This document shows positions 1 to 64,000 of a stretch of 64,000 nt of DNA, piece after piece. The stretch spans positions 20,665 to 84,664 of the forward strand of contig CALFUN010000005.1 of NCBI GenBank assembly GCA_937929915.1. Direction: 5' to 3'. Both the position numbers and the translations under genes were made by a program. The notes under the pieces were generated by a model. That model was not told the DNA's origin. It worked only from the letters and a program-made list of their open reading frames with translations, and did no database searches. Positions within the stretch are counted from its first letter, which is position 1; each line of letters starts with the position of its first letter. Origin of the DNA: an uncultured Caulobacterales bacterium (GTDB lineage Bacteria > Pseudomonadota > Alphaproteobacteria > Caulobacterales > Maricaulaceae).

Positions 1-1
1 T

Positions 2-394
2 CTATACGTCAAAGAAGGTGAGGATCGCAACTTTCTGATTATTGACGCAGCCATGAATGATCTCATCCGTCCCGCCCTATATGATGCTTATCACGATATA
101 GAACCTGTTATCGCTGCGGGCCCAAATTTCACCCAAGAGACTTACGATGTTGTTGGCCCGATTTGCGAGAGCGGTGATACATTTACGAAATCACGCGAAA
201 TGCCGTCTTTAAACGATGGCGATCTTGTTGTTTTGCATTCGGCTGGCGCATATGGGGCCGCGCAATCTAGTCAATATAACACTCGCCCGCTCATTCCCGA
301 AGTGCTTGTCAGTGGCGACAAATATGCCGTTATTCGTGAACGTCCAAGCGTGGCCGATATATTGAAAACAGAGTCGATCCCAGATTGGTTATAA
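2..394 (+). CDS. lysA: Diaminopimelate decarboxylase, C-terminal part
   Basis: This is the 3' end of a gene that starts before the window; the reading frame is open from base 2, so the track's Met at 53 is internal. LysA is a PLP enzyme that decarboxylates meso-diaminopimelate to L-lysine in the cytoplasm. The family's conserved segments are present: DAAMNDLIRPALYDAYH, which carries substrate-binding residues, and the active-site loop CESGDTF contributed across the dimer interface. About 131 residues are visible, so roughly two thirds of the protein is missing. It is followed after 94 bases by a TIGR02302 protein on the same strand, a neighbour pair familiar from Caulobacterales-like genomes (recalled knowledge). 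Confidence 0.95.
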   Translation, partial: LYVKEGEDRNFLIIDAAMNDLIRPALYDAYHDIEPVIAAGPNFTQETYDVVGPICESGDTFTKSREMPSLNDGDLVVLHSAGAYGAAQSSQYNTRPLIPEVLVSGDKYAVIRERPSVADILKTESIPDWL

Positions 395-488
395 AGCTTA
401 TAAAAAGGCTGTATTTTACTGCGTTTTTTCGTCACTCTCACGGAAAATTAACGCGACAATATATTTCGCGTAGCTATAGTGATTTTTC

Positions 489-3257
489 ATGAGCGAAGCG
501 CCTGAAACATATCAGCCATTATTTAAAAAATTGGCCCGCTATACGCAGATCGCGCGCGCGCGTTTGATCTGGGAACGCTATATGCCTGTGCTGGCCAAAG
601 GCTTACTCGCGGTCATAGTTTTTCTTATCACGACCTATTTTGGGATTTGGGAGCGCCTTGGAGATCCGTGGCGTCTTATCGCTCTGCTCGCAACGCTCGC
701 TTATTTAAGCCATGGGGTTTGGCAAGCAACCCAACAAATTTGGCCGAACCGATCTGATGCGCGGCGCCGCACGGAACGCGATTCAGACCAATCTCACCGC
801 CCGCTTGATACGCTTGATGATCGCCCTGCCTTATCCGCAGATGCTTGGCCAGCCCATTATCAAAACGCTCTTAAACAAGCCAAAAATATTCGCGCGCCAA
901 AGGGCCGCCCTGCTCTTGCGAAAATCGATCCTTATTATTTGCGCTATGTTGCCCCAGCCGCCTTAATCGCAGCCAGTATCTATATCGCAGGGTTTGGTAC
1001 AGAGCGTTTACGTTATGCCCTCTTACCCAGTTGGCAATCTGCCATACATCCGTCAAACGTGAAATTCGAAGCTTGGATTGACCCGCCCGCCTATACAGGC
1101 CGCCCGCCGATTTATTTCAAAGATCGTAGCAAAATAGATGTGCCCGCTGGCTCGGAATTTGTTGTCCGCGCATCAGGCGCTAAAAACTTACCAAGGCCGA
1201 AATTCACCCAAGGCCTGCGCAGCCGTTTTCTACCGCTCAAACAGCTTGGCGCAAAAAGCTTTGAAGCCCGCACTGAAATAACTAATAGTGCCGTGGCACA
1301 ATGGCGTATCGGCACACGCCGTCAAAGCTGGGCGCTTAACATGCAGCCCGATTTACCGCCGACAATAGAGATTTTGGAGCCTCCCAAAGCTGATAAGCGC
1401 GACCGTCTTGCTTTTACCTATGCGCTTGAAGATGATTACGGTGTCGAAAACCTCCGCTTGGAAATGGCCGAGCTTTATGAAGGCTTTCTGCCAGACGCTA
1501 TCTTTGACGGAGATACGGAATTTGCCGTCATCGCCTTATCCTCAAGCTCGGTTAAAAAAGCCGAAAATGCGAGCGCAGCCATTGACTTAACCAAGCATAT
1601 TCTTGCAGGGCGCAAAGTGATTGGCCGTCTTGTCGCAACGGATGGGCGCGGACAAAAAGCAGTGTCTGAGCCTGTTTATTTTACAGTGCCTGATAAGATT
1701 TTCGTCGAACCGCTTGCCAAAGCTGTTGTGGAAAACCGTACGCTGATTATGAGCGCGGCAGACCAAGATTACGCACCCTATAAACCTCGCACGCGTGCAG
1801 ATGGATATTGGAATCTTTATGAGCCTGAGCAGCGCATGTCCCGCGCGCCCGAAAATATTCAGCGTGCTGCGCTTTTGATCGAGGCTGTGACCGATACGCC
1901 AGATCGCCTATTTACCGACCCAACCGTCTATATGGCACTGCGAAATATACGCGCACAATTACGCTATGCTGATAGTCAGGAGGATTTGCGCGGCTTGCCA
2001 GAAACGCTCTGGAAAATTGCGCTACGCGCCGAATTTGGTGTGCTTGGCACGGCCTTAGAAGAAATGCGCGAAGCTCAAGCTGCGCTACAAGAAGGTTTGG
2101 CACGCCGCGCACCACAACGCGAAATCGACACATTATTTGAACGCTATAATCTGGCCGTTGAAGCTTATACCGAAGAATTGCGCCGCAAAGCCATTGAGGA
2201 AGGCAACTTTGCTGATGAAGACAATAGCGGCGGGGGTGATGGCGGCGGATTGCAAAGTGTTGACGAGATTGAAGAGTTACTCAAGCTCATTGAAGAAGCC
2301 AATAAAGTCGGCGATGTGGAAGGCGCGCGTAAAGCTCTTGCTCGTCTTGCCGAAGTTCTAGAACAGCTTCAAATCGAGTTGTCGAAAGGCGGCGGCGGGG
2401 GCGGTGATGGCGGCGGAGAGTTATCCGAAGAAGAACAAAAAGCGCTTGAAGATCTTGCCGAAACCATTGGCGAACAGCGCGACCTCCAAGATGAAACCCG
2501 CCAAGCTGAACGCGCCGAACAAGACCGCGAAAATGGCAATGAGACAGATGGTGATGAAAGCCTAGCACCTGAAGAACTAGCAGACCGTCAGGCCGAATTA
2601 GAGCAGTTACTCGATCAACTCGAAGATGCCATTCCTGATAGTCTTGGCCTTGGCGATGGCCCAATTTCTGTAGGCGAAAATGAAGATGGTAACGGCGCTG
2701 GCGAGGATGGACAAACGCAGCAACAGGCGGGTTCAGGTGAAGAGGCAGGCTCTCAAAATGGCGAAACTGGCGAAGAGCAAGGCGGCGGCCAACCCGCTGA
2801 AAACGGCCAAGGCGGCGGTACAGGAACGCCTAATACCAATAGCCAAGGCTCTGGCGGAAATACAGGCCCGCAAAGCATAGAAGAGGCTTTAAATGCTGCG
2901 CGCCGCGCAATGGCTGAAAGCCGCGGGCAACTTGAAAATGGCGACCTGTCTGGCGCACGCCAAACCCAAAGTGATATTATCGCCGAATTGCGCCGCGCGG
3001 GCGAAGCTATTGCCGAAGCTGCCAATAGCAGCGAGGACGGCGAAGGCAGCGGGCAAGAGGGTGCCAATGGCAATGACCCACTTGGCCGCGAGGGCGATGG
3101 CAATGCGAGCGGGAACAACTCCGAAGCTGATATTGACACGCGGGATAATGCCACGCGCTCGCGCGAATTGCTAGAAGAGCTACGCCGCCGCGCCGCAGAG
3201 CAAGGCCGAACGCCCGAAGAATTGGAATATTTAGAACGGCTATTGAAACGGTTTTAG
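489..3257 (+). CDS. TIGR02302 family (DUF4175) membrane protein
   Basis: A large alphaproteobacterial envelope protein of unknown biochemical function, 922 residues, about the family's usual size. Two hydrophobic helices near residues 35-78 and a third near 152-170 anchor it in the inner membrane. The rest resembles the TIGR02302 body, with a beta-rich part containing WIDPPAYTGRPP followed by a helical part. From about residue 585 to the end it becomes a low-complexity region rich in Gly, Glu, Gln and Asn, with GGGGGGDGGG runs between coiled-coil-like helices. It directly follows lysA on the same strand. The role is unproven; an envelope or peptidoglycan-related function is only a guess from its topology. 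Confidence 0.85.
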   Translation: MSEAPETYQPLFKKLARYTQIARARLIWERYMPVLAKGLLAVIVFLITTYFGIWERLGDPWRLIALLATLAYLSHGVWQATQQIWPNRSDARRRTERDSDQSHRPLDTLDDRPALSADAWPAHYQNALKQAKNIRAPKGRPALAKIDPYYLRYVAPAALIAASIYIAGFGTERLRYALLPSWQSAIHPSNVKFEAWIDPPAYTGRPPIYFKDRSKIDVPAGSEFVVRASGAKNLPRPKFTQGLRSRFLPLKQLGAKSFEARTEITNSAVAQWRIGTRRQSWALNMQPDLPPTIEILEPPKADKRDRLAFTYALEDDYGVENLRLEMAELYEGFLPDAIFDGDTEFAVIALSSSSVKKAENASAAIDLTKHILAGRKVIGRLVATDGRGQKAVSEPVYFTVPDKIFVEPLAKAVVENRTLIMSAADQDYAPYKPRTRADGYWNLYEPEQRMSRAPENIQRAALLIEAVTDTPDRLFTDPTVYMALRNIRAQLRYADSQEDLRGLPETLWKIALRAEFGVLGTALEEMREAQAALQEGLARRAPQREIDTLFERYNLAVEAYTEELRRKAIEEGNFADEDNSGGGDGGGLQSVDEIEELLKLIEEANKVGDVEGARKALARLAEVLEQLQIELSKGGGGGGDGGGELSEEEQKALEDLAETIGEQRDLQDETRQAERAEQDRENGNETDGDESLAPEELADRQAELEQLLDQLEDAIPDSLGLGDGPISVGENEDGNGAGEDGQTQQQAGSGEEAGSQNGETGEEQGGGQPAENGQGGGTGTPNTNSQGSGGNTGPQSIEEALNAARRAMAESRGQLENGDLSGARQTQSDIIAELRRAGEAIAEAANSSEDGEGSGQEGANGNDPLGREGDGNASGNNSEADIDTRDNATRSRELLEELRRRAAEQGRTPEELEYLERLLKRF

Positions 3258-3474
3258 AGCATAATCTGCGGGAAATGCGAACTATGCGCAGCTCATGCAC
3301 TTGCCTCACAATGCTCCTATGCCGCACCCCTTCATCCGTAAAATTCATGCATAGTTTAAAAACAAAATACATCTAAAGCGCTATAATTCGTGCTGATACT
3401 TATCAATTTAAGGCAATTTTTATAAATTATTGATACATATCTTTCCTATGAATTTGCAACAAGGTTATTGCATA

Positions 3475-3876
3475 ATGTCAAGAACATCAGCTGATACATG
3501 GAATCATATTTTAACGCTCATGGCCGCCATAGTGGTATCAGATGCGCGTGTAGTCGAAGATGAAATTGATAGTTTTCTCAAAAATGTAAAACTAATTGCC
3601 GATGACCTTGATCGAGCACTGGAAGTGTCTGAAGATGATTTAATCCATTGGTTCAACGCAAAACGTAACCACATCGCGCAACAAACAACACATCAAAATA
3701 TGAACCGTTTTATTGTTAATAACATTATTTCTTTGGAACCGTTTTATGAGAAACAGACTCTATTAAATTGTTTAATCAGCATTGCAGCGTCCGATTCCGA
3801 CATGCATGAAAAAGAAGTCGATATTATCAATATTGCCGCAGCATATTGGGAATTATCTCCCATTCGGCGGAATTAG
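3475..3876 (+). CDS. TerB-like helical protein
   Basis: A soluble, all-helical protein of about 133 residues. The pattern of two helical halves with acidic motifs (VVSDARVVEDEIDSF and later IAASDSDMHEKEVDII) matches the TerB/DUF533-like tellurite-resistance fold, in which such acidic loops may bind metal. I place the start at the ATG at 3475, which has AAGG ten bases upstream; the track's TTG start at 3430 has no ribosome-binding site. It ends 24 bases before the convergent serine hydrolase. TerB-like domains are widespread and usually uncharacterised, so no specific function is claimed. Confidence 0.6.
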   Translation: MSRTSADTWNHILTLMAAIVVSDARVVEDEIDSFLKNVKLIADDLDRALEVSEDDLIHWFNAKRNHIAQQTTHQNMNRFIVNNIISLEPFYEKQTLLNCLISIAASDSDMHEKEVDIINIAAAYWELSPIRRN

Positions 3877-3900
3877 GCCCGCTTAATTGTCTCTGAGGGT

Positions 3901-5079
3901 TTACTGTCCGAAATCCATCCAATCTTGCGGTGCAAAACCGTAAAGCTGATCAAGAAATTCCATTTGCAAACCAATGGGGCGCGTATGCGGGCTGTTCCAC
4001 ATCACAGCAATACCTGCATTTTTCTCAGGGTCAAATAATGTCAATGCGCGGTAGCCTTGTACACCTCCGCGATGCCCGACAACTTTATGCCCGTAATAAT
4101 CATATGTCCGCCACCCCAGACCATAATGCGCATTTTGTAGCGCATCAAACCGGCGGTTTAAAAAGCGCTGCTCACGCGGAGTTTGCACGCGCGGGCGCTG
4201 CATTTCATTCAGGCGTTCATCAGGAAAATCAGAATGATCGGGCATTTGCGCAATCATCCATTTTGCTAAATCTTTGACGGAGGAATTCACCCCCGCAGCT
4301 GCAGGTACGCGATAATAATTTGGTTTAACTTTTTCGATGCGTTTGCCAAAGCGGGTATGAGGCCGCGCCCAGTTTTTTGCGCTAATTAACCCATCATAGG
4401 TCACGCTCGCCGTCGTCATGCCAAGCGGATTAAACACACGTTCTTGCACGACTTGGGCGTAAGATTTACCCGTAATGCGCTCAATGATTTCAGAACTCGC
4501 ATCATAGGTCACGTTTTGATAGGTATGGCATGTCGCAGGCGCGCAGAGATATTCAAGCTTTGCAAGCTCAGAGCGCGAAATTTGCGCGCTATCCCCGCCT
4601 TCAATACGGTTATCATAAGCGTTGCGGACAATCCCGATTTGATGCGATAGCAAATTAAATAGGCTAATTTTAACGGGCGCAGGTGGCAATTTTAATGACG
4701 GCGCCAAATCTTCGGCTTTGGCATCCAAATTAAAATGCCCATCTTCGGCCAAAGATAAAACCGTATTGGCCGCGACACCTTTAGACACAGAGGCCCACCG
4801 AAAGATTGTATCTTCAGTCACAAGTTTCCCGCTATCGCGCAGCGCCTCTCCGTAACCTTTGGCAAAGGTAATTTGCCCGTTTTCGACAATCGCCATCGCC
4901 AGCCCTGTCATTTCAAGCTGCTGCATCAAGCGCGCAGCGCGTGCGTCCATATGGGATGTATTGACTTGCTGAGGCAATTTTACTTTTGGCGGATCAAGCG
5001 TTTTGGCACTCGCAGGTATAGCGAGGCTGCCCAAGCCGCAAAGTATAAATATGAAAGACCGTATTCGCATAAGTCGCAC
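3901..5079 (-). CDS. Serine hydrolase, beta-lactamase (class C/EstB) family
   Basis: A secreted or periplasmic penicillin-binding-protein-like hydrolase of 392 residues. An N-terminal signal peptide (about residues 1-25, ending IPASA) is followed by the class C beta-lactamase fold. The catalytic SxxK tetrad is SVSK at residues 97-100. The Tyr motif is YDAS, and the third-strand motif is HRGG near residue 340, in place of KTG. These point to an esterase, D-aminopeptidase or peptidase rather than a proven beta-lactamase; the natural substrate cannot be told from sequence. It lies downstream of uppP on the same strand with a 71-base gap, so it may be co-transcribed with the cell-wall-related uppP. 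Confidence 0.85.
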   Translation of the reverse strand: MRLMRIRSFIFILCGLGSLAIPASAKTLDPPKVKLPQQVNTSHMDARAARLMQQLEMTGLAMAIVENGQITFAKGYGEALRDSGKLVTEDTIFRWASVSKGVAANTVLSLAEDGHFNLDAKAEDLAPSLKLPPAPVKISLFNLLSHQIGIVRNAYDNRIEGGDSAQISRSELAKLEYLCAPATCHTYQNVTYDASSEIIERITGKSYAQVVQERVFNPLGMTTASVTYDGLISAKNWARPHTRFGKRIEKVKPNYYRVPAAAGVNSSVKDLAKWMIAQMPDHSDFPDERLNEMQRPRVQTPREQRFLNRRFDALQNAHYGLGWRTYDYYGHKVVGHRGGVQGYRALTLFDPEKNAGIAVMWNSPHTRPIGLQMEFLDQLYGFAPQDWMDFGQ

Positions 5080-5150
5080 CTAAAGACTTTAGATGAAAAT
5101 TGGAAATATATTTAAATTAAAAATACCTCATTAAAGTTAACATAAAACTT

Positions 5151-5957
5151 TTAAGTCAGCCCAATCCACGCCAACAATATTGCCCCTAAAACCACACGGT
5201 ACACCATGAAGGGGAACATCCCTATCTTTGGAACATATTTCATAAAGGCCGCTATGGTCAGATATGCAACAATGAAAGACAAAGCCGCAACCATGAGGCC
5301 GCCGCTTAAATTGGCATTGCCGCTGCCTTCGCTTGCCAATTTATACATCGCATAAACTCCGCTAACGCCAATGATAGGCAGGCTCATCAACATGGAAAAC
5401 CGCGCAGATTCAGAGCGAGTTAAACCCAGCGCCAAAGCTGCGGTCATGGTAATGCCAGAGCGCGATGTGCCCGGTATCAGCGCAAGCATTTGCGCGAGCC
5501 CCATTGCAATCGCACCTTTCCATGTTAACTCTTTAGTGGTCTTTGTCTGGCGTCCCCAAATATCTGCTAGCCAAAGAACAATCCCAAAAAATATAAAGGC
5601 AAGCGCAATGATCAGCGGTGAGCGGAGCGCATCACTCGCCCCGCTAAATTCTATCACCACACCAAGCATTAAAACGGGCGGCGTGGTCAATATAAGATTC
5701 AATGCTAGGGCGGAGTTCATATTGAGCCGGCGTCTAAGCAAATCAAAAAACCCTAAAACCACCCCCCAAACATCTTGGCGAAAATATGCCAGAACCGCAA
5801 AAAGCGTACCGAAATGCGCCATAAGATCAATCATTGCGCCTTGGTCTTCCCAGTCCAATATCTGCGCAGGCAAGATCAAATGCGCGGAACTGCTCACAGG
5901 GAGAAATTCCGTTAGGCCTTGAATAATAGCCAAAATAATAAGTTGTAACCAGGACAT
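5151..5957 (-). CDS. uppP: Undecaprenyl-diphosphatase
   Basis: Integral inner-membrane phosphatase (BacA/UppP) that dephosphorylates undecaprenyl diphosphate to recycle the lipid carrier for peptidoglycan and other surface polymers. The 268-residue length is normal. Both active-site signatures are intact: GLTEFLPVSSSAH near residues 14-26 and PGTSRSG near 163-169, carrying the catalytic Glu, Ser and Arg. The rest is hydrophobic helices. The gene starts nine bases after the CPBP protease gene upstream, so the two probably form an operon. Overexpression in other bacteria gives bacitracin resistance (family knowledge). Confidence 0.96.
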   Translation of the reverse strand: MSWLQLIILAIIQGLTEFLPVSSSAHLILPAQILDWEDQGAMIDLMAHFGTLFAVLAYFRQDVWGVVLGFFDLLRRRLNMNSALALNLILTTPPVLMLGVVIEFSGASDALRSPLIIALAFIFFGIVLWLADIWGRQTKTTKELTWKGAIAMGLAQMLALIPGTSRSGITMTAALALGLTRSESARFSMLMSLPIIGVSGVYAMYKLASEGSGNANLSGGLMVAALSFIVAYLTIAAFMKYVPKIGMFPFMVYRVVLGAILLAWIGLT

Positions 5958-5966
5958 GCAGGCTTT

Positions 5967-6848
5967 CTAAGGGCTTATGGTTAGCGAAGTCTTGCGATTA
6001 AAGACCCAAATCAAGAAAACCGCTATGAATAAAACCACAAATCCGCCAATACCCAAAAGACCCTTCCACGGCATATCCATTGAGGATTGCGCAAATAGGG
6101 CATATCCTGTCATTGCATTGGTTGTACCATGTAATAGGCACGGCCCCCAAATCGAGCCTGATTTCATCCGTATCCAACTATATATTGGCCCCATTAATGT
6201 ACATAAGCCGATAAACACAATACTGCCAATCATCGGCATGGCAGGGTAATTATGACCTAAGAGGATGATTGGCGCATGCCACAGCCCCCACAATCCGCCT
6301 GTTATCCAACTGGCAGACCAAAAGCCCTTAGATTTTAACTGATCCCACAAATAGCCGCGCCATCCAAGTTCTTCAGACGCCATTAACGGCCAATTTATCA
6401 ACGGGCCAAGAAATACAGCGGCTCCAAATAAGATAATGCCCATATAAGGCCCGTTAAGCTGCTCTATCGCCGCCTCTCTTTGCACATTACTCAAATCAAC
6501 TTCGGCCAGCGATGCTATATTCGACTGCACTGGGTCCGTAAGCGACACATCAGGTGCAAGTAAGGAAACCAGCAGAGCGCCCGTCACAATCCCAATACCG
6601 ACCAACCAAGCGGCAGGCAGATACCACGTAAACGGACCAGATAGACCCAGCGCGTCTACGCGGCGGCCCTTTTCATAGATAAAAGCGCAGACCAAAGCCC
6701 CTAATGCTGGGCCGCACATGTAAAAAAGCATCAGAATTATTGCATATGTATCTAATCCCTCTAATCCGCTCGTGAGCTTAATTGCAAGAGCTATAACCCA
6801 AGAAAATCCATAAGAAACAGTTATATAAGTTAATATTTTTCTATTCAT
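5967..6848 (-). CDS. CPBP family intramembrane glutamic endopeptidase
   Basis: A polytopic membrane protein of 293 residues belonging to the CPBP/Abi (CAAX-protease-related) family. The family motifs are visible: EELGWRG at residues 159-165 (the EExxxR motif with the catalytic Glu pair) and GLWHAP ending at His191 (the FxxxH-type motif). Around these are at least seven hydrophobic segments. Known relatives cleave prenylated or membrane-embedded substrates, or act in bacteriocin self-immunity; the substrate here is unknown. It is the first gene of a likely two-gene operon with uppP and is divergent from gltD, the intergenic gap being about 110 bases. Confidence 0.85.
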   Translation of the reverse strand: MNRKILTYITVSYGFSWVIALAIKLTSGLEGLDTYAIILMLFYMCGPALGALVCAFIYEKGRRVDALGLSGPFTWYLPAAWLVGIGIVTGALLVSLLAPDVSLTDPVQSNIASLAEVDLSNVQREAAIEQLNGPYMGIILFGAAVFLGPLINWPLMASEELGWRGYLWDQLKSKGFWSASWITGGLWGLWHAPIILLGHNYPAMPMIGSIVFIGLCTLMGPIYSWIRMKSGSIWGPCLLHGTTNAMTGYALFAQSSMDMPWKGLLGIGGFVVLFIAVFLIWVFNRKTSLTISP

Positions 6849-6959
6849 GTTTTTTATTTTTTATCCTTTTTGGACAAATTGTCGCACCTTGTCAAAGTCA
6901 AATATATCCGCTATGGGCCGCCTCTAACACTTAAACCCGCATATCTAGCTGAGACCGTC

Positions 6960-8387
6960 ATGGCAAATAAAATGCTCCAATTCGTCGATACTGACCGCAA
7001 AATGCCTGAAAAACGTAACCCGGCGGAACGCCGTGAAGATTTCATGGAGATTTACGGTGATTATATAGATGCAAAAGCCAAAGAGCAGGCTTCGCGCTGT
7101 TCGCAATGCGGAGTGCCTTTTTGCCAAAACCATTGTCCGCTTGAAAACAATATACCCGATTGGTTAAAATTAACGGCGCAGGGCCGCTTGCAAGACGCTT
7201 ATGAGGTCTCTAGCGCGACTAATAACATGCCCGAAATTTGTGGCCGTATCTGCCCGCAAGACCGCCTTTGCGAAGGCTCATGCGTGATTGAACAATCTGG
7301 CCACGGCACCGTGACAATCGGATCCGTTGAACGGTTTTTAACCGATACAGCTTGGCAGGAAGGCTGGGTACCGCCGCTCAAGCCGCGCCGTGAGCGGGCG
7401 CAATCTGTTGGCATTATCGGGGCAGGTCCAGCGGGCCTTGCAGCGGCAGAACAACTGCGCGAACAAGGCTGGCAAGTGAGCGTCTATGACCGTTATGACC
7501 GCGCAGGCGGGCTTTTGATCTATGGTATTCCGAATTTTAAGCTCGAAAAAGAAATTGTACAACGCCGCACAAAACGCCTCGAAGATGGCGGGGTAGAATT
7601 TGTGTTAAATTGTGATGTTGGCGTTGATATTGCTTTTGAAAAGCTACGCGCAAAACATGATGCCGTGCTAATTGCTACAGGTGTTTATGCTGCGCGGAAT
7701 TTAAATTGCGCTGGCGCGGACACGCAAGGTGTCACCCCTGCCCTGCCCTTTTTAATTGAAAGCAATCGGCGCGGATTGGGCGACGATATTCGAGCTGAAA
7801 CAGCGGCCAACAAAAATGTCATTGTCATTGGCGGCGGCGACACGGCCATGGATTGCGTCAGAACCGCTATCCGCCAAGGCGCGAAATCTGTCACTTGCCT
7901 CTATCGCCGCGATCAAGCCAATATGCCTGGCTCGGCCCGCGAAACGGCGAATGCTCAAGAAGAAGGCGTAAATTTTGAATGGCTCGCCGCGCCGAAATCT
8001 ATTTCGGATAAAAATGGCAAGGTTAGCGCCCTGCGTGCCGACCGCATGCGCCTTGGCAGCAAAGACAGTTCTGGACGCCAAACCCCAGAGCCTATTCGCG
8101 GCGCGGATTTTGACATCAAAGCAGATTTAATCATCAAAGCTCTTGGGTTTTTACCTGAAGATATGAAAACCCTCTCAGATGAGTTGACGGTTACCCGTTG
8201 GGGGACATTACGGGTCAATCCTTTGACCTTTGAAACCAATTTAGATGGCGTTTATGCAGCCGGCGATATTACGCGCGGCGCGAGCCTTGTGGTTTGGGCA
8301 ATACGCGAGGGCCGCGATGCCGCTGCGCATATGCATAAATACTTACGCGCGATTGAAAACGCGCAACAACCCGTTGCAGCAGAATAA
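6960..8387 (+). CDS. gltD: Glutamate synthase (NADPH) small subunit
   Basis: The beta subunit passes electrons from NADPH through FAD and iron-sulfur clusters to the large subunit, which makes glutamate from glutamine and 2-oxoglutarate. I choose ATG 6960 (475 residues, the usual GltD size) over the track's TTG at 6870. The N-terminal cysteine cluster CSQCGVPFCQNHCP is at about residues 47-60, with a second group (CGRICPQDRLCEGSC) near 94-108. FAD-binding GIIGAGPAG is near 151-159 and the NADPH-site VIGGGDTAMDC near 290. The C-terminal AAGDITRG motif contacts FAD. Its stop TAA shares one base with the ATG of the GFA gene (TAATG), so translation is probably coupled. Confidence 0.96.
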   Translation: MANKMLQFVDTDRKMPEKRNPAERREDFMEIYGDYIDAKAKEQASRCSQCGVPFCQNHCPLENNIPDWLKLTAQGRLQDAYEVSSATNNMPEICGRICPQDRLCEGSCVIEQSGHGTVTIGSVERFLTDTAWQEGWVPPLKPRRERAQSVGIIGAGPAGLAAAEQLREQGWQVSVYDRYDRAGGLLIYGIPNFKLEKEIVQRRTKRLEDGGVEFVLNCDVGVDIAFEKLRAKHDAVLIATGVYAARNLNCAGADTQGVTPALPFLIESNRRGLGDDIRAETAANKNVIVIGGGDTAMDCVRTAIRQGAKSVTCLYRRDQANMPGSARETANAQEEGVNFEWLAAPKSISDKNGKVSALRADRMRLGSKDSSGRQTPEPIRGADFDIKADLIIKALGFLPEDMKTLSDELTVTRWGTLRVNPLTFETNLDGVYAAGDITRGASLVVWAIREGRDAAAHMHKYLRAIENAQQPVAAE

Positions 8388-8812
8388 TGAATAAGCTGAC
8401 AGGACATTGCCTATGCGGCGGCGTGCAATTTGAAACGCCGATGCCTGGACATATTGATGCGTGTCATTGCGACATGTGTCGCCGCTGGAATGGCGGGCCA
8501 TTCATAGGCGCTGATTTTCGTCACGGCATTACTTTAACGCAGGCAGATAGCCTTGCATGGTATGATAGCTCTGATTGGGCCAAGCGCGGGTTTTGTAAAA
8601 TTTGCGGCACAAGTTTATTTTATTGCTTAAAAGAGGATCCTAACTTTTGGAGTATCTCGGGCGGAACACTCAACCTTCCAGAGGGCCTGACGCTCGGTAA
8701 AGAAATATTTATCGACGAAAAACCTGATTATTATGATTTAGCGGGCGACCAACCCAAATTAACGGGGGCAGAAGCTCTCGCCGCGTTCACTGCAGGACAA
8801 GATGATGCCTAA
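8387..8812 (+). CDS. GFA/CENP-V family zinc-binding protein
   Basis: A small (141 aa) cytoplasmic protein of the glutathione-dependent formaldehyde-activating (GFA) superfamily. The zinc-ligand cysteines are all visible: CLCGG near residue 8, CHCDMC near residue 27 and CKICG near residue 70. Many relatives have no proven formaldehyde-glutathione activity, so the substrate is open. The gene sits between gltD and gltB. Its ATG overlaps the gltD stop by one base and its end overlaps the gltB start by 11 bases, so all three are almost certainly co-translated from one mRNA. That placement is the interesting part (see findings). Confidence 0.9.
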   Translation: MNKLTGHCLCGGVQFETPMPGHIDACHCDMCRRWNGGPFIGADFRHGITLTQADSLAWYDSSDWAKRGFCKICGTSLFYCLKEDPNFWSISGGTLNLPEGLTLGKEIFIDEKPDYYDLAGDQPKLTGAEALAAFTAGQDDA

Positions 8813-11800
8813 GACACCCCACAATAGCTGGCTCACAGATTACACAAACAAACGCGATGCGCTTATTGATGCCAACGCCTATGATCCTGCCCATGAACAT
8901 GCAAATTGCGGGGTTGGTTTTGTTGCCAGTATTGACGGCACACCGCGCCGTGATGTGGTCGCAAAATCCATCCAAGCCCTTAAAAATGTCTGGCATAGGG
9001 GCGCTGTAGATGCGGACGGAAAAACGGGCGACGGGGCTGGTATTCGGCTTGATATTCCGCAAGAATTTTTCCGCACACAAGTCGAGCGTACAGGCCACAA
9101 ACCGACCTCTGCAAAAATCGCTGTAGGTATGATCTTCCTCCCGCGTACAGATTTTGATGCCCAAGAAGCCGCCCGTACCATTGTCGAATCTGAACTCCTT
9201 AAAGTCGGGTTCTATATATATGGCTGGCGGCAAGTCCCGATTGATATTGATGTGATTGGCGAAAAAGCCAAAGCCACACGTCCTGCCATTGAACAAGTCA
9301 TGTTTCGTGACCCAAAGGGGCGCAAAGGCAACCAATTAGAGCGCGAGCTTTATATTGTTCGCCGCCGTATTGAAAAGCGCGTTATCAATGAGGCTATTCC
9401 AAGCTTTTATGTCTGCTCGCTCTCCATACAAACAATTATTTACAAAGGCATGTTTCTGGCCGAAGACATTGATAATTTCTTCCCTGATTTACAAGATGAG
9501 CGCTTTGTTTCGCGCGCGGCGATTTATCATCAGCGCTATTCGACAAATACATTCCCGCAATGGTGGCTGGCGCAGCCTTTCCGTATGTTAGCCCATAACG
9601 GTGAAATTAACACGCTCAAAGCCAATGTGAATCTCATGAAAAGTCATGAGATTAAAATGGCCTCCTCGGCTTTTGGGGATCGCGCAGCAGATGTTAAACC
9701 CATCATTCAAAAAGGCAGCTCTGATTCAGCAGCACTGGATGCAACATTTGAACTGCTCGTGCGGGCAGGACGCAGCGCACCTATGGCCAAAACATTGCTC
9801 GTGCCAGAAGCTTATTCAAAGCGAAAAGATTTAATGCCTGATAATTGGCGCGCGCTATATGAGTATTGCAATGCAGTGATGGAGCCATGGGACGGGCCTG
9901 CTGCGATTACGGCTTATGATGGCCGCTGGGTCATGGCGGGGTTGGATAGAAATGGTCTGCGACCGCTGCGGTTTTCGCTCTCTAATGACGGCATACTCGC
10001 AGTTGGGTCTGAAACAGGCATGTGCCCGATGGAAGAAAAAACTATTATTAAACGCGGCGCGATTAAACCTGGCCGCATGATTGCTGTCGATCTGGATGAG
10101 GGTAAATTTTACGACAGTGCAGAGATTTTAGATGAGCTGGCCAATAAGCGCCCTTATAAAAAATGGCTGGAGAAATCTATTGATCTTGATAAAAAATTAA
10201 TTGGCCCAGAAATTGTGACCCTCAAAGGCGAAGCGCTAGCGCGGCGGCAAATGTCCTGCGGGCAAACCCTAGAAGATTTGGAATTAATTCTGGCGCCGAT
10301 GGCCGAAACAGGCAAAGAAGCGATTGGCTCTATGGGCGATGATACGCCTCTGGCTGTGCTATCAGATATTTACCGCCCATTATCGCATTATTTCCGCCAG
10401 AATTTTTCTCAAGTTACAAACCCGCCGATTGACCCGCTACGCGAAACCCGTGTCATGGGCCTGAAAACACGGTTTAGAAATCTGCGTAATATTCTCGCTG
10501 AAGATAAAAGCCAGACCCATGAAATGCTTGTTCTAGAAAGCCCCGTTCTCACAACGGGTATGTATCAACGTTTCAAAAAAATGGTTGGGGATAAATTACG
10601 TGTTATTGATTGTAGTTTTGAAATCCCTAATAAAGCCAATAATGACGGCCTTGCTCTGCGCGATACTTTGCGCCGTATCAAAACCGAAGCCGAAGCCGCC
10701 GTTAAAGACGGCATTGAGAATATTGTTCTGACCGATGAATTTGTTAGTGACCGCCGCGCGGCTGCGCCAATTATATTATGTGTTGGGGCGGTACAAACAC
10801 ATCTTGTCAATGCCGGGTTAAGATCATCTTGTTCGATCATTGCCCGTTCGGCTGAATGTCTCGACACGCATTATTTTGCCGTTTTAATTGGCGCAGGCGC
10901 AACGGTCGTCAATGCCTATATGGCGCAAGATAGCCTCTCGCACCGAGTCGCTCGCGGATTGCTTGATATGTCGACAGACGAAGCTGTCGCGCAATATAAA
11001 AAAGCCATCGAAGCGGGATTGCTCAAAATTATTTCCAAAAACGGTATATCGGTTATTTCCTCCTATCGCGGCGGGAATAATTTTGAAGCTCTTGGGCTAT
11101 CGCGCGCGCTTGTTGGCGCGCATTTCCCTGGTATGACGAGCCGAATTTCAGGCATTGGTCTGGCAGGTCTTGAAGTGAAAATTCTCGAATCCCATGAAAA
11201 AGCCTATGATAGCGCATCCATACGCCTGCCTGTGGGCGGGCTGTACCGCGTACGAGCGAAAGGCGAGCGTCATGCTTACCAAGCAGATATGATCCATATG
11301 CTGCAAGAGGCTGTGAGCCGTGAGGATTATGAGCTTTATAAAAAATACGCTGATGCCGTCAATGCTGAAGCCCCGATTCAAATTCGCGATCTGCTTGATA
11401 TTAAACCGCTTGGCAAAGCTCTGCCATTATCGCGCGTGCAAAGCATTAATGAAATACGCCGTCGTTTCTGTACGCCGGGCATGTCGCTGGGCGCGCTATC
11501 GCCCGAAGCTCACGGCACACTTAACATTGCCATGAACCGCATTGGCGCAAAATCCGTATCAGGTGAAGGCGGTGAAGATCGGGCGCGCTACACGCCATTA
11601 CCCAATGGCGACAATCCAAACTCGGCGGTCAAGCAAATCGCCTCGGGCCGTTTTGGCGTGAATGCCGAATATCTCAATCAATGCCGCGAGATCGAAATTA
11701 AAGTCGCGCAAGGCGCTAAACCAGGCGAAGGCGGACAACTCCCCGGATTTAAAGTTACAAACATGATTGCGAAATTTCGCAACGCAACACCGGGCGTCAC

Positions 11801-13331
11801 ACTCATCTCTCCGCCGCCCCATCACGATATTTATTCCATCGAGGATTTGGCACAATTAATTTACGATCTTAAACAAATTAATCCAACCGCGCGGGTTGCA
11901 GTTAAGCTTGTCGCCAGTTCTGGCGTTGGCACGATTGCTGCGGGTGTGGCCAAAGCCAAAGCAGATACAATTCTCATCGCAGGCCATAATGGCGGCACAG
12001 GCGCATCGCCCCATACATCGCTCAAATATGCAGGCATCCCGTGGGAGCTTGGCCTATCCGAAGCGCATCAAGTTTTAACGCTTAACAATCTTCGCGGCGC
12101 GGTGACTTTGCGCACGGATGGCGGGCTGAAAACGGGCCGTGATATTGTTATTGCCGCCATGCTCGGCGCGGAAGAATATGGTATAGGCACTTTATCATTG
12201 GTTGCCATGGGCTGTATCATGGTGCGCCAATGCCATTCCAATACATGCCCTGTTGGTGTGTGCGTGCAGGATGAACGGCTGCGCGAAAAATTCACAGGCA
12301 CGCCTGAAAAAGTTATCAATTTGATGACCTATATTGCCGAAGATGTTCGCGAAATTCTCGCAAGTCTTGGCGTGGAAAGCCTTGACGAAATTATTGGACG
12401 TACGGACTTACTCGCGCAAGTCTCTCGCGGGGCAGAAAATCTTGATGATTTGGATTTAAATCCTATTCTTGCGAAGGTCGATAACGCCAAGGTCGAAGAT
12501 ACACGCCATATGCGCATCGAAGTCCCAGAGACATTGGATACGCAAATTATCAAAGATGCAGGGCCGTTCTTTGCGTCAGGCGAAAAATTGCACCTTACCT
12601 ATTCTGTGGAAAATACACACCGCGCCGTTGGCACACGGACCAGTTCACATATCTATCAAACATTTGGCGCAAGCGGTGTGCAGGACGGACAATTAACTGT
12701 GCATTTACGCGGCTCTGCGGGGCAATCTCTCGGTGCTTTTGGTATGTATGGCCTAAGAATTATTGTGGACGGGGATGCCAATGATTATGTAGGCAAAGGC
12801 CTATCTGGCGCGCAAATTATTATCGCGCCGCAAGGCCGCACCCCCATTAACGCACATGAGAGCGCAATTATCGGGAATACCTGCCTTTACGGCGCCACTA
12901 AAGGCAGCTTGATGGCAGCAGGCCGTGCTGGTGAGCGGTTTGCTGTGCGCAATTCAGGCGCTATTGCCGTTGTTGAAGGACTTGGTACAAATGGCTGCGA
13001 ATATATGACAGGCGGCATAGTTGTTGTCCTTGGCTCTGTCGGCGATAATTTCGGCGCGGGTATGACGGGCGGCATGGCGTATATTTATGATGAAAATGAC
13101 GAATTTGAAAATGCCGTTAATCCCGATAATGTCGTTTGGCAACGCCTATCATCCGAACATTATGAAACAGAGTTAAAAGACCTCATCCGCGCGCAAGCGG
13201 CGCAGACAGGGTCTAAATTTGCTAAGAAAATCCTCACCGACTGGGATTTGGAACGCGCGCGTTTCTGGCAGATTATTCCAAAAGAAATGCTCTCACGCCT
13301 AAAGGTACCGTTGCAAGAGGCAGCTGAATAA
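8802..13331 (+). CDS. gltB: Glutamate synthase (NADPH) large subunit
   Basis: The 1509-residue alpha subunit. The N-terminal class II amidotransferase domain should begin at Cys36 (NCGVGF) after removal of a short propeptide, the Cys being the glutaminase nucleophile. The central and FMN-binding synthase domains follow, with motifs such as SGEGGED and GQLPGFKV and the long glycine-rich HNGGTGASP segment. The 3Fe-4S cysteines appear in CIMVRQCHSNTCPVGVC. The C-terminal GXGXG beta-helix is recognisable in LGAFGMYGLRI and later glycine repeats. Length is normal and no key residue is missing. The first 11 bases overlap the GFA gene (ATGATGCCTAA). The gene order gltD-GFA-gltB differs from the usual gltBD. 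Confidence 0.97.
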   Translation: MMPKTPHNSWLTDYTNKRDALIDANAYDPAHEHANCGVGFVASIDGTPRRDVVAKSIQALKNVWHRGAVDADGKTGDGAGIRLDIPQEFFRTQVERTGHKPTSAKIAVGMIFLPRTDFDAQEAARTIVESELLKVGFYIYGWRQVPIDIDVIGEKAKATRPAIEQVMFRDPKGRKGNQLERELYIVRRRIEKRVINEAIPSFYVCSLSIQTIIYKGMFLAEDIDNFFPDLQDERFVSRAAIYHQRYSTNTFPQWWLAQPFRMLAHNGEINTLKANVNLMKSHEIKMASSAFGDRAADVKPIIQKGSSDSAALDATFELLVRAGRSAPMAKTLLVPEAYSKRKDLMPDNWRALYEYCNAVMEPWDGPAAITAYDGRWVMAGLDRNGLRPLRFSLSNDGILAVGSETGMCPMEEKTIIKRGAIKPGRMIAVDLDEGKFYDSAEILDELANKRPYKKWLEKSIDLDKKLIGPEIVTLKGEALARRQMSCGQTLEDLELILAPMAETGKEAIGSMGDDTPLAVLSDIYRPLSHYFRQNFSQVTNPPIDPLRETRVMGLKTRFRNLRNILAEDKSQTHEMLVLESPVLTTGMYQRFKKMVGDKLRVIDCSFEIPNKANNDGLALRDTLRRIKTEAEAAVKDGIENIVLTDEFVSDRRAAAPIILCVGAVQTHLVNAGLRSSCSIIARSAECLDTHYFAVLIGAGATVVNAYMAQDSLSHRVARGLLDMSTDEAVAQYKKAIEAGLLKIISKNGISVISSYRGGNNFEALGLSRALVGAHFPGMTSRISGIGLAGLEVKILESHEKAYDSASIRLPVGGLYRVRAKGERHAYQADMIHMLQEAVSREDYELYKKYADAVNAEAPIQIRDLLDIKPLGKALPLSRVQSINEIRRRFCTPGMSLGALSPEAHGTLNIAMNRIGAKSVSGEGGEDRARYTPLPNGDNPNSAVKQIASGRFGVNAEYLNQCREIEIKVAQGAKPGEGGQLPGFKVTNMIAKFRNATPGVTLISPPPHHDIYSIEDLAQLIYDLKQINPTARVAVKLVASSGVGTIAAGVAKAKADTILIAGHNGGTGASPHTSLKYAGIPWELGLSEAHQVLTLNNLRGAVTLRTDGGLKTGRDIVIAAMLGAEEYGIGTLSLVAMGCIMVRQCHSNTCPVGVCVQDERLREKFTGTPEKVINLMTYIAEDVREILASLGVESLDEIIGRTDLLAQVSRGAENLDDLDLNPILAKVDNAKVEDTRHMRIEVPETLDTQIIKDAGPFFASGEKLHLTYSVENTHRAVGTRTSSHIYQTFGASGVQDGQLTVHLRGSAGQSLGAFGMYGLRIIVDGDANDYVGKGLSGAQIIIAPQGRTPINAHESAIIGNTCLYGATKGSLMAAGRAGERFAVRNSGAIAVVEGLGTNGCEYMTGGIVVVLGSVGDNFGAGMTGGMAYIYDENDEFENAVNPDNVVWQRLSSEHYETELKDLIRAQAAQTGSKFAKKILTDWDLERARFWQIIPKEMLSRLKVPLQEAAE

Positions 13332-13346
13332 ATGAATAACCGTTTA

Positions 13347-13910
13347 TTACAGCGTGGGACGCGGCGGCCGAAGTTGTAAATATATATCTTTGCCGTCGTC
13401 TCTATTGATACTCACACTGGCAATTTCACTTGGGTTAAATGTCAATCTCGGGGCCGCTATTGGGCTACAAAGCTCATCAAGGCGTTGACAAATATCAAAT
13501 TGGGCCGTGGCGAGTCTGGCATTGTCGTTGATAATAGTGGTATCTATGATAATTTCACCATCCACAGCTGGGATTATAAATTGGGTATTTAATCCTTTTT
13601 CTGCAACAACAGGCGCAACAAGTACATTGCCATGAAGTGCGACATGCAGGGAGTAAATCGCTGGATCGTCATGCAAACGCACGAATAAATAGGTACCCAA
13701 ATGCCCAATAAAAACACCAATAGCCGCCATAGCCGCTAAGCGGCCCCATATTGGTGGCCGCGCCGCGCGGGCCGCGTTCAAGCTCATATATGTCTCAATA
13801 AGGCCGCGAATTAATCCGCTCACGGATTTGCCTTCTTGTTTGGCTAACTCCGATAGAGCGTGTTTTTCTTCAAAAGATAACCGTACTTCAATTTTTTCTG
13901 ATTTTTTCAT
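13347..13910 (-). CDS. Ribbon-helix-helix protein with a membrane segment
   Basis: About 187 residues. The start is taken at ATG 13910, which has a strong GGAGG four bases upstream; the track's 13928 start lacks one. Residues 1-45 look like an Arc/CopG-type ribbon-helix-helix DNA-binding motif (beta strand KIEVRLSFEEKHALSELA, then helix with GKSVSGLIRGLIETY). A hydrophobic helix follows near 60-80 (AAMAAIGVFIGHLGTYLFV), then a roughly 105-residue domain that would be periplasmic. A DNA-binding motif joined to a membrane anchor is uncommon; the alternative is that the RHH fold only serves as a dimerisation head. It converges with gltB, 15 bases away. Confidence 0.65.
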   Translation of the reverse strand: MKKSEKIEVRLSFEEKHALSELAKQEGKSVSGLIRGLIETYMSLNAARAARPPIWGRLAAMAAIGVFIGHLGTYLFVRLHDDPAIYSLHVALHGNVLVAPVVAEKGLNTQFIIPAVDGEIIIDTTIINDNARLATAQFDICQRLDELCSPIAAPRLTFNPSEIASVSINRDDGKDIYLQLRPPRPTL

Positions 13911-13987
13911 ATCGCCTCCAGTCAACAAAGCTTAGACTTAGGCTTTTAAGAAAAGCAAATGAGAACGTGTCATGGATTTTAACTTTC

Positions 13988-13999
13988 ATGTCATGACAT
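13988..13999. promoter_or_regulatory. 12-base perfect palindrome upstream of the RHH gene
   Basis: ATGTCATGACAT is a perfect palindrome 78 bases upstream of the RHH gene start. A further TGTCATG copy lies about 20 bases nearer the gene. RHH repressors often bind tandem short palindromes in their own promoters, so this is a candidate operator. No experimental support is available. Confidence 0.35.
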
Positions 14000-14000
14000 A

Positions 14001-14026
14001 AAAAAAGCCCGCCTAAGCGAGCTTTT
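14001..14026 (-). terminator. Rho-independent terminator after the 188-aa secreted protein
   Basis: Read on the minus strand, AAGCTCGC-TTAG-GCGGGCTT forms an eight-pair stem (one U-G) and is followed by a T run. It lies just after the end of the gene at 14048. Confidence 0.75.
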
Positions 14027-14047
14027 AAAATCTAAACCTAAAGACAT

Positions 14048-14614
14048 TTATTTAATGTCTTCAATCGCTTTCAAACTAATCACCATATCGCCGCTCGCTG
14101 TGCGCTGCAGGCCAGGATGCGGAGCGGGGGCTTGTTTTGGGCCAACTTGTACAGGAATTGAAAATGCGCGAAAGCTTGGCCCGCGATCAGAGGCATCAGA
14201 CACAGCTTGCACCTGTATATAATGACGCCCAAGGCTATTCACAGTAAATGTCACTGGCATCTCATGTTCATTACCGCGCGACATGTTAAAATTAGTTTGG
14301 CCAGAATTAGCAATCAGGTTAACATCTCCTTTCACAGTGCAATCTACGCGTAAATCACCTGACTGGAACGGGGTTAATAAAGTGAGGTCAATCGTCACAA
14401 TATCCCCAACGGCAATATTTTTTGGCATAGAATAGGCATAGCGAATAGGCGAGCCTGGCTTATGATAGGATTGGCTATCCGAATAATAAATACGCTCTGC
14501 ATCAACTGGCACCGCTGTCAGTTGGCTTGTTTTTGCATAAGAGATATTGCTCCCCAATATACCCGCCGCCAAAATTGTAACGCCCGCAAGATTTAATATC
14601 GTCAATTTACGCAT
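14048..14614 (-). CDS. Secreted protein of unknown function
   Basis: 188 residues from ATG 14614, chosen because GGAG lies six bases upstream; the earlier in-frame ATGs at 14620 and 14626 are too close to that GGAG. A signal peptide ending near SNISYAK is followed by a mature beta-rich domain of about 160 residues with no motif I recognise (it contains IAVGDIVTIDLTLLTPFQ). The shape suggests an immunoglobulin-like or cupredoxin-like periplasmic domain, but that is a guess. It starts 18 bases after the stop of the lipoprotein metallopeptidase gene, so the two form an operon ending at the terminator at 14001. It may be a partner, substrate or inhibitor of that peptidase. Confidence 0.6.
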   Translation of the reverse strand: MRKLTILNLAGVTILAAGILGSNISYAKTSQLTAVPVDAERIYYSDSQSYHKPGSPIRYAYSMPKNIAVGDIVTIDLTLLTPFQSGDLRVDCTVKGDVNLIANSGQTNFNMSRGNEHEMPVTFTVNSLGRHYIQVQAVSDASDRGPSFRAFSIPVQVGPKQAPAPHPGLQRTASGDMVISLKAIEDIK

Positions 14615-14631
14615 AATCATCTCCATTATAT

Positions 14632-16446
14632 CTATTGAGTAATCGTGAAATTATAACAAGAGTTCCCATCATCGCGCGGATTGTCTACGCCTAATGTGTC
14701 ATCAAGATTATCAAAATCAAAAAAATCAATAGAGAAGTCCCCAAGGATACCTTGCAAGTTTGATGTAATCGTCTCGCTTTGTGCTGGTACTGAGGTTCCT
14801 GCAGCCACAGCCGTACCTGCATTAAATATAAAGAAATCTGGATCGACATCTGTATCGCTTGACATGCTTGGAATTAATTGGGCTGTAAATGTTAACGACC
14901 CCGCGCTCGTGCGCGTAAAGGTGATAAAATCCCGTGTTCCAAGATTGTTAAAATCCTCTGAAGCATTCCCTGTGCCGCCATCTTCAACAGAACAGACAAT
15001 AACGGGCGGGCCATTAATTGTCGCAACTTTGTAGATAGGCAGAATATTTGCAACAGCGGCCGAAATACCGCCATCATTTGTCTCGCCAACACCAAAAGGC
15101 CCTGTCCCGTTAATATTTTGCTCTGTCATAAGCGCATCAATCGCCGCAGCATTGCTGGGGTTCAGGTCACGAACAATGTCCATAAAACTGAAGATCGTCG
15201 TAAAGGCAGCACCGTCTGTGTAATCTGCCGATGTAAGAGCTTGGAATATCGGCAGGAGGCCTAGGCTTAATGTATCGCCTTGGTCATCATTACTGTCAAA
15301 AATATCATAAATAATTTCTTGAGTGGATGTCTCACTAAACCAACCATTATTCGGCACATTCCCTTGGTTTTCAATATTAAACCCAAAACCTCTCGATTGC
15401 TGCGCTCCGCCGCTATCGCGATATATGGGGTTTCCTGTACCAATGGCCGCAATAGCATTGCCAAAACCTTCGCCAAAGGCGAGACGGAAATCAAGCAAAT
15501 CCCCCAAACTATGCGCCCCGCCTGGCGAATCTGAGCGCGAGAGCTGGTCTTCAAAATAATGCCCCCATTCATGCACAATAACATGCTCATCATATTCATC
15601 AATATCTTGGTTCTCTTCGCCAAGGATAAAGATTTGACCTTCGCCTGTATAAGATGATGTGCTTATATTGCCATCCGAATTATCCCCATCCGCAGACACA
15701 TTATTGACGCTCCAATTAAAATCTGTCTCAGGGAAATTCGTGCCTGGTGCAACAGATTCAAATGCGAGTAGCATATCCAAAACAGGGCTTAAAATCGCAA
15801 ATGGCGGGGCTACGCGCTCACGCGTGTAACTTGTTGTCCCCCATCCTGCATCTGCAATGAGATTACGCGTTGAATCAGCCACGCCTGAGCTAACAAGATC
15901 GCCATCTAAAACATAAATCGGACAATTAAACGTATCATCATTTGTTGTTGTAGAACTGTTAGGTTCCAGCGTGCAGGCCGAGCTTGTATTATCTTGTACG
16001 CGAACATTCCATGTTGTGCCTGTGGTTTGCACCATTTGCGCTCTGACGCGAATTTGCACATCTGTATTGGACGGCACAGTAAAACTATAATCACCGCTCA
16101 TATCTGTTTGGCTTGTTTCCATGACAGCGCCGCTAGAATCCAAAGCTTCAATAATAACGCCGCGCACAGGTAAGTTTTGGATAGAATCATAATCCAAACC
16201 ATTTGTCGCTGTATTCACAGGAACATCTTGGAAGGTCACATTACCGCTGATTGTTACAGATGCAGGAGGTGTAGTTGGTGGCGGCGGAGGAGGTGGCGGC
16301 GGAGGAGGTGGTGGCGGCGGAGCAATAGCAACAGGCGTTGGTGCAGCCGAACCGCCGCCCCCGCAAGCAACACATAACATAGTCGTTGCGAGTAAACCGC
16401 CCAAATGCGTTAATAATTTTGTTTTTATGGCCATAGTCAACGACAT
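14632..16446 (-). CDS. Polyproline-linker lipoprotein with metallopeptidase motif
   Basis: 604 residues. An N-terminal lipoprotein signal ends in CVAC followed by GGGG, so it is probably anchored in the outer membrane. A flexible linker with about 15 consecutive prolines follows near residues 43-58, encoded by a GGC/GGA triplet tract. Then comes a carboxypeptidase-regulatory-like beta domain (SGDYSFTVPSNTDVQIRVRA). The main domain has a zincin-type motif HEWGHYFED near residue 275, preceded by acidic segments and followed by a possible third-ligand region GEGFGNAIAA. The exact peptidase family is not identified. The C-terminal 120 residues look like a pre-peptidase C-terminal-type beta domain. 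Substrate and activity are unproven. Confidence 0.65.
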   Translation of the reverse strand: MSLTMAIKTKLLTHLGGLLATTMLCVACGGGGSAAPTPVAIAPPPPPPPPPPPPPPPTTPPASVTISGNVTFQDVPVNTATNGLDYDSIQNLPVRGVIIEALDSSGAVMETSQTDMSGDYSFTVPSNTDVQIRVRAQMVQTTGTTWNVRVQDNTSSACTLEPNSSTTTNDDTFNCPIYVLDGDLVSSGVADSTRNLIADAGWGTTSYTRERVAPPFAILSPVLDMLLAFESVAPGTNFPETDFNWSVNNVSADGDNSDGNISTSSYTGEGQIFILGEENQDIDEYDEHVIVHEWGHYFEDQLSRSDSPGGAHSLGDLLDFRLAFGEGFGNAIAAIGTGNPIYRDSGGAQQSRGFGFNIENQGNVPNNGWFSETSTQEIIYDIFDSNDDQGDTLSLGLLPIFQALTSADYTDGAAFTTIFSFMDIVRDLNPSNAAAIDALMTEQNINGTGPFGVGETNDGGISAAVANILPIYKVATINGPPVIVCSVEDGGTGNASEDFNNLGTRDFITFTRTSAGSLTFTAQLIPSMSSDTDVDPDFFIFNAGTAVAAGTSVPAQSETITSNLQGILGDFSIDFFDFDNLDDTLGVDNPRDDGNSCYNFTITQ

Positions 16447-16674
16447 CCCTATTTTTTTTAATCACAATCAAAAAACATGCCCTAACTGTCAAATCGTCTC
16501 TGCAGGCAAATCACAGTAAAACGGGCACACGACATCGGGTTGTGATTAAATTTCGGTCTTACATAACATCATTGAACCCTAAGGTTTCCTGAACAACTCA
16601 TTACAAAACCCACATTTGCCTAATAGATCTGCCCATTTAACACGGTTTTCTAGCTCATAGGTTACTATGCATAA

Positions 16675-16707
16675 AAAAACACCCAAGGCATAGCCTTAGG
16701 TGTTTTT
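16675..16707. terminator. Terminator after the M1 aminopeptidase
   Basis: AACACCCAAGGC-ATA-GCCTTAGGTGTT forms a long stem with one mismatch and is flanked by A and T runs, so it can act in both directions. It ends the minus-strand M1 peptidase gene. The rest of the gap 16447-16733 shows no ORF or RNA that I recognise. Confidence 0.85.
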
Positions 16708-16733
16708 ATCATTAAATATTTATAATGAAGCCA

Positions 16734-19490
16734 TTATAGCTTTTGCAGCGCATCTCCCAATTCCGCCGCTTTCGCATCCGTAAGCGCGGTACAAAGCTCA
16801 ATACGTTCAATCACTTGAGCAAGGGAGCGCTCATACCCTGGAATAATGGCCGCATTCGCTTCAAAGAAGTTTTCGACCTCATCGCGGCGTGTTTTTGAAC
16901 AAAACCCGCCCGCAACACCCGGCATATTGCCCTTGCGGACATCTGGCACTTTACGTGTGACATAAGTCTCAAAATTTGCTTTGAGCCAGTCCCATGTCTC
17001 ATCACCATGCTCATCAGACCCTAGCAATCCGCCAAGAATACCGCCAACTTGGCGGCCCGTAAGCGGGCTTTCTGCATCTAGAACGAGGCCGCGCAGACGC
17101 TCTGCAATGGCCGCATCAGACGATTGAGACAATGCTCCAAGCGCGGCGCCTTTTTCAAAGGCACTGCCATTTTGCGCCATATCCAGCAATGGCCCATAGG
17201 CCGCTTCGCCTTTGGCGCGCATCACCTCGCCTAGCGCAAGACTAAGCATATTACCTGCCACAGCCTTTTTATTCGGCGCGCTGTCAAGTCCAAGATAGAT
17301 CGATCCGTTTTTCACGAGTTCGGCGCGTAATTCATCGCTATCCGTATAACGCAGCAGGTTTGCCGCCAAGGTTGGTACAAGCAAATTGCCCTCGGCTGTA
17401 TCTTTACCGCGATTTTGAATAAACCGGTCTTGATACATCTCTTTGACATGTTTTGCCAAACCCGCGCGGCCTTCTGGTGCTTGTTGATACATAAAACCAA
17501 GAAGCCGCGAGGAGCCTGAGGCCACATCATATTCAGGATGAGCCGCAAAAGCTTTTTGGCCTTTTAGGAATACATCCGCGTCGACTTCGCCCGCACGAAA
17601 TGCGGCGACAAGACTATCTTGAGCGGTTAAAGCTTCGCGGGTATTTAGCGAGCCAAGGTTATCGATAAGTCCTGACCACCCAGCACTATCCAAACTGAAA
17701 CGATAATATCCAGAGCCGTTTTCATTTGGAGTCATATAAGCTGGGCAGCTATCAAGCTCAACCGTTTGAGTTTCGACAGGTTTCTTCATTAAAACACAGG
17801 ATTTCTCACTTGAGCCATCTGCATAGCCAAATTTTGCGCAGACAGGAATTTGCCAGCTTTGACCTTGAGTGGTTCTTGAACCAAGCGGTGCATAACGTGT
17901 TTGTTTCAGCGTCACCTTGGCTTGCCCTGCATCACAGCTCATAGACGCATTCACAAGCGGCAATCCTGGCTGGTCAACAAAACTTTTCATCGCATCCACC
18001 ACATCGGCATTATTTGATCCGTCTGCGATGGATTGGAAGAAATCATCACCTGTGGCGACATCATCAGCATAGCGTTTCATATGCAAGCGCACACCATCGC
18101 GAAACTTATCTTCACCCAGATAACTCTCAAACATAGATAATACACCGCCGCCTTTGCGGTAGGTAATTCCGTCAAATTGATCCATCACATTTTCAGAACG
18201 CTCGAGCGGTTCGCGGACTTTGCGGGTTGTCGAGAGCGTATCAATATTCATCGCACCAAGCGCAGCGTTTAGCGTATTACGATCATAATTGCCTTCAGGC
18301 TTCCAAATCGCCGTCCCTTTATTACCCATCCATGTAGCGAAAGCTTCATTGAGCCAAATATCTTCCCACCAAACAGGCGTCACAAGATTACCAAACCATT
18401 GATGTGCCAGCTCATGTGAGTGAACGCCTGCATAAGCGCGCTTTTGCGAGAGCGGGGAGTTCTCATCCAGTAAAAGCAAAAATTCGCGATACACAATCGC
18501 ACCCGGGTTTTCCATCGCCCCAAACGCATATTCAGGCGCTGCAATTAAATCCAGTTTTTCGTAAGGATAAGGGATACCGAAATATTCTTCGAGCGCGGTT
18601 AAAATACCGCTTGTATTCTCGAGTGCATAGTCAAAATTACCGCCTTGGCCAGCCGCGCCAATACCGCGCAGTTTAAGCGGGTAATTTCGCACAGAATTTG
18701 GCGGAATATCTTTACCCTCTACCACATCATATGGCCCAGCCCCAAAAGCCACCAAATATGTCGGCAGCGGGCGTGTCTTGGCAAAATCATGCTTAATCCA
18801 ACCATCATCCAGCTTTGTGACTTTTGTTTCGGGCGTATTGGCATAAACAAAATCACTTTGTGGCGCTGTAATAGATAGCGTGAACGGGACTTTATATTTT
18901 GGTTCATCAAAACTTGGGAAAGCCTCGCGTGCGCCAAGCGGCTCAAACTGCGTGACAATATAACCTTCGCCGCCGCGTTTGACTTGGTAAGCTGAATTTA
19001 GCGCTTGGTTATAAGGCGTTTCATAACTAATTTTCAGTGTCGCTGCGCCTGCTTGAAGCGCTTCATCAGATGTCAGATAAGCAATGCCTGACGGGGCTTC
19101 ATCTAAAGATACAGCCGTATAATCCAAAGCCACCTCTTTGCCGTCCGCCAAAGTGGCCACAGCCGAGCTAACGGTCATATCTTTACCATGCAACCAAATT
19201 TTATCTGTTGCATTTTGGATATTCACGTCAATTTCAACTGTGCCGCTAAACCCCGTTTCATCAGGGTCCATGCGCATAGCAATACGATATTCTTGCGGCA
19301 CAACATTATCTGGAAGCTGGGCATGGGGAATGTCATTTGTGTGAACAAGAGTGCCTGCTTTTGAAACGGCGTCTTTTACGGCCGAGCCAGCATCTTTTAT
19401 AGCCGTGTCAGCCTTATCACCGCCGCCGCACGCCGCAAGCATAAAGGCTGCGCCGATCAAAGCGCTCCCGCCGAGGTAAAATTTCTTCAT
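16734..19490 (-). CDS. M1 family aminopeptidase, lipoprotein
   Basis: A zinc aminopeptidase of about 918 residues that removes N-terminal amino acids from peptides. The substrate-anchoring exopeptidase motif GAMENPG and the zinc motif HELAHQW, with the third-ligand Glu in WLNEAFA, are intact. A lipoprotein signal (FMLAAC followed by GGG) places it in the periplasm or on the outer membrane, rather than in the cytoplasm like E. coli PepN. The start at 19490 is preferred over 19499 because AAGG lies nine bases upstream of it; at 19499 the AAGG touches the ATG. The C-terminal ERAP1-like helical domain is present. A terminator follows at 16675. Confidence 0.93.
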   Translation of the reverse strand: MKKFYLGGSALIGAAFMLAACGGGDKADTAIKDAGSAVKDAVSKAGTLVHTNDIPHAQLPDNVVPQEYRIAMRMDPDETGFSGTVEIDVNIQNATDKIWLHGKDMTVSSAVATLADGKEVALDYTAVSLDEAPSGIAYLTSDEALQAGAATLKISYETPYNQALNSAYQVKRGGEGYIVTQFEPLGAREAFPSFDEPKYKVPFTLSITAPQSDFVYANTPETKVTKLDDGWIKHDFAKTRPLPTYLVAFGAGPYDVVEGKDIPPNSVRNYPLKLRGIGAAGQGGNFDYALENTSGILTALEEYFGIPYPYEKLDLIAAPEYAFGAMENPGAIVYREFLLLLDENSPLSQKRAYAGVHSHELAHQWFGNLVTPVWWEDIWLNEAFATWMGNKGTAIWKPEGNYDRNTLNAALGAMNIDTLSTTRKVREPLERSENVMDQFDGITYRKGGGVLSMFESYLGEDKFRDGVRLHMKRYADDVATGDDFFQSIADGSNNADVVDAMKSFVDQPGLPLVNASMSCDAGQAKVTLKQTRYAPLGSRTTQGQSWQIPVCAKFGYADGSSEKSCVLMKKPVETQTVELDSCPAYMTPNENGSGYYRFSLDSAGWSGLIDNLGSLNTREALTAQDSLVAAFRAGEVDADVFLKGQKAFAAHPEYDVASGSSRLLGFMYQQAPEGRAGLAKHVKEMYQDRFIQNRGKDTAEGNLLVPTLAANLLRYTDSDELRAELVKNGSIYLGLDSAPNKKAVAGNMLSLALGEVMRAKGEAAYGPLLDMAQNGSAFEKGAALGALSQSSDAAIAERLRGLVLDAESPLTGRQVGGILGGLLGSDEHGDETWDWLKANFETYVTRKVPDVRKGNMPGVAGGFCSKTRRDEVENFFEANAAIIPGYERSLAQVIERIELCTALTDAKAAELGDALQKL

Positions 19491-19562
19491 GGAATCCATC
19501 CTTATTAATAATATTTGCCCGCAACATAGCTTACATTTAAAGGCATAGCATTGCGTATGTCG

Positions 19563-19593
19563 AGCCTTTGTGAAAAAAACCGCGACAAAGGCT
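19563..19593. promoter_or_regulatory. Inverted repeat upstream of the CDF transporter
   Basis: AGCCTTTGT and ACAAAGGCT form a perfect nine-base inverted repeat with a 13-base A-rich spacer, ending 27 bases before the CDF start codon. A TATGCTATAA sequence follows at 19601. It could be a metal-regulator operator or an mRNA hairpin; the sequence alone cannot decide. Confidence 0.35.
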
Positions 19594-19620
19594 TAAAGGT
19601 TATGCTATAACACCGCATTT

Positions 19621-20652
19621 ATGACCATCCAACGCAACATAGATATGATGCCGATACGTGCAAAGGCAGATCGCCGTTTTGACCAGCCAAACCGTAAGGG
19701 ACGGCCCGGGCGTCTTGCGCCTGAAGGCTCGGCGGTTATCACACGGCGTATAACTGCGCTTGCCGTAGGGCTTGGCCTCATTATGGCCATAGGTAAATTT
19801 TTTCTCTGGCGAGAAACTCATTCCGTTGGGCTTTTATCCTCACTTGTGCATTCATCGCTCGATATGTTCGGGGCGTTATCAAGTTTTATCGCTGTGCGTT
19901 ACGCGTCTCGTCGTCCTGATACGCAATATCGTTATGGCCGCGGCAAAGCCGAGAGTTTCTCGGCCGTCTTTCAAGTTTGTTTAATTGTCTTTGCGGCTTT
20001 CCACCTCATAGAAGCCGTTATTGAGCGCATAGGGGAACATAATCATATTGACCAATCTGGATTTGCAATTTTCATATTAATGGTTTTCATGGCTCTGACA
20101 GGCTGGCTATTAATTGCGCAAAGCTGGGCGGTCAGAGCGACAGGTTCGATCGCGGTACGCGGTGATAGAGCGCATTATTTTGCAGATTTTCTTGCCAATT
20201 TATTTGTCATTATAGGCATCGCATTAACAAGTTTCACGCCATTATATTGGGCCGATAGTGTGGTTGGCGCATTTATGGCGTTATGGTTATTTTTCACCGC
20301 CTTTCAAATTGCACGTCTGGCTTGGGCCCAGCTCATGGATATGGAGCTTAATGAAGATGAGCGCCGCGCGATAAAACGTCTGGCGATGAAAGACTCCAAT
20401 ATACGTGCGGTACATGATTTGCGCACCCGCGCTTCTGGCCCGCATTTACATATTCAAATGCGGCTGGATTTAGATGAAGTTCTCTCTCTATCCGAGGCGC
20501 ATGATATTATACTGGCGGCCGAAGCGCGCTTAATGGCCGCCTTCCCTGCCGCTGATATTCTTATCCATCCCCACCCTGCAGGCTGTCAGCATAGTCATGG
20601 CAATGAGCGCTTCAGAGATAAGGCAAATGAAAAGCCACATAAATATAATTGA
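19621..20652 (+). CDS. Cation diffusion facilitator (CDF) metal transporter
   Basis: A 343-residue inner-membrane proton/metal antiporter that exports divalent cations such as Zn, Fe or Mn. Six hydrophobic helices are visible. The metal-site motif in TM2 is HSSLDMFG, and the TM5 site is HYFADFLAN, giving the canonical HxxxD-type ligands (the SLD and HYFAD arrangement resembles FieF). The C-terminal cytoplasmic domain (HLHIQMRLDLDE and ILIHPHPAG) carries His residues typical of the metal-sensing dimer domain. The N-terminal extension of about 40 basic residues is longer than in FieF. Metal specificity cannot be assigned. Confidence 0.92.
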   Translation: MTIQRNIDMMPIRAKADRRFDQPNRKGRPGRLAPEGSAVITRRITALAVGLGLIMAIGKFFLWRETHSVGLLSSLVHSSLDMFGALSSFIAVRYASRRPDTQYRYGRGKAESFSAVFQVCLIVFAAFHLIEAVIERIGEHNHIDQSGFAIFILMVFMALTGWLLIAQSWAVRATGSIAVRGDRAHYFADFLANLFVIIGIALTSFTPLYWADSVVGAFMALWLFFTAFQIARLAWAQLMDMELNEDERRAIKRLAMKDSNIRAVHDLRTRASGPHLHIQMRLDLDEVLSLSEAHDIILAAEARLMAAFPAADILIHPHPAGCQHSHGNERFRDKANEKPHKYN

Positions 20653-20713
20653 CGCGTAGATATGCCCGCGCATATTAATCATTCATTACCTATAATCTGC
20701 CTAAAACACAGCT

Positions 20714-21391
20714 ATGCGCGCGCTCTATCATTACCCTTTGCATCCCGCTTCCCGCCAAGTTCGCATTACATTGGCCGAGAAGAAGCTAAAAGTGCGCGAG
20801 GAAATTATTGATCCGTGGAATCCGAATGATGATTTCCTTGGCTTATCCGCCGAAGGCGCGCCGCCAATCCTTATGGATACAGTCCCCGGCGGCACTATAA
20901 CTATTTCTGGCGTAAGGGCGATATGCGAATATGCCAATGATGGCAGCACACGCCATCCGCTCTTATCTGATGACCCATTTGAGCGGGCCGAAGCGCGCAG
21001 ACTATGCGAATGGTTTAGCGTGCGGTTTTCCGAAGATGTTGATGCTTTAATCTTAGCTGAAAAGGTCGAGAAAAATGTCTTATCTCTTGGCCCGCCCGAC
21101 CCCGCGACCTTACGGATTGGCCGTGAACAATTAGGACTTCATTTAACCTATTTCACGGATTTACTAAGCCAGCGTGATTGGCTGGCTGGGCGCAGATATA
21201 GTCTTGGCGATATTGCCGCCGCAGCGCATATATCATGTTTAGATTTTCTAGGAGAAATCCCGTGGCGAAATTGGCCGGCGATCAAAGACTGGTATCAAAA
21301 AGTGAAATCCCGCCCTTCCATGCAGCCTATTTTAAATGACCGCATGGCAGGGTTTCGCGCCCCGCGCCATTATACGGATTTAGATTTTTAA
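20714..21391 (+). CDS. Glutathione S-transferase family protein
   Basis: 225 residues with the N-terminal thioredoxin-like GST domain (residues 1-75, LYHYPLHPASRQVRITLAEK) and the C-terminal all-helical domain with the conserved N-cap region LAGRRYSLGDIAAAAH. It probably conjugates or reduces glutathione-linked substrates in the cytoplasm; the class is uncertain. It stands 27 bases upstream of queG on the same strand. I recall GST-queG neighbours from other alphaproteobacteria, and the pair is probably co-transcribed. Confidence 0.88.
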   Translation: MRALYHYPLHPASRQVRITLAEKKLKVREEIIDPWNPNDDFLGLSAEGAPPILMDTVPGGTITISGVRAICEYANDGSTRHPLLSDDPFERAEARRLCEWFSVRFSEDVDALILAEKVEKNVLSLGPPDPATLRIGREQLGLHLTYFTDLLSQRDWLAGRRYSLGDIAAAAHISCLDFLGEIPWRNWPAIKDWYQKVKSRPSMQPILNDRMAGFRAPRHYTDLDF

Positions 21392-21418
21392 TTTCGTCTC
21401 TCTGATGTATGAACAAAT

Positions 21419-22456
21419 ATGCTTGCACATTCATCATGGCGGAAACGGGCTGAAAGCCTAGGGTTTACACAGCCCTTTATTGTTGATTTATCAACCTATG
21501 GCGATATGGCCAAAACGGGGTTAGAACGATATATAGCGCAAGGCCATCACGGATCTATGTCGTGGATAAAAGATACATTTGATCGGCGCGCTCACCCACA
21601 AAACCTTTGGAGTGAGGCAAAATCGGCAATTATTTTTGGCCTTAATTACGGCCCAGATACAGATCCTATGCTAACATTGAGCCGCTCGGAGCTTGCGACA
21701 ATTTCTGTCTATGCGCGCAACCGTGATTATCATAATATTATCAAAGGCCGCCTAAAGGAAATCGCGGGGCTTATCGCGCGCGATACGCAGCAAGATGTGA
21801 AAGTCTTTGTCGATACCGCCCCGCTCATGGAAAAACCGCTGGCAATGGCGGCAGGGCTAGGCTGGCAAGGTAAACATACAAACCTTGTTAGCCAAGATTA
21901 TGGGTCTTGGTTATTTTTAGGCACCATCCTTAGCGCCGCGCGATTGCCTGCAACCTCGCCAGAGATTGACCATTGCGGAAGCTGCCGAGCGTGTTTGGAT
22001 ATTTGCCCAACACAAGCTTTTCCGCAAGCTTATCAGCTTGATGCTCGGCGCTGTATTTCTTATCTGACCATAGAACATAAAGGCCCAGTTGATATGGAAC
22101 TGCGCGAGAAACTGGGTAACCGCATTTATGGCTGCGATGATTGCTTGGCTGTCTGTCCTTGGAATAAATTTGCGCAAGTCAGCGCAGAAGCCAAACTAAA
22201 AGCGCGCGAAGATTTAAACGCGCCTAATTTGGCCGAACTCGCAGCGCTTGGCGAGCGAGGATTTCGGCAGCATTTTTCAGGCTCACCTATTAAACGCATT
22301 GGCTGGCCGCGTTTCTTGCGCAACATATTATATGCCATCGGCAATAGTGGCAAAATTGCGTTATTGCCCATCGCTCAAGCCCACCAATCCCATAGTGACC
22401 CTGTCATAGCAGATGCTGCAAAATGGGCTATAGCTCGCCTGGACTGCGCCGCTTAA
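21419..22456 (+). CDS. queG: Epoxyqueuosine reductase
   Basis: The final enzyme of queuosine biosynthesis, a cobalamin- and 4Fe-4S-dependent protein that reduces epoxyqueuosine to queuosine in tRNA. 345 residues. The two ferredoxin-like cluster motifs are complete: CGSCRACLDICP near residue 186 and CDDCLAVCPW near 240. The N-terminal B12-binding part is recognisable (AKSAIIFGLNYGP, VFVDTAPLMEKPLAMAAGLGWQGKHTN). A C-terminal HEAT-like helical end follows (IKRIGWPRFLRNILYAIGNSG). The start is taken as given; the nearby ATG at 21409 is in another frame. Related in pathway to gluQ at 47454, whose product glutamylates queuosine. Confidence 0.96.
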   Translation: MLAHSSWRKRAESLGFTQPFIVDLSTYGDMAKTGLERYIAQGHHGSMSWIKDTFDRRAHPQNLWSEAKSAIIFGLNYGPDTDPMLTLSRSELATISVYARNRDYHNIIKGRLKEIAGLIARDTQQDVKVFVDTAPLMEKPLAMAAGLGWQGKHTNLVSQDYGSWLFLGTILSAARLPATSPEIDHCGSCRACLDICPTQAFPQAYQLDARRCISYLTIEHKGPVDMELREKLGNRIYGCDDCLAVCPWNKFAQVSAEAKLKAREDLNAPNLAELAALGERGFRQHFSGSPIKRIGWPRFLRNILYAIGNSGKIALLPIAQAHQSHSDPVIADAAKWAIARLDCAA

Positions 22457-22530
22457 CCTGCGCAGATTTGCCAACAGCCATGAATTCAGTTACGCTCAGC
22501 TAACTATAGATATTATAGTCACGGGTTGGG

Positions 22531-23976
22531 ATGCCTTTGGAACGTTTGAATAACAGCTCTCTTGGCTGGGCAAATTCCCCGCCAAGATTATTAACGATGC
22601 GTATGATCGGCATCTTATCCATCATAAGCATTGCTAGCCTATGGATCATAGATAAGCAGGCTTTCAACATATGGGTATGGAGCTGGCGGCAAACTCTTTT
22701 TGGCGGGTTAGCAATCATAGCTTGGGTGAGTTTCATTTTCTCTCTTATCAGATTAGCGGCATGTTTCTCATCCAAACCCAAAGCGTTTATTCCAGAGCCT
22801 CTATGCGATACGCTGCCAAACTATACTGTACTCGTGCCATTATTTAATGAAGCCAATATGGTGTCTGGCTTGATGCAAGCGTTAGAGGCAATAAAATACC
22901 CATCTTCGAAATTACAAATATTGCTGATATGCGAGGCGATTGATCCGCAAACGATTGCCCGTGTTAAATTTCATATGCGCGCGCCCTTTGAATTAATTAT
23001 TGTTCCCAAAGGCCATCCACAAACTAAACCTCGCGCGCTAAATTATGCCATGCAATATGCTCGCGGTAACTTTATAACAATTTATGATGCCGAAGACCGC
23101 CCGCACCCCAATCAACTTTTAACGGCCATCTCAGCCTTTAACGCCAAGCCGCATTGGGGCGCCCTGCAAGCCCCGCTTGATTATTTTAACGCAGAGCAAA
23201 ACTGGCTCACACGGCAATTTAGCCTGGAATATGCAGCCTTATTTCATGTTTGGGTACCGTGGCTCATGCAGCATAAATTTCCGTTCCCCCTTGGCGGTAC
23301 ATCTAACCATATGCGCCGCGCAGCTTTGGAAAAAGTTGGCGGCTGGGATGCCTATAATGTAACTGAAGATGCTGATCTGAGCTTCCGTCTTGCCGCGTAT
23401 GGATATGACATTGGCTATATCACACCGCCCACAGAAGAAGAGGCCGTCTCGCGTCTGCCTGACTGGCACTTTCAGCGCGCACGGTGGATAAAGGGATATA
23501 TGCAAACCTGGCAAGTCCACATGAACCAGCCTTTTCGCCCTGCAGGCCTAAAAGCTTTGCGAAGATTTATATGCCTGCAATTAACGCTTGGCATGACACT
23601 GTTATCTGTGTGGTTTTATGTTCCTGCTATTATCGCCATGACGACAGCCCTGATCTGGATTATCGTATCTGGACAGACCATACCGCTGCATCCTTTTTAT
23701 CTGTTGAGTTTTATTATCTCTATTAGCACCGCTATTTTAATTGGCGCTATAGGGGCCGTGCGCGCAGGCAAGCCAAACCTTATAAAATGCGCAATTTTCA
23801 TGCCTGCCTATTGGGCCTTATTATTTGCCCCCTCTTTACGCGCGATTTGGGAGCTGCGCCGCATACCTTTTCACTGGCATAAAACCGAACATGGTGTTAG
23901 CTCCCGCTCCGAAACAATATTGCCCTCTCTTGGCATGCCTGACACGGAGTTAAATCCCCATGAGTCTATCAAATGA
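22531..23976 (+). CDS. Membrane glycosyltransferase family 2 (BcsA/XagB-like)
   Basis: 481 residues. Two N-terminal membrane helices (about residues 22-75) precede a cytoplasmic GT-A catalytic domain with VLVPLFNEANMV, the metal-binding YDAEDRP (DxD-like), GGTSNHMRR, TEDADLSFRLA carrying the catalytic acid region, and the processive-synthase motif QRARW. Three or four C-terminal helices follow. The set QxxRW plus flanking helices matches synthases that extrude polysaccharide across the inner membrane; the sugar is unknown. Start could be the given ATG or Met23 (MRMIGILSI). Its end overlaps the next small membrane-protein gene by 17 bases, suggesting a two-protein unit. Confidence 0.88.
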   Translation: MPLERLNNSSLGWANSPPRLLTMRMIGILSIISIASLWIIDKQAFNIWVWSWRQTLFGGLAIIAWVSFIFSLIRLAACFSSKPKAFIPEPLCDTLPNYTVLVPLFNEANMVSGLMQALEAIKYPSSKLQILLICEAIDPQTIARVKFHMRAPFELIIVPKGHPQTKPRALNYAMQYARGNFITIYDAEDRPHPNQLLTAISAFNAKPHWGALQAPLDYFNAEQNWLTRQFSLEYAALFHVWVPWLMQHKFPFPLGGTSNHMRRAALEKVGGWDAYNVTEDADLSFRLAAYGYDIGYITPPTEEEAVSRLPDWHFQRARWIKGYMQTWQVHMNQPFRPAGLKALRRFICLQLTLGMTLLSVWFYVPAIIAMTTALIWIIVSGQTIPLHPFYLLSFIISISTAILIGAIGAVRAGKPNLIKCAIFMPAYWALLFAPSLRAIWELRRIPFHWHKTEHGVSSRSETILPSLGMPDTELNPHESIK

Positions 23977-24175
23977 CATGACAATCAGTCTTATCGGTCT
24001 GACAATATGTATATTTTTTGGCGTCGTCGGATTTCGGAATCATTTCAAAAAACACACAACTATAAAACCGCATAGATTGCCATGGATGCTCATTAGTCTC
24101 GCAGCCATTGCAACAGGGTTTATGCTACTTGTGCATGTCGTAAATTTATTTGGATTGGAAACTGGCCGCCATTAA
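23960..24175 (+). CDS. Small two-helix membrane protein overlapping the GT2 gene
   Basis: 71 residues with two hydrophobic segments (about residues 9-25 and 42-62) joined by a basic loop (NHFKKHTTIKPHR). Its ATG lies inside the last 17 bases of the glycosyltransferase gene in another frame, so translation is probably coupled. The downstream bidirectional terminator closes this two-gene unit. I recognise no family. A role as accessory subunit of the polysaccharide synthase is inferred only from the coupling. Confidence 0.6.
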   Translation: MSLSNDMTISLIGLTICIFFGVVGFRNHFKKHTTIKPHRLPWMLISLAAIATGFMLLVHVVNLFGLETGRH

Positions 24176-24185
24176 AGTTGGGCGG

Positions 24186-24222
24186 CAAACCCTCCAAAGC
24201 CATAAGCCTTGGAGGTTTTAAT
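24186..24222. terminator. Bidirectional terminator between convergent genes
   Basis: AAACCCTCCAAAG and CCTTGGAGGTTTT form a strong stem around a short loop, with T and A runs on the two sides. It ends the glycosyltransferase unit on the plus strand and the giant-protein gene on the minus strand. Confidence 0.85.
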
Positions 24223-24240
24223 TTTAACAAATTGCGCGCT

Positions 24241-27200
24241 TTAAGACACTAAAGCTAAAAGCACGTCCTGACCCTCTTTTTCAAAAGCTTGTGTTTCTAA
24301 GGCTAATTGTTCAGAGAGTGTTTGCGATTGAACAAATGAATCGCCCAAACGCGTCATAACGCCCGTTTCCAAATTGATTTGCACAGAGGTCGTCGCCGTC
24401 ATACCGTTATCTAACAGCGCTTTAATCTGCAAATCTACCATGCCTTGATCTAAAGGCCGCTGAATGACAGCAAAATCTTGGCCTGCCATATAATCAACCC
24501 AGTCAGGTAGAGCCGCACCGTTCATAGACTTAACCTGCCATGTTTGGACATTTACACCTTCAACAAAATCAAAAGTCGATGTGAGTTGCACGCTAATATG
24601 ATGTTCAAATGCAACCGTTTCGACAATCAGGAAATCTGCATTATCGCCGCTACGTCCCACAGGTGAATAAGACACTGACCCTAAGAATGACGCATCTTCG
24701 GACCTCGCCTGTATATTGTCTTGTTGTTCAACAGAGCGTTTATCAAAATAGCGTTGTAGATTAATAAAATCACCATCAACACCTTCTGCGCCAATAAACG
24801 CGACAGGGTTTATAGGGGCAGCGCTGCGTTCAACCGGTAAGGTATCAAGCCTCTCTATGGCCTCTTCAACCATTTGAGCTTCCGCAACTCTGTCGACAAA
24901 GATAACATCTAAATTCACATAATCATCGGTGGCACTACCCGACATATTTCCAGATATGTCCGTTTGATCGGCAATCACATCACCATCAGGCTGCTGCTGT
25001 GTAGAACTAGCCATATAATTGCCGTTTTCATCAACGAGCGTTGTAACAGTTTCTCCGTTCGGGAAGGTCAGTGTGATCGTAGCCCCCGGCTCGCCTGTCC
25101 CTGTTACATCCACAAGACCTGTTTCCAGATTAAAGACGGCCTCAATCGTTGGCGGCTGCGGCGCCGTCACATCTGGCGTCACCGTGATGATAAGCTCTGC
25201 CAAATTCGAGACATCCCCCGCATCATCACTCACAAAGACTGTGAAACTGCGATCGCCAAGTGTCGGCATATCTGCAAGATTTTGATAGGATAATGTTGCA
25301 AGCAAGGCTTGGAAGTCTGCAAGATTGCCAGGGCCGCTGGCTATAGCAATATCAAACGCGGTACCATCACTGGTAATCGTGAATAGTGTACCCCCCGCAC
25401 TCGCATCAAACATAGCCCCGCCTGTACCAAGACCAAGGTCTTGGCCGCCCAAGGTTACAATTTCATCTACGCCGTCAGCCAGACCTGTAATCATGCCGGA
25501 TATACCCGACGACACTAATGTCTCACTATCTATATCAGTGATCTCAACATCTGAAATTACGGCCATAGAGGGATCATTATTGGCAATAGACACAGCGGCA
25601 TCCGTCCCAATCTCGGCCCCGTTTAAATCGAGAATTGGGGCATCATTAACTGGCGCAACTATAATGGTTAAAGTCGCCACATCTGTCCCGCCTTGGCCAT
25701 CATTAATTGTGTAACCAATAGTCAAACTACCGTTAAAATCAGGCGCAGCTGTGAAATCCACTGTCCCGTCACGGTTAAGTGTTACAATGCCTTCAGGTAA
25801 TGTCACTGCCTCGCCAATCGGTAAAATCGTCCCATCAGCAAGCGCTGCCATATCAATAATAAGCGCATCATTATCAGGGTCATTATCATTCTCCAAAAGA
25901 TTGATAGTCCCCGCCCCGTCTTCATTGATACGCAAAATATCATCGCTTGCCATTGGCGCGGGGTTTGTGACGGTTATATCGAACATATCCGTGACTATGC
26001 CGCCCTCGCCGTCATCAGCTGTAAGCGTGACCGTGTAAACACCGTCCGCGTTCGGGCCGCCTTGCGAAGCAGAGTTATCCACCGTGCCTGTGATTTGTCC
26101 TGTACCAGAGTCAATCATTAGGCCCGCTGGCAGGCCAGTCGCTGCGTAAGTTAAATCATCCGCGTCAGGGTCAGATATAGACGGCGTAATCGTTACATCC
26201 TGCCCGTCCGTAAGCATCTGATCCGTTACGGGCATGTCAATAATAGGCACAGGATTGGAGACTGTGTAAGTCACAGTTGTTGTCACCAGCTCGCCCTCTG
26301 GGTCGGTGGCCGTTAGCGTGACAATATAAACACCATCTCCATTTGGCCCGCCAATCGAGGCGCTATTATCAGGCGTGCCTGTGATAAGGCCTGTACCAGG
26401 GTCAATCATTAGGCCCGCTGGCAAGCCAGCCGCTGTAAACATCAACGGCTCTCCGTCGACATCATTAAAGAACGGGCTCACATTGAGCGGCGTAATCGGG
26501 CGATTATCAACAATAGGCTGGGCTGGAATGACCTCTGGCGTTAAGGGCGTTGGGTCAACCACAATAGGGGCATCATTCGCGCCTGTTACAGTCACCGTTA
26601 ATGTGGCTGTATCCGTGCCACCCTCACCATCATCCACTTGATACACAATGCTTGTTGTCCGTGTTTCGCCAATCGCTAAATCTTCAAAATCCCCATTTGG
26701 ATCAAATGTGATAGACCCGTCAGGAGCCACGCTAATCAACCCGCCATTATCTCCTGCAACAGGCATATTCACGCCTGTACCATCTGATAATGTCATTAAA
26801 TCACTTTCAGTCGTGCCTGTCGCAATTCGTGTGACCGTTAAGTTATCTCCATTCGGGTCATTATCATTACTCAAGACACCTTCAGCGGCTGAGATTATGA
26901 TAGATGTATCTTCATCTGTTTCATAAGCTGCCGCGGCCCCATCATTAAGCGCGATTGGGGCAATATTTTGAGTGCGAATATCTAAGTCGTTGACAAGCGG
27001 AATTGCATTGCCGCCATCCGCGTCTAATGTTGCCGGGCCATTGAGATTAAAGCTGGTAAAGCTGCCATCTATTCCGCCATCATCGCCAATAATATTCTCA
27101 TCATTGACATCAAAGCCGTCATTAACATCAGTCCCTTCAAATATATCAAAAAGACCATCACCATCACTATCCGTCATAGTATTTGAAAGTCCCGTTGCAG

Positions 27201-30200
27201 GCGCTGCGCCTAGGCCTGCCTCTAATGTATCATTTGCGCCGTCATTATCAGAATCAACATCAAGGTAATCCGCAAGCTCATCTGGCATGGCCGCGCCTGC
27301 ATCCGTATTCACGGGCATGATTAAAACTTCGCCCGCCATCGCAGCCCCTGTGCCTGCTGTGACTGTGCGTGTGTCATAATTATCATCAAGACCATCGCGA
27401 TTTACATCCACAAAACTGCCGCCCGCATTTGGATCACCTGTGCCGCTTGGCGCGATATAATCAGCTGTTGCTTGGGCTTCGACATTATCTGTAATCCCGT
27501 CATTATCACTATCAATATCGAGATGGTCTGCAATGCCGTCATTATCCGTATCGGGTAAATTCGCCAGCGTTGGCAACGCTTGGTCTGGCGGCCCTGCTCC
27601 ATCATTAGAGCTAGTCGTCACCCCTTGCAGAATAAATTCAGCCACCGGGTTTGCCGTATCAAAATCATTAATACGGAAAATCTGGCCTGTTGTATTCTGG
27701 CTAAAGAATATTTCACTTTCGCCGCTCACAGGATCCGTGGCAACCCAGCCAGCTCCAAATAATCCTAAATTACCTGTGGCAGGAAACTCTCCTAAAATCT
27801 GAACTTGATTGAGCGTAACTGTATCGCCATTGGCCACGCCTGACAGGTCAGCAAATTGCAGAAAGGTCCCATCTGTCGTATTTGCAATCTGATAGAAAAT
27901 TGAATCAACAATTAAAAACTCGCCTCTCACTTCTTCGGTTAAGTTAAACGACAAGACAAGAGGATCATCCGTTGAACCAACATCACCCGTAATATTAAAT
28001 AATGATATTTCTGTCGCGTCACTGCGCGCAGCTAAGAACCCATTAAAGATAGTTCCTGCAAACTGGGAACGAATAGCATCTGACGGACGCCCAATTAAAA
28101 AGGCTTCCCCGTCTCTATCAATTTTAATTAAATCATCGGCAAGCACGGTATTACCCGCCGCATCAACACCGCCAGCTTGGGCGACGCCATAAATGAAATC
28201 ACTATCAGGATCATAGCCTGTCGCATTGATACGGAAACCTGCCGCTTCGCCAATGGGAACATAGCTGTTTGAAAGAGCATTAAATGAGAAAAGCTGACCA
28301 GATTCAATCGGCTCGCCATTAATCGTGCCCGTATTGACAATTTGATAAAAACCCGGGCCTTCATCAAAAGCATCGGCTTGACCAGCCACGCCAGCTATAG
28401 GTACAAGCCCTGCTTCGATAACATCTAAAATGCCATCATTATCATCATCTACGTCTTCAGAATCAATAACACCGTCACCATCTGTATCTGCGGCCAGATT
28501 AATCACGAAAGATGAAGAGGATAAGGACGATGTATTCGTCGGAGCCATGCCGCCGCTATTATCAATAATTGTAGATGGCGGATTGGAAGCTATGCCTTCT
28601 GAGAGATCTGATACTCTAAATTCAAGGCGAGCGCCTAACAAAAACCCAGGCTCTGCGATAAAACGAATATAGGTATCAGCCGCTAGTAATAAGGCTTCCC
28701 CATCAGGTACGGGGGTCGCATCCAAATTATCATCATCGCCGAGTTGGAAATCTGTAAATTCATGATCTTCAAACCCTGCCGCTGTTCGGACATATTGAAA
28801 CCGCCCGCCGCTTTCATCAGCCAAGATGACACCGATTGCAAACTCTGCTTGTTCTGGATCATCAATATTTAATTGTGCGAGTAAATCCGCAACAGAAATC
28901 AAGCCAAGGTCAGAGGCCGATGCTCCATTGGCTATGGCCTCGCGTACATCATCACCCGTAAGAGTTGCAACATTTTCCGTCAATTCTGGAGAGATACGTA
29001 AAATAGGCACCGGGGTTTGCACGCCTGCCTCAGCCACCGTCCCGTCAGCTGTTATAGGGTTGATTGTTGGAGCTGGCGCGTCATTTGCACGCTCTACGCT
29101 CAAGGTCGACGTAGCCAGAATAACACCTGTGGAATCTGTGACTTCAAAATCAAAGAAACGCGCACCATCTGTGTTATTTTGATCGAGATTTTGATAGGCA
29201 ATTAAGCGAAGAAAACCTTGGAGGTCTTCGGAGTCAAACACAGGCCCATTCGCATTCCGAATAACAACTGTAAGATCGCTACCACCTGGAGCATTACCAT
29301 TTGCACCACTATTTGTGGTAGTGCCATTATTCCCGCCTCTCTGCTCTATGGTCACAATAAATTCTGTATCGCCGAATATAAGCGGGTCACTGGCGTCAAT
29401 CTCGCCCGTTTCAAGATTGACCGTTAATTGCAAACTGCCCGCATCAATCCGTAGCAATTCATCTTCGCCGTCATTATTATCTGGTAAGCGTACAGAAATC
29501 GCCACTTCAGCTATATTATCTTCAGGATCATCAATAATAGCGTCTAAAGCCAGAAGATTGACAAGCGGCTGGCCCGGTTGATCTTCAACAAAAACATCCG
29601 TAAAGTCAGTCCCTGGCAAAGCTCCGTTTAAATCTACAACAGGTACATCATTCTCGCCTGTGAAATTAATTGTCACTACCGCGCTATCTGCCGCGCCGCT
29701 CGCATCGGTAATGGTATAAGTAAAGCTATCCGTGGCCGTTTCATTTATGTCTAAGCCATTAAACACACCATTTGGATCATAATCAAATGTGCCATCTGCA
29801 CGAAGTGTTAGCAGCGCCCCCGACCCTAACGTAATTTGCTGCCCAACATCACTAGCTTCCCCGTTCACATCGGTAACGGTGAAGCTATCTGCTGCAATAT
29901 CGCCGCCATTACCATTATCGTTAAAGACATTACTCGCAATAACGCCATCTTCTGTAATCGTAAATATATCATCTATCGCATCAAGAGCAGGCTCTACACC
30001 TAAAACCGTAATTGTAGACACCGCATCATTACTCACTTGCCCGCCGCTATCTGTAACACGCAAAGTTAAGCTTCGGTCAGTTCCCGTCCCTTCTGTCGGG
30101 GTGACGGAGGTGTTTTCATAAGTTATTCCGCGAATAAGACTATCAAGATTAGCTTGGGCAATGGGGCCGCCATCTTGCGCGGTAATATTCAATATACCTG

Positions 30201-33200
30201 CAACCGCGTCGAATTGAATAAAAATATCCGTACCGCCGATTGTTAGGCTTTGTTGTGATGTATCACTGCCGTCCAATGCAAGAGATAGGCTCATACCATT
30301 ATCACCGTTAAAGGTGATAATTTCACTCGCCCCGTCAGCAATATTATTTGGCTCAATTTGTAAGAGTGTAATATCGCCCTCGGCAATATCATCAACATCA
30401 GCGCTTTGCGCAGCAATATTAATTGGCGCATCCCCTTCAGTGAAGATCGCGCTAAAATCTGAATTTGTATCCGCGGTCGCTGGATCAGAGAATATATTGG
30501 TAAAATTACCATTGAGGCCAAAATTCGCGCCTGCTCTATCTCTGTCATAGAAAATTTCAAATGAAGACGTTGAAGAGAACACAAGCTGTACCGCATTGGC
30601 TGTATCTGTAATCTGCGCCCCAGGGTCACTATCGGTTGGAGCAAAGGTAATCTCTGCGCTATTTTCTGTAACAACTATATCCGTCCCCATAGAATCATTA
30701 CCGCCAGCAGGGCCTTCTAAGATAAACGCATCAATGCTGTTGGCGTTAACTGTAATGCGTTCTTGGCGCGTTGGGTCAGCCCCTACACCCGTGGCCGCAT
30801 CTAAATCTCCAATGAGGACTGTGAAATCAAGCGCGATAGGATTTCCGCTGACACTCTCAACAAGCTCATACCGAATAGTCGCTGTATTTTGAACCGTAGC
30901 CCCGCTTGCGCCATCGGCTCCCAAGCCAACATTCGCATTTCCGTCAATCACATTTAAAGTCGGATTATTTGGCCCTGCCGCATTCACAACTGTCGCTACC
31001 AAATTAACACTCACGCCATTAACGATGGCTACATTTTCATAAACTGCGCGCTCGGCTAAGGCCAGACCGTCCGCCTCAACTGTGCCGCCTTCATTCGTTA
31101 CGATTGGATCTGTAAATGTGAGGGGAATAAGTCCGTTTTCACCCGGTACAGCCGCTGTGGAGATAACATCTAAATCAAGCCTTGGCGTTTCATTCACAAT
31201 CGGATCAACCACGGCATCGCGAAAGTCAACATCCGCCGTTAAAGGTATGCCATTGGCTGCATCATTATCTGCATCAGGTAGAGCTGCTGCGCCTGTCGCA
31301 ATAGATTCATTGACGTTAAAGCCATCATTGGCGAGCGTGCCATTTTGCGTGTCTAAAACATCAGCCAGACCGTCGCCATCTGCATCGATATTGGAAAATA
31401 GCTCATCGCCTGTATTTGGGAGTCCATCAGGGCCATCACCAATATCAACTTGCCCGTCAGCATTAGCATCTGCAGCGCCCAACCCTGCCTCTGCAATATC
31501 AAACAAGCCATCATTATCAGAATCTATATCCAGATAATCGACATTATCCTCATCATCTGTATTTACAGGGACAAGACCATCACCGTCCCCCACTGTGGCC
31601 GCAGCAGAACTTGCAGTCAGCGTATTTGTGCCATTTGCATTACGGCTATCGTAATTATCATCTAATCCATCATTATTAATGTCAGTAATAGTAGAGCCGA
31701 TGCCAGATGGCGCAATATAGCCAAGTGTCGTCTGGGCTTCTATATTATCCGTAATACCGTCATTATCAGAATCGATGTCGAGTTGATTGGCAATACCGTC
31801 AGCATCAAAATCACTTTCTATCATAGCGGATACAGATGTACCCAAAACGAATGTTGTGACTTCAATACCTTCTTGGCGGCCTCGGTCATGAATAACGTCA
31901 ACCCCATATGTTTCTCCATCACCCAGGCCAAAAGCTACATCAAATAAGCGGTTAGCGTTTCTACCAGAATTTCGGACAACTTCTGTACCATCTGTTAAAA
32001 CTTGCCCCGCAACAACAGAGACACCGCCAACCGTATGCGCGCCCAGCCCATCTAATAGCGCCACTGGATCTTCGGAGAGCGTATGATCGATCGAGAAAAC
32101 ACCGCTTTCAACGCGTCCTGGTTGGCCGCCGCCATCAAGAGCCTGGCCTTGAAGATTATGTTGTGCGTCTGAAAAATTCAGTCCATTTGATGTTATCGAG
32201 TAGCTAAAATTATGTCCGTTCACATCTGGGACAGCGTAGATAAGTTGAAGCGCAATATCAGATCCAACTTGTCCAACATTCAGAGTCGGGGTGAAAGATC
32301 TATTTCCGTTCCCCCCGCTATTCCCATCGCCGTTAAAGCCCGTATAATTTAAGGTTAATGATCCAACCAGATTCCCTAGGCTATCAAGAACGGGAATTTC
32401 AAAAACTCCGCTACCGTCACCATTTTCCGTTAAAACCGTTGTGCCGATTGTAAACCCTTCAATGACGCTAACACCTTCATTCACATCCAAAATACCGTCA
32501 TTATCATCATCAACATCATCAATATCAGCCACGCCGTCCCCGTCAGTATCAAGCTCAACGGCAGGGTCAAATTGAATTGCGCCGATTAAGACGCCAAGTG
32601 CGCCTTTATTATTGGCATTATTAACATTGGGCGCATCGGCAATACGCGTTGTTGTACGGGTAAATTCAACCGAGGCAATATCCGTCGTTGCGCTCGTAAC
32701 TTCTAATATGCCCTGCGTATTAGTACCGCCCGCACCCACAACCCCTATAATATCGACTGAGCTACTCGCCGCAGGGTCGTGGGTTACAAAATCCGTAGAA
32801 ATAGCTTGATTACGGAAGATTAAACCCTCGCCAATGGGCGATTCATCATTCAGACGGAACATCGCATCGGTGATAATATTACCCGCCGCATCACGCGCAA
32901 CAAATCCTGTCAACTCTTCAGCTCCGTCGGCATTATTATTTAAAAAGCCAAATTGAATCGCAACAACATCAACCGCCTCTTCAAATGTGAGAGCATACTC
33001 TTCTGAGCTGCCCAATGTGGAATCATCCACAGCCGTACCGCCAACAAGGCTGCGGCCAAGACCAATTTCATTTGGCACATTCCCCGTTTCAAGCGTTAAT
33101 GTGCCGTCACTCCCTGTATCTGAATCTGTTCGGGTAAACGTGATAAGATTACCGTTAAACGTCGCCGATAAAGTATCATTACTATTGCTGAAATCTGATG

Positions 33201-34074
33201 CAGGATCAAAGTTCACATCAATCGGCCACCCTGATAATGATGAGCTATTATGAGCGCTCATATTTAAGGCCGTTACGGGCTGAGAAAAAACAGTTGGTGC
33301 AGGCTTATCTATATCCCCTGTATCTTTTATAGATGTAGCAGGGTTTACAAAAGTACTGTCAAAACTTGAATCTGGCGTAATGATATTTACGCCATTTTCA
33401 TCTGATTGCGTAGACAGATAATTAATTTGAACGGCGGAAATAGATGGAACAGATTCATGACTTACACTGACATTTTCTATCGTCACAACAGGGAGCGGTT
33501 TATCATCGCTCACGCCGTCAATATAAATTTCTCCGTTTTCAGGCAAAGGCGTTGTAAACGGTAACTCCGTATCTAGATCATCCAAACTAGCATACGTATT
33601 TTCACTCACAGGCTGCGGCGTTACGACAGCGATTGAGACATCACCCTTAGTCATATCGCTTTCGGGGTGCGTGGTAATGCCGGCGCTATCGGAAACGCCG
33701 TCATCAGGATTATAACTGCCTTGGTCTGGAGTTAAATCTTCAAGCGTTAAAACCTGGCCAATCGACGCTTCATTGACCTCTTCTAAGGCTGACAACAACG
33801 CCTCATTATCTGCCTCCGACTGGTCATTTTGCGCAACTACGCCGTCAAATGTCTCTTGCATTGTCTGGGTCACATCATCGGCTTGCATCGCGTCAACAGC
33901 TACATCTGCGCCTGTCACAAAGCCCGCCGCATCGAGTAAAATACGCGGCTCTAAGCTACGCAAGCCAAGCCCCAATGACGGATTTAACCCCGAAGAGCGC
34001 AGCCAATCTGTTTTATTATTATTTTTATTTACCGTGGTGTTTTGTATTAAATTTGATTTCACTAAATTTGACAT
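24241..34074 (-). CDS. Giant LEPR-XLL repeat protein, putative surface adhesin
   Basis: 3277 residues, very acidic. There is no hydrophobic signal peptide; instead the N-terminus carries the LEPR-XLL motif LEPRILLDAAG at residues 41-51. Roughly in order come an acidic Ser/Asp-rich spacer, a beta domain, thrombospondin type-3 calcium-type repeats (DTDGDGVADIDDVDDDNDG), another beta domain, more TSP3 repeats, cadherin-like and VCBS domains, a TSP3 block interrupted by a propeller-like domain (FRINATGYDPDSDFIYGVA), two near-identical putative Ig repeats, further VCBS/cadherin-like modules, and a roughly 230-residue C-terminal domain without known motif. RTX nonapeptides are not seen. Its neighbours at 34331-40382 encode a TolC lipoprotein, two adaptors and an M50-HlyD fusion, presumably its export machinery. 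It is inferred to act outside the cell in attachment or biofilm. Confidence 0.8.
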   Translation of the reverse strand: MSNLVKSNLIQNTTVNKNNNKTDWLRSSGLNPSLGLGLRSLEPRILLDAAGFVTGADVAVDAMQADDVTQTMQETFDGVVAQNDQSEADNEALLSALEEVNEASIGQVLTLEDLTPDQGSYNPDDGVSDSAGITTHPESDMTKGDVSIAVVTPQPVSENTYASLDDLDTELPFTTPLPENGEIYIDGVSDDKPLPVVTIENVSVSHESVPSISAVQINYLSTQSDENGVNIITPDSSFDSTFVNPATSIKDTGDIDKPAPTVFSQPVTALNMSAHNSSSLSGWPIDVNFDPASDFSNSNDTLSATFNGNLITFTRTDSDTGSDGTLTLETGNVPNEIGLGRSLVGGTAVDDSTLGSSEEYALTFEEAVDVVAIQFGFLNNNADGAEELTGFVARDAAGNIITDAMFRLNDESPIGEGLIFRNQAISTDFVTHDPAASSSVDIIGVVGAGGTNTQGILEVTSATTDIASVEFTRTTTRIADAPNVNNANNKGALGVLIGAIQFDPAVELDTDGDGVADIDDVDDDNDGILDVNEGVSVIEGFTIGTTVLTENGDGSGVFEIPVLDSLGNLVGSLTLNYTGFNGDGNSGGNGNRSFTPTLNVGQVGSDIALQLIYAVPDVNGHNFSYSITSNGLNFSDAQHNLQGQALDGGGQPGRVESGVFSIDHTLSEDPVALLDGLGAHTVGGVSVVAGQVLTDGTEVVRNSGRNANRLFDVAFGLGDGETYGVDVIHDRGRQEGIEVTTFVLGTSVSAMIESDFDADGIANQLDIDSDNDGITDNIEAQTTLGYIAPSGIGSTITDINNDGLDDNYDSRNANGTNTLTASSAAATVGDGDGLVPVNTDDEDNVDYLDIDSDNDGLFDIAEAGLGAADANADGQVDIGDGPDGLPNTGDELFSNIDADGDGLADVLDTQNGTLANDGFNVNESIATGAAALPDADNDAANGIPLTADVDFRDAVVDPIVNETPRLDLDVISTAAVPGENGLIPLTFTDPIVTNEGGTVEADGLALAERAVYENVAIVNGVSVNLVATVVNAAGPNNPTLNVIDGNANVGLGADGASGATVQNTATIRYELVESVSGNPIALDFTVLIGDLDAATGVGADPTRQERITVNANSIDAFILEGPAGGNDSMGTDIVVTENSAEITFAPTDSDPGAQITDTANAVQLVFSSTSSFEIFYDRDRAGANFGLNGNFTNIFSDPATADTNSDFSAIFTEGDAPINIAAQSADVDDIAEGDITLLQIEPNNIADGASEIITFNGDNGMSLSLALDGSDTSQQSLTIGGTDIFIQFDAVAGILNITAQDGGPIAQANLDSLIRGITYENTSVTPTEGTGTDRSLTLRVTDSGGQVSNDAVSTITVLGVEPALDAIDDIFTITEDGVIASNVFNDNGNGGDIAADSFTVTDVNGEASDVGQQITLGSGALLTLRADGTFDYDPNGVFNGLDINETATDSFTYTITDASGAADSAVVTINFTGENDVPVVDLNGALPGTDFTDVFVEDQPGQPLVNLLALDAIIDDPEDNIAEVAISVRLPDNNDGEDELLRIDAGSLQLTVNLETGEIDASDPLIFGDTEFIVTIEQRGGNNGTTTNSGANGNAPGGSDLTVVIRNANGPVFDSEDLQGFLRLIAYQNLDQNNTDGARFFDFEVTDSTGVILATSTLSVERANDAPAPTINPITADGTVAEAGVQTPVPILRISPELTENVATLTGDDVREAIANGASASDLGLISVADLLAQLNIDDPEQAEFAIGVILADESGGRFQYVRTAAGFEDHEFTDFQLGDDDNLDATPVPDGEALLLAADTYIRFIAEPGFLLGARLEFRVSDLSEGIASNPPSTIIDNSGGMAPTNTSSLSSSSFVINLAADTDGDGVIDSEDVDDDNDGILDVIEAGLVPIAGVAGQADAFDEGPGFYQIVNTGTINGEPIESGQLFSFNALSNSYVPIGEAAGFRINATGYDPDSDFIYGVAQAGGVDAAGNTVLADDLIKIDRDGEAFLIGRPSDAIRSQFAGTIFNGFLAARSDATEISLFNITGDVGSTDDPLVLSFNLTEEVRGEFLIVDSIFYQIANTTDGTFLQFADLSGVANGDTVTLNQVQILGEFPATGNLGLFGAGWVATDPVSGESEIFFSQNTTGQIFRINDFDTANPVAEFILQGVTTSSNDGAGPPDQALPTLANLPDTDNDGIADHLDIDSDNDGITDNVEAQATADYIAPSGTGDPNAGGSFVDVNRDGLDDNYDTRTVTAGTGAAMAGEVLIMPVNTDAGAAMPDELADYLDVDSDNDGANDTLEAGLGAAPATGLSNTMTDSDGDGLFDIFEGTDVNDGFDVNDENIIGDDGGIDGSFTSFNLNGPATLDADGGNAIPLVNDLDIRTQNIAPIALNDGAAAAYETDEDTSIIISAAEGVLSNDNDPNGDNLTVTRIATGTTESDLMTLSDGTGVNMPVAGDNGGLISVAPDGSITFDPNGDFEDLAIGETRTTSIVYQVDDGEGGTDTATLTVTVTGANDAPIVVDPTPLTPEVIPAQPIVDNRPITPLNVSPFFNDVDGEPLMFTAAGLPAGLMIDPGTGLITGTPDNSASIGGPNGDGVYIVTLTATDPEGELVTTTVTYTVSNPVPIIDMPVTDQMLTDGQDVTITPSISDPDADDLTYAATGLPAGLMIDSGTGQITGTVDNSASQGGPNADGVYTVTLTADDGEGGIVTDMFDITVTNPAPMASDDILRINEDGAGTINLLENDNDPDNDALIIDMAALADGTILPIGEAVTLPEGIVTLNRDGTVDFTAAPDFNGSLTIGYTINDGQGGTDVATLTIIVAPVNDAPILDLNGAEIGTDAAVSIANNDPSMAVISDVEITDIDSETLVSSGISGMITGLADGVDEIVTLGGQDLGLGTGGAMFDASAGGTLFTITSDGTAFDIAIASGPGNLADFQALLATLSYQNLADMPTLGDRSFTVFVSDDAGDVSNLAELIITVTPDVTAPQPPTIEAVFNLETGLVDVTGTGEPGATITLTFPNGETVTTLVDENGNYMASSTQQQPDGDVIADQTDISGNMSGSATDDYVNLDVIFVDRVAEAQMVEEAIERLDTLPVERSAAPINPVAFIGAEGVDGDFINLQRYFDKRSVEQQDNIQARSEDASFLGSVSYSPVGRSGDNADFLIVETVAFEHHISVQLTSTFDFVEGVNVQTWQVKSMNGAALPDWVDYMAGQDFAVIQRPLDQGMVDLQIKALLDNGMTATTSVQINLETGVMTRLGDSFVQSQTLSEQLALETQAFEKEGQDVLLALVS
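25970..26510 (-). repeat. Tandem putative-Ig (He_PIG-like) repeats in the giant gene
   Basis: Two adjacent modules of about 95 codons each share the segments AAGLPAGLMIDPGTG / AATGLPAGLMIDSGTG and GDGVYIVTLTA / ADGVYTVTLTA. The similarity extends to DNA: GTCAATCATTAGGCCCGCTG occurs near 26108 and 26399. This indicates a recent internal duplication. Confidence 0.75.
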
Positions 34075-34230
34075 GTGACCCCCCTAAAGAGTGCGTAATA
34101 AGAGTTCTTTTTTAAACCAGCGCGCAATAATTTGCGGTCTATGGTTTGGCTTTGTGAGCAAATGCAGATTTAAAAACCTTGGGACTCTTAGGGATGATGT
34201 TGGGGAGTTAATTTAAAACGCCGATAAATT

Positions 34231-34244
34231 CGAACACATGTTCG
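34231..34244. promoter_or_regulatory. CGAAC-N4-GTTCG palindrome upstream of the giant gene
   Basis: CGAACACATGTTCG is a near-perfect inverted repeat about 157 bases before the start codon, in an otherwise AT-rich gap (34075-34330) without ORFs. It matches the pattern CGAAC-N4-GTTCG known as the LexA box of Gram-positive bacteria; alphaproteobacterial LexA normally uses GTTC-N7-GTTC, so another regulator is equally possible. Confidence 0.35.
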
Positions 34245-34330
34245 TATCGAAATTTAAAATTAAATCGTAACCTAGATGAACATACCTAAAATACTGATCC
34301 ATAAATCCGAATAATTATTCTGGTCTTTGC

Positions 34331-35833
34331 TTATTGCCCTGGCATTTTGGCCCGCTTTGTCCAAAGCGTTTCCAAGCTTTCAGCAACAATGCTTATCTCT
34401 TCATCTCCGCGAATATCTGCCATATAAGGATCATAACCTAAAGCCGTGTAGATATGGGCAAAGGCCTCGGCCAATTCAGCCTGAATATTGTCACGCCGGG
34501 CTTCGGATAAAATACCGTTCATTTGTTCACGTACAAGCGTTTGCCGCGACGCATTTGAAGCGCGTGATAAAGCTTCAACTTGCTCAAGAATATCAGACTG
34601 TACCAGCGCACCATCATTGGCGGTTTGGTAAGCTTCCATAAGCCCTTCATAACGCACACGCGCCACACCAACTTGCGTCATCACAGCCATGGCCGTAGCA
34701 AGACCTTTTTGGCGCTCAAGCTCCGCGCCAGCTTTGGCCTTACGTTTACGCGCTGGTGTCGAAAACACTTTGAGTAAATTCCAACTCGCACGTGCGCCGT
34801 AATCAACCCAGTTTTGATTAAATAGAAAGTCATTAGAATTTACATTTAAACCGCCAAAGCCTTCTATACTTGGCAAAGCTTCCAAAACGGCGCTTTTGAT
34901 TTCCGCATCCCCTATACGCTGTGCATAAAGGCTTTCGCGCATTTCAGGACGGTTAATCAAGGCCGTCTCTATCATCTGCGCGTAATCCATTGTCAATTGA
35001 ACCGGGCTTGTCATTTGCGCAGGCGCTTGCAGGGTAAAATCTTGATCCGCAGACAGGCCCATCAAAGCAGCCAGTTCCATACGCGATGCCTGTAAGTCTC
35101 GCGAAAGACGCTGGGCTTGAGCTTGAATATCATTTAATTCACGTTGATAGGATAGAGCGGGCATGGGCGCTGTTCGGCGCGAGGCAAATTGCGCCCGCGA
35201 TTGCAAAAATGCTGCCTTCACTGTTTCTTCAAGTTGCTCAAGTTTTTGGTTTAAGCGTTCTGAACTTACGGCTCTATAATAAGCGCTATGCACATCTTCC
35301 ATGATCTCAATAATCGCTTTGCGGCGGCGTTCTTCATAAATTAGAGTTTCATTGGCAAGCTGTTCACTCCGAATTTTTGCAAGGCCAAAATCCAAAACAT
35401 TCCATGTGGCTGATAAATCCGAGGCAAAAACATCACGTTCTGTCGATGTTGATGGCTCCAAAGATTGTTGTCCTGACAATAAAGACACACTAGATGCCCC
35501 AGGTTGATTATCACGGCCATAATAGCTGCCATTAGCAACAACTTGCGGCAAAAGATCATATCGCGAGAGGTCATAATCTTTGGAGGCTAAATCAATCTCC
35601 AACATCGCAACACGGTGGTCTAAATTATTTTTTAGCGCACGTGCCATGGCTTCATATAATGTAATCTCACCTGTTACAGGCTCTTGCTGCGCGGCAATAT
35701 CGGCTCGCATTTGCACAGCATTTTGTGTTGTCTCAGCGATTGTTAAATCTTGCGGGGCGGTACTGCAGCCTACGCTAAATGCCCCTCCCACCATCAGAGA
35801 CGTCATAAGCAGTTTTCGTGTTAGATTTTGCAT
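34331..35833 (-). CDS. TolC-family outer-membrane lipoprotein
   Basis: About 500 residues from ATG 35833 (GGTGA eight bases upstream); the track's longer start would hide the lipoprotein signal. The signal ends FSVGC, so Cys22 should be lipidated, as in OprM/CusC-type channels. The mature part has the TolC duplication of long helices with two beta-strand regions (ATWNVLDFGLAKIRSEQLAN and ASWNLLKVFSTPARKRKAKAG are the two repeat halves). It lies 256 bases upstream of the giant gene on the same strand and is divergent from the adaptor operon. It is inferred to be the outer-membrane duct of the exporter encoded around it. Confidence 0.88.
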   Translation of the reverse strand: MQNLTRKLLMTSLMVGGAFSVGCSTAPQDLTIAETTQNAVQMRADIAAQQEPVTGEITLYEAMARALKNNLDHRVAMLEIDLASKDYDLSRYDLLPQVVANGSYYGRDNQPGASSVSLLSGQQSLEPSTSTERDVFASDLSATWNVLDFGLAKIRSEQLANETLIYEERRRKAIIEIMEDVHSAYYRAVSSERLNQKLEQLEETVKAAFLQSRAQFASRRTAPMPALSYQRELNDIQAQAQRLSRDLQASRMELAALMGLSADQDFTLQAPAQMTSPVQLTMDYAQMIETALINRPEMRESLYAQRIGDAEIKSAVLEALPSIEGFGGLNVNSNDFLFNQNWVDYGARASWNLLKVFSTPARKRKAKAGAELERQKGLATAMAVMTQVGVARVRYEGLMEAYQTANDGALVQSDILEQVEALSRASNASRQTLVREQMNGILSEARRDNIQAELAEAFAHIYTALGYDPYMADIRGDEEISIVAESLETLWTKRAKMPGQ

Positions 35834-35869
35834 GTTAATTTCACCATATTTTTCTACTATTAATTGCAT

Positions 35870-36082
35870 TAATACGGTAAAGGTCTAAACAAATATTTAA
35901 ATTGCACTCAATAATTGTATTTGTAAATTAATTACATAATCTAAGCCAATGTTTTATAATAATAATTTTAAATATTCTTGACACTTTACAGCAAATGCGT
36001 GTGCAGTTTAAATTCTTGTTAATTTAATTATGCAACTTTTAATATTATTCATATTGAATGATATTTGAAAAAGAGGCGGTCA
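35870..36082. promoter_or_regulatory. AT-rich divergent promoter region
   Basis: This very AT-rich gap separates the tolC-like gene (minus) from the adaptor operon (plus) and must hold both promoters. A perfect TTGACA -35-type hexamer occurs at 35978 on the plus strand, but no well-spaced -10 is obvious. The gene at 36083 has AGAGGCGG just upstream of its ATG. Confidence 0.4.
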
Positions 36083-36874
36083 ATGTTTCATAAAAAATTA
36101 AATCTCAGTTTTACGCTCACCCTAGGGGTCGCCTTAATCGCCCCAGCTATCTGGGCTATGCCTGCGAATAAAACTGCGAATATAGATACGCCTCAAGCAC
36201 CTCATAATACATCTGAATTCAATGCCCGAGGTGTTCTTGTTGCAGGCCAAAGCGCGAATATCGCAGCTGGCATGTCAGGCCGCCTTCTCAAAGCGCCGCA
36301 TAAGATAGGACAATATGTCAAATCAGGCACCTTGCTGGCACAATTTGATTGCGCCAGACAAGAAGCCGAGCTTGACGCACGTAAAAGCGCCCATGCCACA
36401 CAATCTTTGCGCTATGATAATCAAAATGAATTGCTCGCCCTCGGCGCGGCAGGGGAATTAGATGTCTCTATTGCTCGTTCTGAACGTGATGAGCTACAGG
36501 CTGAAATTCGTACAATTCAAGTCGCCATGCGCGATTGTAAAATCACAGCTCCATTTTCGGGCTATATTACCGCGCGTCATGTCAATGCTTATGAAACGCC
36601 GCAAACCGGGCAACCCATTTATAGCTTCATACGCGCAGGCAGTGCGGAACTCTCTGTCATTACACCCTCAAATTGGGTAAAATGGTTGAAAGCTGGACAA
36701 GAATTCTCTTTCACCGTTGATGAAACGGGCGAGACATTTCGCGCAAAACTCTTACGGTTATCAGCCGAAGTCGATCCCGTCAGCCAAACTATAGAAATCA
36801 CAGCAAAGCCTATAGGTAAATCCACAGCTCGTCCTGGTATGAGCGGCGTAGCACACTTTACGGTGCCCGAATGA
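36083..36874 (+). CDS. Periplasmic adaptor (HlyD/MFP) subunit
   Basis: About 263 residues from ATG 36083, preceded by AGAGGCGG; the track's start at 36065 is a TTG without a ribosome site. An N-terminal hydrophobic segment ending AIWAMPA is a signal peptide or anchor. A lipoyl-like half (NIAAGMSGRLLKAPHKIGQYVKSGTLLAQFD) follows, then a short helical hairpin with LDVSIARSERDEL, the second lipoyl half (ITAPFSGYITARHVN), and a beta-barrel. This is the compact layout of RND-type membrane-fusion proteins. Its stop overlaps the next ATG (ATGA). First gene of the three-gene operon. Confidence 0.85.
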   Translation: MFHKKLNLSFTLTLGVALIAPAIWAMPANKTANIDTPQAPHNTSEFNARGVLVAGQSANIAAGMSGRLLKAPHKIGQYVKSGTLLAQFDCARQEAELDARKSAHATQSLRYDNQNELLALGAAGELDVSIARSERDELQAEIRTIQVAMRDCKITAPFSGYITARHVNAYETPQTGQPIYSFIRAGSAELSVITPSNWVKWLKAGQEFSFTVDETGETFRAKLLRLSAEVDPVSQTIEITAKPIGKSTARPGMSGVAHFTVPE

Positions 36875-38247
36875 AAGCGCTCATGTTAAATAAAACCCTT
36901 ACAAGCGCTCAAGCACAGATCAAATCAAAACCCGACGGTAATACGCAAAGCTTAAACCTACAAACCCTGCTAAGGCTTGAAGGCGAAGCGATGAGCGCCT
37001 CTGATTTCTTGGCGCTCAAACATATTGCGGTCAACCGCTGCCGCGCTCTAGTAAATTGCGGACATATTATTTGGGTACGCCGCAATGGCACGCAAATTAA
37101 GCTCGCAGCCATTACAGCCCAAGAACAAGTCGATCCTAACACACCATTTGCGCAATGGATGCAGGCCAATCTGCAATCTCGGGCCAAATCAGGAGATCTA
37201 GATATAGCCGCGCAGTGGAAATTCAAAAGCCAACGCAGCACGGATGCTTTTGCCTATCCATTCATTCACGCCTATTATGCTCCCTTCGCGCCGAACCCGA
37301 AATCGGGCGGTTTATTATTTACATCTGACACATGTTTTGCAGAAAATACCTTGCCTTTACTAGATCGCCTTGGGCAAGTTTTTGGTATAAGTGACGCGGC
37401 CATGCGCAGTAAGAAACGCGGACGCATGAGCCGTAAAAAACGGCTTTATCTGCTCGGCACCTGTTTGGCTCTGGGCCTTATCGCGCTCATCCCAATCCCT
37501 GTCACCAGCCTAGCGCCCGCAGAAATTGTTGCAGCAGAGCCATTTATTATCAGCGCGCCAATGGAAGGTGTGGTCAAAACTATTCTTGTCCCGCCCAATA
37601 GCCCTATCAAAAAAGGCGATATATTGGTGCAATTTGAAGATACAGCCCTGCGCAATGAATTTATACTCACACAGCAAGAGCTTAACCTCGCTGAGGCTAG
37701 GCGGCGCCAAGCCAGTTTACGAGCTTTTATTGATAATGATGCCAAGCGCGAACTCGCCATTGCCGAGGCCGAACTTAAATTAGCTGCGGCCAGAACAAAT
37801 TATGCGCGCGAACGGCTGGCCCAAACCTCCCTTACCGCGCCGCAAGACGGCCTCGCGCTTTACACAGATATATCTGAATGGACGGGACGTCCTGTCTCCA
37901 CAGGTGAAGCGATTATTAAAATCGCTGATCCCGCACGCGTATTGCTTCGCATTGATGCCCCCCTCGCTCATGGCGAGGCTTTGCAGAGCGGTGCGCGTGT
38001 GCGTATGTTTTTAGATGCAAACCCCATTAATCCTATTGAAGCGCGGCTTGAACGTGCCAGCTATCAGGCAAGCCGCGTAGCTGAAGGCGGCATGGCCTAT
38101 GAGGCTTATGCAGGTTTTACAGATAACCGGCAGACTTTACGAATTGGCGGGCGCGGTGTTGCCAAAATCTACGGCGAAAAAGCGCCGATCGCCTACTGGC
38201 TTATCCGGCGGCCTTTAACCCTCGCGCGGCAAATTTTCGGCGTGTAA
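36871..38247 (+). CDS. HlyD-like adaptor with cytosolic GAF-like head
   Basis: 458 residues. Residues 1-185 precede the only membrane helix (191-212, RLYLLGTCLALGLIALIPIP) and should be cytosolic. This head looks like a GAF-type domain (FAYPFIHAYYAPF, GGLLFTSDTCFAENTLPLLDRL), but I cannot identify a ligand. After the helix come a lipoyl half (FIISAPMEGVVKTILVPPNSPIKKGDILVQFEDT), an alpha hairpin, the second lipoyl half (TSLTAPQDGLALYTD) and a barrel domain. It overlaps the upstream adaptor by four bases and lies two bases before the M50-HlyD gene. A sensor-like head on an adaptor is unusual. Confidence 0.8.
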   Translation: MKALMLNKTLTSAQAQIKSKPDGNTQSLNLQTLLRLEGEAMSASDFLALKHIAVNRCRALVNCGHIIWVRRNGTQIKLAAITAQEQVDPNTPFAQWMQANLQSRAKSGDLDIAAQWKFKSQRSTDAFAYPFIHAYYAPFAPNPKSGGLLFTSDTCFAENTLPLLDRLGQVFGISDAAMRSKKRGRMSRKKRLYLLGTCLALGLIALIPIPVTSLAPAEIVAAEPFIISAPMEGVVKTILVPPNSPIKKGDILVQFEDTALRNEFILTQQELNLAEARRRQASLRAFIDNDAKRELAIAEAELKLAAARTNYARERLAQTSLTAPQDGLALYTDISEWTGRPVSTGEAIIKIADPARVLLRIDAPLAHGEALQSGARVRMFLDANPINPIEARLERASYQASRVAEGGMAYEAYAGFTDNRQTLRIGGRGVAKIYGEKAPIAYWLIRRPLTLARQIFGV

Positions 38248-38249
38248 TC

Positions 38250-40382
38250 ATGTCTCATATTCATGGCGTTTCGCCGCAGACACAGCCGCAAATTCCGCCT
38301 TTAAGACCGCTACGCCAAGAATTATCAATTCTGCGCGGCGGCAACATAGATCAATGGCTGCTTTATGACCCTGTTCGCGGTAAATATCATAAAATAGGCA
38401 AAGCTGCGATGACCATGCTCTCACATTGGCAATCTGTTACCCCTGCAAAATTTTTAGAGATATTATCCGAAACAGCTCCACAGCTCGGCGCAGATGAAGC
38501 GAGCTTACAAAGGTTGACCGAATTTTTACTCAAAGAAAAACTGCTCATTCATCCGCCCCAAGCGGATGCCGAAAGCCTTGCGCGGCAAGAAGCAGCCATG
38601 CGCAAACCTTTTCACGAACAATTAATTCATAAATATCTATTTTTCCGCATCCCTTTATTTCGGCCGCAAAAATTCCTCAACCGCTACGGCCCATTCATTT
38701 CGCAATTTTTTCGCCCTCTTACGGCATGGAGCCTCATCATAATTGGGCTTATCGGTTTGTTTTTTGCCGCGCGGCAATGGGAACAATTTATCAGCACGTT
38801 TCTATATTTCTTCACCCTGCAAGGTTTTCTATTTTACGCACTTAGCCTGACCCTTATCAAAGCCTTACATGAGCTTGGCCATGCCTTTGCTGCGCGGCAT
38901 TTTGGAGCGCGCGTTCCCATCATTGGCGTGGCATTTCTGGTCATGTTCCCTGTCCTTTACACAGACACAACGGATGTTTGGCGGATTTCTGAACGCCGCG
39001 CGAGGCTTTGGATTAACGGCGCGGGTATGATAACCGAGTTATCCATCGCAGCCATTTCAGTCTTTCTTTGGAGTTTTTTGCCCGACGGGCCATTTCGCAG
39101 CGCCGCGTTTTTTGCCGCAACAACTAGTTGGGCCTTAAGCCTATTTGTTAATTTAAACCCCTGCATGCGCTTTGATGGATATTATCTCATAAGCGATTTT
39201 TTTCGTATTGAAAACTTACAAGCCCGCGGCTTTGCAGCAGGGCGCTGGGTGATGCGCAAGACTTTATTCGGGCTTGATGAAGGCGCACCAGAGATCTTAT
39301 CAAAACGGCAAATCAAAGGCTTATGTCTCTATGCATGGACAACGTGGATTTACAGGTTTTTCCTGTTTATCGGTATTGCCATACTTGTACATCACATCTT
39401 TCCCAAAGCGATTGGGATTGTTTTATTTATCATTGAAATTGGTATTTTTATCGCTCTGCCTCTCTGGCGGGAAATACGGCATTGGTGGAGCCATCGCATG
39501 ACTATCTTGAAACATAATCGCGGCAGATTGAGCCTGACCAGCGCGGCCATTTTCCTCGCTATTTTCTGTTTACCTTGGCAAAATCGCATATCCGCCCCTG
39601 CCCTTATACAACCCGCAGAGCAGACGGATATTTACCCGATTCACGCCGCGCAAATCACAGCCATTTACACCAAAAATGGTGACACCGTTAAAGCAGGCGA
39701 TATATTACTGAACATGCGCGCGCCAGCCCTTGAGCATAGGCGCGATGTTGCCATGCAAGACTTGGCTGCGGCACAAGCTCGGTGGAACCTTCAAGCCGCG
39801 AGCGAGCAGGACAGACAGCTGCGCGATATTCTCAAAGACACATTGACAGAAAAACAAGCTGCTTTAACCGCTATAAATGCAGAGCTAGCGCAATTAAAAC
39901 TGCGCGCGCCTCATGACGGACAGGTCAATGATATGCCTCATAGCCTGCATATTGGCCGTTATATCCATCAACGAGATCGCTTATTGCAAATTTCCAACCC
40001 TGCCAAAATTGAGCTGATTGGATTACCTCAAGAGATGATGGCCGCACGTATCGCACAGGGCGCAAAATTTACGTTCATCGGCGACCAAGCGAGGCGCAAA
40101 AAACGGATAGGTCATATTCAAGCGATAACGCCAACCGCAGAGCAAGTCATTACCGACCCTGTTTTAACCGCAATGGGCGGCGGCACCATCGCTGTCGTCG
40201 AAAACGAAAACAGGGAGCTTATCGCCGACATTCCTGTCTTTCGCGTACAAGGCTATGTTGAAGACATGCAAGATTTACGCATGGAACGCGGCGTGGTGAA
40301 AATCGCGGCGGCGCCAACTAGCCCCGCTCAGGCCGTTTGGAAAAATGTCGCGAAAGTTTTATTGCGCGAAACAGATTTTTAA
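38250..40382 (+). CDS. M50 (site-2-protease-like) metalloprotease fused to HlyD adaptor
   Basis: 710 residues. The N-terminal about 100 residues resemble a PqqD-like peptide-binding domain (WLLYDPVRGKYHKIGKAAM). The membrane core holds the M50 zinc motif HELGH at 207-211 and the third-ligand motif NLNPCMRFDGYY at 301-312, within several hydrophobic helices. After a last helix near 427-445 the chain becomes a HlyD-type adaptor (TDIYPIHAAQITAIYTKNGDTVKAGDILLNM, hairpin, LRAPHDGQVNDM). Both active-site motifs are complete, so proteolysis is plausible. No ABC or RND pump is encoded nearby, so this protein is the only candidate inner-membrane component of the export locus. Confidence 0.88.
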   Translation: MSHIHGVSPQTQPQIPPLRPLRQELSILRGGNIDQWLLYDPVRGKYHKIGKAAMTMLSHWQSVTPAKFLEILSETAPQLGADEASLQRLTEFLLKEKLLIHPPQADAESLARQEAAMRKPFHEQLIHKYLFFRIPLFRPQKFLNRYGPFISQFFRPLTAWSLIIIGLIGLFFAARQWEQFISTFLYFFTLQGFLFYALSLTLIKALHELGHAFAARHFGARVPIIGVAFLVMFPVLYTDTTDVWRISERRARLWINGAGMITELSIAAISVFLWSFLPDGPFRSAAFFAATTSWALSLFVNLNPCMRFDGYYLISDFFRIENLQARGFAAGRWVMRKTLFGLDEGAPEILSKRQIKGLCLYAWTTWIYRFFLFIGIAILVHHIFPKAIGIVLFIIEIGIFIALPLWREIRHWWSHRMTILKHNRGRLSLTSAAIFLAIFCLPWQNRISAPALIQPAEQTDIYPIHAAQITAIYTKNGDTVKAGDILLNMRAPALEHRRDVAMQDLAAAQARWNLQAASEQDRQLRDILKDTLTEKQAALTAINAELAQLKLRAPHDGQVNDMPHSLHIGRYIHQRDRLLQISNPAKIELIGLPQEMMAARIAQGAKFTFIGDQARRKKRIGHIQAITPTAEQVITDPVLTAMGGGTIAVVENENRELIADIPVFRVQGYVEDMQDLRMERGVVKIAAAPTSPAQAVWKNVAKVLLRETDF

Positions 40383-40400
40383 AGATAGCCGTCTTCTATC

Positions 40401-40949
40401 TCACCCCAGCGACCCCAATAATGGATAGCTCGCCTCAAGACGGTATAAATTCGCTCCGCGCGCCTTTCTATGGCTAGATAACAAGCAGAGTTCATCGACT
40501 AAAAATGGCGGCGGTGCAAAATTTGCCATGCGTTTTTCAAAGGCTATGATACGTTCAAGCACAGGATAAGGCTTCATATAGGCCAATGTCACATGCGGAA
40601 TATATTTACGCTTTTCCATCTCTATTCCGCAGCGCCGAGCGGCCTGTTTGCAGTGCGCGTGCAAGCGCTCTAACGAAGGATTGGGCGCAACCCCTGCCCA
40701 AATCGCATGCGGCTCTAATTTACCAAAATGCCCAGCTCCAGAGAGCTGCACCTCAAAGCTCGGCATAGACAGACGCGCCAATTCAACATCTAGCTGTTCG
40801 GCCAAATCATCATCAACTTGGCCAAAATACCCCGTAGTAATATGCAGCTTTTCAGGGTCAGACCAACGCGCAGCCGAGACGCCTTTCTGCTCGCGCAATA
40901 ATGCACGAATGGTTTTTTGGTTTGGCTTAACAGCCGCAAATAATATCAT
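40401..40949 (-). CDS. thpR: RNA 2',3'-cyclic phosphodiesterase
   Basis: About 182 residues starting MILFAAVKP; the track's longer start is a GTG. This belongs to the 2H phosphoesterase family (ThpR, formerly 2'-5' RNA ligase), which opens 2',3'-cyclic phosphates on RNA. Both catalytic HxT motifs are present, KLHITTGYF in the first half and PHVTLAYMK in the second. It lies 18 bases from the end of the M50-HlyD gene and converges with it. It is not obviously related to the exporter. Confidence 0.9.
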   Translation of the reverse strand: MILFAAVKPNQKTIRALLREQKGVSAARWSDPEKLHITTGYFGQVDDDLAEQLDVELARLSMPSFEVQLSGAGHFGKLEPHAIWAGVAPNPSLERLHAHCKQAARRCGIEMEKRKYIPHVTLAYMKPYPVLERIIAFEKRMANFAPPPFLVDELCLLSSHRKARGANLYRLEASYPLLGSLG

Positions 40950-41003
40950 AAGTTTGGTGTGCCATATATGCACAAAAGTTATATTGAAAAGGCCTTTATA
41001 GGC

Positions 41004-42056
41004 CTATGCCGCCGGGACAGGCGAGCGGAAAATTGTATGTAAGCGGTGCGCCTGCGCCTCCATTTCATCTGTCCATGTAATATCATGTGCGTCAATATTC
41101 TCTTTTAGCTGCGCCAATGTTGTGGCGCCAATGATATTGCTTGTCACAAAATCACGGGTTTCAACAAATTTTAACGCAAATTGTGTTGGAGTTAACCCCA
41201 GCGCGCGCGCGGCATCATTACATGCCGCAGCAGCGTCATCCGTATCTGCATAACGCCCCATAAAGCCTTTCAATGCAACCTTGCGAGAGCCTTCTGGCAT
41301 AGCGCCATTGTCATATTTTCCAGTAAGCATCCCCATCGCCAAAGGCGAGTAGGCCAAAAGCCCCATATCTTCGCGCATCGAAATTTCAGCTTGTTCATAA
41401 TCATAACGGCGCGACAAAAGGCTATAGACATGTTGATGCGCGGCAGGACGCGGCAGACCCATCTGATCGGCAATCTGCAATATTTTCATCGCGCCCCAAG
41501 CAGATTCGTTAGACAAGCCATAATGGCGAATATTGCCCTTTTCCACATGGCGAGCCAATGCGCCCAATGTCTCTTCAAGAGGCACCATATCGCTTGTGTC
41601 GTAATCATAATAGCTATGAAACAAAAAGCCATTTGCGGGCAAATTTCTGTCAGGCCAATGCAGTTGATACAAATCAATATAATCGGTCTGCAACCGACGC
41701 AGAGATTTTTCCACAGCTTCGTCAATTTGCGCCTTACTGTGGCGCGTGACTTTATCTTTATCACGGCACCATGCCATGCCAGAGCGCCCAGTAATTTTCG
41801 TCGCCAAAATATATTTATCGCGGTTTTTTCGCGCTGCAATCCAGCTACCAATATAGCTTTCCGTACGACCTTGTGTCTCAGCTTTGCCAGGCACAGGATA
41901 CATTTCTGCCGTATCTATGAAGTTAATATCGCGGTCTATAGCGTAATCTAACTGCTCATGAGCCTCAGATTCTGTGTTTTGCTGCCCCCATGTCATTGTT
42001 CCCAAACACACCGAACTGACCATAATATCTGTTCGGCCCAAGCGGCGCATATCCAT
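41004..42056 (-). CDS. Aldo/keto reductase, Tas-like
   Basis: 350-residue NADP(H)-dependent oxidoreductase with a TIM-barrel fold. It has the Tas-type N-terminus (RRLGRTDIMVSSVCLGTMTWG), the catalytic DTAEMYPVP (Asp and Tyr), the Lys in ILATKITG and the His in YQLHWPDR. The cofactor-binding C-terminal segment (NIIGATTLAQLKENI) is present. The physiological substrate is unknown. It stands alone on the minus strand and is divergent from the Bax-inhibitor gene. Confidence 0.92.
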   Translation of the reverse strand: MDMRRLGRTDIMVSSVCLGTMTWGQQNTESEAHEQLDYAIDRDINFIDTAEMYPVPGKAETQGRTESYIGSWIAARKNRDKYILATKITGRSGMAWCRDKDKVTRHSKAQIDEAVEKSLRRLQTDYIDLYQLHWPDRNLPANGFLFHSYYDYDTSDMVPLEETLGALARHVEKGNIRHYGLSNESAWGAMKILQIADQMGLPRPAAHQHVYSLLSRRYDYEQAEISMREDMGLLAYSPLAMGMLTGKYDNGAMPEGSRKVALKGFMGRYADTDDAAAACNDAARALGLTPTQFALKFVETRDFVTSNIIGATTLAQLKENIDAHDITWTDEMEAQAHRLHTIFRSPVPAA

Positions 42057-42202
42057 AAAATCTCTCCATTACCCAAATTATAGGCATAAATGACCAAATT
42101 GTAGCGTTTTCGAAGCTTGACGCGACTTGGTATTATTGCGTTAATGTCCTATATAGGAATTACTATTAGCTTCAATGCTAAAGCCGACTCAGGGAGTTAA
42201 TT

Positions 42203-42946
42203 ATGAATGATTTTAAAAATGGGTTTGGACAAACTGCTGTCAATCAACCCGCACAAACAGATTTAGGCCTACGCGACTTTATGCTGGGCACATATCGCTA
42301 TATGGCGATGGCGATGGCCGTCACCGCAGGCGTGGCGTTTTTCGTCGGGCAAGCCATAGAGGCAAATCGCGCTTTACTGGGATTAATTTACAATCCCATT
42401 GTCGCGATCATTTCTATCGGGGTCATTATGTTTGGGTTTGGCGCTGTTGGACGTAAATTACCGTCTATGAGCCTAGGCGGAGTTCTGGCTTTCCTCTTTG
42501 GGTTTGCGGCCTTTATGGGGGTTCTCATGTCGGCCTATGCCTCGATTTATAATCCAATGATTGTCGCTAAGGTATTCTTTATGACTGTGGCCATGTTCGG
42601 CGCTTTAAGCCTATTTGGTTATACAACAGGGTTTAACCTGAACTCTATTATCAAATATGCCGCCGCGGCGTTTATGGGATATATTCTTATCGGCGTTATT
42701 GGTATGTTTTATGCGCCATTGAGCGTAACAGCTGGCGGGACTTTTGGGATAATCATTAATGTTATCGCTTTAGCCGCAATCGCAACCATTACAGCTTGGG
42801 AAACACAAACGCTCAAGCGTACATATTATGCTGTTGCTGGCAATCCAGCCATGGCCAGTAAAATGTCAGCTTACGGAGCAGCCTTATTACTTCTGGCTTT
42901 CATCAATATGTTCCAAATCTTGATGAACCTATTTGGCCGCGAATAA
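42203..42946 (+). CDS. Bax inhibitor-1/YccA family membrane protein
   Basis: 247 residues with seven predicted hydrophobic helices, in the BI-1/YccA/YbhL family (pH-sensitive calcium-leak or FtsH-modulating proteins in other species). The N-terminal LRDFMLGTYRYMAMAMAVTAG and the final helix before NMFQILMNLFG match the family. GGAG lies six bases before the ATG. The bidirectional terminator at 42965 follows. Function in this organism is inferred only from the family. Confidence 0.9.
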   Translation: MNDFKNGFGQTAVNQPAQTDLGLRDFMLGTYRYMAMAMAVTAGVAFFVGQAIEANRALLGLIYNPIVAIISIGVIMFGFGAVGRKLPSMSLGGVLAFLFGFAAFMGVLMSAYASIYNPMIVAKVFFMTVAMFGALSLFGYTTGFNLNSIIKYAAAAFMGYILIGVIGMFYAPLSVTAGGTFGIIINVIALAAIATITAWETQTLKRTYYAVAGNPAMASKMSAYGAALLLLAFINMFQILMNLFGRE

Positions 42947-42964
42947 GCGCTGATTATAAAAATT

Positions 42965-43000
42965 AAAAACCGCCATGAGCTCACTCATAGGCGGTTTTTT
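42965..43000. terminator. Bidirectional terminator after the BI-1 gene
   Basis: AAAAACCGCCATGAG-CTCA-CTCATAGGCGGTTTTTT: a 15-pair stem with one bulged base and a T run. It also faces the convergent DUF2794 gene. Confidence 0.93.
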
Positions 43001-43024
43001 TTGACCTGCATTTTCGCGTTTCGT

Positions 43025-43372
43025 TTAAGTGACGCGGAAACGTTGTTTATCAAAGATCTTCAACACTGTCTGTAAATCATGGCCGCGCTTTAAGACTAAT
43101 CCGCCCGGCGCGATAACCGCAAATTGCCCTTGTTTATTGCGCAAAGCTGGTACTTTTTCGATGCGGTAAAGCGCATGTTCAGAGGCTTTGCGGTAGATAG
43201 AAAAAATTGCACGATCTGGCAGAAAATCCATCGCATAATCTTTCCAGTCCCCCTTACTCACCATCTGGCCATATACGTTTAAAATTGCCGAAAGCTCTGT
43301 GCGCATAAAAGCAATTTGACTGGGTGTTTGCGGCGAAGCGCTGTGTGAGCGCAAAGGTATAATATTCGTCAT
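43025..43372 (-). CDS. DUF2794 family protein
   Basis: 115 residues of an alphaproteobacteria-restricted family with no known activity. The diagnostic segment is AFMRTELSAILNVYGQMVSKGDWKDYAMDF, followed by a beta-rich end (YRIEKVPALRNKQGQFAVIAPGGLVLKRGH). It is cytoplasmic, with no signal or membrane helix. Its presence supports the alphaproteobacterial assignment. The upstream region (43373-43450) contains two adjacent palindromes. Confidence 0.9.
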   Translation of the reverse strand: MTNIIPLRSHSASPQTPSQIAFMRTELSAILNVYGQMVSKGDWKDYAMDFLPDRAIFSIYRKASEHALYRIEKVPALRNKQGQFAVIAPGGLVLKRGHDLQTVLKIFDKQRFRVT

Positions 43373-43411
43373 ATGTCCATGTAGAATACTTTATTATTTT
43401 GCGAAAGTGAA

Positions 43412-43437
43412 ACCATAATATGGTTAATGGCCATTAA
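43412..43437. promoter_or_regulatory. Two adjacent palindromes upstream of DUF2794
   Basis: ACCATAATATGGT (odd-centred) is followed with a one-base overlap by the perfect palindrome TTAATGGCCATTAA. They lie 40-65 bases before the DUF2794 start codon on the minus strand and are candidate binding sites for dimeric regulators. Confidence 0.35.
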
Positions 43438-43517
43438 TCTCTATGTATGGAGTTTAACGAAGCGCCTTAATCTTGCCTTATTTGGGTCATTTTACAGGCT
43501 TATTGTCAAAGTAATCA

Positions 43518-43705
43518 GTAAGTGTTGAAAGGTGAGAGTTTAGAAAATTCGGTTTTTAATAGCCCCCCAGCCCCGCATTATCTAGGCTCTCACTCACCAA
43601 CATCCCACATTGCTAATTAGAGTTAGCCAAAGTTTCAGACTCTTCCCAGAGACTGTAAGATACACTCATCTGCGTCCAGCCCCGCAGGTGGGTGTATTAT
43701 TTTAT
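43518..43705 (+). ncRNA. Candidate structured RNA in the 413-base gap
   Basis: The gap 43373-43785 has no gene, but several stems line up in order on the plus strand. TGTTG...GTGAGAG (43523-43538) pairs with CTCTCAC...CAACA (43587-43602) around an internal loop. GCTAA/TTAGC lies at 43612-43627. A small CTCT/AGAG hairpin follows. Finally a 15-pair hairpin joins 43660-43674 to 43683-43697, then TATTATTTTATA. The last stem pairs fully only with two U-G wobbles on the plus-strand transcript, which favours that strand. I could not match it to 6S, tmRNA, SRP RNA, RNase P or a riboswitch. Confidence 0.4.
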
Positions 43706-43732
43706 ACGCCCGCAAACAATCTGCGCATTAAA

Positions 43733-43757
43733 AAACCCAGCACTTAGGCTGGGCTTT
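43733..43757 (-). terminator. Terminator after the DUF1223 gene
   Basis: ACCCAGC-ACTTAG-GCTGGGC-type stem with A runs on the left side, so on the minus strand it is followed by a T run. It ends the gene at 43786. Confidence 0.85.
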
Positions 43758-43785
43758 CTAAAAACACTCTGATTTATCAGACATG

Positions 43786-44520
43786 TTAAGGGGCGTAAGT
43801 CGCCACAGAAATGATATTCCCTGTCTTAGGGGCATGAAACAAGGCGGCATAAGCCACGCCCGTCTCAGCTTTGACTTTGGTGTCAATCACATCACCTGTC
43901 CACGGCATTTTCTCAATATCTGTCACCACATTTGTCAACTGTAAATTACGGCCGCGATTCTCGCCGCGCTTAACATCGACAACATGTTCCCCTGGAATAT
44001 AGCTAACAAAGGCCACAACAGAGCCTTTAGGCGCATTGCTATCTATCATCAACTTACCATTCTTCATCCGAATATGGCTTGTTGGAGAACTTTCTGCAAG
44101 CTTGGCCGATAGCACATCTTTTTCAGAATAACGCGGGCTATGATCCGAACCATTTAAAATAATCTGCGGCGTATAGATATTTGGCGTTCCCAAAATAGCA
44201 CGGTAATCGCGCTGGCGCTTTGTAAACCTCGGATCACCAAATGTATCTTTCCAGCCAAGATAATCCCAATATGTTACGCCATATGTCAGGGCTAACACAC
44301 CGTCTTGATGGGATATTTTGCCAATAAATTTATTGGCAGGCGGGCAGGAAGAACAGCCTTGTGACGTAAATAACTCAACAACATGGGTCGGGGCTGCCGC
44401 GATTGTATCCGCCGGTACGGTTTCACTATTTGGCGCAGCCAAAGATGATACACTCAATGAGGATGCACTCAATATTGACAAAATGCCTACCGCAAAGAAT
44501 CTATGTAATTTATACGTCAT
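43786..44520 (-). CDS. DUF1223 thioredoxin-like periplasmic protein
   Basis: 244 residues with a signal peptide (about 1-28, ending SSLAA). The DUF1223 hallmark VVELFTSQGCSSCPPA carries a CSSC pair in a thioredoxin-like fold, so a thiol redox role in the periplasm is plausible. The family is common in Alphaproteobacteria and not biochemically defined. The terminator at 43733 follows. It lies 133 bases downstream of the AI-2E gene's own start-to-end direction and is not clearly in an operon with it. Confidence 0.88.
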   Translation of the reverse strand: MTYKLHRFFAVGILSILSASSLSVSSLAAPNSETVPADTIAAAPTHVVELFTSQGCSSCPPANKFIGKISHQDGVLALTYGVTYWDYLGWKDTFGDPRFTKRQRDYRAILGTPNIYTPQIILNGSDHSPRYSEKDVLSAKLAESSPTSHIRMKNGKLMIDSNAPKGSVVAFVSYIPGEHVVDVKRGENRGRNLQLTNVVTDIEKMPWTGDVIDTKVKAETGVAYAALFHAPKTGNIISVATYAP

Positions 44521-44653
44521 GCCCCTTGCTTACACGGTCAAATATAAACTCACCATAAACAGATACATCACATCGCTGTGAAATATTATATGCGTAACAA
44601 ACTGTGGTTTTTATGTCGCAAGCTAGCGGCGTGGGAAATCTACATTAGCCAGT

Positions 44654-45739
44654 TTACATTGAAGGCATAACGCGTTTCTTTTTTTTCTGCTCTGCATCCA
44701 AATCTGGCTCACCATCGGCGGATAGCAGCACAGCAATCCACCGCGTTGTTGGAAATTGCGCCAAAATAATCATAATAATCACCGTCAAAGGCGCCGATAG
44801 AAACGCTCCCACCCCGCCCCAAAGCGCGGCCCATAGAGATAAGGATAAAACCACAACAAGTGCGGATAAATTCATCGAATCTCCCATCATTTTTGGCTGT
44901 ATTGTATTGCCAATCACGGTTTGCGCGCCAAATAATACAGCCGCCAGCACAGCCACACGGCCAAGGCTGTCAAATTCTACCAAAGCAAATAAGCACGGCA
45001 ATGCAACCGCAGCCAGTCCACCGACAATCGGGATATAATTTAAGATGAAGATCACTAAAGCCCAAAACAATGCGTTATCAAGGCCTAAAGCGGTCATGCC
45101 GATATAGGAAATAACAGTCTGCAAAAGGCTAATAATCGTCTGCACACCGATATATTTCTCAATCGCGCTGCGAATCCGCTCACCCACTTTACCGGCCTGA
45201 ATGCGGCGTTCAGGTTGCGGGAAAAGATCGTCCATTTTTTTAGGAAATGAAGACTGCGCTGCAAATAAAAAGGCGACATAAAGAGCAATCAACATAAAGT
45301 CTGACAGAACAGATTGAATCGCCGTAGCAAATCCCGCCAAGCCTTTTTGTATTTTACTTGTTAAACCAAATTGCGCGTCCAAAGACCCAAAGGATAAGTT
45401 ATCTTGCCCTGTGATATTCGATAGCCAAGCAAATAAATCGGCAATGCGCTCCTGATAGCGCGGCGATTCGCGCGCTATATCTGCCGCCGTATCAACAACA
45501 ACCAGCACAACACCAATCATACCAATAACAACTGTTAAAATCGCGACAGTTAGCGCTAGCCAATACGGAAATTTGGGGGATAAATCATCTAAAAACCGCG
45601 CAAATGCGTCAATGATAAGCCAAAAGAAAATCGCTAATGCAAAGGGGGTCATTATATCACGTGTCACATATAAAACTGTAATTAACGCAACAGCCGCTAA
45701 AAACAAAATACTTGTTCGCATCGTGTTATCTACGGTCAT
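44654..45739 (-). CDS. AI-2E family (PerM/TqsA-type) transporter
   Basis: 361-residue polytopic inner-membrane protein. Helices cluster at the N-terminus (ILFLAAVALITVLYV, FALAIFFWLIIDAFARFL, WLALTVAILTVVIGMIGVVL) and again at the C-terminal half (ALVIFILNYIPIVGG, FLSAPLTVIIMIILAQFP), with the family's conserved GNTIQPKMMG. Members include the E. coli AI-2 exporter TqsA and Na+/H+ antiporters, so the substrate is unknown. It is divergent from the HerA-like gene with a 96-base gap. Confidence 0.9.
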   Translation of the reverse strand: MTVDNTMRTSILFLAAVALITVLYVTRDIMTPFALAIFFWLIIDAFARFLDDLSPKFPYWLALTVAILTVVIGMIGVVLVVVDTAADIARESPRYQERIADLFAWLSNITGQDNLSFGSLDAQFGLTSKIQKGLAGFATAIQSVLSDFMLIALYVAFLFAAQSSFPKKMDDLFPQPERRIQAGKVGERIRSAIEKYIGVQTIISLLQTVISYIGMTALGLDNALFWALVIFILNYIPIVGGLAAVALPCLFALVEFDSLGRVAVLAAVLFGAQTVIGNTIQPKMMGDSMNLSALVVVLSLSLWAALWGGVGAFLSAPLTVIIMIILAQFPTTRWIAVLLSADGEPDLDAEQKKKKRVMPSM

Positions 45740-45835
45740 AAAGCCCCCAAATTATCTTTATTCTATTCATAAGGTTATATTGCATTCTTCTGCAATCCCT
45801 CATAACAAAATAATAGATTTTTCAAGGCATAATAT

Positions 45836-47440
45836 ATGACAGATCGTATTTTTCTCGGCAAAGACACAGATGGTGTCCAGCAACATTTACTGTTGAAACT
45901 TGCCAATCGCCACGGGCTTATCGCGGGCGCAACAGGGACAGGTAAAACCGTCACCTTGCAGATTTTAACCGAAGGCTTTTCCAAAGCAGGTGTTCCCGTT
46001 TTCGCTGCCGATGTTAAAGGCGATTTATCCGGCCTTAGCCAAGCTGGCTCTCCCACGCATAAGCTGCATGATAAGCTCATGGCGCGCGCACGGAAAATCG
46101 GCCTGATTGGAAATGATTATGAGAGCCTGCTCAGTGATAGCGGCGGCTATACATATGAAGCTATGCCAACAATATTCTGGGACTTATACGGCACGCAAGG
46201 TCATCCCGTCAGGACTACTATTTCTGAAATGGGGCCAACATTGCTCGCCCGCCTCATGAATTTAAACGAGACACAAGAAGGCATCCTCACCATCGCCTTT
46301 GAACTGGCTGAAGATCAAGAAATGCTACTGCTGGATATGAAAGATTTGCGCGCGCTGCTCAATTATATCTCGGATAATAAATCCGAGATTAGCCGTGAAT
46401 ATGGCAATGTAACGAGCCAATCTGTTGCCGCCATTCAACGCAGCCTATTAAAACTTGAACGCGCAGGGGCAGATGAGTTTTTCGCAGAACCCGCTTTAAA
46501 GCTTGAAGATTTAATGCATGTGAAAGACGGCAAAGGACTTGTCTCTATCTTGGCTGCGGATGAATTAATTAACTCCCCTGCACTTTATTCGACATTCCTG
46601 CTCTGGCTACTCTCTGAATTATTTGAAGAACTGCCTGAAATTGGAAACCCTGATAAGCCGAAAATGGTGTTCTTTTTTGACGAAGCCCATTTGCTCTTTG
46701 ATGATGCTCCCAAAGCGCTTGTGCAAAAAATTGAACAGGTTGCGCGGCTTATTCGTTCCAAAGGGGTTGGGATTTATTTTGTCACACAAAACCCGATGGA
46801 CATCCCCGATAGCGTATTAGGGCAACTGGGTAATCGTATCCAGCACGCCCTGCGCGCCTATACGCCCAAAGAACAAAAGGCCATTCGCGCCGCAGCTAGC
46901 TCATTTCGCGAAAATCCGAATTTGAATACCGAAGACGTCATCACTGATCTGGGTGTTGGCGAAGCACTTGTGTCTGTATTAGATGCCAAAGGCATTCCCA
47001 ATATTGTTGGCCGCACCCTTATCCGACCGCCGGCCTCTCGGCTGGGCCCTGCGACAAAAACAGAACGCGACGCCATCATAAAAGCCAGTGCATTAAAAGA
47101 TAAATATGCAAATACGCTCGACCGCGAAAGCGCTTATGAGCTATTAGAGGCGCGCACAGAAGCCGCAGAAGAAGCTGCCGAAAAAGCCGCGGAAAAAGCC
47201 AAAGCTGAAACAGAGACGGCCAAAGAGACAGCCCGAAAAAAGACAGCCTCTAAAAAGAGAAAAACCACCTCTAAACGCGCGCCGCGCAGCCGCACAAGCG
47301 GCCGTCGTAGCTCAACTCGCCGCAAAAAATCAGCCAGTGATGTGTTAAGTTATGAAGCCAAACTCATCGTACGGCAAGTCCTGCGCGCTCAGGGCCGTAA
47401 AATTCTGCGCGGCATATTAGGGTCTATGACGCGCCGCTAG
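45836..47440 (+). CDS. HerA-like ATPase, DUF853/YjgR family
   Basis: 534-residue P-loop ATPase of the FtsK/HerA superfamily. Walker A is GATGTGKT near residue 36 and Walker B is KMVFFFDEAH near residue 280, followed by the arginine region RLIRSKGVGIYFVTQNP. This is the conserved DUF853 core. The C-terminal 90 residues are a low-complexity Ala/Glu then Lys/Arg-rich tail that could bind nucleic acid. Members are annotated as helicase HerA-like or YjgR; biological role is poorly known. It lies 13 bases upstream of gluQ. Confidence 0.92.
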   Translation: MTDRIFLGKDTDGVQQHLLLKLANRHGLIAGATGTGKTVTLQILTEGFSKAGVPVFAADVKGDLSGLSQAGSPTHKLHDKLMARARKIGLIGNDYESLLSDSGGYTYEAMPTIFWDLYGTQGHPVRTTISEMGPTLLARLMNLNETQEGILTIAFELAEDQEMLLLDMKDLRALLNYISDNKSEISREYGNVTSQSVAAIQRSLLKLERAGADEFFAEPALKLEDLMHVKDGKGLVSILAADELINSPALYSTFLLWLLSELFEELPEIGNPDKPKMVFFFDEAHLLFDDAPKALVQKIEQVARLIRSKGVGIYFVTQNPMDIPDSVLGQLGNRIQHALRAYTPKEQKAIRAAASSFRENPNLNTEDVITDLGVGEALVSVLDAKGIPNIVGRTLIRPPASRLGPATKTERDAIIKASALKDKYANTLDRESAYELLEARTEAAEEAAEKAAEKAKAETETAKETARKKTASKKRKTTSKRAPRSRTSGRRSSTRRKKSASDVLSYEAKLIVRQVLRAQGRKILRGILGSMTRR

Positions 47441-47453
47441 GCGCATCGGTCAA

Positions 47454-48305
47454 ATGCGTACCCGCTTCGCGCCATCTCCGACAGGTTACCTGCATCTTGG
47501 ACATGTCATGGCTGCGCATATAGCCGTTGATTTTGCCGCAATTCATCATGGCGATTGCTTATTGCGAATTGAGGACACTGACCATACGCGCTGCAAGCCT
47601 GAATATACTCAAGCTATTTTAGGCGATTTGGATTGGCTTGGGATTAATTTTACGGATTCAATACGCAGCCAAAGCGCGCATTATCCTGATTATGCAAAGG
47701 TCGTGATAAATCTCTTAGAGCGCGGTCTTGCTTATCCGTGTCTATTCACACGCAGGCAGATAAAAGCGGGCTGCGTGCCAGAATATGACGCTGCAACTCT
47801 GGTTCAAAATTTTGGCCGAAATTGGCGCGATGATACCTTGCAAGCCCTCACACATGCCGCGCAACACACAAAGCCAAGCCTGCCATTTTCTATACGGCTT
47901 AATCTTGGCAAGGCCGTCAAAAAACTCCCCGCTGCCGCATGTATGTTCGAAGAAACAGGCCCGCTACATACAGGCACATATGACGCAGCCACCCTGCTCC
48001 CAAATATTGACCCCATCATTGCCCGTAAGGATATTGGGTGCAGCTATATGGTCGCAGGCCCGCATGATGATGCTGTGCAAGGCATGACCCATATTGTGCG
48101 CGGCGCTGATTTATTCACACAAACGCCGCTGCAAATTCTGCTTCAAGCCTTAATGGATTGGCCACGGCCTATCTATCATCATCATGGCTTAATTATGCGG
48201 CAGGACGGCAAGAAACTCTCCAAACGCAGCTTGGCAGAATCGATCGGAGCCATGCGCGATAATGGTATGTCGCCTCAAGATGTGCTGGCAAAGGCGCTGC
48301 CTTAG
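47454..48305 (+). CDS. gluQ: Glutamyl-queuosine tRNA(Asp) synthetase
   Basis: 283-residue GluRS paralogue lacking the anticodon-binding domain; it attaches glutamate to queuosine at position 34 of tRNA(Asp). The class I motifs are [14 protein letters not shown] (HIGH) at the N-terminus and KKLSKR (KMSKS-like) near residue 252. Length is typical of GluQRS. It is in the same pathway as queG at 21419, which makes the queuosine it modifies. It converges with, and overlaps by four bases, the isochorismatase-like gene. Confidence 0.95.
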
Positions 48306-48847
48306 AGACAATCTGCTGTTTTGACCACTTCACAAAACTCCTCATGGATATTGGCGAGGCTAAGCTCATGGACGAGTTGGGCGGGGTAAAATGTACCATC
48401 CGCGCCCGTTCGGTCAAATGTTGCGCATGCATCTTCGGCGAGCTGTACATCAAAACCTAAATTCCCTGCCATACGTACAGTCGTCGAAACACAGTGATTG
48501 GTTGTTAAGCCTGCAATAAGCAGCTGCGTTATCCTGCTCGTCTCTAATTGGCTTTGCAACTGCGTGCCGATGAAACAGCTATTAACCCGTTTAATAATGT
48601 CAGCTTCATCGCCTTGCGGCGCTAATCCTGCCTTATAAGCCCCGCCCTCTTGATCTACGCGCAAAGGGCTATTGGGGTCTTGGCTATGATGACGACAATG
48701 GAAAATTGGCGCAGATCTCTCTCGCCATGCCTCAAGCAAAGCCCGTGCATTATCTTCGGCTTGCGGATTATTGCGCGCTCCGCCCCATACGCCCTCCACG
48801 TCAAAGCCAGTTTGCCAATCAATTAAAATCAAGGCTCGTTGTGTCAT
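48302..48847 (-). CDS. Isochorismatase-like cysteine hydrolase
   Basis: 181-residue cytoplasmic hydrolase of the isochorismatase/nicotinamidase superfamily. The catalytic Asp is in [10 protein letters not shown] near residue 9, and the nucleophile Cys is in [14 protein letters not shown] near residue 118. A conserved Lys is in IIKRVNSCF. Members cleave amides such as nicotinamide or N-carbamoyl compounds, or vinyl ethers; the substrate is not assignable. Confidence 0.9.
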
Positions 48848-48926
48848 ATATCACCTGTTCATTTCTGTGCGTTATCTTAGCCTAAAACACCGCTAGATAA
48901 AGCTCATAAGATTGTTATAAGCGAGC

Positions 48927-49970
48927 ATGGCTGATGCGTCTTTCACATTAGATATATGGTATTTTGCGGGCCTGTCAGGGGATCTGCGTAAGGGCCAAAT
49001 GCGCCGCCGCGTCATAGCGGGCGAGCCGATAAATCTGGGCCGCGACGATAATGGCCACATCTTTGCCATGCGCGATATTTGCCCGCACCGCGCCGCGCCG
49101 CTCTCAAAGGGGTGCCTGAAAGATGGCACCGTCGAATGCCCCTATCATGGCTGGCGTTTCGGGATTGCCGACGGGGCGTGCAAAGACATCCCTGCACTGA
49201 CAAACGATCAAGCCATGGATACTGAGAAGATAAAACTCCGCACCTTTCCTGTGCGCGAAGACGGGCAACTTATCTGGGTTTATATCGGCTCTAACCCCAA
49301 AGATACATCCGCGCCTCAAATAGAGCCGCCGCATTTCCCTTTTGCTGCGCGTAAACCTGCCATAGACGATCATGTGATACTTAACTGCCATGTCGATCAT
49401 GCCGTTATTGGCCTGATGGATCCTGCCCACGGCCCATATGTGCATCGCCAATGGTGGTGGCGCTCTGAGCGGTCTATACACGAGAAATCCAAGGCTTTTG
49501 AACCCAGAGAGCGCGGCTTTACCATGACCGCTCATAGTCCGTCTAGCAATAGCTTTGCCTATAGGTTACTTGGCGGAAAACCCATAACAGAAATTACATT
49601 TCAACTGCCGGGTATTCGTACGGAAAATATTAAGGTCGGCTCAAAAACCGTTTTATCTTTCACGGCTGTAACTCCGATTGACGCAAACCGCACGGAAATA
49701 CGGCAAGTCTTTTTCTCGAACCACACGCTCTTTAATACGCTCTCCCCCATCATCAAAGTTTTTGCCGCCAAATTCCTGCGCCAAGATAGCGATATGGTGG
49801 ATTTACAGCAGACAGGGCTAAAATTTGATCCATCACTTATGTTAGTTGAAGACGCAGACACGCAAGCCAAATGGTATTTCGCGCTCAAGAAAGAATGGGC
49901 CAAAAGCCGCGCAGACAACAGAGCTTTTAAAAATCCCGTCAAAGCAAAAACTTTGAAATGGAGAAGTTAA
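48927..49970 (+). CDS. Rieske 2Fe-2S aromatic ring-hydroxylating oxygenase
   Basis: 347 residues. The N-terminal Rieske domain has CPHRAAPLSKG and CPYHGWRF, with all four 2Fe-2S ligands (Cys-His and Cys-His). The C-terminal catalytic domain contains NCHVDHAVIGLMDPAHGPYVH, the expected mononuclear-iron region. It resembles single-component alpha subunits of the VanA or phthalate oxygenase type that need a separate reductase, which is not seen nearby. Substrate unknown. Its stop (TAATG) shares one base with the next gene's ATG. Confidence 0.88.
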   Translation: MADASFTLDIWYFAGLSGDLRKGQMRRRVIAGEPINLGRDDNGHIFAMRDICPHRAAPLSKGCLKDGTVECPYHGWRFGIADGACKDIPALTNDQAMDTEKIKLRTFPVREDGQLIWVYIGSNPKDTSAPQIEPPHFPFAARKPAIDDHVILNCHVDHAVIGLMDPAHGPYVHRQWWWRSERSIHEKSKAFEPRERGFTMTAHSPSSNSFAYRLLGGKPITEITFQLPGIRTENIKVGSKTVLSFTAVTPIDANRTEIRQVFFSNHTLFNTLSPIIKVFAAKFLRQDSDMVDLQQTGLKFDPSLMLVEDADTQAKWYFALKKEWAKSRADNRAFKNPVKAKTLKWRS

Positions 49971-51133
49971 TGCGCCGCATATTGAAATGGCTTGGCAGCT
50001 TTGCTTTGCTACTTATAATGGCTGCCGCATTTTATGTCTTCGCGATTTTAGTACCCCAAACGGATAGGCAGAAAAATCAAGTTCTCACGCATAATCCTTA
50101 TCCCGTCTCGGCCCAAGCTCAAGCGCTACATGACACATTATATATCGCCGATTTACACGCAGATAATTTGCTTTGGCGGCGCAATTCGGCCAAGCGCCAA
50201 AAGCGCGGGCATGTTGATCTGCCGCGCCTGCGTGATGGCGGTGTTGATTTCCAAGTCTTCTCAATCGTTACGAAATCTCCGCGTGGGCTAAACTTTAAAG
50301 ATAATGATGCCAGCGCGCCTGACGATGTGGCCTTGCTTGCCAAAGCGCAGCTTTGGCCGCTACGCACATGGGATTCGATTTATGAACGCGCAGTCTATCA
50401 AGCCAAGCGGCTCCATAAAATAGAATCCAATCCCAACAACAAGCTTGTTATTGCGCGCACAGCCTCTGACTTAACACAGCCTGACGGGACACTTATCGGC
50501 CTGCTATTAACAGAAGGCGCACATCCATTAGAGGGCAAAATTGAAAATATCGAAAAGCTCTATGATGCAGGCTACCGCGCTATGGGCCTACAGCATTTCT
50601 TCGACAATGCGCTTGGCGGTTCGATGCACGGAAAATCTAAATCTGGGCTGACTGATTTCGGACGGCAAGCTGTATTAGAGATGCGCCGCAAAAATATAAT
50701 TATTGACGTCGCCCATAGCTCCGAAGCTGTCGTGCGTGATGTTTTAAGCTTGACGCCAGATGCGGTCTTTATCTCACATGGCGGTACCGTTAGCCATTGC
50801 CCAAGAACGGCAAGCCGCAACCTACCCGATGATGTTTTAGTTCAAATAGCGCGCCGCGGCGGTATTATCGGTATTGGGTATTTTGGCGGTGTCATTTGTG
50901 ACATCTCGCCCAAAGGCATAGCCGCCGCGATTATACATGCCACTCATTTACTCGGCCCTGACGCTGTGGCGCTTGGCTCTGATTTTGACGGAGCCGTGAC
51001 AACAAGTCTGGATACATCAGAGCTTGCCGCGATTACGCATGAATTACTCAAGCAAGGCATGAGCACAGCACAAATTTCCAAAGTCATGGGCGCAAATGCC
51101 CGCGCATTTTTTGCCCGCGAACTTCCGCAATAA
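49970..51133 (+). CDS. Membrane dipeptidase, peptidase M19 family
   Basis: About 387 residues from ATG 49970, chosen because it overlaps the Rieske stop (TAATG) and has GGAG seven bases upstream; the track starts four codons earlier. One N-terminal hydrophobic helix (FALLLIMAAAFYVFAILV) anchors the enzyme, with the catalytic part outside the membrane. Metal ligands are in IADLHADNL and DVAHSS, and the conserved SHGGTVSHC and LGSDFDG follow. M19 enzymes cleave dipeptides with D- or L-residues. The pairing with a Rieske oxygenase is unexplained. Confidence 0.9.
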   Translation: MRRILKWLGSFALLLIMAAAFYVFAILVPQTDRQKNQVLTHNPYPVSAQAQALHDTLYIADLHADNLLWRRNSAKRQKRGHVDLPRLRDGGVDFQVFSIVTKSPRGLNFKDNDASAPDDVALLAKAQLWPLRTWDSIYERAVYQAKRLHKIESNPNNKLVIARTASDLTQPDGTLIGLLLTEGAHPLEGKIENIEKLYDAGYRAMGLQHFFDNALGGSMHGKSKSGLTDFGRQAVLEMRRKNIIIDVAHSSEAVVRDVLSLTPDAVFISHGGTVSHCPRTASRNLPDDVLVQIARRGGIIGIGYFGGVICDISPKGIAAAIIHATHLLGPDAVALGSDFDGAVTTSLDTSELAAITHELLKQGMSTAQISKVMGANARAFFARELPQ

Positions 51134-51135
51134 TT

Positions 51136-51384
51136 ATGTGGGAAGTTTATATAGTCCGCTGTTCTGACGGCACATTTTATACGGGTATTACCAATAATCT
51201 GGAAAAACGTATTCAAACGCATAATTGCGGGAAAGGCGCGAAATATACAGCGCGGCGCAGACCTGTTACATTGCTTTACCGCGAAGCGAGTGAAAATCGC
51301 AGTACAGCAACAAAACGCGAGCTAGAGATTAAAAAATACTCACGCGCGCGCAAAGCCCAGCTTATTGAGAGCCTAAAGGGCTAA
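51136..51384 (+). CDS. GIY-YIG nuclease superfamily protein
   Basis: 82 residues forming one GIY-YIG catalytic module of the UPF0213/YhbQ type. The motif appears as VYIVRCSDGTFYTGITNNLEKR, with the later RRRPVTLLYREASENRSTATKRE containing the conserved Arg and Glu. It starts two bases after the dipeptidase stop and ends overlapping the convergent TPR gene by four bases. Small stand-alone members are often DNA-processing or repair nucleases of unclear role. Confidence 0.92.
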   Translation: MWEVYIVRCSDGTFYTGITNNLEKRIQTHNCGKGAKYTARRRPVTLLYREASENRSTATKRELEIKKYSRARKAQLIESLKG

Positions 51385-52178
51385 AGCACATCACCTTCAA
51401 CTTCGTCCTCAAGCTGCGCTAGCCGGTCTTTGACAGCTTTCAACTCGGGATATAGCGCATTCGCTTCGCGGTAAGCCTCCAAAGCGTCTTCTTGGCGGCC
51501 AAGTTGCTCAAAAGCATTACCCAATGTCCAAAGTGCATAAAAGTGACGCGGTTCTAAGGTTAATGTACGCGCCGCTTCGGTTAAAGCCCGTGAATAATTT
51601 TCCTCCTCCAAAGCTAACCGCGACGAGCGCGCCCAGCCTTCTGCATAATCTGGCGAGAGTTCCGTTACATAATCAAACATACGACGCGCTTTTTTATTTT
51701 GGCTTTTGCTTTGCGCATCAGAGCCGCGGCGCAATACCAAATTCACAGATGCCGAACCGCTTTCGAGCCATATGACCCAAATTTCCTCGGCAATGAGATT
51801 TGCATTTTCAGGATTGGTTTCATCTTTTAGTTTTTCAAATAGGGCTGTCAGGCGCGCTTCGCGCTCGGCAGTTGCGCTCAGTTGCGAATAATCGGGTGTA
51901 TCAAACCCCGTACCTTCTGTGCCTTGCGGGATAATATCCTCATCCGCCCGGAGCTGTTCTGAATTCTCACCCCCCTCTTGATCGCCTGGCGGGCTATCGG
52001 GTTCCGTGATTTGCGGTTTGAATATATCATCATCCAAATCAGGGATGTCTGGCAGGTCAAATTGAGGGATTTCCAGAGCAGGCTTATCATCTTGCTGCGG
52101 CGTTTGCGCAGCGGCCATAGTCATAAAAGCGGTATTAAAACCGAAACTTATAATGAACCAAAGGAAAAATCTATGCAT
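51381..52178 (-). CDS. Secreted TPR-repeat protein
   Basis: About 265 residues. I take Met13 of the track ORF (MHRFFLWFIISF) as start because it gives a clean signal peptide ending AAAQ; the track's first codon is TTG. The only good ribosome site, GGAGG, lies 16 bases upstream, so the start remains uncertain. After an acidic Pro/Asp-rich segment come tetratricopeptide repeats (about residues 170-250, including DYAEGWARSSRLALEEENYSRAL and FYALWTLGNAFEQLGRQEDALEAYREA). A periplasmic scaffold role is likely; partners are unknown. Confidence 0.75.
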   Translation of the reverse strand: MHRFFLWFIISFGFNTAFMTMAAAQTPQQDDKPALEIPQFDLPDIPDLDDDIFKPQITEPDSPPGDQEGGENSEQLRADEDIIPQGTEGTGFDTPDYSQLSATAEREARLTALFEKLKDETNPENANLIAEEIWVIWLESGSASVNLVLRRGSDAQSKSQNKKARRMFDYVTELSPDYAEGWARSSRLALEEENYSRALTEAARTLTLEPRHFYALWTLGNAFEQLGRQEDALEAYREANALYPELKAVKDRLAQLEDEVEGDVL

Positions 52179-52228
52179 AGCACATATAATGACGCCTCCA
52201 ACCATATCTGGCAAGAGGCGTATTCATG

Positions 52229-52260
52229 ACAAAGCCGCTAGGAAAGCCCTAGGCGGTTGT
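52229..52260 (-). terminator. Possible terminator after rpmJ
   Basis: On the minus strand AACCGCCTAGG and CCTAGCGGCTT form a bulged stem around a short loop. The following T run is weak (CTTTGT). Confidence 0.45.
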
Positions 52261-52272
52261 ATGTGACTCGTC

Positions 52273-52398
52273 TTAACCTTGACGGGCCTTAAAACGTGGA
52301 TCCGTTTTGTTGATCACATAAAGACGACCCTTACGGCGCACAATTTGGCAATCGCGATGACGCCCTTTAAGGGATTTTAGTGAACTACGAACTTTCAT
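52273..52398 (-). CDS. rpmJ: 50S ribosomal protein L36
   Basis: 41 residues, too short for the ORF track. The sequence begins [20 protein letters not shown] and ends [11 protein letters not shown]. This is the typical alphaproteobacterial L36 that lacks the four zinc-binding cysteines of the classical form; only one Cys remains. It binds 23S rRNA in the large subunit. It stands alone, divergent from the transglycosylase gene, with a 174-base gap that contains no other ORF. Confidence 0.95.
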
Positions 52399-52572
52399 GG
52401 CTCTGGCTTTCATTAAGCAAATAAACAAGAAGCCGCGATATATGCCGCCCGCAAGAGCAAGTCAAGCGGCAAGTCAGCGTAAAATACGGGTTAATTTCAC
52501 GTTAATCATAATAGCCAAATTGTCACAAATTCAGCCCTAGCCTCTCTGCGCAGCTCTTGCTAACCTTATATC

Positions 52573-53889
52573 ATGAAAAACCTAACTTTATCCGCGAGTT
52601 TTTTACTCTTAGCTGCCTTTTTATCGGCTTGCGCCAGCGCGCCAGATGCCGCTGCAGAAACCGCCGGAGAAACGCCGGCACAGACATCAACAGAGCCCGC
52701 GCAAGATGCAGCGGCAATTCGCGCGGGGTCCGTTGACACACGCCAAATCGCGCTCACGCAGGAACAAAGATTTACAGCGTGGAAAACAGATTTCATTCAC
52801 CGCGCGGCCGCAAAAGGTTATGATAAAGCCCGTGTGGCTCGCGTGATAAACCCTGCGAAAATTAACACACTCGCGCTGGACCGGGATCGGAAGCAACCTG
52901 AATTTTCCAAACCCGTTTGGTCATATGTTGACAGCGCCGCCTCTGCAGACCGTCTCAATAAAGGGCAAGAAAAACTCTCTGAAGCCGAAGCTATATTTAC
53001 ACAAGTCGAGAGCCGTTATCCTGTACCACGCCATATTTTAACGGCCATATGGGGTCTGGAGACGTCTTATGGGCGCATTATGGGAAATCATGACATTATC
53101 AGCGCTCTGTCAACCTTTGCCTTTGAAGGGCGGCGCAGTCAATTTGGCGAACAGCAATTATTGGCTATTCTAGATATGCTCGCTGCGGGAGATGTGCGCG
53201 AGGATCAACTGATCGGCTCTTGGGCGGGCGCTATGGGGATGACGCAATTCATTCCAACGACATTTCGAGACTATGCTGTCGACTTTGATGGCGACGGTAA
53301 TAAAAACCTATGGGACAGCCAAGGTGATGCCTTGGGCAGCGCAGCCCATTATCTCGCGCGCTCTGGCTGGCGAGCGGGTGAACCTGTCATGGCCGAAGTC
53401 AAAGTCGTGCCAGATTTTGATTATAGCTTGCTGGAGGGTACAACAAAAACCGTGAGCGAATGGACAGCTCTGGGCGTATCACCCATCAGCGGCGAGCGCT
53501 GGAGCCAAGATGCCAATTTCCTCAATGCAAAAATTATCGCCCCTGGCGGCCATAGAGGCCCGAAGCTTTTGACCTTTAAAAATTTCGACGTCATTAAGCG
53601 CTATAATAATTCGACAAGTTATGTGATGGGCGTGACAGTGCTGGGCGAAGCTTTGCGCGGTCAATCCGCCATCCGTACCGCTTGGCCACGCGATGATAAA
53701 CCACTCGCTTTTGAAGATAAGAAAAACATGCAGCGCAAATTAACGCAGCTTGGATATAGTACGGGCGGCATTGACGGACAAATTGGCCCGAATACGCGCA
53801 AAGCCATTCGCGCATGGCAAAAATCAAATGGGTTGCCTGCAGATGGATATATGGAGCAAACGCTTTATCAACGCTTAATGGCACAATAA
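52573..53889 (+). CDS. MltB-like lytic murein transglycosylase
   Basis: 438-residue lipoprotein (signal ending FLSAC, Cys20) that cleaves peptidoglycan glycan strands. The MltB/SLT_2 catalytic domain is shown by LTAIWGLETSYGRIMGNHDI, whose Glu is the catalytic acid, and by GAMGMTQFIPTTF. A C-terminal peptidoglycan-binding domain (about residues 372-438) is present: MQRKLTQLGYSTGGIDGQIGPNTRKAIRAWQ. The domain set matches MltB homologues with a PG_binding_1 module. Confidence 0.93.
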   Translation: MKNLTLSASFLLLAAFLSACASAPDAAAETAGETPAQTSTEPAQDAAAIRAGSVDTRQIALTQEQRFTAWKTDFIHRAAAKGYDKARVARVINPAKINTLALDRDRKQPEFSKPVWSYVDSAASADRLNKGQEKLSEAEAIFTQVESRYPVPRHILTAIWGLETSYGRIMGNHDIISALSTFAFEGRRSQFGEQQLLAILDMLAAGDVREDQLIGSWAGAMGMTQFIPTTFRDYAVDFDGDGNKNLWDSQGDALGSAAHYLARSGWRAGEPVMAEVKVVPDFDYSLLEGTTKTVSEWTALGVSPISGERWSQDANFLNAKIIAPGGHRGPKLLTFKNFDVIKRYNNSTSYVMGVTVLGEALRGQSAIRTAWPRDDKPLAFEDKKNMQRKLTQLGYSTGGIDGQIGPNTRKAIRAWQKSNGLPADGYMEQTLYQRLMAQ

Positions 53890-53899
53890 TGCCTACAGA

Positions 53900-55627
53900 G
53901 TGAGTGATGTGCTAAAATCTCATCCCAAAGCTCTCACACAATGCGAGCCGCCATCTTTAGACTGGTCACGCCCTGGCACACCGGCTGCCACAGATTTTGA
54001 CGATATTTATTTCTCAGTTGATGGCGGCACCGAAGAAACGCGCACTGTATTTTTAGGCGGCTGCGGATTGCCTGATGGCTGGGCAGGTAAAATGCTTTAC
54101 ACGATAGGCGAGCTTGGTTTTGGGTCAGGTTTAAATTTTTTAACGACTTGGCAAATGTGGGAGCAGGCAAGCCCTCACATATGTGCAAAAACTGCACGGC
54201 TGCATTTTATCTCTATTGAAAAACATCCCTTTAGCGCGGCCCAGCTTGAGCAAGCTTTAAACGCATGGCCAGAACTGAGTGATTATGCGGCGCAGTTAAT
54301 TTCTGCATGGCCAGAACGTGTGAAAGGGTTTCACCGTCTGCATTTTGGCCGTGTTACGCTTACGCTTATCCATGATGACATTGCAAATGCTCTGGAAGCT
54401 TTGGACGCGCAAGTCGATGCGTGGTTTCTTGATGGGTTTAGCCCGAAGAAAAACCCGCATATGTGGTCTACAAATATTATGACAAAACTTGCGAGCCTAA
54501 GCGCGGATGGGGCAAGGCTGGCTACATTTACGGTCGCAGGGTCAGTGCGGCAAGCTTTATCGGAGGCCGGTTTTCAGACAGAAAAAAAGACGGGATTTGG
54601 CCGCAAACGCCACCGTCTTGAAGCCAGATTTATACCCGCTCATAAGCCTGCAAAACCGCAGAGGTCAAAGCCGTCTCTAATCCCGACAATTATTGGCACT
54701 GGCATTGGCGGCGCCTCTTTAGCGCGCGCTTTTATGCGGCGCGGAATTAAGCCGCGCATTGTGTCTCGCGGCAATAAACATGCCGCAAGCGGAAATGCCG
54801 CAGCGCTTGTCAAACCCCGCTTTGATTTACAAGACCGCCCAGAGAGCCGCTTTTATTTGGCAAGTTATTTATATGCCTTGCAGGCCTATGGAAAAACGGA
54901 TGCCATTCTGTCGCACGGTGTGACGCAATTTCCAAAAACGGAAAATGAATTTACTAGATTTGTAAAACTTGCTGCGCAAGCAGCCCTCCCTTTAACCCAT
55001 TTTCATTTAAACAATGACATATTATCCTTGCCGCAATCTCTGACTGTTTCGCCGCAAAAACTTATCGCGGCTTTCACTCAAAAGCTTGAAATAACGACAG
55101 AGACTATATCTCATCTGGATGAGATTGACGGCCCTGTCTTTGCCGCTATGGGGTATGGAATAAAATCTATATTCAATAGCGGCCTGCCTAAATTACGGTT
55201 TTCGCGCGGGCAAATTAGCTGGGCAAAAGCAGCCGATAATATCAAAACGCCCATGAGCTATGGCGGCTATGTTATCCCATTTGACAATAAATGTCTGATT
55301 GGCGCCACACATGATGCCGTTTGCGGCGATGCCCCATATGTCGTAAAGCCAGAGGATGATCGCCGAAATTTCGAAGCCTTCTCGAACATTATGCGATATG
55401 ACTTAACACCAGATTTATCCGAGCCTTCACGCGCCAGTATTCGCGTGACAACGCCTGATACCTTGCCGATGATATTGACGCCAAAACCTAATCAATATAT
55501 TTTAACAGGATTAGGCTCTCGCGGTTTTGTTTTTGCCCCGCTACTGGCCGAAGCCATTGTTAGCCACTGGCTTGGCGAGCCACTTCCAATAGAGAAAAAA
55601 GTTTGGGCGCGTTTTGGACCTCGATGA
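53900..55627 (+). CDS. mnmC: Bifunctional tRNA mnm5s2U34 methyltransferase/oxidoreductase
   Basis: 575-residue fusion enzyme that completes mnm5s2U at the wobble position of certain tRNAs. The N-terminal methyltransferase half (about 1-240) has the SAM motif GELGFGSGLNFL and the acidic WFLDGFSPKKNPHMW. The C-terminal FAD half begins with TIIGTGIGGASLARAF and includes the conserved GNAAALVKPR and the end LGSRGFVFAPLLAEAI. The start is GTG at 53900, ten bases after the transglycosylase stop. An in-frame upstream ATG is not available. Confidence 0.95.
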   Translation: MSDVLKSHPKALTQCEPPSLDWSRPGTPAATDFDDIYFSVDGGTEETRTVFLGGCGLPDGWAGKMLYTIGELGFGSGLNFLTTWQMWEQASPHICAKTARLHFISIEKHPFSAAQLEQALNAWPELSDYAAQLISAWPERVKGFHRLHFGRVTLTLIHDDIANALEALDAQVDAWFLDGFSPKKNPHMWSTNIMTKLASLSADGARLATFTVAGSVRQALSEAGFQTEKKTGFGRKRHRLEARFIPAHKPAKPQRSKPSLIPTIIGTGIGGASLARAFMRRGIKPRIVSRGNKHAASGNAAALVKPRFDLQDRPESRFYLASYLYALQAYGKTDAILSHGVTQFPKTENEFTRFVKLAAQAALPLTHFHLNNDILSLPQSLTVSPQKLIAAFTQKLEITTETISHLDEIDGPVFAAMGYGIKSIFNSGLPKLRFSRGQISWAKAADNIKTPMSYGGYVIPFDNKCLIGATHDAVCGDAPYVVKPEDDRRNFEAFSNIMRYDLTPDLSEPSRASIRVTTPDTLPMILTPKPNQYILTGLGSRGFVFAPLLAEAIVSHWLGEPLPIEKKVWARFGPR

Positions 55628-55681
55628 GATCGTAGGGAGAGAGAACTCCAAAGCTCTCATCAAATCCCTAAACGCGCCCAT

Positions 55682-55717
55682 AAAACCTATATGCTTGAAG
55701 GAGGGCATATAGGTTTT
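55682..55717. terminator. Bidirectional terminator between mnmC and the psp operon
   Basis: AAAACCTATATGC and GCATATAGGTTTT form a perfect 13-pair stem with a ten-base loop, flanked by T and A runs. It marks the end of the seven-gene psp operon on the minus strand. Confidence 0.92.
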
Positions 55718-55738
55718 AATTTTTAAAATAGGTCCATA

Positions 55739-56788
55739 TTATTCCTGCGACACAACAGCATTATATACTTTAATGTTTATATCGGCGGCGCCAGAACGGG
55801 ATTGTTTCAACGTCCCGCTCACTTCATCAATCGAAATATCCGCCGCGCCGCTCGCTTTGGCATCCAGATTAGAGGCAAGCCCGCCAAAGGTTACATCCGA
55901 TGCGCCTGACGCGGCGACTTTCATTTCATCTGCCTGCCCGTCTTTAATATCAATGTCACTTGCGCCGCTCACCTCAATAAATACAGGCCCAGATATACGA
56001 TTGACAACTGCATCGGAGGAGCCGCCGCCTTCATAATCCAACCCATCTGTGATATTACCAATTTTCATATTGGTCGCTCCAGATAATTGCACCTCAGCCG
56101 TGCCCGTAACATCGCCGGCCCGCATATCGCTCGAGCCAGATAATTTGGCTTGCAAGCTCTTGGTATTACCGCCCTCAAAACCGCTTGCGCCAGATAAGCC
56201 TATATTTAATTCACCTACATTACCGATCTGCATATCGCTCGAGCCAGACAGTTTTATCTTAGCTTGGCCAATATCTTTAGCTGTAAAATCCGAGGATCCG
56301 CTTATTTTCGCATCCAAGAGTTCTGCGACATTCCCAACTTCAATCTCACCGCAGCCTTTGGGAGATACTGTAAATGCCTTTACATTCGGCTGCCCGTAAA
56401 TAAACGGGACAGAGTTTTGTAGCACCACTTCGGTATTCGCAGGTATTGCAATATTTAATTCTGGATAGGCATTCAAAGGCTTATACGCTTTTTTGCGCGT
56501 AACAGATATTTTTCTTTTGCTCTCAGTTCCTTTGCACTGGATTCGGCGTAATTTTTCATACCCTCCCAATAGCTTCACATCACGGCCATTATCATCTTGA
56601 ACATCTAATTCCCCTGCGCCCCGCACAATATCGACTTCAATGTCATTGCTAGATTGTGACCAATTAATTGTACCGACAAAGTCTTCGATAATTAATTTTG
56701 ATTGCGCTTGCGCCAAAACTGGCACAGCTATGAATGAGGTTGCTGCTAAGATAGCGGTTGTGAATTTATAAATATGTTTTGCGCCCAT
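55739..56788 (-). CDS. Head-GIN-domain (DUF2807) periplasmic protein
   Basis: 349 residues with a signal peptide ending LAQAQ. The mature part is a right-handed beta-helix-like array in which short Ser/Gly/Asp repeats recur every 20 or so residues (SGSSDFTAKDI, LSGSSDMQIGNV, LSGASGFEGGN, SGASDIDIKDG). This is the DUF2807 putative autotransporter adhesin head-GIN family. It is the last gene of the phage-shock operon, one base after the 72-aa gene stop. In other bacteria DUF2807 proteins also occur near PspC genes (recalled knowledge), suggesting an envelope-stress role. Confidence 0.85.
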   Translation of the reverse strand: MGAKHIYKFTTAILAATSFIAVPVLAQAQSKLIIEDFVGTINWSQSSNDIEVDIVRGAGELDVQDDNGRDVKLLGGYEKLRRIQCKGTESKRKISVTRKKAYKPLNAYPELNIAIPANTEVVLQNSVPFIYGQPNVKAFTVSPKGCGEIEVGNVAELLDAKISGSSDFTAKDIGQAKIKLSGSSDMQIGNVGELNIGLSGASGFEGGNTKSLQAKLSGSSDMRAGDVTGTAEVQLSGATNMKIGNITDGLDYEGGGSSDAVVNRISGPVFIEVSGASDIDIKDGQADEMKVAASGASDVTFGGLASNLDAKASGAADISIDEVSGTLKQSRSGAADINIKVYNAVVSQE

Positions 56789-56789
56789 T

Positions 56790-57008
56790 TTAAAATCTCA
56801 CTTCTATAATTTTTTCTGATTGAAGTACTAATTTTAAACCTGATTTAGAGGTTTTCTGAATTTTCATAGCATAGCCACATTCATCAACTGATAATTCAAG
56901 ATGCGATATTTTAAACTCAGCTTTGTGGATAGGGTTATGCAAATTTATGCCGCCCGCACCCGGACCAAAAAAAGTAAGCCCTGATATTAAGAATAATGTT
57001 TTGATCAT
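56790..57008 (-). CDS. 72-aa secreted protein in the psp operon
   Basis: A short hydrophobic signal-like N-terminus (MIKTLFLISGLTFFGPGAGG) is followed by about 50 residues with a beta pattern (AEFKISHLELSVDECGYAMKIQK). It has no recognised family. Only one base separates its stop from the ATG of the DUF2807 gene (TAAAATG), so translation is coupled, and a functional link to the GIN protein is likely. Its upstream neighbour is pspC, 35 bases away. Confidence 0.65.
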   Translation of the reverse strand: MIKTLFLISGLTFFGPGAGGINLHNPIHKAEFKISHLELSVDECGYAMKIQKTSKSGLKLVLQSEKIIEVRF

Positions 57009-57043
57009 AACAGTCTCTCCTCTGATGATCGGTTAAAAGATAG

Positions 57044-57568
57044 CTAGTTTTCAAGGTCGCGAAAATCGCGGCGTAACTTCCACTCCTTAGATGTCACTGA
57101 GCGTTCTAAATCTTGCAAACGCGTCTCTAATGAGCGAAATTTTGATTTTACATCGCGAAAGCTTGTTGTCCGAACGGGCGCAGCTTGAGGAGCCTGAGCA
57201 GGGCGGCTATGAGATTCTTCGGCTGCTTCTCTAGCCTTGCGCGCTTCGTAATATTCACGGCGATAAGGGGCGCGTTTATCTTTCGGAATAAAGACCCAAA
57301 GCACGAAATACGCTAGTAACGGGAAGCCAAGAAAGATGACAGATAGAACAAATAATATCCGCATAATGGCGTGATCTAATCCGAAATAATCACCAAACCC
57401 CGCACATACACCGCCAAAAACACCATCTATTTTATTGCGGCGAAGTTTACGGCCTGACCTGAAATATGGCTCATCATAATCCGCTTCATAACTCTCCCAG
57501 CGGCCCCACTTATCTTCCCAAACTTCCTTATGTTCGTAACGCGGGGTATTTTTTCTGCGCTTACTCAT
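57044..57568 (-). CDS. pspC: Phage shock protein C
   Basis: About 174 residues from ATG 57568, which has GGAGAG a few bases upstream and overlaps the end of pspB by eight bases; the track starts nine codons earlier. The PspC domain is near residues 40-100: KLRRNKIDGVFGGVCAGFGDYFGLD, then a hydrophobic helix LFVLSVIFLGFPLLAYFVLWVFIP. A basic coiled-coil-like C-terminus follows. It acts with PspB as inner-membrane sensor of envelope stress that releases PspF from PspA. Confidence 0.93.
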   Translation of the reverse strand: MSKRRKNTPRYEHKEVWEDKWGRWESYEADYDEPYFRSGRKLRRNKIDGVFGGVCAGFGDYFGLDHAIMRILFVLSVIFLGFPLLAYFVLWVFIPKDKRAPYRREYYEARKAREAAEESHSRPAQAPQAAPVRTTSFRDVKSKFRSLETRLQDLERSVTSKEWKLRRDFRDLEN

Positions 57569-57803
57569 TTCTCTCTCTCCAATCTGGCACTTCACTATCT
57601 AATATGCGCTCTAAAACTGCAGCGCGTTGATCCAGAATATCTGCAATTTTCGACATTTGTTCGAGTTCGGCAATCTGATCGCCGCTCATATGGTGCATCA
57701 TCTTTTCCTTATGCTCATAATGCATTTTCAGCATTTTAGAGCCAATAGCGCCGATAATTGCGACGATCGGAATCATGAAGACTAATACTTCAGGTTCAAA
57801 CAT
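57561..57803 (-). CDS. pspB: Phage shock protein B
   Basis: 80-residue inner-membrane protein: one N-terminal helix (VLVFMIPIVAIIGAIGS) and a cytosolic coiled-coil tail (MSGDQIAELEQMSKIADILDQRAAVLERILD), the normal PspB layout. It partners PspC. Its stop lies inside the first eight bases of pspC, so the two are translationally coupled. Confidence 0.93.
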   Translation of the reverse strand: MFEPEVLVFMIPIVAIIGAIGSKMLKMHYEHKEKMMHHMSGDQIAELEQMSKIADILDQRAAVLERILDSEVPDWRERNE

Positions 57804-57895
57804 TATCTCTCTCTTTCGTTTGAAAAATTATTATAAAAACTCGGGCGGTATGTTATCGAAGGGGGGGTAAACATCCGCCCGAGCTATCGCAGATC

Positions 57896-58585
57896 TTAGC
57901 CTGCTTTTGTTTTATTCGCCGCTTTAGGCGTTTTGATTTTTGCCTTTAGCGCCGCCAGCTCATCTTCGATGGCTTCATTGGCTTCAAGGGCTGCAAATTG
58001 GCTTTCAAGGCTTTCGCCTGACCCAAGATCAAAGGCTTCTACATGAGCCTCTAACTCGTCAACCTTGCGCTCCATACGCTCATAACGTGCAAGAGCATCA
58101 CCAACCTTATTGGTTGAAATCACGGTTCGCATCTTGATCTGACCGCGCGCCACATTACTGCGCATTGTAAGCGCCTTATGTTTGGCCTTGGCCTCATCCA
58201 GCTTTGTCTGTAATTTTGACAAATCCTCATCAGCTTTCGCAACAGCTTCATCCAAAATACCGATTTCCTTCAAAACGACATCTTGCATGGCTTCCGCTTG
58301 CTGTTTGGCAGATAAAGCGCCGCGAGCCAGATCTTCACGATCTTTCGTGATCGCTAATTCGGCTTTCGTCGCCCAGTCACCAGCACGGGCCTTATAATCT
58401 TCGGCTTTGCGCGATAGTTCTTTGCGTTCGGCGATATTCCGTGCCGCGTCCGTACGGACTTCGACCAGTGTATCTTCCATTTCTTGGATGATGAGCCGTG
58501 TGATCTTTTCTGGATCTTCGGCCTTGTCAATCATGGCATTAAGGTTTGAATTGATGATGTCACCCATTCTTGAAAAAATACCCAT
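57896..58585 (-). CDS. pspA: Phage shock protein A
   Basis: 229-residue ESCRT-III-like coiled-coil protein (PspA/IM30). It begins MGIFSRMGDIINSNLNAMIDKAEDPEK, the amphipathic membrane-binding helix region, and continues as long helices (IIQEMEDTLVEVRTDAARNIA). It stabilises stressed inner membrane and, in E. coli, inhibits PspF. AGGAG precedes the ATG. Its length is normal. Confidence 0.96.
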   Translation of the reverse strand: MGIFSRMGDIINSNLNAMIDKAEDPEKITRLIIQEMEDTLVEVRTDAARNIAERKELSRKAEDYKARAGDWATKAELAITKDREDLARGALSAKQQAEAMQDVVLKEIGILDEAVAKADEDLSKLQTKLDEAKAKHKALTMRSNVARGQIKMRTVISTNKVGDALARYERMERKVDELEAHVEAFDLGSGESLESQFAALEANEAIEDELAALKAKIKTPKAANKTKAG

Positions 58586-58629
58586 TTTTGTCTCCTGATA
58601 ATTTAGCAGTTTTTAGATTAGCAATTCAG

Positions 58630-58767
58630 TTAAAAGATTTTCGCGACAAGGAAACCTGCAGCGAAAAAGCCCCAAACTTCGGGATGGCGTGTTGTAACGT
58701 AGCGGACAAAGCGTGCGCCTTTGCGGCGCCAGCTTTCAGTATTAGTATCATTCGGATAATCCATCAT
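58630..58767 (-). CDS. 45-aa small membrane protein in the psp operon
   Basis: Not listed in the ORF track. Reading from ATG 58767 (or the adjacent ATG 58764) gives MMDYPNDTNTESWRRKGARF and ends VWGFFAAGFLVAKIF, a basic middle with one C-terminal hydrophobic segment. A clear AGGAG overlaps the stop codon of the preceding 50-aa ORF (TAGGAG), so the two are coupled. It lies 44 bases upstream of pspA in the same direction. It resembles no Psp protein that I know. Confidence 0.7.
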   Translation of the reverse strand: MMDYPNDTNTESWRRKGARFVRYVTTRHPEVWGFFAAGFLVAKIF

Positions 58768-58773
58768 TAACTC

Positions 58774-58926
58774 CTAAAACCCGAAACCAGAAACACGGCT
58801 ACCCAAACGGCTGGGCGTCATAATTGCGCTGCGACGACGTGAGCGTGCATGTTTCGTGATTAAGGGTGCGCTGTCATTGGTGGCACCCAATGCGTTTGTG
58901 TCGATGTCTATAGTGCGGAAGGTCAT
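58774..58926 (-). CDS. 50-aa basic protein, first gene of the psp operon
   Basis: Translation from ATG 58926 has a strong AAGGAGAG four bases upstream; the track's 101-aa ORF is longer only because it runs through the leader. The protein begins MTFRTIDIDTNALGATND and has a basic stretch (KHARSRRRSA). No family recognised. It is the first gene of the operon and lies six bases before the 45-aa gene. A regulatory or leader role is only a guess. Confidence 0.6.
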   Translation of the reverse strand: MTFRTIDIDTNALGATNDSAPLITKHARSRRRSAIMTPSRLGSRVSGFGF

Positions 58927-58970
58927 GTCTCTCTCCTTGTACCTTTGCGTGTCTGTTTTCGTCTCCTTAT

Positions 58971-58986
58971 GGCGGTGTGTACCGCC
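58971..58986. promoter_or_regulatory. Short inverted repeat in the psp intergenic region
   Basis: GGCGGT-GTGT-ACCGCC is a perfect six-pair inverted repeat in the 222-base gap between the 50-aa gene and pspF. It could be a regulator site or a leader hairpin of the psp transcript. I found no convincing sigma-54 -24/-12 element in this gap. Confidence 0.4.
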
Positions 58987-59148
58987 GACAATTAGAATAT
59001 GCCTAATGAAAGTCAGCTTGTCGATTTTTTTTAAATCATTGAAATACAAGCATTTTTTTAGAAATGTGTATTTTTTCAAAATATTTATTAGTAAATTATA
59101 CTATACTTTAGCTTTATTTATCACTTTAATTTGGTATAAATAACCATA

Positions 59149-60201
59149 ATGGCAAATATAGTAGCACAACCCATCGGCCAGTCTGAGCATTTCATGGCGA
59201 TTCTAGACCGTGTGTCTGACCTTGCTGTGATTGAAAAACCCATTTTAATCGTTGGCGAGTCTGGCACAGGTAAAGAACTGATCGCATCTCGCTTGCATTT
59301 CTTATCGCCGCGTTGGGAGCAAATATTCGTCAGCGTAAATTGCGCCGCCTATACAGAAACCGAACTTGATATTGAATTATTCGGAAGCTCTTTCATAGAT
59401 GGCCGTGATGATACGAATGGACGGTTTTTCCAAGCCCATGGCGGCACCTTGCTACTCGATAATATCGAAGCCGTAACGCCGCGCTTACAAGAAAAACTTA
59501 TTCGCGCCATTGAATATGGCAGCTATGAAGCGCGCGGGGAAATTCACTCTCAAGATGTGGACGTACGCGTATTGGCCGCAACGCATGCCGACCTACCTGC
59601 GGCCGCAAAGCGCGGCACATTTCGGCCCGACTTACTTTACCGTATAGCCTTTGACGTCTTAACCTTGCCCCCATTACAGGCCCGGCTTGATGATATTCTG
59701 CCATTATCTGAGCATTTTGGGAAAAAGATGGCGACCGATCTTGGCGCAGAGCAATTTCCAGGACTCAGCGCTGAAGCTGCGGAAATTCTACGCAGCTACA
59801 CTTGGCCTGGCAATGTCAGAGAACTCAAATCCGTTATAGAGCGCAGCTTAACCCGTGCATGGCTGCGCGATGAAAGCTTATCGGAGCCCTTAAATCAATT
59901 AATCTTTGACCCTTTTGAGGATCCGTACAGATTATCTGACACAACCGCGCAATCCATATCAACCGTCACATCTGACATAGCTACGGTGAACACAGCTTTA
60001 GATCCTCTTGACAACACAGACAATGATACGCAGACCGCCGCAGCCGCCAGCTTTTCAGAGCGCGTAATGGTGTTTGAGCGCCGCCTGATCGATGAGGCTC
60101 TAAATATTAGCAGTCATCATCAGGGCCGTGCCGCCGAACACCTGGGCCTATCCTATCATCAATTTCGCGGATTATTACGCAAACATGGCTTAAAAAAATA
60201 A
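59149..60201 (+). CDS. pspF: PspF-like AAA+ transcription factor, degenerate
   Basis: 350 residues, collinear with PspF: an AAA+ ATPase without a receiver domain and a C-terminal Fis-type helix-turn-helix (about 318-349). It is divergent from the psp operon, as in enterobacteria. Walker A (GESGTGKE, 36-43), the sensor region (ATHADLPAAAKRGTF) and the WPGNVREL box are intact. But the place of the GAFTGA sigma-54 contact loop reads SSFIDGRDDTNG (80-91), and Walker B reads LLLDN instead of DE (101-105). The conserved catalytic Glu is therefore absent. It may be a regulator that no longer opens sigma-54 complexes. A linker of about 60 residues before the HTH is longer than in E. coli PspF. Confidence 0.88.
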   Translation: MANIVAQPIGQSEHFMAILDRVSDLAVIEKPILIVGESGTGKELIASRLHFLSPRWEQIFVSVNCAAYTETELDIELFGSSFIDGRDDTNGRFFQAHGGTLLLDNIEAVTPRLQEKLIRAIEYGSYEARGEIHSQDVDVRVLAATHADLPAAAKRGTFRPDLLYRIAFDVLTLPPLQARLDDILPLSEHFGKKMATDLGAEQFPGLSAEAAEILRSYTWPGNVRELKSVIERSLTRAWLRDESLSEPLNQLIFDPFEDPYRLSDTTAQSISTVTSDIATVNTALDPLDNTDNDTQTAAAASFSERVMVFERRLIDEALNISSHHQGRAAEHLGLSYHQFRGLLRKHGLKK

Positions 60202-60400
60202 CCTTACCGCCCCCAGCTTTAGGCCATTAAATTTAAAGCCTAAAAATCGACATTATCTTGTCATAAAACGTAACTTACAGCTTGATATATTGATCCAACC
60301 CCCATATATCGGCCATTCTTATAACGGGGCATGCAGCCTCGCAGTCTTGCATAGCGGGGCGAATATAAATGCGGCCGGCCAGTTCCGGGTATATAGGTAA

Positions 60401-60477
<77 letters not shown>

Positions 60478-60554
60478 CCGTTAGTATCAGTAAAATAGCT
60501 AATTTCTAAATCATAGATATTCCCAGGTTTCGGCAAGGCTGACGATAGAGAATA

Positions 60555-61847
60555 TCATTTATCCAAAATTTTTGCTTTAGCTTTCTCAAATTCTTCTTCT
60601 GATAAAATGCCATTTTCATATAATTTTGAAAGCGATAACAATTCTTGAGTTAAAGAAGGTGTATTATTAATCCCATCAACCTTGCTGACGCCTTCAACCA
60701 TTTCTGTGGATACAGGCACAACCTTACATCCAACAGGGTCTAATTCAACATCGACACAGCTCTGTCTATTTTTTATAATATCCTTAGCCAAATCAATATT
60801 CGCTCCAATATGCGGTTTATCAATAATTTGCTGTAATGCATATGTCGTAAGCTTAGGATAGAGTTCTGAAGTCCATCTCTTTACGAACGGTATGGGATTA
60901 CTAATAATCGACCTAAGGTGATTTATCCTCTGTATGCTTAAAGGGTGTTGATTGCCAGCAAAAGCAGCGCCAACTTCTCCTTGAACATTACTTCCATCAC
61001 TAAAAAATTGTATTAATCCTTCAAGTATATTTTGAGCAGATACATCCAAATCATTAGGCGGCTGTGGAGTTTTAGACTCAATATTTTCTATAATAAAAAG
61101 TAAAGCAGCAGCAAATTCATCAACTGTTTTTTCATTCGTAAAATTTGGAGACCCCCAAAGATTCAGAAAAGTATGTCCCAGCTCATGAGTAAAGATTCCA
61201 AAAAAGGCTTCCATATTATTTTCAAGAACAGCTTTGTATAAAAGTTCCGTACAGAGTGTTATAGCACCACTTTTCTGTTCTGAAAAAGCATTAGCTGTCC
61301 CGCATGGCGCTATATTCATGTCAAACACGGGACTAATAATAACCTCCTGTAAACCGGTTAATACATTAGACAATTCAGATTGTATGACATTACTCGTGTG
61401 TTCATCAACTTGGAAAGTTGTATATTTAGTATAAGAAACATTTTTAGAAGAAAATACGGAATGCCGATTATCTATGATTAGCCATTTGCCAGACCCATTA
61501 ACATTGTTGATGTCTAAAATCCTATCGCCATCAATGGGAAAATGGCTGCATCCATGATTAAGACTTGAAAGTACATAATCTTTATTTTTATCATCACACA
61601 CGTAAACATTGATGTCGGAGAATAGAGTGCCCTGACTGCTGAATCTAATCTTGTGCTTTTCCTTTCCGTTTGGAACAATGGACAACGGTAAGCTTATTAC
61701 TTGCCCTGCCTCCAATGTAAAACTTTGCGGCTTATCTTGAAAAGCCCAACGTTCTGCCACATAGACTTCCGCATACGTATCTACAGATAAAAACAAGAAT
61801 GATAAAATTGCTAAAAGATTAAATAATAATTTTGATTTCACGGCCAT
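60555..61847 (-). CDS. DUF4344-type metallopeptidase with SHOCT tail
   Basis: 430 residues, secreted (signal ending VDTYA). A beta-rich N-terminal domain is followed by a DUF4344-like putative metallopeptidase region: PCGTANAFSEQKSGAITLCTELL, then the zinc motif HELGHTFLN at 221-225 and a likely third ligand in EFAAALLFI. The C-terminal 32 residues (LLSLSKLYENGILSEEEFEKAKAKILDK) are a SHOCT motif. The gene is clearly more AT-rich than its neighbours and lies between the initiator tRNA and the rrn terminator, in the direction of rRNA transcription; it may be horizontally acquired. Confidence 0.7.
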   Translation of the reverse strand: MAVKSKLLFNLLAILSFLFLSVDTYAEVYVAERWAFQDKPQSFTLEAGQVISLPLSIVPNGKEKHKIRFSSQGTLFSDINVYVCDDKNKDYVLSSLNHGCSHFPIDGDRILDINNVNGSGKWLIIDNRHSVFSSKNVSYTKYTTFQVDEHTSNVIQSELSNVLTGLQEVIISPVFDMNIAPCGTANAFSEQKSGAITLCTELLYKAVLENNMEAFFGIFTHELGHTFLNLWGSPNFTNEKTVDEFAAALLFIIENIESKTPQPPNDLDVSAQNILEGLIQFFSDGSNVQGEVGAAFAGNQHPLSIQRINHLRSIISNPIPFVKRWTSELYPKLTTYALQQIIDKPHIGANIDLAKDIIKNRQSCVDVELDPVGCKVVPVSTEMVEGVSKVDGINNTPSLTQELLSLSKLYENGILSEEEFEKAKAKILDK

Positions 61848-61908
61848 TCACTGAGCTTAAGCTGTAAATTACTTGGGCACAACTAAAATTACTGCAGACA
61901 ATTACTTC

Positions 61909-61959
61909 AAAAAGCACAAAACCCCGCCAGAATTAACTGAGCGGGGTTTTGTGCTTTTT
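61909..61959 (-). terminator. rRNA operon terminator 1
   Basis: AAAAGCACAAAACCCCGC and GCGGGGTTTTGTGCTTTT form a perfect 18-pair stem just downstream of 5S copy 1, followed by a T run on the minus strand. A related element occurs at 63798. Confidence 0.92.
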
Positions 61960-61991
61960 GGTGTGTATGGAGGGTATAATATGTTTTGGAT

Positions 61992-62109
61992 AAACCGGGC
62001 AGTGACCTACTCTCCCGTGCCTTAAGACAAAGTACCATCGGCGCAGAAAGGCTTAACGACCGAGTTCGGGATGGGATCGGGTGGGGACCTCTCGCAATAA
62101 CCACCCGGT
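61992..62109 (-). rRNA. rrf: 5S rRNA, copy 1
   Basis: On the minus strand the conserved 5S blocks are present, including CCGAACTCGG and GATGGTA, with complementary ends ACCGGGTGG and CCCGGTTT. It differs from copy 2 at four positions, so it is a separate locus rather than an assembled duplicate. End positions are estimates. Confidence 0.93.
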
Positions 62110-62202
62110 TAATGCAAAACATAGTTATAATAGTAAAGATATCGTCTGGACGTGTCATGCGATGAACATATTAGTCCACGCGCATGAGCGCCAAAATCTG
62201 TG

Positions 62203-62585
<383 letters not shown>

Positions 62586-62667
62586 TCAGTTCATACTGCA
62601 AATAGCGAATTGTAAATTGCAAATGATTTGTATTCACTATATGTGTCTCTTGATAGTAAACCAAACA

Positions 62668-63798
62668 ATGTTGGAGGCAGCTCTGAAAATTTTAATTGAT
62701 GATGGCGCTAGGATGTACAGACAAACTGGCTATGGAGCTTTATCCAGATCTATTTTTCGAAGCTTAGCCTCTATTGATGAACACCAAATATTTCGGCTTA
62801 ATCACCATGCGTCTTATGATAAGGACATCGCATATCAAGATAAACTTGATGACATACCGATTGCAAAGGTTTCTGAAGTCGATGCAGTTTTAAGAATAGC
62901 CTCTCCAGGTAAAATACCAATCTATGATAAACCTACAATTATCTACACACAACACGCGCTAAGTTCTTTACCACCCCAGTTCGTACATAATTTAAAAAAA
63001 TGTGATGCTGTAATTGTTCCTGGAGAATTTGATCGTCAAGTTTTTTCCAAAGACCTCAGTAAAGTATACGTATGTCCTCAGCATGTAGATGAGAAGATTT
63101 TTAGACCTATAACAAAGTGGCGAAGCGAAGGTAGCACAGAATTTACTTTTTTGTTTGTGGGTTCCTATTCTTACAGAAAGGGAATAGATCATATGTGGAA
63201 CGTATTTAGAACAGCATTTTCTAACGAAAGTAAACTAATAAACCTTAGAGTGCATTGTTTTAATGGTCTCACAGGTGAGAATCTATCCCGTTTTGTAAAC
63301 GAAATTAGATCAATACCAAAGAATGTTAAACTTACGTGCACATCAGGAAATTTGACAGCAGCATGGATGAACCGCCTTTATAATCAGGTAGACTGTGTAT
63401 TTACTTTTTCCAGAGGTGAAGGTTGGTGTATGCCTCTCCACGAAGGTTTGCTATGTCACAAACCTATAATCGCGCCTAATTCCACAGCTATGGGCGAAGC
63501 TTTACCAAAAAATGGTGTAAGATTAGTAAAAACCGTACCTACTGAAATTGCTACTCTAACGGAGCCTTTTGCAATCAGCCATAAGAAAGCGTATGGTATA
63601 AGAGACGCACATCACTGGGATATTGATTTAGACGATGCAGTAGCAGCCGTTCACGAGGTACATAGTAATTATGAGCAATTTAAACAACAAGCAAAGATTG
63701 GAGCAAAAGTAATTAATAGAGAATATAGTTTGCAAAATATGGGAAAGCGTCTTGCGAATATATTTTCTGATTTTGAAGCTAATAGAACCATTGATTAA
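62668..63798 (+). CDS. GT-B family glycosyltransferase within the rRNA locus
   Basis: About 372-377 residues. The N-terminal motif KILIDDGARMYRQTGYGALSR and the C-terminal donor-binding motif FTFSRGEGWCMPLHEGLL with the later ALLCHKPII-type segment mark a family-4-like GT-B enzyme, probably adding sugars to surface glycans. The ATG at 62668 has no good ribosome site; GGAGG instead lies five bases before a CTG at 62683, which would give (M)KILIDDG, the usual start in this family, so CTG may be the true start. The gene is markedly AT-rich. It sits between a truncated 23S fragment and a second rrn terminator. Confidence 0.8.
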   Translation: MLEAALKILIDDGARMYRQTGYGALSRSIFRSLASIDEHQIFRLNHHASYDKDIAYQDKLDDIPIAKVSEVDAVLRIASPGKIPIYDKPTIIYTQHALSSLPPQFVHNLKKCDAVIVPGEFDRQVFSKDLSKVYVCPQHVDEKIFRPITKWRSEGSTEFTFLFVGSYSYRKGIDHMWNVFRTAFSNESKLINLRVHCFNGLTGENLSRFVNEIRSIPKNVKLTCTSGNLTAAWMNRLYNQVDCVFTFSRGEGWCMPLHEGLLCHKPIIAPNSTAMGEALPKNGVRLVKTVPTEIATLTEPFAISHKKAYGIRDAHHWDIDLDDAVAAVHEVHSNYEQFKQQAKIGAKVINREYSLQNMGKRLANIFSDFEANRTID

Positions 63799-63842
63799 AA
63801 ACACAAAAACCCGCCAGATTACTCTGAGCGGGGTTGGTGTTT
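63798..63842 (-). terminator. rRNA operon terminator 2
   Basis: AAACAC...ACCCGCCAGATTACTCTGAGCGGGGT...GTGTTT is a stem similar to terminator 1 but less perfect. It follows 5S copy 2 on the minus strand and overlaps the stop codon of the glycosyltransferase gene. Confidence 0.75.
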
Positions 63843-63871
63843 ATGGCGATATGGAGAAATATGATCTGGAT

Positions 63872-63989
63872 AAACCGGGCAGCGACCTACTCTCCCGTGC
63901 CTTAAGACAAAGTACCATCGGCGCAAAGAGGCTTAACGACCGAGTTCGGGATGGGATCGGGTGGGGACCTCTTGCAATAACCACCCGGT
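63872..63989 (-). rRNA. rrf: 5S rRNA, copy 2
   Basis: Nearly identical to copy 1, with four base differences. It presumably belongs to a further rRNA operon whose 23S gene lies beyond the window end. End positions are estimates. Confidence 0.93.
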
Positions 63990-64000
63990 TAATGCAAATC

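Follow-up and report, generated by a model that had tools for sequence, protein, structure and literature searches.

What is accomplished by a single chain in which a putative leader-binding domain, an intramembrane protease and an export adaptor are joined? The question is raised by a gene found in a 64,000-nucleotide stretch of DNA (the window) from an uncultured Caulobacterales bacterium. The gene is the last of a cassette ordered giant repeat protein, TolC, HlyD269, HlyD458 and M50-HlyD fusion. A preliminary description of the protein had proposed that it couples recognition, cleavage and transfer to TolC. The features to which the analysis refers are the following:

24241..34074, minus strand: giant Ig/cadherin-like repeat protein, probable substrate, 3277 aa
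33925..33954, minus strand: LEPRILLDAA tag, giant residues 41-50, the only match to the tag pattern in the window (six frames)
34331..35869, minus strand: TolC-like outer-membrane channel (PF02321), with a lipobox-like N-terminus
36065..36874, plus strand: HlyD269, small periplasmic adaptor of the RND_mfp type, 269 aa (105.3 bits, cut-off 94.9)
36871..38247, plus strand: HlyD458, 458 aa, with a GAF-like N-terminal region, one TM helix and a HlyD adaptor
38250..40382, plus strand: M50-HlyD fusion (PqqD/RRE-like, M50 and HlyD parts), 710 aa, ATG start
38301..38549, plus strand: putative PqqD/RRE-like N-terminal domain of the fusion, about residues 18-100 (from model fold order and family profile)
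38868..38882, plus strand: HELGH zinc motif of the fusion, residues 207-211
39150..39179, plus strand: NLNPCMRFDG motif of the fusion, residues 301-310
39576..40379, plus strand: periplasmic HlyD/MFP adaptor of the fusion, residues 443-710 (Pfam, AlphaFold2 model, Foldseek)

Judged from sequence and comparison, the fusion probably works in the inner membrane, where it would recognize and process giant surface proteins carrying an N-terminal LExR tag and act as an adaptor in the TolC-dependent system that secretes them, a reading to which a probability of about 0.6 is assigned. What was proposed in the preliminary description is sustained by the conserved TolC/adaptor cassette and by the tracking of tag and fusion across Alpha- and Gammaproteobacteria and inside the genus of the window organism; binding and cleavage are the parts that we infer.

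The protease and adaptor parts of the fusion are well defined. Residues H207, E208, H211, N301 and D309 do not change across 104 aligned homologues (a set of 91 from clade A, to which the window belongs, and a set of 13 from clade B), and the catalytic motifs are also invariant in a 12-sequence alignment made of the window fusion and 11 homologues 31-59% identical to it. Peptidase_M50 (PF02163) and HlyD_3 (PF13437) are matched in Pfam at 32.2 and 36.6 bits, over cut-offs of 27.2 and 22.2, respectively. The HExxH motif, the distal Asp and the polytopic core are those expected of a predicted M50 protease, and the lipoyl, barrel and hairpin fold of HlyD/MFP adaptors is supported by PF13437 and by structure matches. 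The AlphaFold2 model built from the 12-row alignment (pLDDT 80.9, pTM 0.52) features a small domain at residues 26-95, a helical membrane core, and the adaptor at residues 443-710. MacA, MexA and AcrA match the adaptor part in Foldseek with E values of about 1e-12; the top 50 matches of both the fusion and the HlyD458 models are all adaptors, because the adaptor part dominates. The two motifs and the lipoyl-type C-terminal adaptor reported at the outset are confirmed by these data, and the model of the single chain has the adaptor fold, the absence of which would have counted against the preliminary description, the active-site motifs being intact in the sequence. Conserved tails were noticed at the C-terminus of the fusion (RE..F, residues 706-710) and of HlyD458 (RRP....R...G), and may possibly make membrane or partner contacts.

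The PqqD-like nature of the N-terminus, also part of the preliminary description, is the weakest claim made about the fusion, and rests on homologues and on the fold order of the model. The window protein on its own has no PqqD match in Pfam, but 5 of 20 homologous N-termini do (best E 2.3e-8). A profile of the N-terminal family compared with the PDB matches PqqD best (3g2b, E 0.016), and four of the seven chains matched are PqqD/RRE chains (PqqD, TbiB1, TfuB1 and a PqqC/D). Residues 26-95 of the model are predicted to run strand-strand-strand-helix-helix-helix. Domains of the PqqD/RRE type bind RiPP leader peptides. The fusion family would share with these recognition elements the N-terminal fold order and the profile similarity, and differs in that the domain is joined to a membrane protease-adaptor and that the presumed ligand is a giant protein.

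Among curated families, the M50 part is nearest to the daptide protease (NF041824) and the YydH/LiaK epipeptide protease (NF058609). In a search of curated families the daptide intramembrane metalloprotease ranks first, followed by RND-type adaptors; the match (129.9 bits, residues 46-403, far under the cut-off of 300) reaches part of the N-terminal region of the fusion. Unlike these proteases, the fusion carries a HlyD adaptor, and no small precursor peptide was seen in the cassette.

The GAF-like region of HlyD458 is drawn from weak Pfam matches in 2 of 10 homologues and from the order of helices and strands. The window giant matches no RTX family in Pfam or among curated families. Existing annotations name the parts of the cassette HlyD-family adaptor, TolC-family protein and Ig-like protein, and in none of the annotations examined for these genes is a joint system described. 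The 195 bases between TolC and HlyD269 (35870-36064) separate divergent genes, and are probably a two-way cassette promoter. Past the giant (22531-23976) lies a gene for a family-2-like membrane glycosyltransferase, counterparts of which, 51-52% identical, are found beyond the giant in two relatives of the same family (L055 and L058); since it recurs there, the enzyme may act on the giant or belong to the system.

At least 589 relatives of the fusion were confirmed by scanning a collection of 84,980 species genomes. Among the best 80 loci of that scan, for which neighbourhoods were compared, the gene set and its order are conserved next to the majority of complete fusion loci, from Alpha- and Gammaproteobacteria to Nitrospirota and other groups. 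The cassette set recurs beside fusion homologues in relatives of the window organism and in further alphaproteobacteria, and plasmid-borne copies exist in Azospirillum, Citrobacter and E. coli. Litorimonas cladophorae KCTC 23968 carries the cassette as well (L067), at 60% identity. In E. coli the fusion gene was detected in 24 of 5,426 complete genomes, and is mostly plasmid-borne. No fusion relative was found in viral contigs. A cluster found in Pectobacterium was compared with the published MRP/T1SS adhesin locus (ECA3266), and the identity of the two was rejected on the basis of the neighbours: the cluster is flanked by a putative polysaccharide lyase gene and by genes judged by eye to be actP- and acs-like, and includes no GGDEF or LapG gene, while the MRP locus has been described with a LapG gene.

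The giants encoded next to the fusion vary in length and repeat type, and the pairing of tag and fusion stays constant. A sequence fitting the pattern LExR[ILMVF]x[FL]D[AG]A (the tag of giants beside clade A cassettes) is present in 31 of the 33 giant ORFs visible next to the fusion; the remaining two are internal pieces of interrupted giants. Searching 1.35 Mb of neighbourhood sequence in six frames returned 33 matches, all within giants. The tag begins about 18-116 residues from the start, mostly 20-55, and is preceded by a usually basic stretch. The maximum of hydropathy over 13 residues averages 1.1 in the giants vs. 2.2 in the TolC and HlyD269 proteins of those loci, which indicates that the giants have no Sec-like hydrophobic core. 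The tag resembles the LEPR-XLL domain (NCBIfam NF012209), of which Planctomycetota have many examples, in the LExR core placed at the start of giant proteins. Clade A members differ from it by featuring FDAA or LDAA where LEPR-XLL has LSAD, and the window giant scores 12.8 bits against NF012209, under the cut-off of 17, though the LEPRxLL letters are present.

The co-occurrence of tag and fusion was monitored by running a 35-residue tag profile (E <= 0.001) on genomes already searched for the fusion; in Gammaproteobacteria either this profile or NCBIfam LEPR-XLL was accepted, at the same threshold. Among 289 genomes of Alphaproteobacteria the tag was found in 11/13 with the fusion and in 0/276 without it (Fisher p 3e-18), among 369 genomes of Gammaproteobacteria in 38/58 and 3/311, respectively (p 2e-33), these tests ignoring phylogeny. 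In a set of 40 relatives the figures are 9/10 vs. 0/30. Within the genus of the window organism the tag was found in 7/8 genomes with the fusion vs. 0/10 without, a contrast which corrects for kinship in part only, and which argues against mere shared ancestry; in the single genome missing the tag the fusion lies on a 3-kb contig. The 20 of 58 gammaproteobacterial fusion genomes with no stringent tag match perhaps reflect fragmented assemblies or further tag variants. This co-occurrence suggests that the fusion probably recognizes the tagged giants and helps to export them. Two of the genomes in which no fusion was detected (G557 and G420, loci L209 and L210) encode proteins with the LEPR-like starts LEQRLLLSTSP and LEQRVLLSASP, representing either a third tag variant or the signal of another exporter.

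A second, divergent clade of fusions (clade B) is found in Gammaproteobacteria. The giants associated with it start with LEPRLLLSAD, LEERVLFSAN and similar sequences, match LEPR-XLL and conform to LExR..[LF]SA[DN], whereas those of clade A carry FDAA, LDAA or FDGA, conforming to LExR..[FL]D[AG]A. Two fusion clades tracking two tag variants form the pattern expected of a recognition pair, which is suggestive at the sequence level and is not proof. In clade B the gene after the fusion usually encodes a protein of about 655 aa that resembles SecA, with SecA_DEAD, preprotein-binding and P-loop domains, and is distinct from the housekeeping SecA. It lies beside the fusion and LEPR-XLL giants at L178-L182, L184, L185 and L189. 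Of 13 clade B genomes inspected, 12 have this second SecA. Clade A genomes have the housekeeping SecA only; the exception is Nitrospira defluvii, with an additional copy. The window genome encodes one true SecA and no second, dedicated one; a dedicated SecA for clade A was sought and was missing there and in clade A neighbourhoods, save for one uncertain case (L102). The presence of a SecA-like gene in clade B speaks for a motor of the Sec type; the use of SecA by clade A, which has no dedicated copy, is an extrapolation. The arrangement of clade B recalls the accessory Sec systems of Gram-positive bacteria, in which SecA2 serves serine-rich adhesins, as an extra SecA-like ATPase is encoded beside large surface adhesins. 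It is different in that clade A, the window included, has the housekeeping SecA only, and in that the cell envelope is Gram-negative and TolC, HlyD and M50 proteins belong to the cassette.

The sequence of events may be envisaged as follows. The predicted cytoplasmic PqqD/RRE-like domain would bind the LExR tag, much as related domains bind RiPP leaders; by this analogy, the odds of such binding are about even. The M50 core would then cut the giant at the tag or just after it, a step for which the chances look evenly balanced. The chain, which may cross the inner membrane by either SecYEG or the M50 core, would be handed by the adaptor domain of the fusion, together with HlyD458 and HlyD269, to TolC, through which the giant would leave to end on the cell surface. 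More tentatively, the motor may be SecA rather than an ABC ATPase, the housekeeping protein in the window organism and its dedicated SecA-like counterpart in clade B. The broadest formulation, a new ABC-less Gram-negative system in which SecA pushes giants with LExR leaders into an M50-HlyD/TolC conduit while the protease reads and cuts the leader, is likewise put forward as a conjecture only.

The motor is where the cassette departs from type I systems (PrtDEF/HasDEF, LapBCE, HlyBD-TolC). It shares with them TolC, HlyD adaptors and a substrate gene beside the machine, and the predicted one-step-like export of giant adhesins. It differs in having three adaptor proteins, M50 fused to one adaptor, and a giant that is tagged at its N-terminus and matches no RTX family. 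Having no ABC exporter, the cassette is a putative TolC/HlyD exporter which falls outside type I. A search for an ABC exporter inside the cassette led to the rejection of this possibility, no exporter-sized ABC protein being found in the 80 neighbourhoods. Export could still be driven by an ABC exporter encoded elsewhere, the fusion serving as adaptor and accessory protease of a type I system in disguise. The look of the TolC and HlyD parts is in line with this view, as is the presence of a PrtD-type exporter over cut-off in 26 of 33 cassette genomes, and of one in the window genome. The exporter of the latter (510.2 bits, cut-off 510.15), however, belongs to a separate, canonical type I system (L151, G000:C34:54000-62972), next to an RTX-like protein, its own HlyD and its own TolC. 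Moreover, in two cassette-bearing genomes, G022 and G340, the latter a single-contig Nitrospira chromosome, no type I ABC exporter was found, the best matches being MsbA/Atm1-like only, without a C39-type N-terminus. The empty neighbourhoods, these two genomes and the separate system of the window genome together indicate that export can probably proceed without an ABC pump; along with the absence of an RTX match in the window giant, they make a hidden type I system unlikely.

The other readings concern what the M50 part does. As the substrates are adhesin-like, the protease might act not in export but in holding the adhesin on the surface or letting it go, in the way that LapG acts on LapA, the N-terminal tag being a retention element cut for release. 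LapG acts in the periplasm; M50 active sites lie in the inner membrane, and the PqqD-like domain is predicted to be cytoplasmic. Nor would retention fit easily with a tag-fusion pairing which stays constant across so varied a set of giants, and this role is regarded as quite improbable. M50 proteases are often regulators, and the GAF-like domain of HlyD458 might sense a signal; still, a regulatory site-2 protease (cutting, for example, an anti-sigma factor) merely linked to adhesin genes is very improbable, given that the HlyD adaptor is attached to M50 in every full-length member aligned, that the fusion co-occurs with the substrate tag and not with a regulator, and that the window genome encodes another M50, which is RseP-like. 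Equally little credit is given to a core that is a non-proteolytic conduit or scaffold for the chain, an idea prompted by the several predicted membrane helices joined to the adaptor and by the fact that nothing else in the cassette is obviously an inner-membrane channel: the HExxH motif and the distal Asp, invariant over the two clades, would be superfluous in a scaffold.

Should the export and processing reading hold, the orphan LEPR-XLL domain would gain a role as an export and processing signal, giant adhesins would be exported by an added route devoid of an ABC pump, and RiPP-like leader recognition and intramembrane cleavage would be placed within a protein secretion system. A particular machine would be assigned to LEPR-XLL and its relatives across hundreds of species, E. 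coli, Citrobacter and Pectobacterium among them. Open-access papers, searched with LEPR-XLL, DUF4347, M50 combined with HlyD, and site-2 protease combined with TolC, returned no description of the cassette, and no link of LEPR-XLL to a secretion cassette was found in the open-access literature.

Two individual loci are worth recording. At L188:10703-12671 (G400) a frameshift splits the fusion gene beside an intact-looking LExR giant; either the gene was lost recently or the sequence contains an error. The IncHI1B plasmid of E. coli strain G5 (L195:4677-22055) carries a complete cassette, with a giant of 3668 aa, the N-terminus of which includes LESRQLFDGAAL.

Follow-up and report, generated by a model that had tools for sequence, protein, structure and literature searches.

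A probable PspF orthologue lacking the GAFTGA loop at a psp locus lacking a −24/−12 promoter in Caulobacterales

In the window (the whole stretch of 64,000 nucleotides analysed here, from an uncultured Caulobacterales bacterium), pspF encodes what is most likely a PspF orthologue, which has probably ceased to drive sigma-54; we read it as a PspA-controlled, ATP-binding regulator, more probably an activator, that acts from a distance on a sigma-70-family psp promoter. PspF is the textbook AAA+ engine of sigma-54 transcription, and our literature search found no report of a PspF without GAFTGA. By sequence comparison, GAFTGA, the Walker B glutamate and the sensor I asparagine have been lost, and wherever GAFTGA went the psp −24/−12 promoter went too, about four times independently, with rpoN retained. 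The sequence-only reading had suggested that the psp genes are regulated by a route other than sigma-54, perhaps through a TyrR-like sigma-70 regulator or an ATP-switched repressor. Its general inference is strongly supported by this perfect co-loss and by the conserved sequence resembling a sigma-70 promoter that has taken the old promoter's place; the two specific proposals are conjectural. Both the sigma factor used and the direction of control, activation or repression, are what we infer from the arrangement described below.

The PspF protein and its relatives

The open reading frame at 59149–60201 (+), confirmed in frame, coordinates and strand, encodes a PspF-like protein of 350 residues and lies divergent to pspA-pspB-pspC. 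Its best match of all families is NCBIfam TIGR02974 (374 bits, E 6.6e-112, a score below the curated cut-off of 443.6), and its best relatives in the PDB are E. coli PspF chains. AlphaFold2 predicts a confident AAA+ fold (mean pLDDT 88), which matches the PspF crystal structures. The locus is laid out as follows.

57044–57595 (−): pspC, PF04024
57561–57803 (−): pspB, TIGR02976
57896–58585 (−): pspA, TIGR02977, above its cut-off
58630–58767 (−): small membrane-type ORF of 45 residues, with WGFFAAGFLVAKIF, between the leader ORF and pspA
58774–58926 (−): conserved leader ORF of 50 residues (MTFRTIDID...), heading the psp operon
59149–60201 (+): pspF without GAFTGA, 350 residues, keeping Walker A (GESGTGKE), W56, R162, R168 and the Fis-type HTH

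Both small ORFs ahead of pspA are conserved.

As the sequence-only reading had noticed, SSFIDGRDDTNG stands in place of the GAFTGA loop (L1), together with a three-residue deletion, and the Walker B motif reads LLLDN, which corresponds to E108N in E. coli numbering (the E. coli sequence used for numbering agrees with the PDB chain alignment over residues 8–257). In addition, Asn149 of sensor I is replaced by His, and N64 is present alongside the retained elements listed above. The Walker A motif (Lys42), D107, N64, R227, the W56 loop and the HTH residues are common to GAFTGA+ and GAFTGA− PspFs. The PspA-contact loop is conserved as RLHFLSPRWE, with W56 found in 31 of 31 loss sequences. Taken alone, the Walker B change is weaker evidence than the sequence-only reading had supposed, because E108Q PspF, which forms constitutive hexamers, still engages its target and remodels sigma-54 complexes (PMC4132715), and the change of Glu108 alone is therefore no proof of lost function.

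From L1 to Walker B, two GAFTGA+ sisters share ~87–93% identity, and sister pairs of which one member has lost GAFTGA share 46–59%; in these mixed pairs the identity of the HTH is 55–79%. The dN/dS ratio of the GAFTGA-less AAA+ domain is ~0.02–0.05 within the window's genus, where dS is near saturation, and the codon comparison indicates that purifying selection is acting on this ATPase domain. A pseudogene was ruled out by reading frames that stay open across the clade and by the low dN/dS, and an isolated mutation or sequencing error by the clade-wide loss of GAFTGA.

An alignment of related PspFs, which had been proposed as a check, places the loss across the whole clade. Among 100 related genomes, PspF, where present, is divergent to pspA. 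Within the window's genus pspF was recovered from 15 relatives, every one of which lacks GAFTGA (16 of 16 counting the window), as do the two g12 members of the first sample; no relative within the clade keeps it. These 16 members of the window's genus and the two of genus g12 share a conserved loop of the type F(L/M/I)DxRxxTNG in its place. Other replacements are found where GAFTGA is missing in genera g2, g6, g16 and g19 and in parts of g11 and g18. In the wider sample of the class, all 29 PspFs keep both G[AS][FY]TGA and Asp-Glu. The Walker B glutamate is absent in 30 of 31 GAFTGA-less PspFs, the exception being L064, and is also retained in L338, a GAFTGA-less protein of the second sample, which suggests that the loss of L1 came first.

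In a PspF tree built with the motif columns left out, GAFTGA− PspFs group with GAFTGA+ sisters. This tree and a second one of RpoN each require four state changes, three of which are forced by supported branches, and we estimate from these sequences about four independent losses, the recent ones visible in the mixed genera g11 and g18. A search for a second intact PspF elsewhere in the loss genomes found none, the other hits scoring like unrelated bEBPs. One genome of g11 (G728) has two pspF/psp loci, L311 and L312, in which both PspFs lack GAFTGA and both loci lack −24/−12. On contig C4 of the window's own genome, two proteins of the NtrC family (L002 and L005) are also without GAFTGA (GTENMDGSAIK; a large L1 deletion); in the same genome L001 (GAYTGA) and the RtcR-like L003 (GAYAGA) keep a version of it.

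Co-loss of the −24/−12 promoter and the element in its place

The region between pspF and pspA was scored for TGGCACN5TTGCW, a −24/−12 site being called at a threshold of 12.4 within 60–190 nt of pspF (set after the first set had been seen), and GAFSGA and GSFTGA were counted as GAFTGA+. Among 90 psp loci of the same order, 49 have both GAFTGA and −24/−12 and 41 have neither, with no exceptions. A sign test cannot reach 0.05 here, because there are only about four independent events. The GAFTGA+ loci carry a strong site, in most of them ~134–141 nt from the pspF start. Between pspF and pspA of the window there is none: the highest-scoring candidate reaches 9.7 of 16.5, against a median of 9.4 for random sequence of the same length at 45% G+C, in agreement with the earlier remark that no clear sigma-54 promoter precedes the operon. 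The search for rpoN, another check proposed earlier, found the gene in 93 of the 100 relatives as well as in the genome of the window itself, and loss of rpoN was ruled out as an explanation. Genome-wide counts of strict −24/−12 sites were too low everywhere for genomes to be compared.

The elements that now lie between the two divergent genes are the following.

58996–59001 (−): putative −10, CATATT (CATMTT in most relatives), after a 17-nt spacer, at the position of the ancestral −12
59019–59024 (−): putative −35, TCGACA, its GAC invariant in 26 clade members
59032–59044 (−): site resembling the IHF consensus, TTTCAATGATTTA, kept throughout the loss clade; several GAFTGA+ relatives also have a recognisable version
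59088–59104 (−): operator 3, ATAGTATAATTTACTAA, 80 nt upstream of −35
59108–59124 (−): operator 2, GTGATAAATAAAGCTAA, imperfect, 100 nt upstream of −35
59131–59147 (−): operator 1, ATGGTTATTTATACCAA, a palindrome of the type TTRGYN7RCYAA, 123 nt upstream of −35

An alignment of the loss clade made without regard to motifs contains the conserved, IHF-consensus-like CAATNANTTAAAA, then GACA, a variable spacer of 16–17 nt and CATNTT. This TCGACA/GTGACA-N16-17-CATNTT element of the window's family now stands where the old promoter was, and since its −10 falls at the −12 position of GAFTGA+ relatives, the psp start site has probably not moved. The TCGACA-N17-CATATT of the window matches the sigma-70 consensus at 9 of 12 positions, with a weak −10, and we infer that the element in this clade is a sigma-70-family promoter; an alternative sigma factor is possible. 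GTGACA or GTGACT is found at the same place in the independent losers of g11 and g18. In the losers of family f5 (L064, L065, L334, L338 and L340), the old −12 is occupied by a shared TAVTGAATCCG-like sequence without a clear −35, and the sigma-70 reading is weaker there because this replacement (TAVTGAAT) differs. Taken over most loss lineages, the sequences look as if the old promoter had been replaced on the spot by an ordinary-looking one. As a check on RpoH, the sequences upstream of groES were examined in these genomes; they carry CTTG/TTGAAG with CACATG or CATACATG, unlike psp, a difference that is not decisive. The pattern TCGACA-N16-17-CATMTT gives 6 hits in the window's own genome, against 1 for a reversed-pattern control, and is too rare genome-wide for a regulon to be defined. 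We note that in many relatives the CGACAA at the −35 is repeated in inverted orientation by a TTGTCG just 3′ of the −10, at 58986–58991 (−) in the window.

Operators and the IHF-like site

Counted from the start of pspF, the TTRGYN7RCYAA palindromes lie at ~2, 25 and 45 nt in GAFTGA+ and GAFTGA− loci alike, and both groups have more of them than expected (75 found vs 22 expected in 24 GAFTGA+ loci, and 76 vs 26 in 26 loss-clade loci). In the window they abut the pspF start codon, and operator 3 overlaps a possible −10 of the pspF promoter (TATACT, 59097–59102, +). A search of the genus for further operator pairs gave only psp loci and background. The likely IHF site that is kept in the window's clade was called by its resemblance to the IHF consensus, WATCAANNNNTTR.

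One genome (G005) carries a second pspABC (L307, contig C10, 3100–5300) without an adjacent pspF. Upstream of it, operators stand 123, 100 and 80 nt before GTGACA, which is the spacing of the window, together with an IHF-like site. At fourfold sites the two pspA copies of this genome have diverged by 44%, and the persistence of the operators without pspF despite such divergence indicates, in this one case, that they serve psp itself.

Regulation without sigma-54: precedents and competing explanations

The window gene is probably orthologous to that of E. coli PspF and likewise divergent from pspABC, and its product combines an AAA+ domain with a Fis-type HTH and the PspA-contact loop of W56; unlike it, the protein is without GAFTGA, the Walker B glutamate and the sensor I asparagine, and its target is without a −24/−12 promoter. 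GAFTGA-less bEBPs that act with sigma-70 share with it the lost GAFTGA and the retained Walker A and DNA-binding domain. The closest precedent is the NtrC of Rhodobacter capsulatus and Caulobacter, likewise an alphaproteobacterial bEBP with an L1/GAFTGA deletion, which acts on sigma-70 promoters; ATP binding, and not hydrolysis, is reported to be essential for the Rhodobacter protein, and that of Caulobacter requires its Walker A and B residues (PMC10274813). These NtrCs are response regulators controlled by phosphorylation, a different family member at a different operon, whereas the window PspF has no receiver domain and is presumably controlled by PspA. TyrR, DhaR and HupR are further EBP homologues with a defective GAFTGA that depend on sigma-70 (PMC3162934). 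Like them, the window PspF has lost the sigma-54 contact motif; unlike it, they are not PspF orthologues and have other target genes. Additional sensing or receiver domains are carried by TyrR, DhaR and HupR.

We suggest that PspF would bind the three operators as an ATP-bound oligomer that hydrolyses poorly or not at all, and that DNA bending by IHF would bring it within reach of the polymerase, which it would then activate. In the absence of membrane stress, PspA would keep PspF silent by way of the Trp56 loop, and the classic Psp feedback would be preserved with a different polymerase. Operators 80–123 nt upstream of −35, an IHF-like site and a weak −10 are more in keeping with activation from a distance, as by Rhodobacter NtrC, than with the layout of a repressor; against this, operators so far upstream could also serve autorepression of pspF or repression by looping.

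PspF might instead be a repressor that, with PspA or ATP as its switch, holds a sigma-70-type psp promoter shut from the three operators through an IHF-shaped loop until stress releases it. The retained operators and IHF-like site suit this arrangement, as does a protein that keeps DNA binding without the parts of an activating ATPase, and operators that abut the pspF start codon make repression of pspF itself plausible. However, the operators lie off the psp promoter, its weak −10 suits dependence on an activator, and the ancestor was an activator whose register is unchanged, and we regard repression as rather unlikely. More doubtful still is a scheme in which the operators serve pspF autoregulation only, psp being constitutive or under another stress sigma factor and PspF on its way to redundancy. 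The decay of AAA+ motifs in several lineages with the HTH kept, and operators adjoining the start codon, would be expected from it; the operators in register before the psp copy without pspF, and the low dN/dS of the AAA+ domain in the window's genus, would not, and it leaves no role for the IHF-like site. That PspF still works with sigma-54 in some unusual manner, at a degenerate −24/−12 site that went unrecognised, would accord with the presence of rpoN and the remodelling by E108Q PspF cited above, but is very improbable when the L1 loop is gone and −24/−12 is absent in 41 of 41 loci, against its presence in 49 of 49 GAFTGA+ relatives.

The activator reading can be extended, more tentatively, to the whole set of losses. 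On no fewer than three occasions, and probably on four, psp may have changed its sigma class in situ, the sigma-54 motor being dropped and −24/−12 rewritten (in family f1 as −35/−10) at an unchanged distance from unchanged enhancers, with PspF becoming a PspA-gated, ATP-binding, IHF-assisted distant activator of a sigma-70-family polymerase and the F(L/M)DGRxDTNG loop its new polymerase contact.

Close sisters with the motor (G042, G046) and without it (G027, G053, G034) presumably do the same job with constant operators. Their contrast makes it testable how an enhancer-binding protein changes its polymerase partner, and what PspA controls when there is no ATPase to inhibit. On the favoured reading, annotation of GAFTGA-less pspF genes as sigma-54 activators is wrong.
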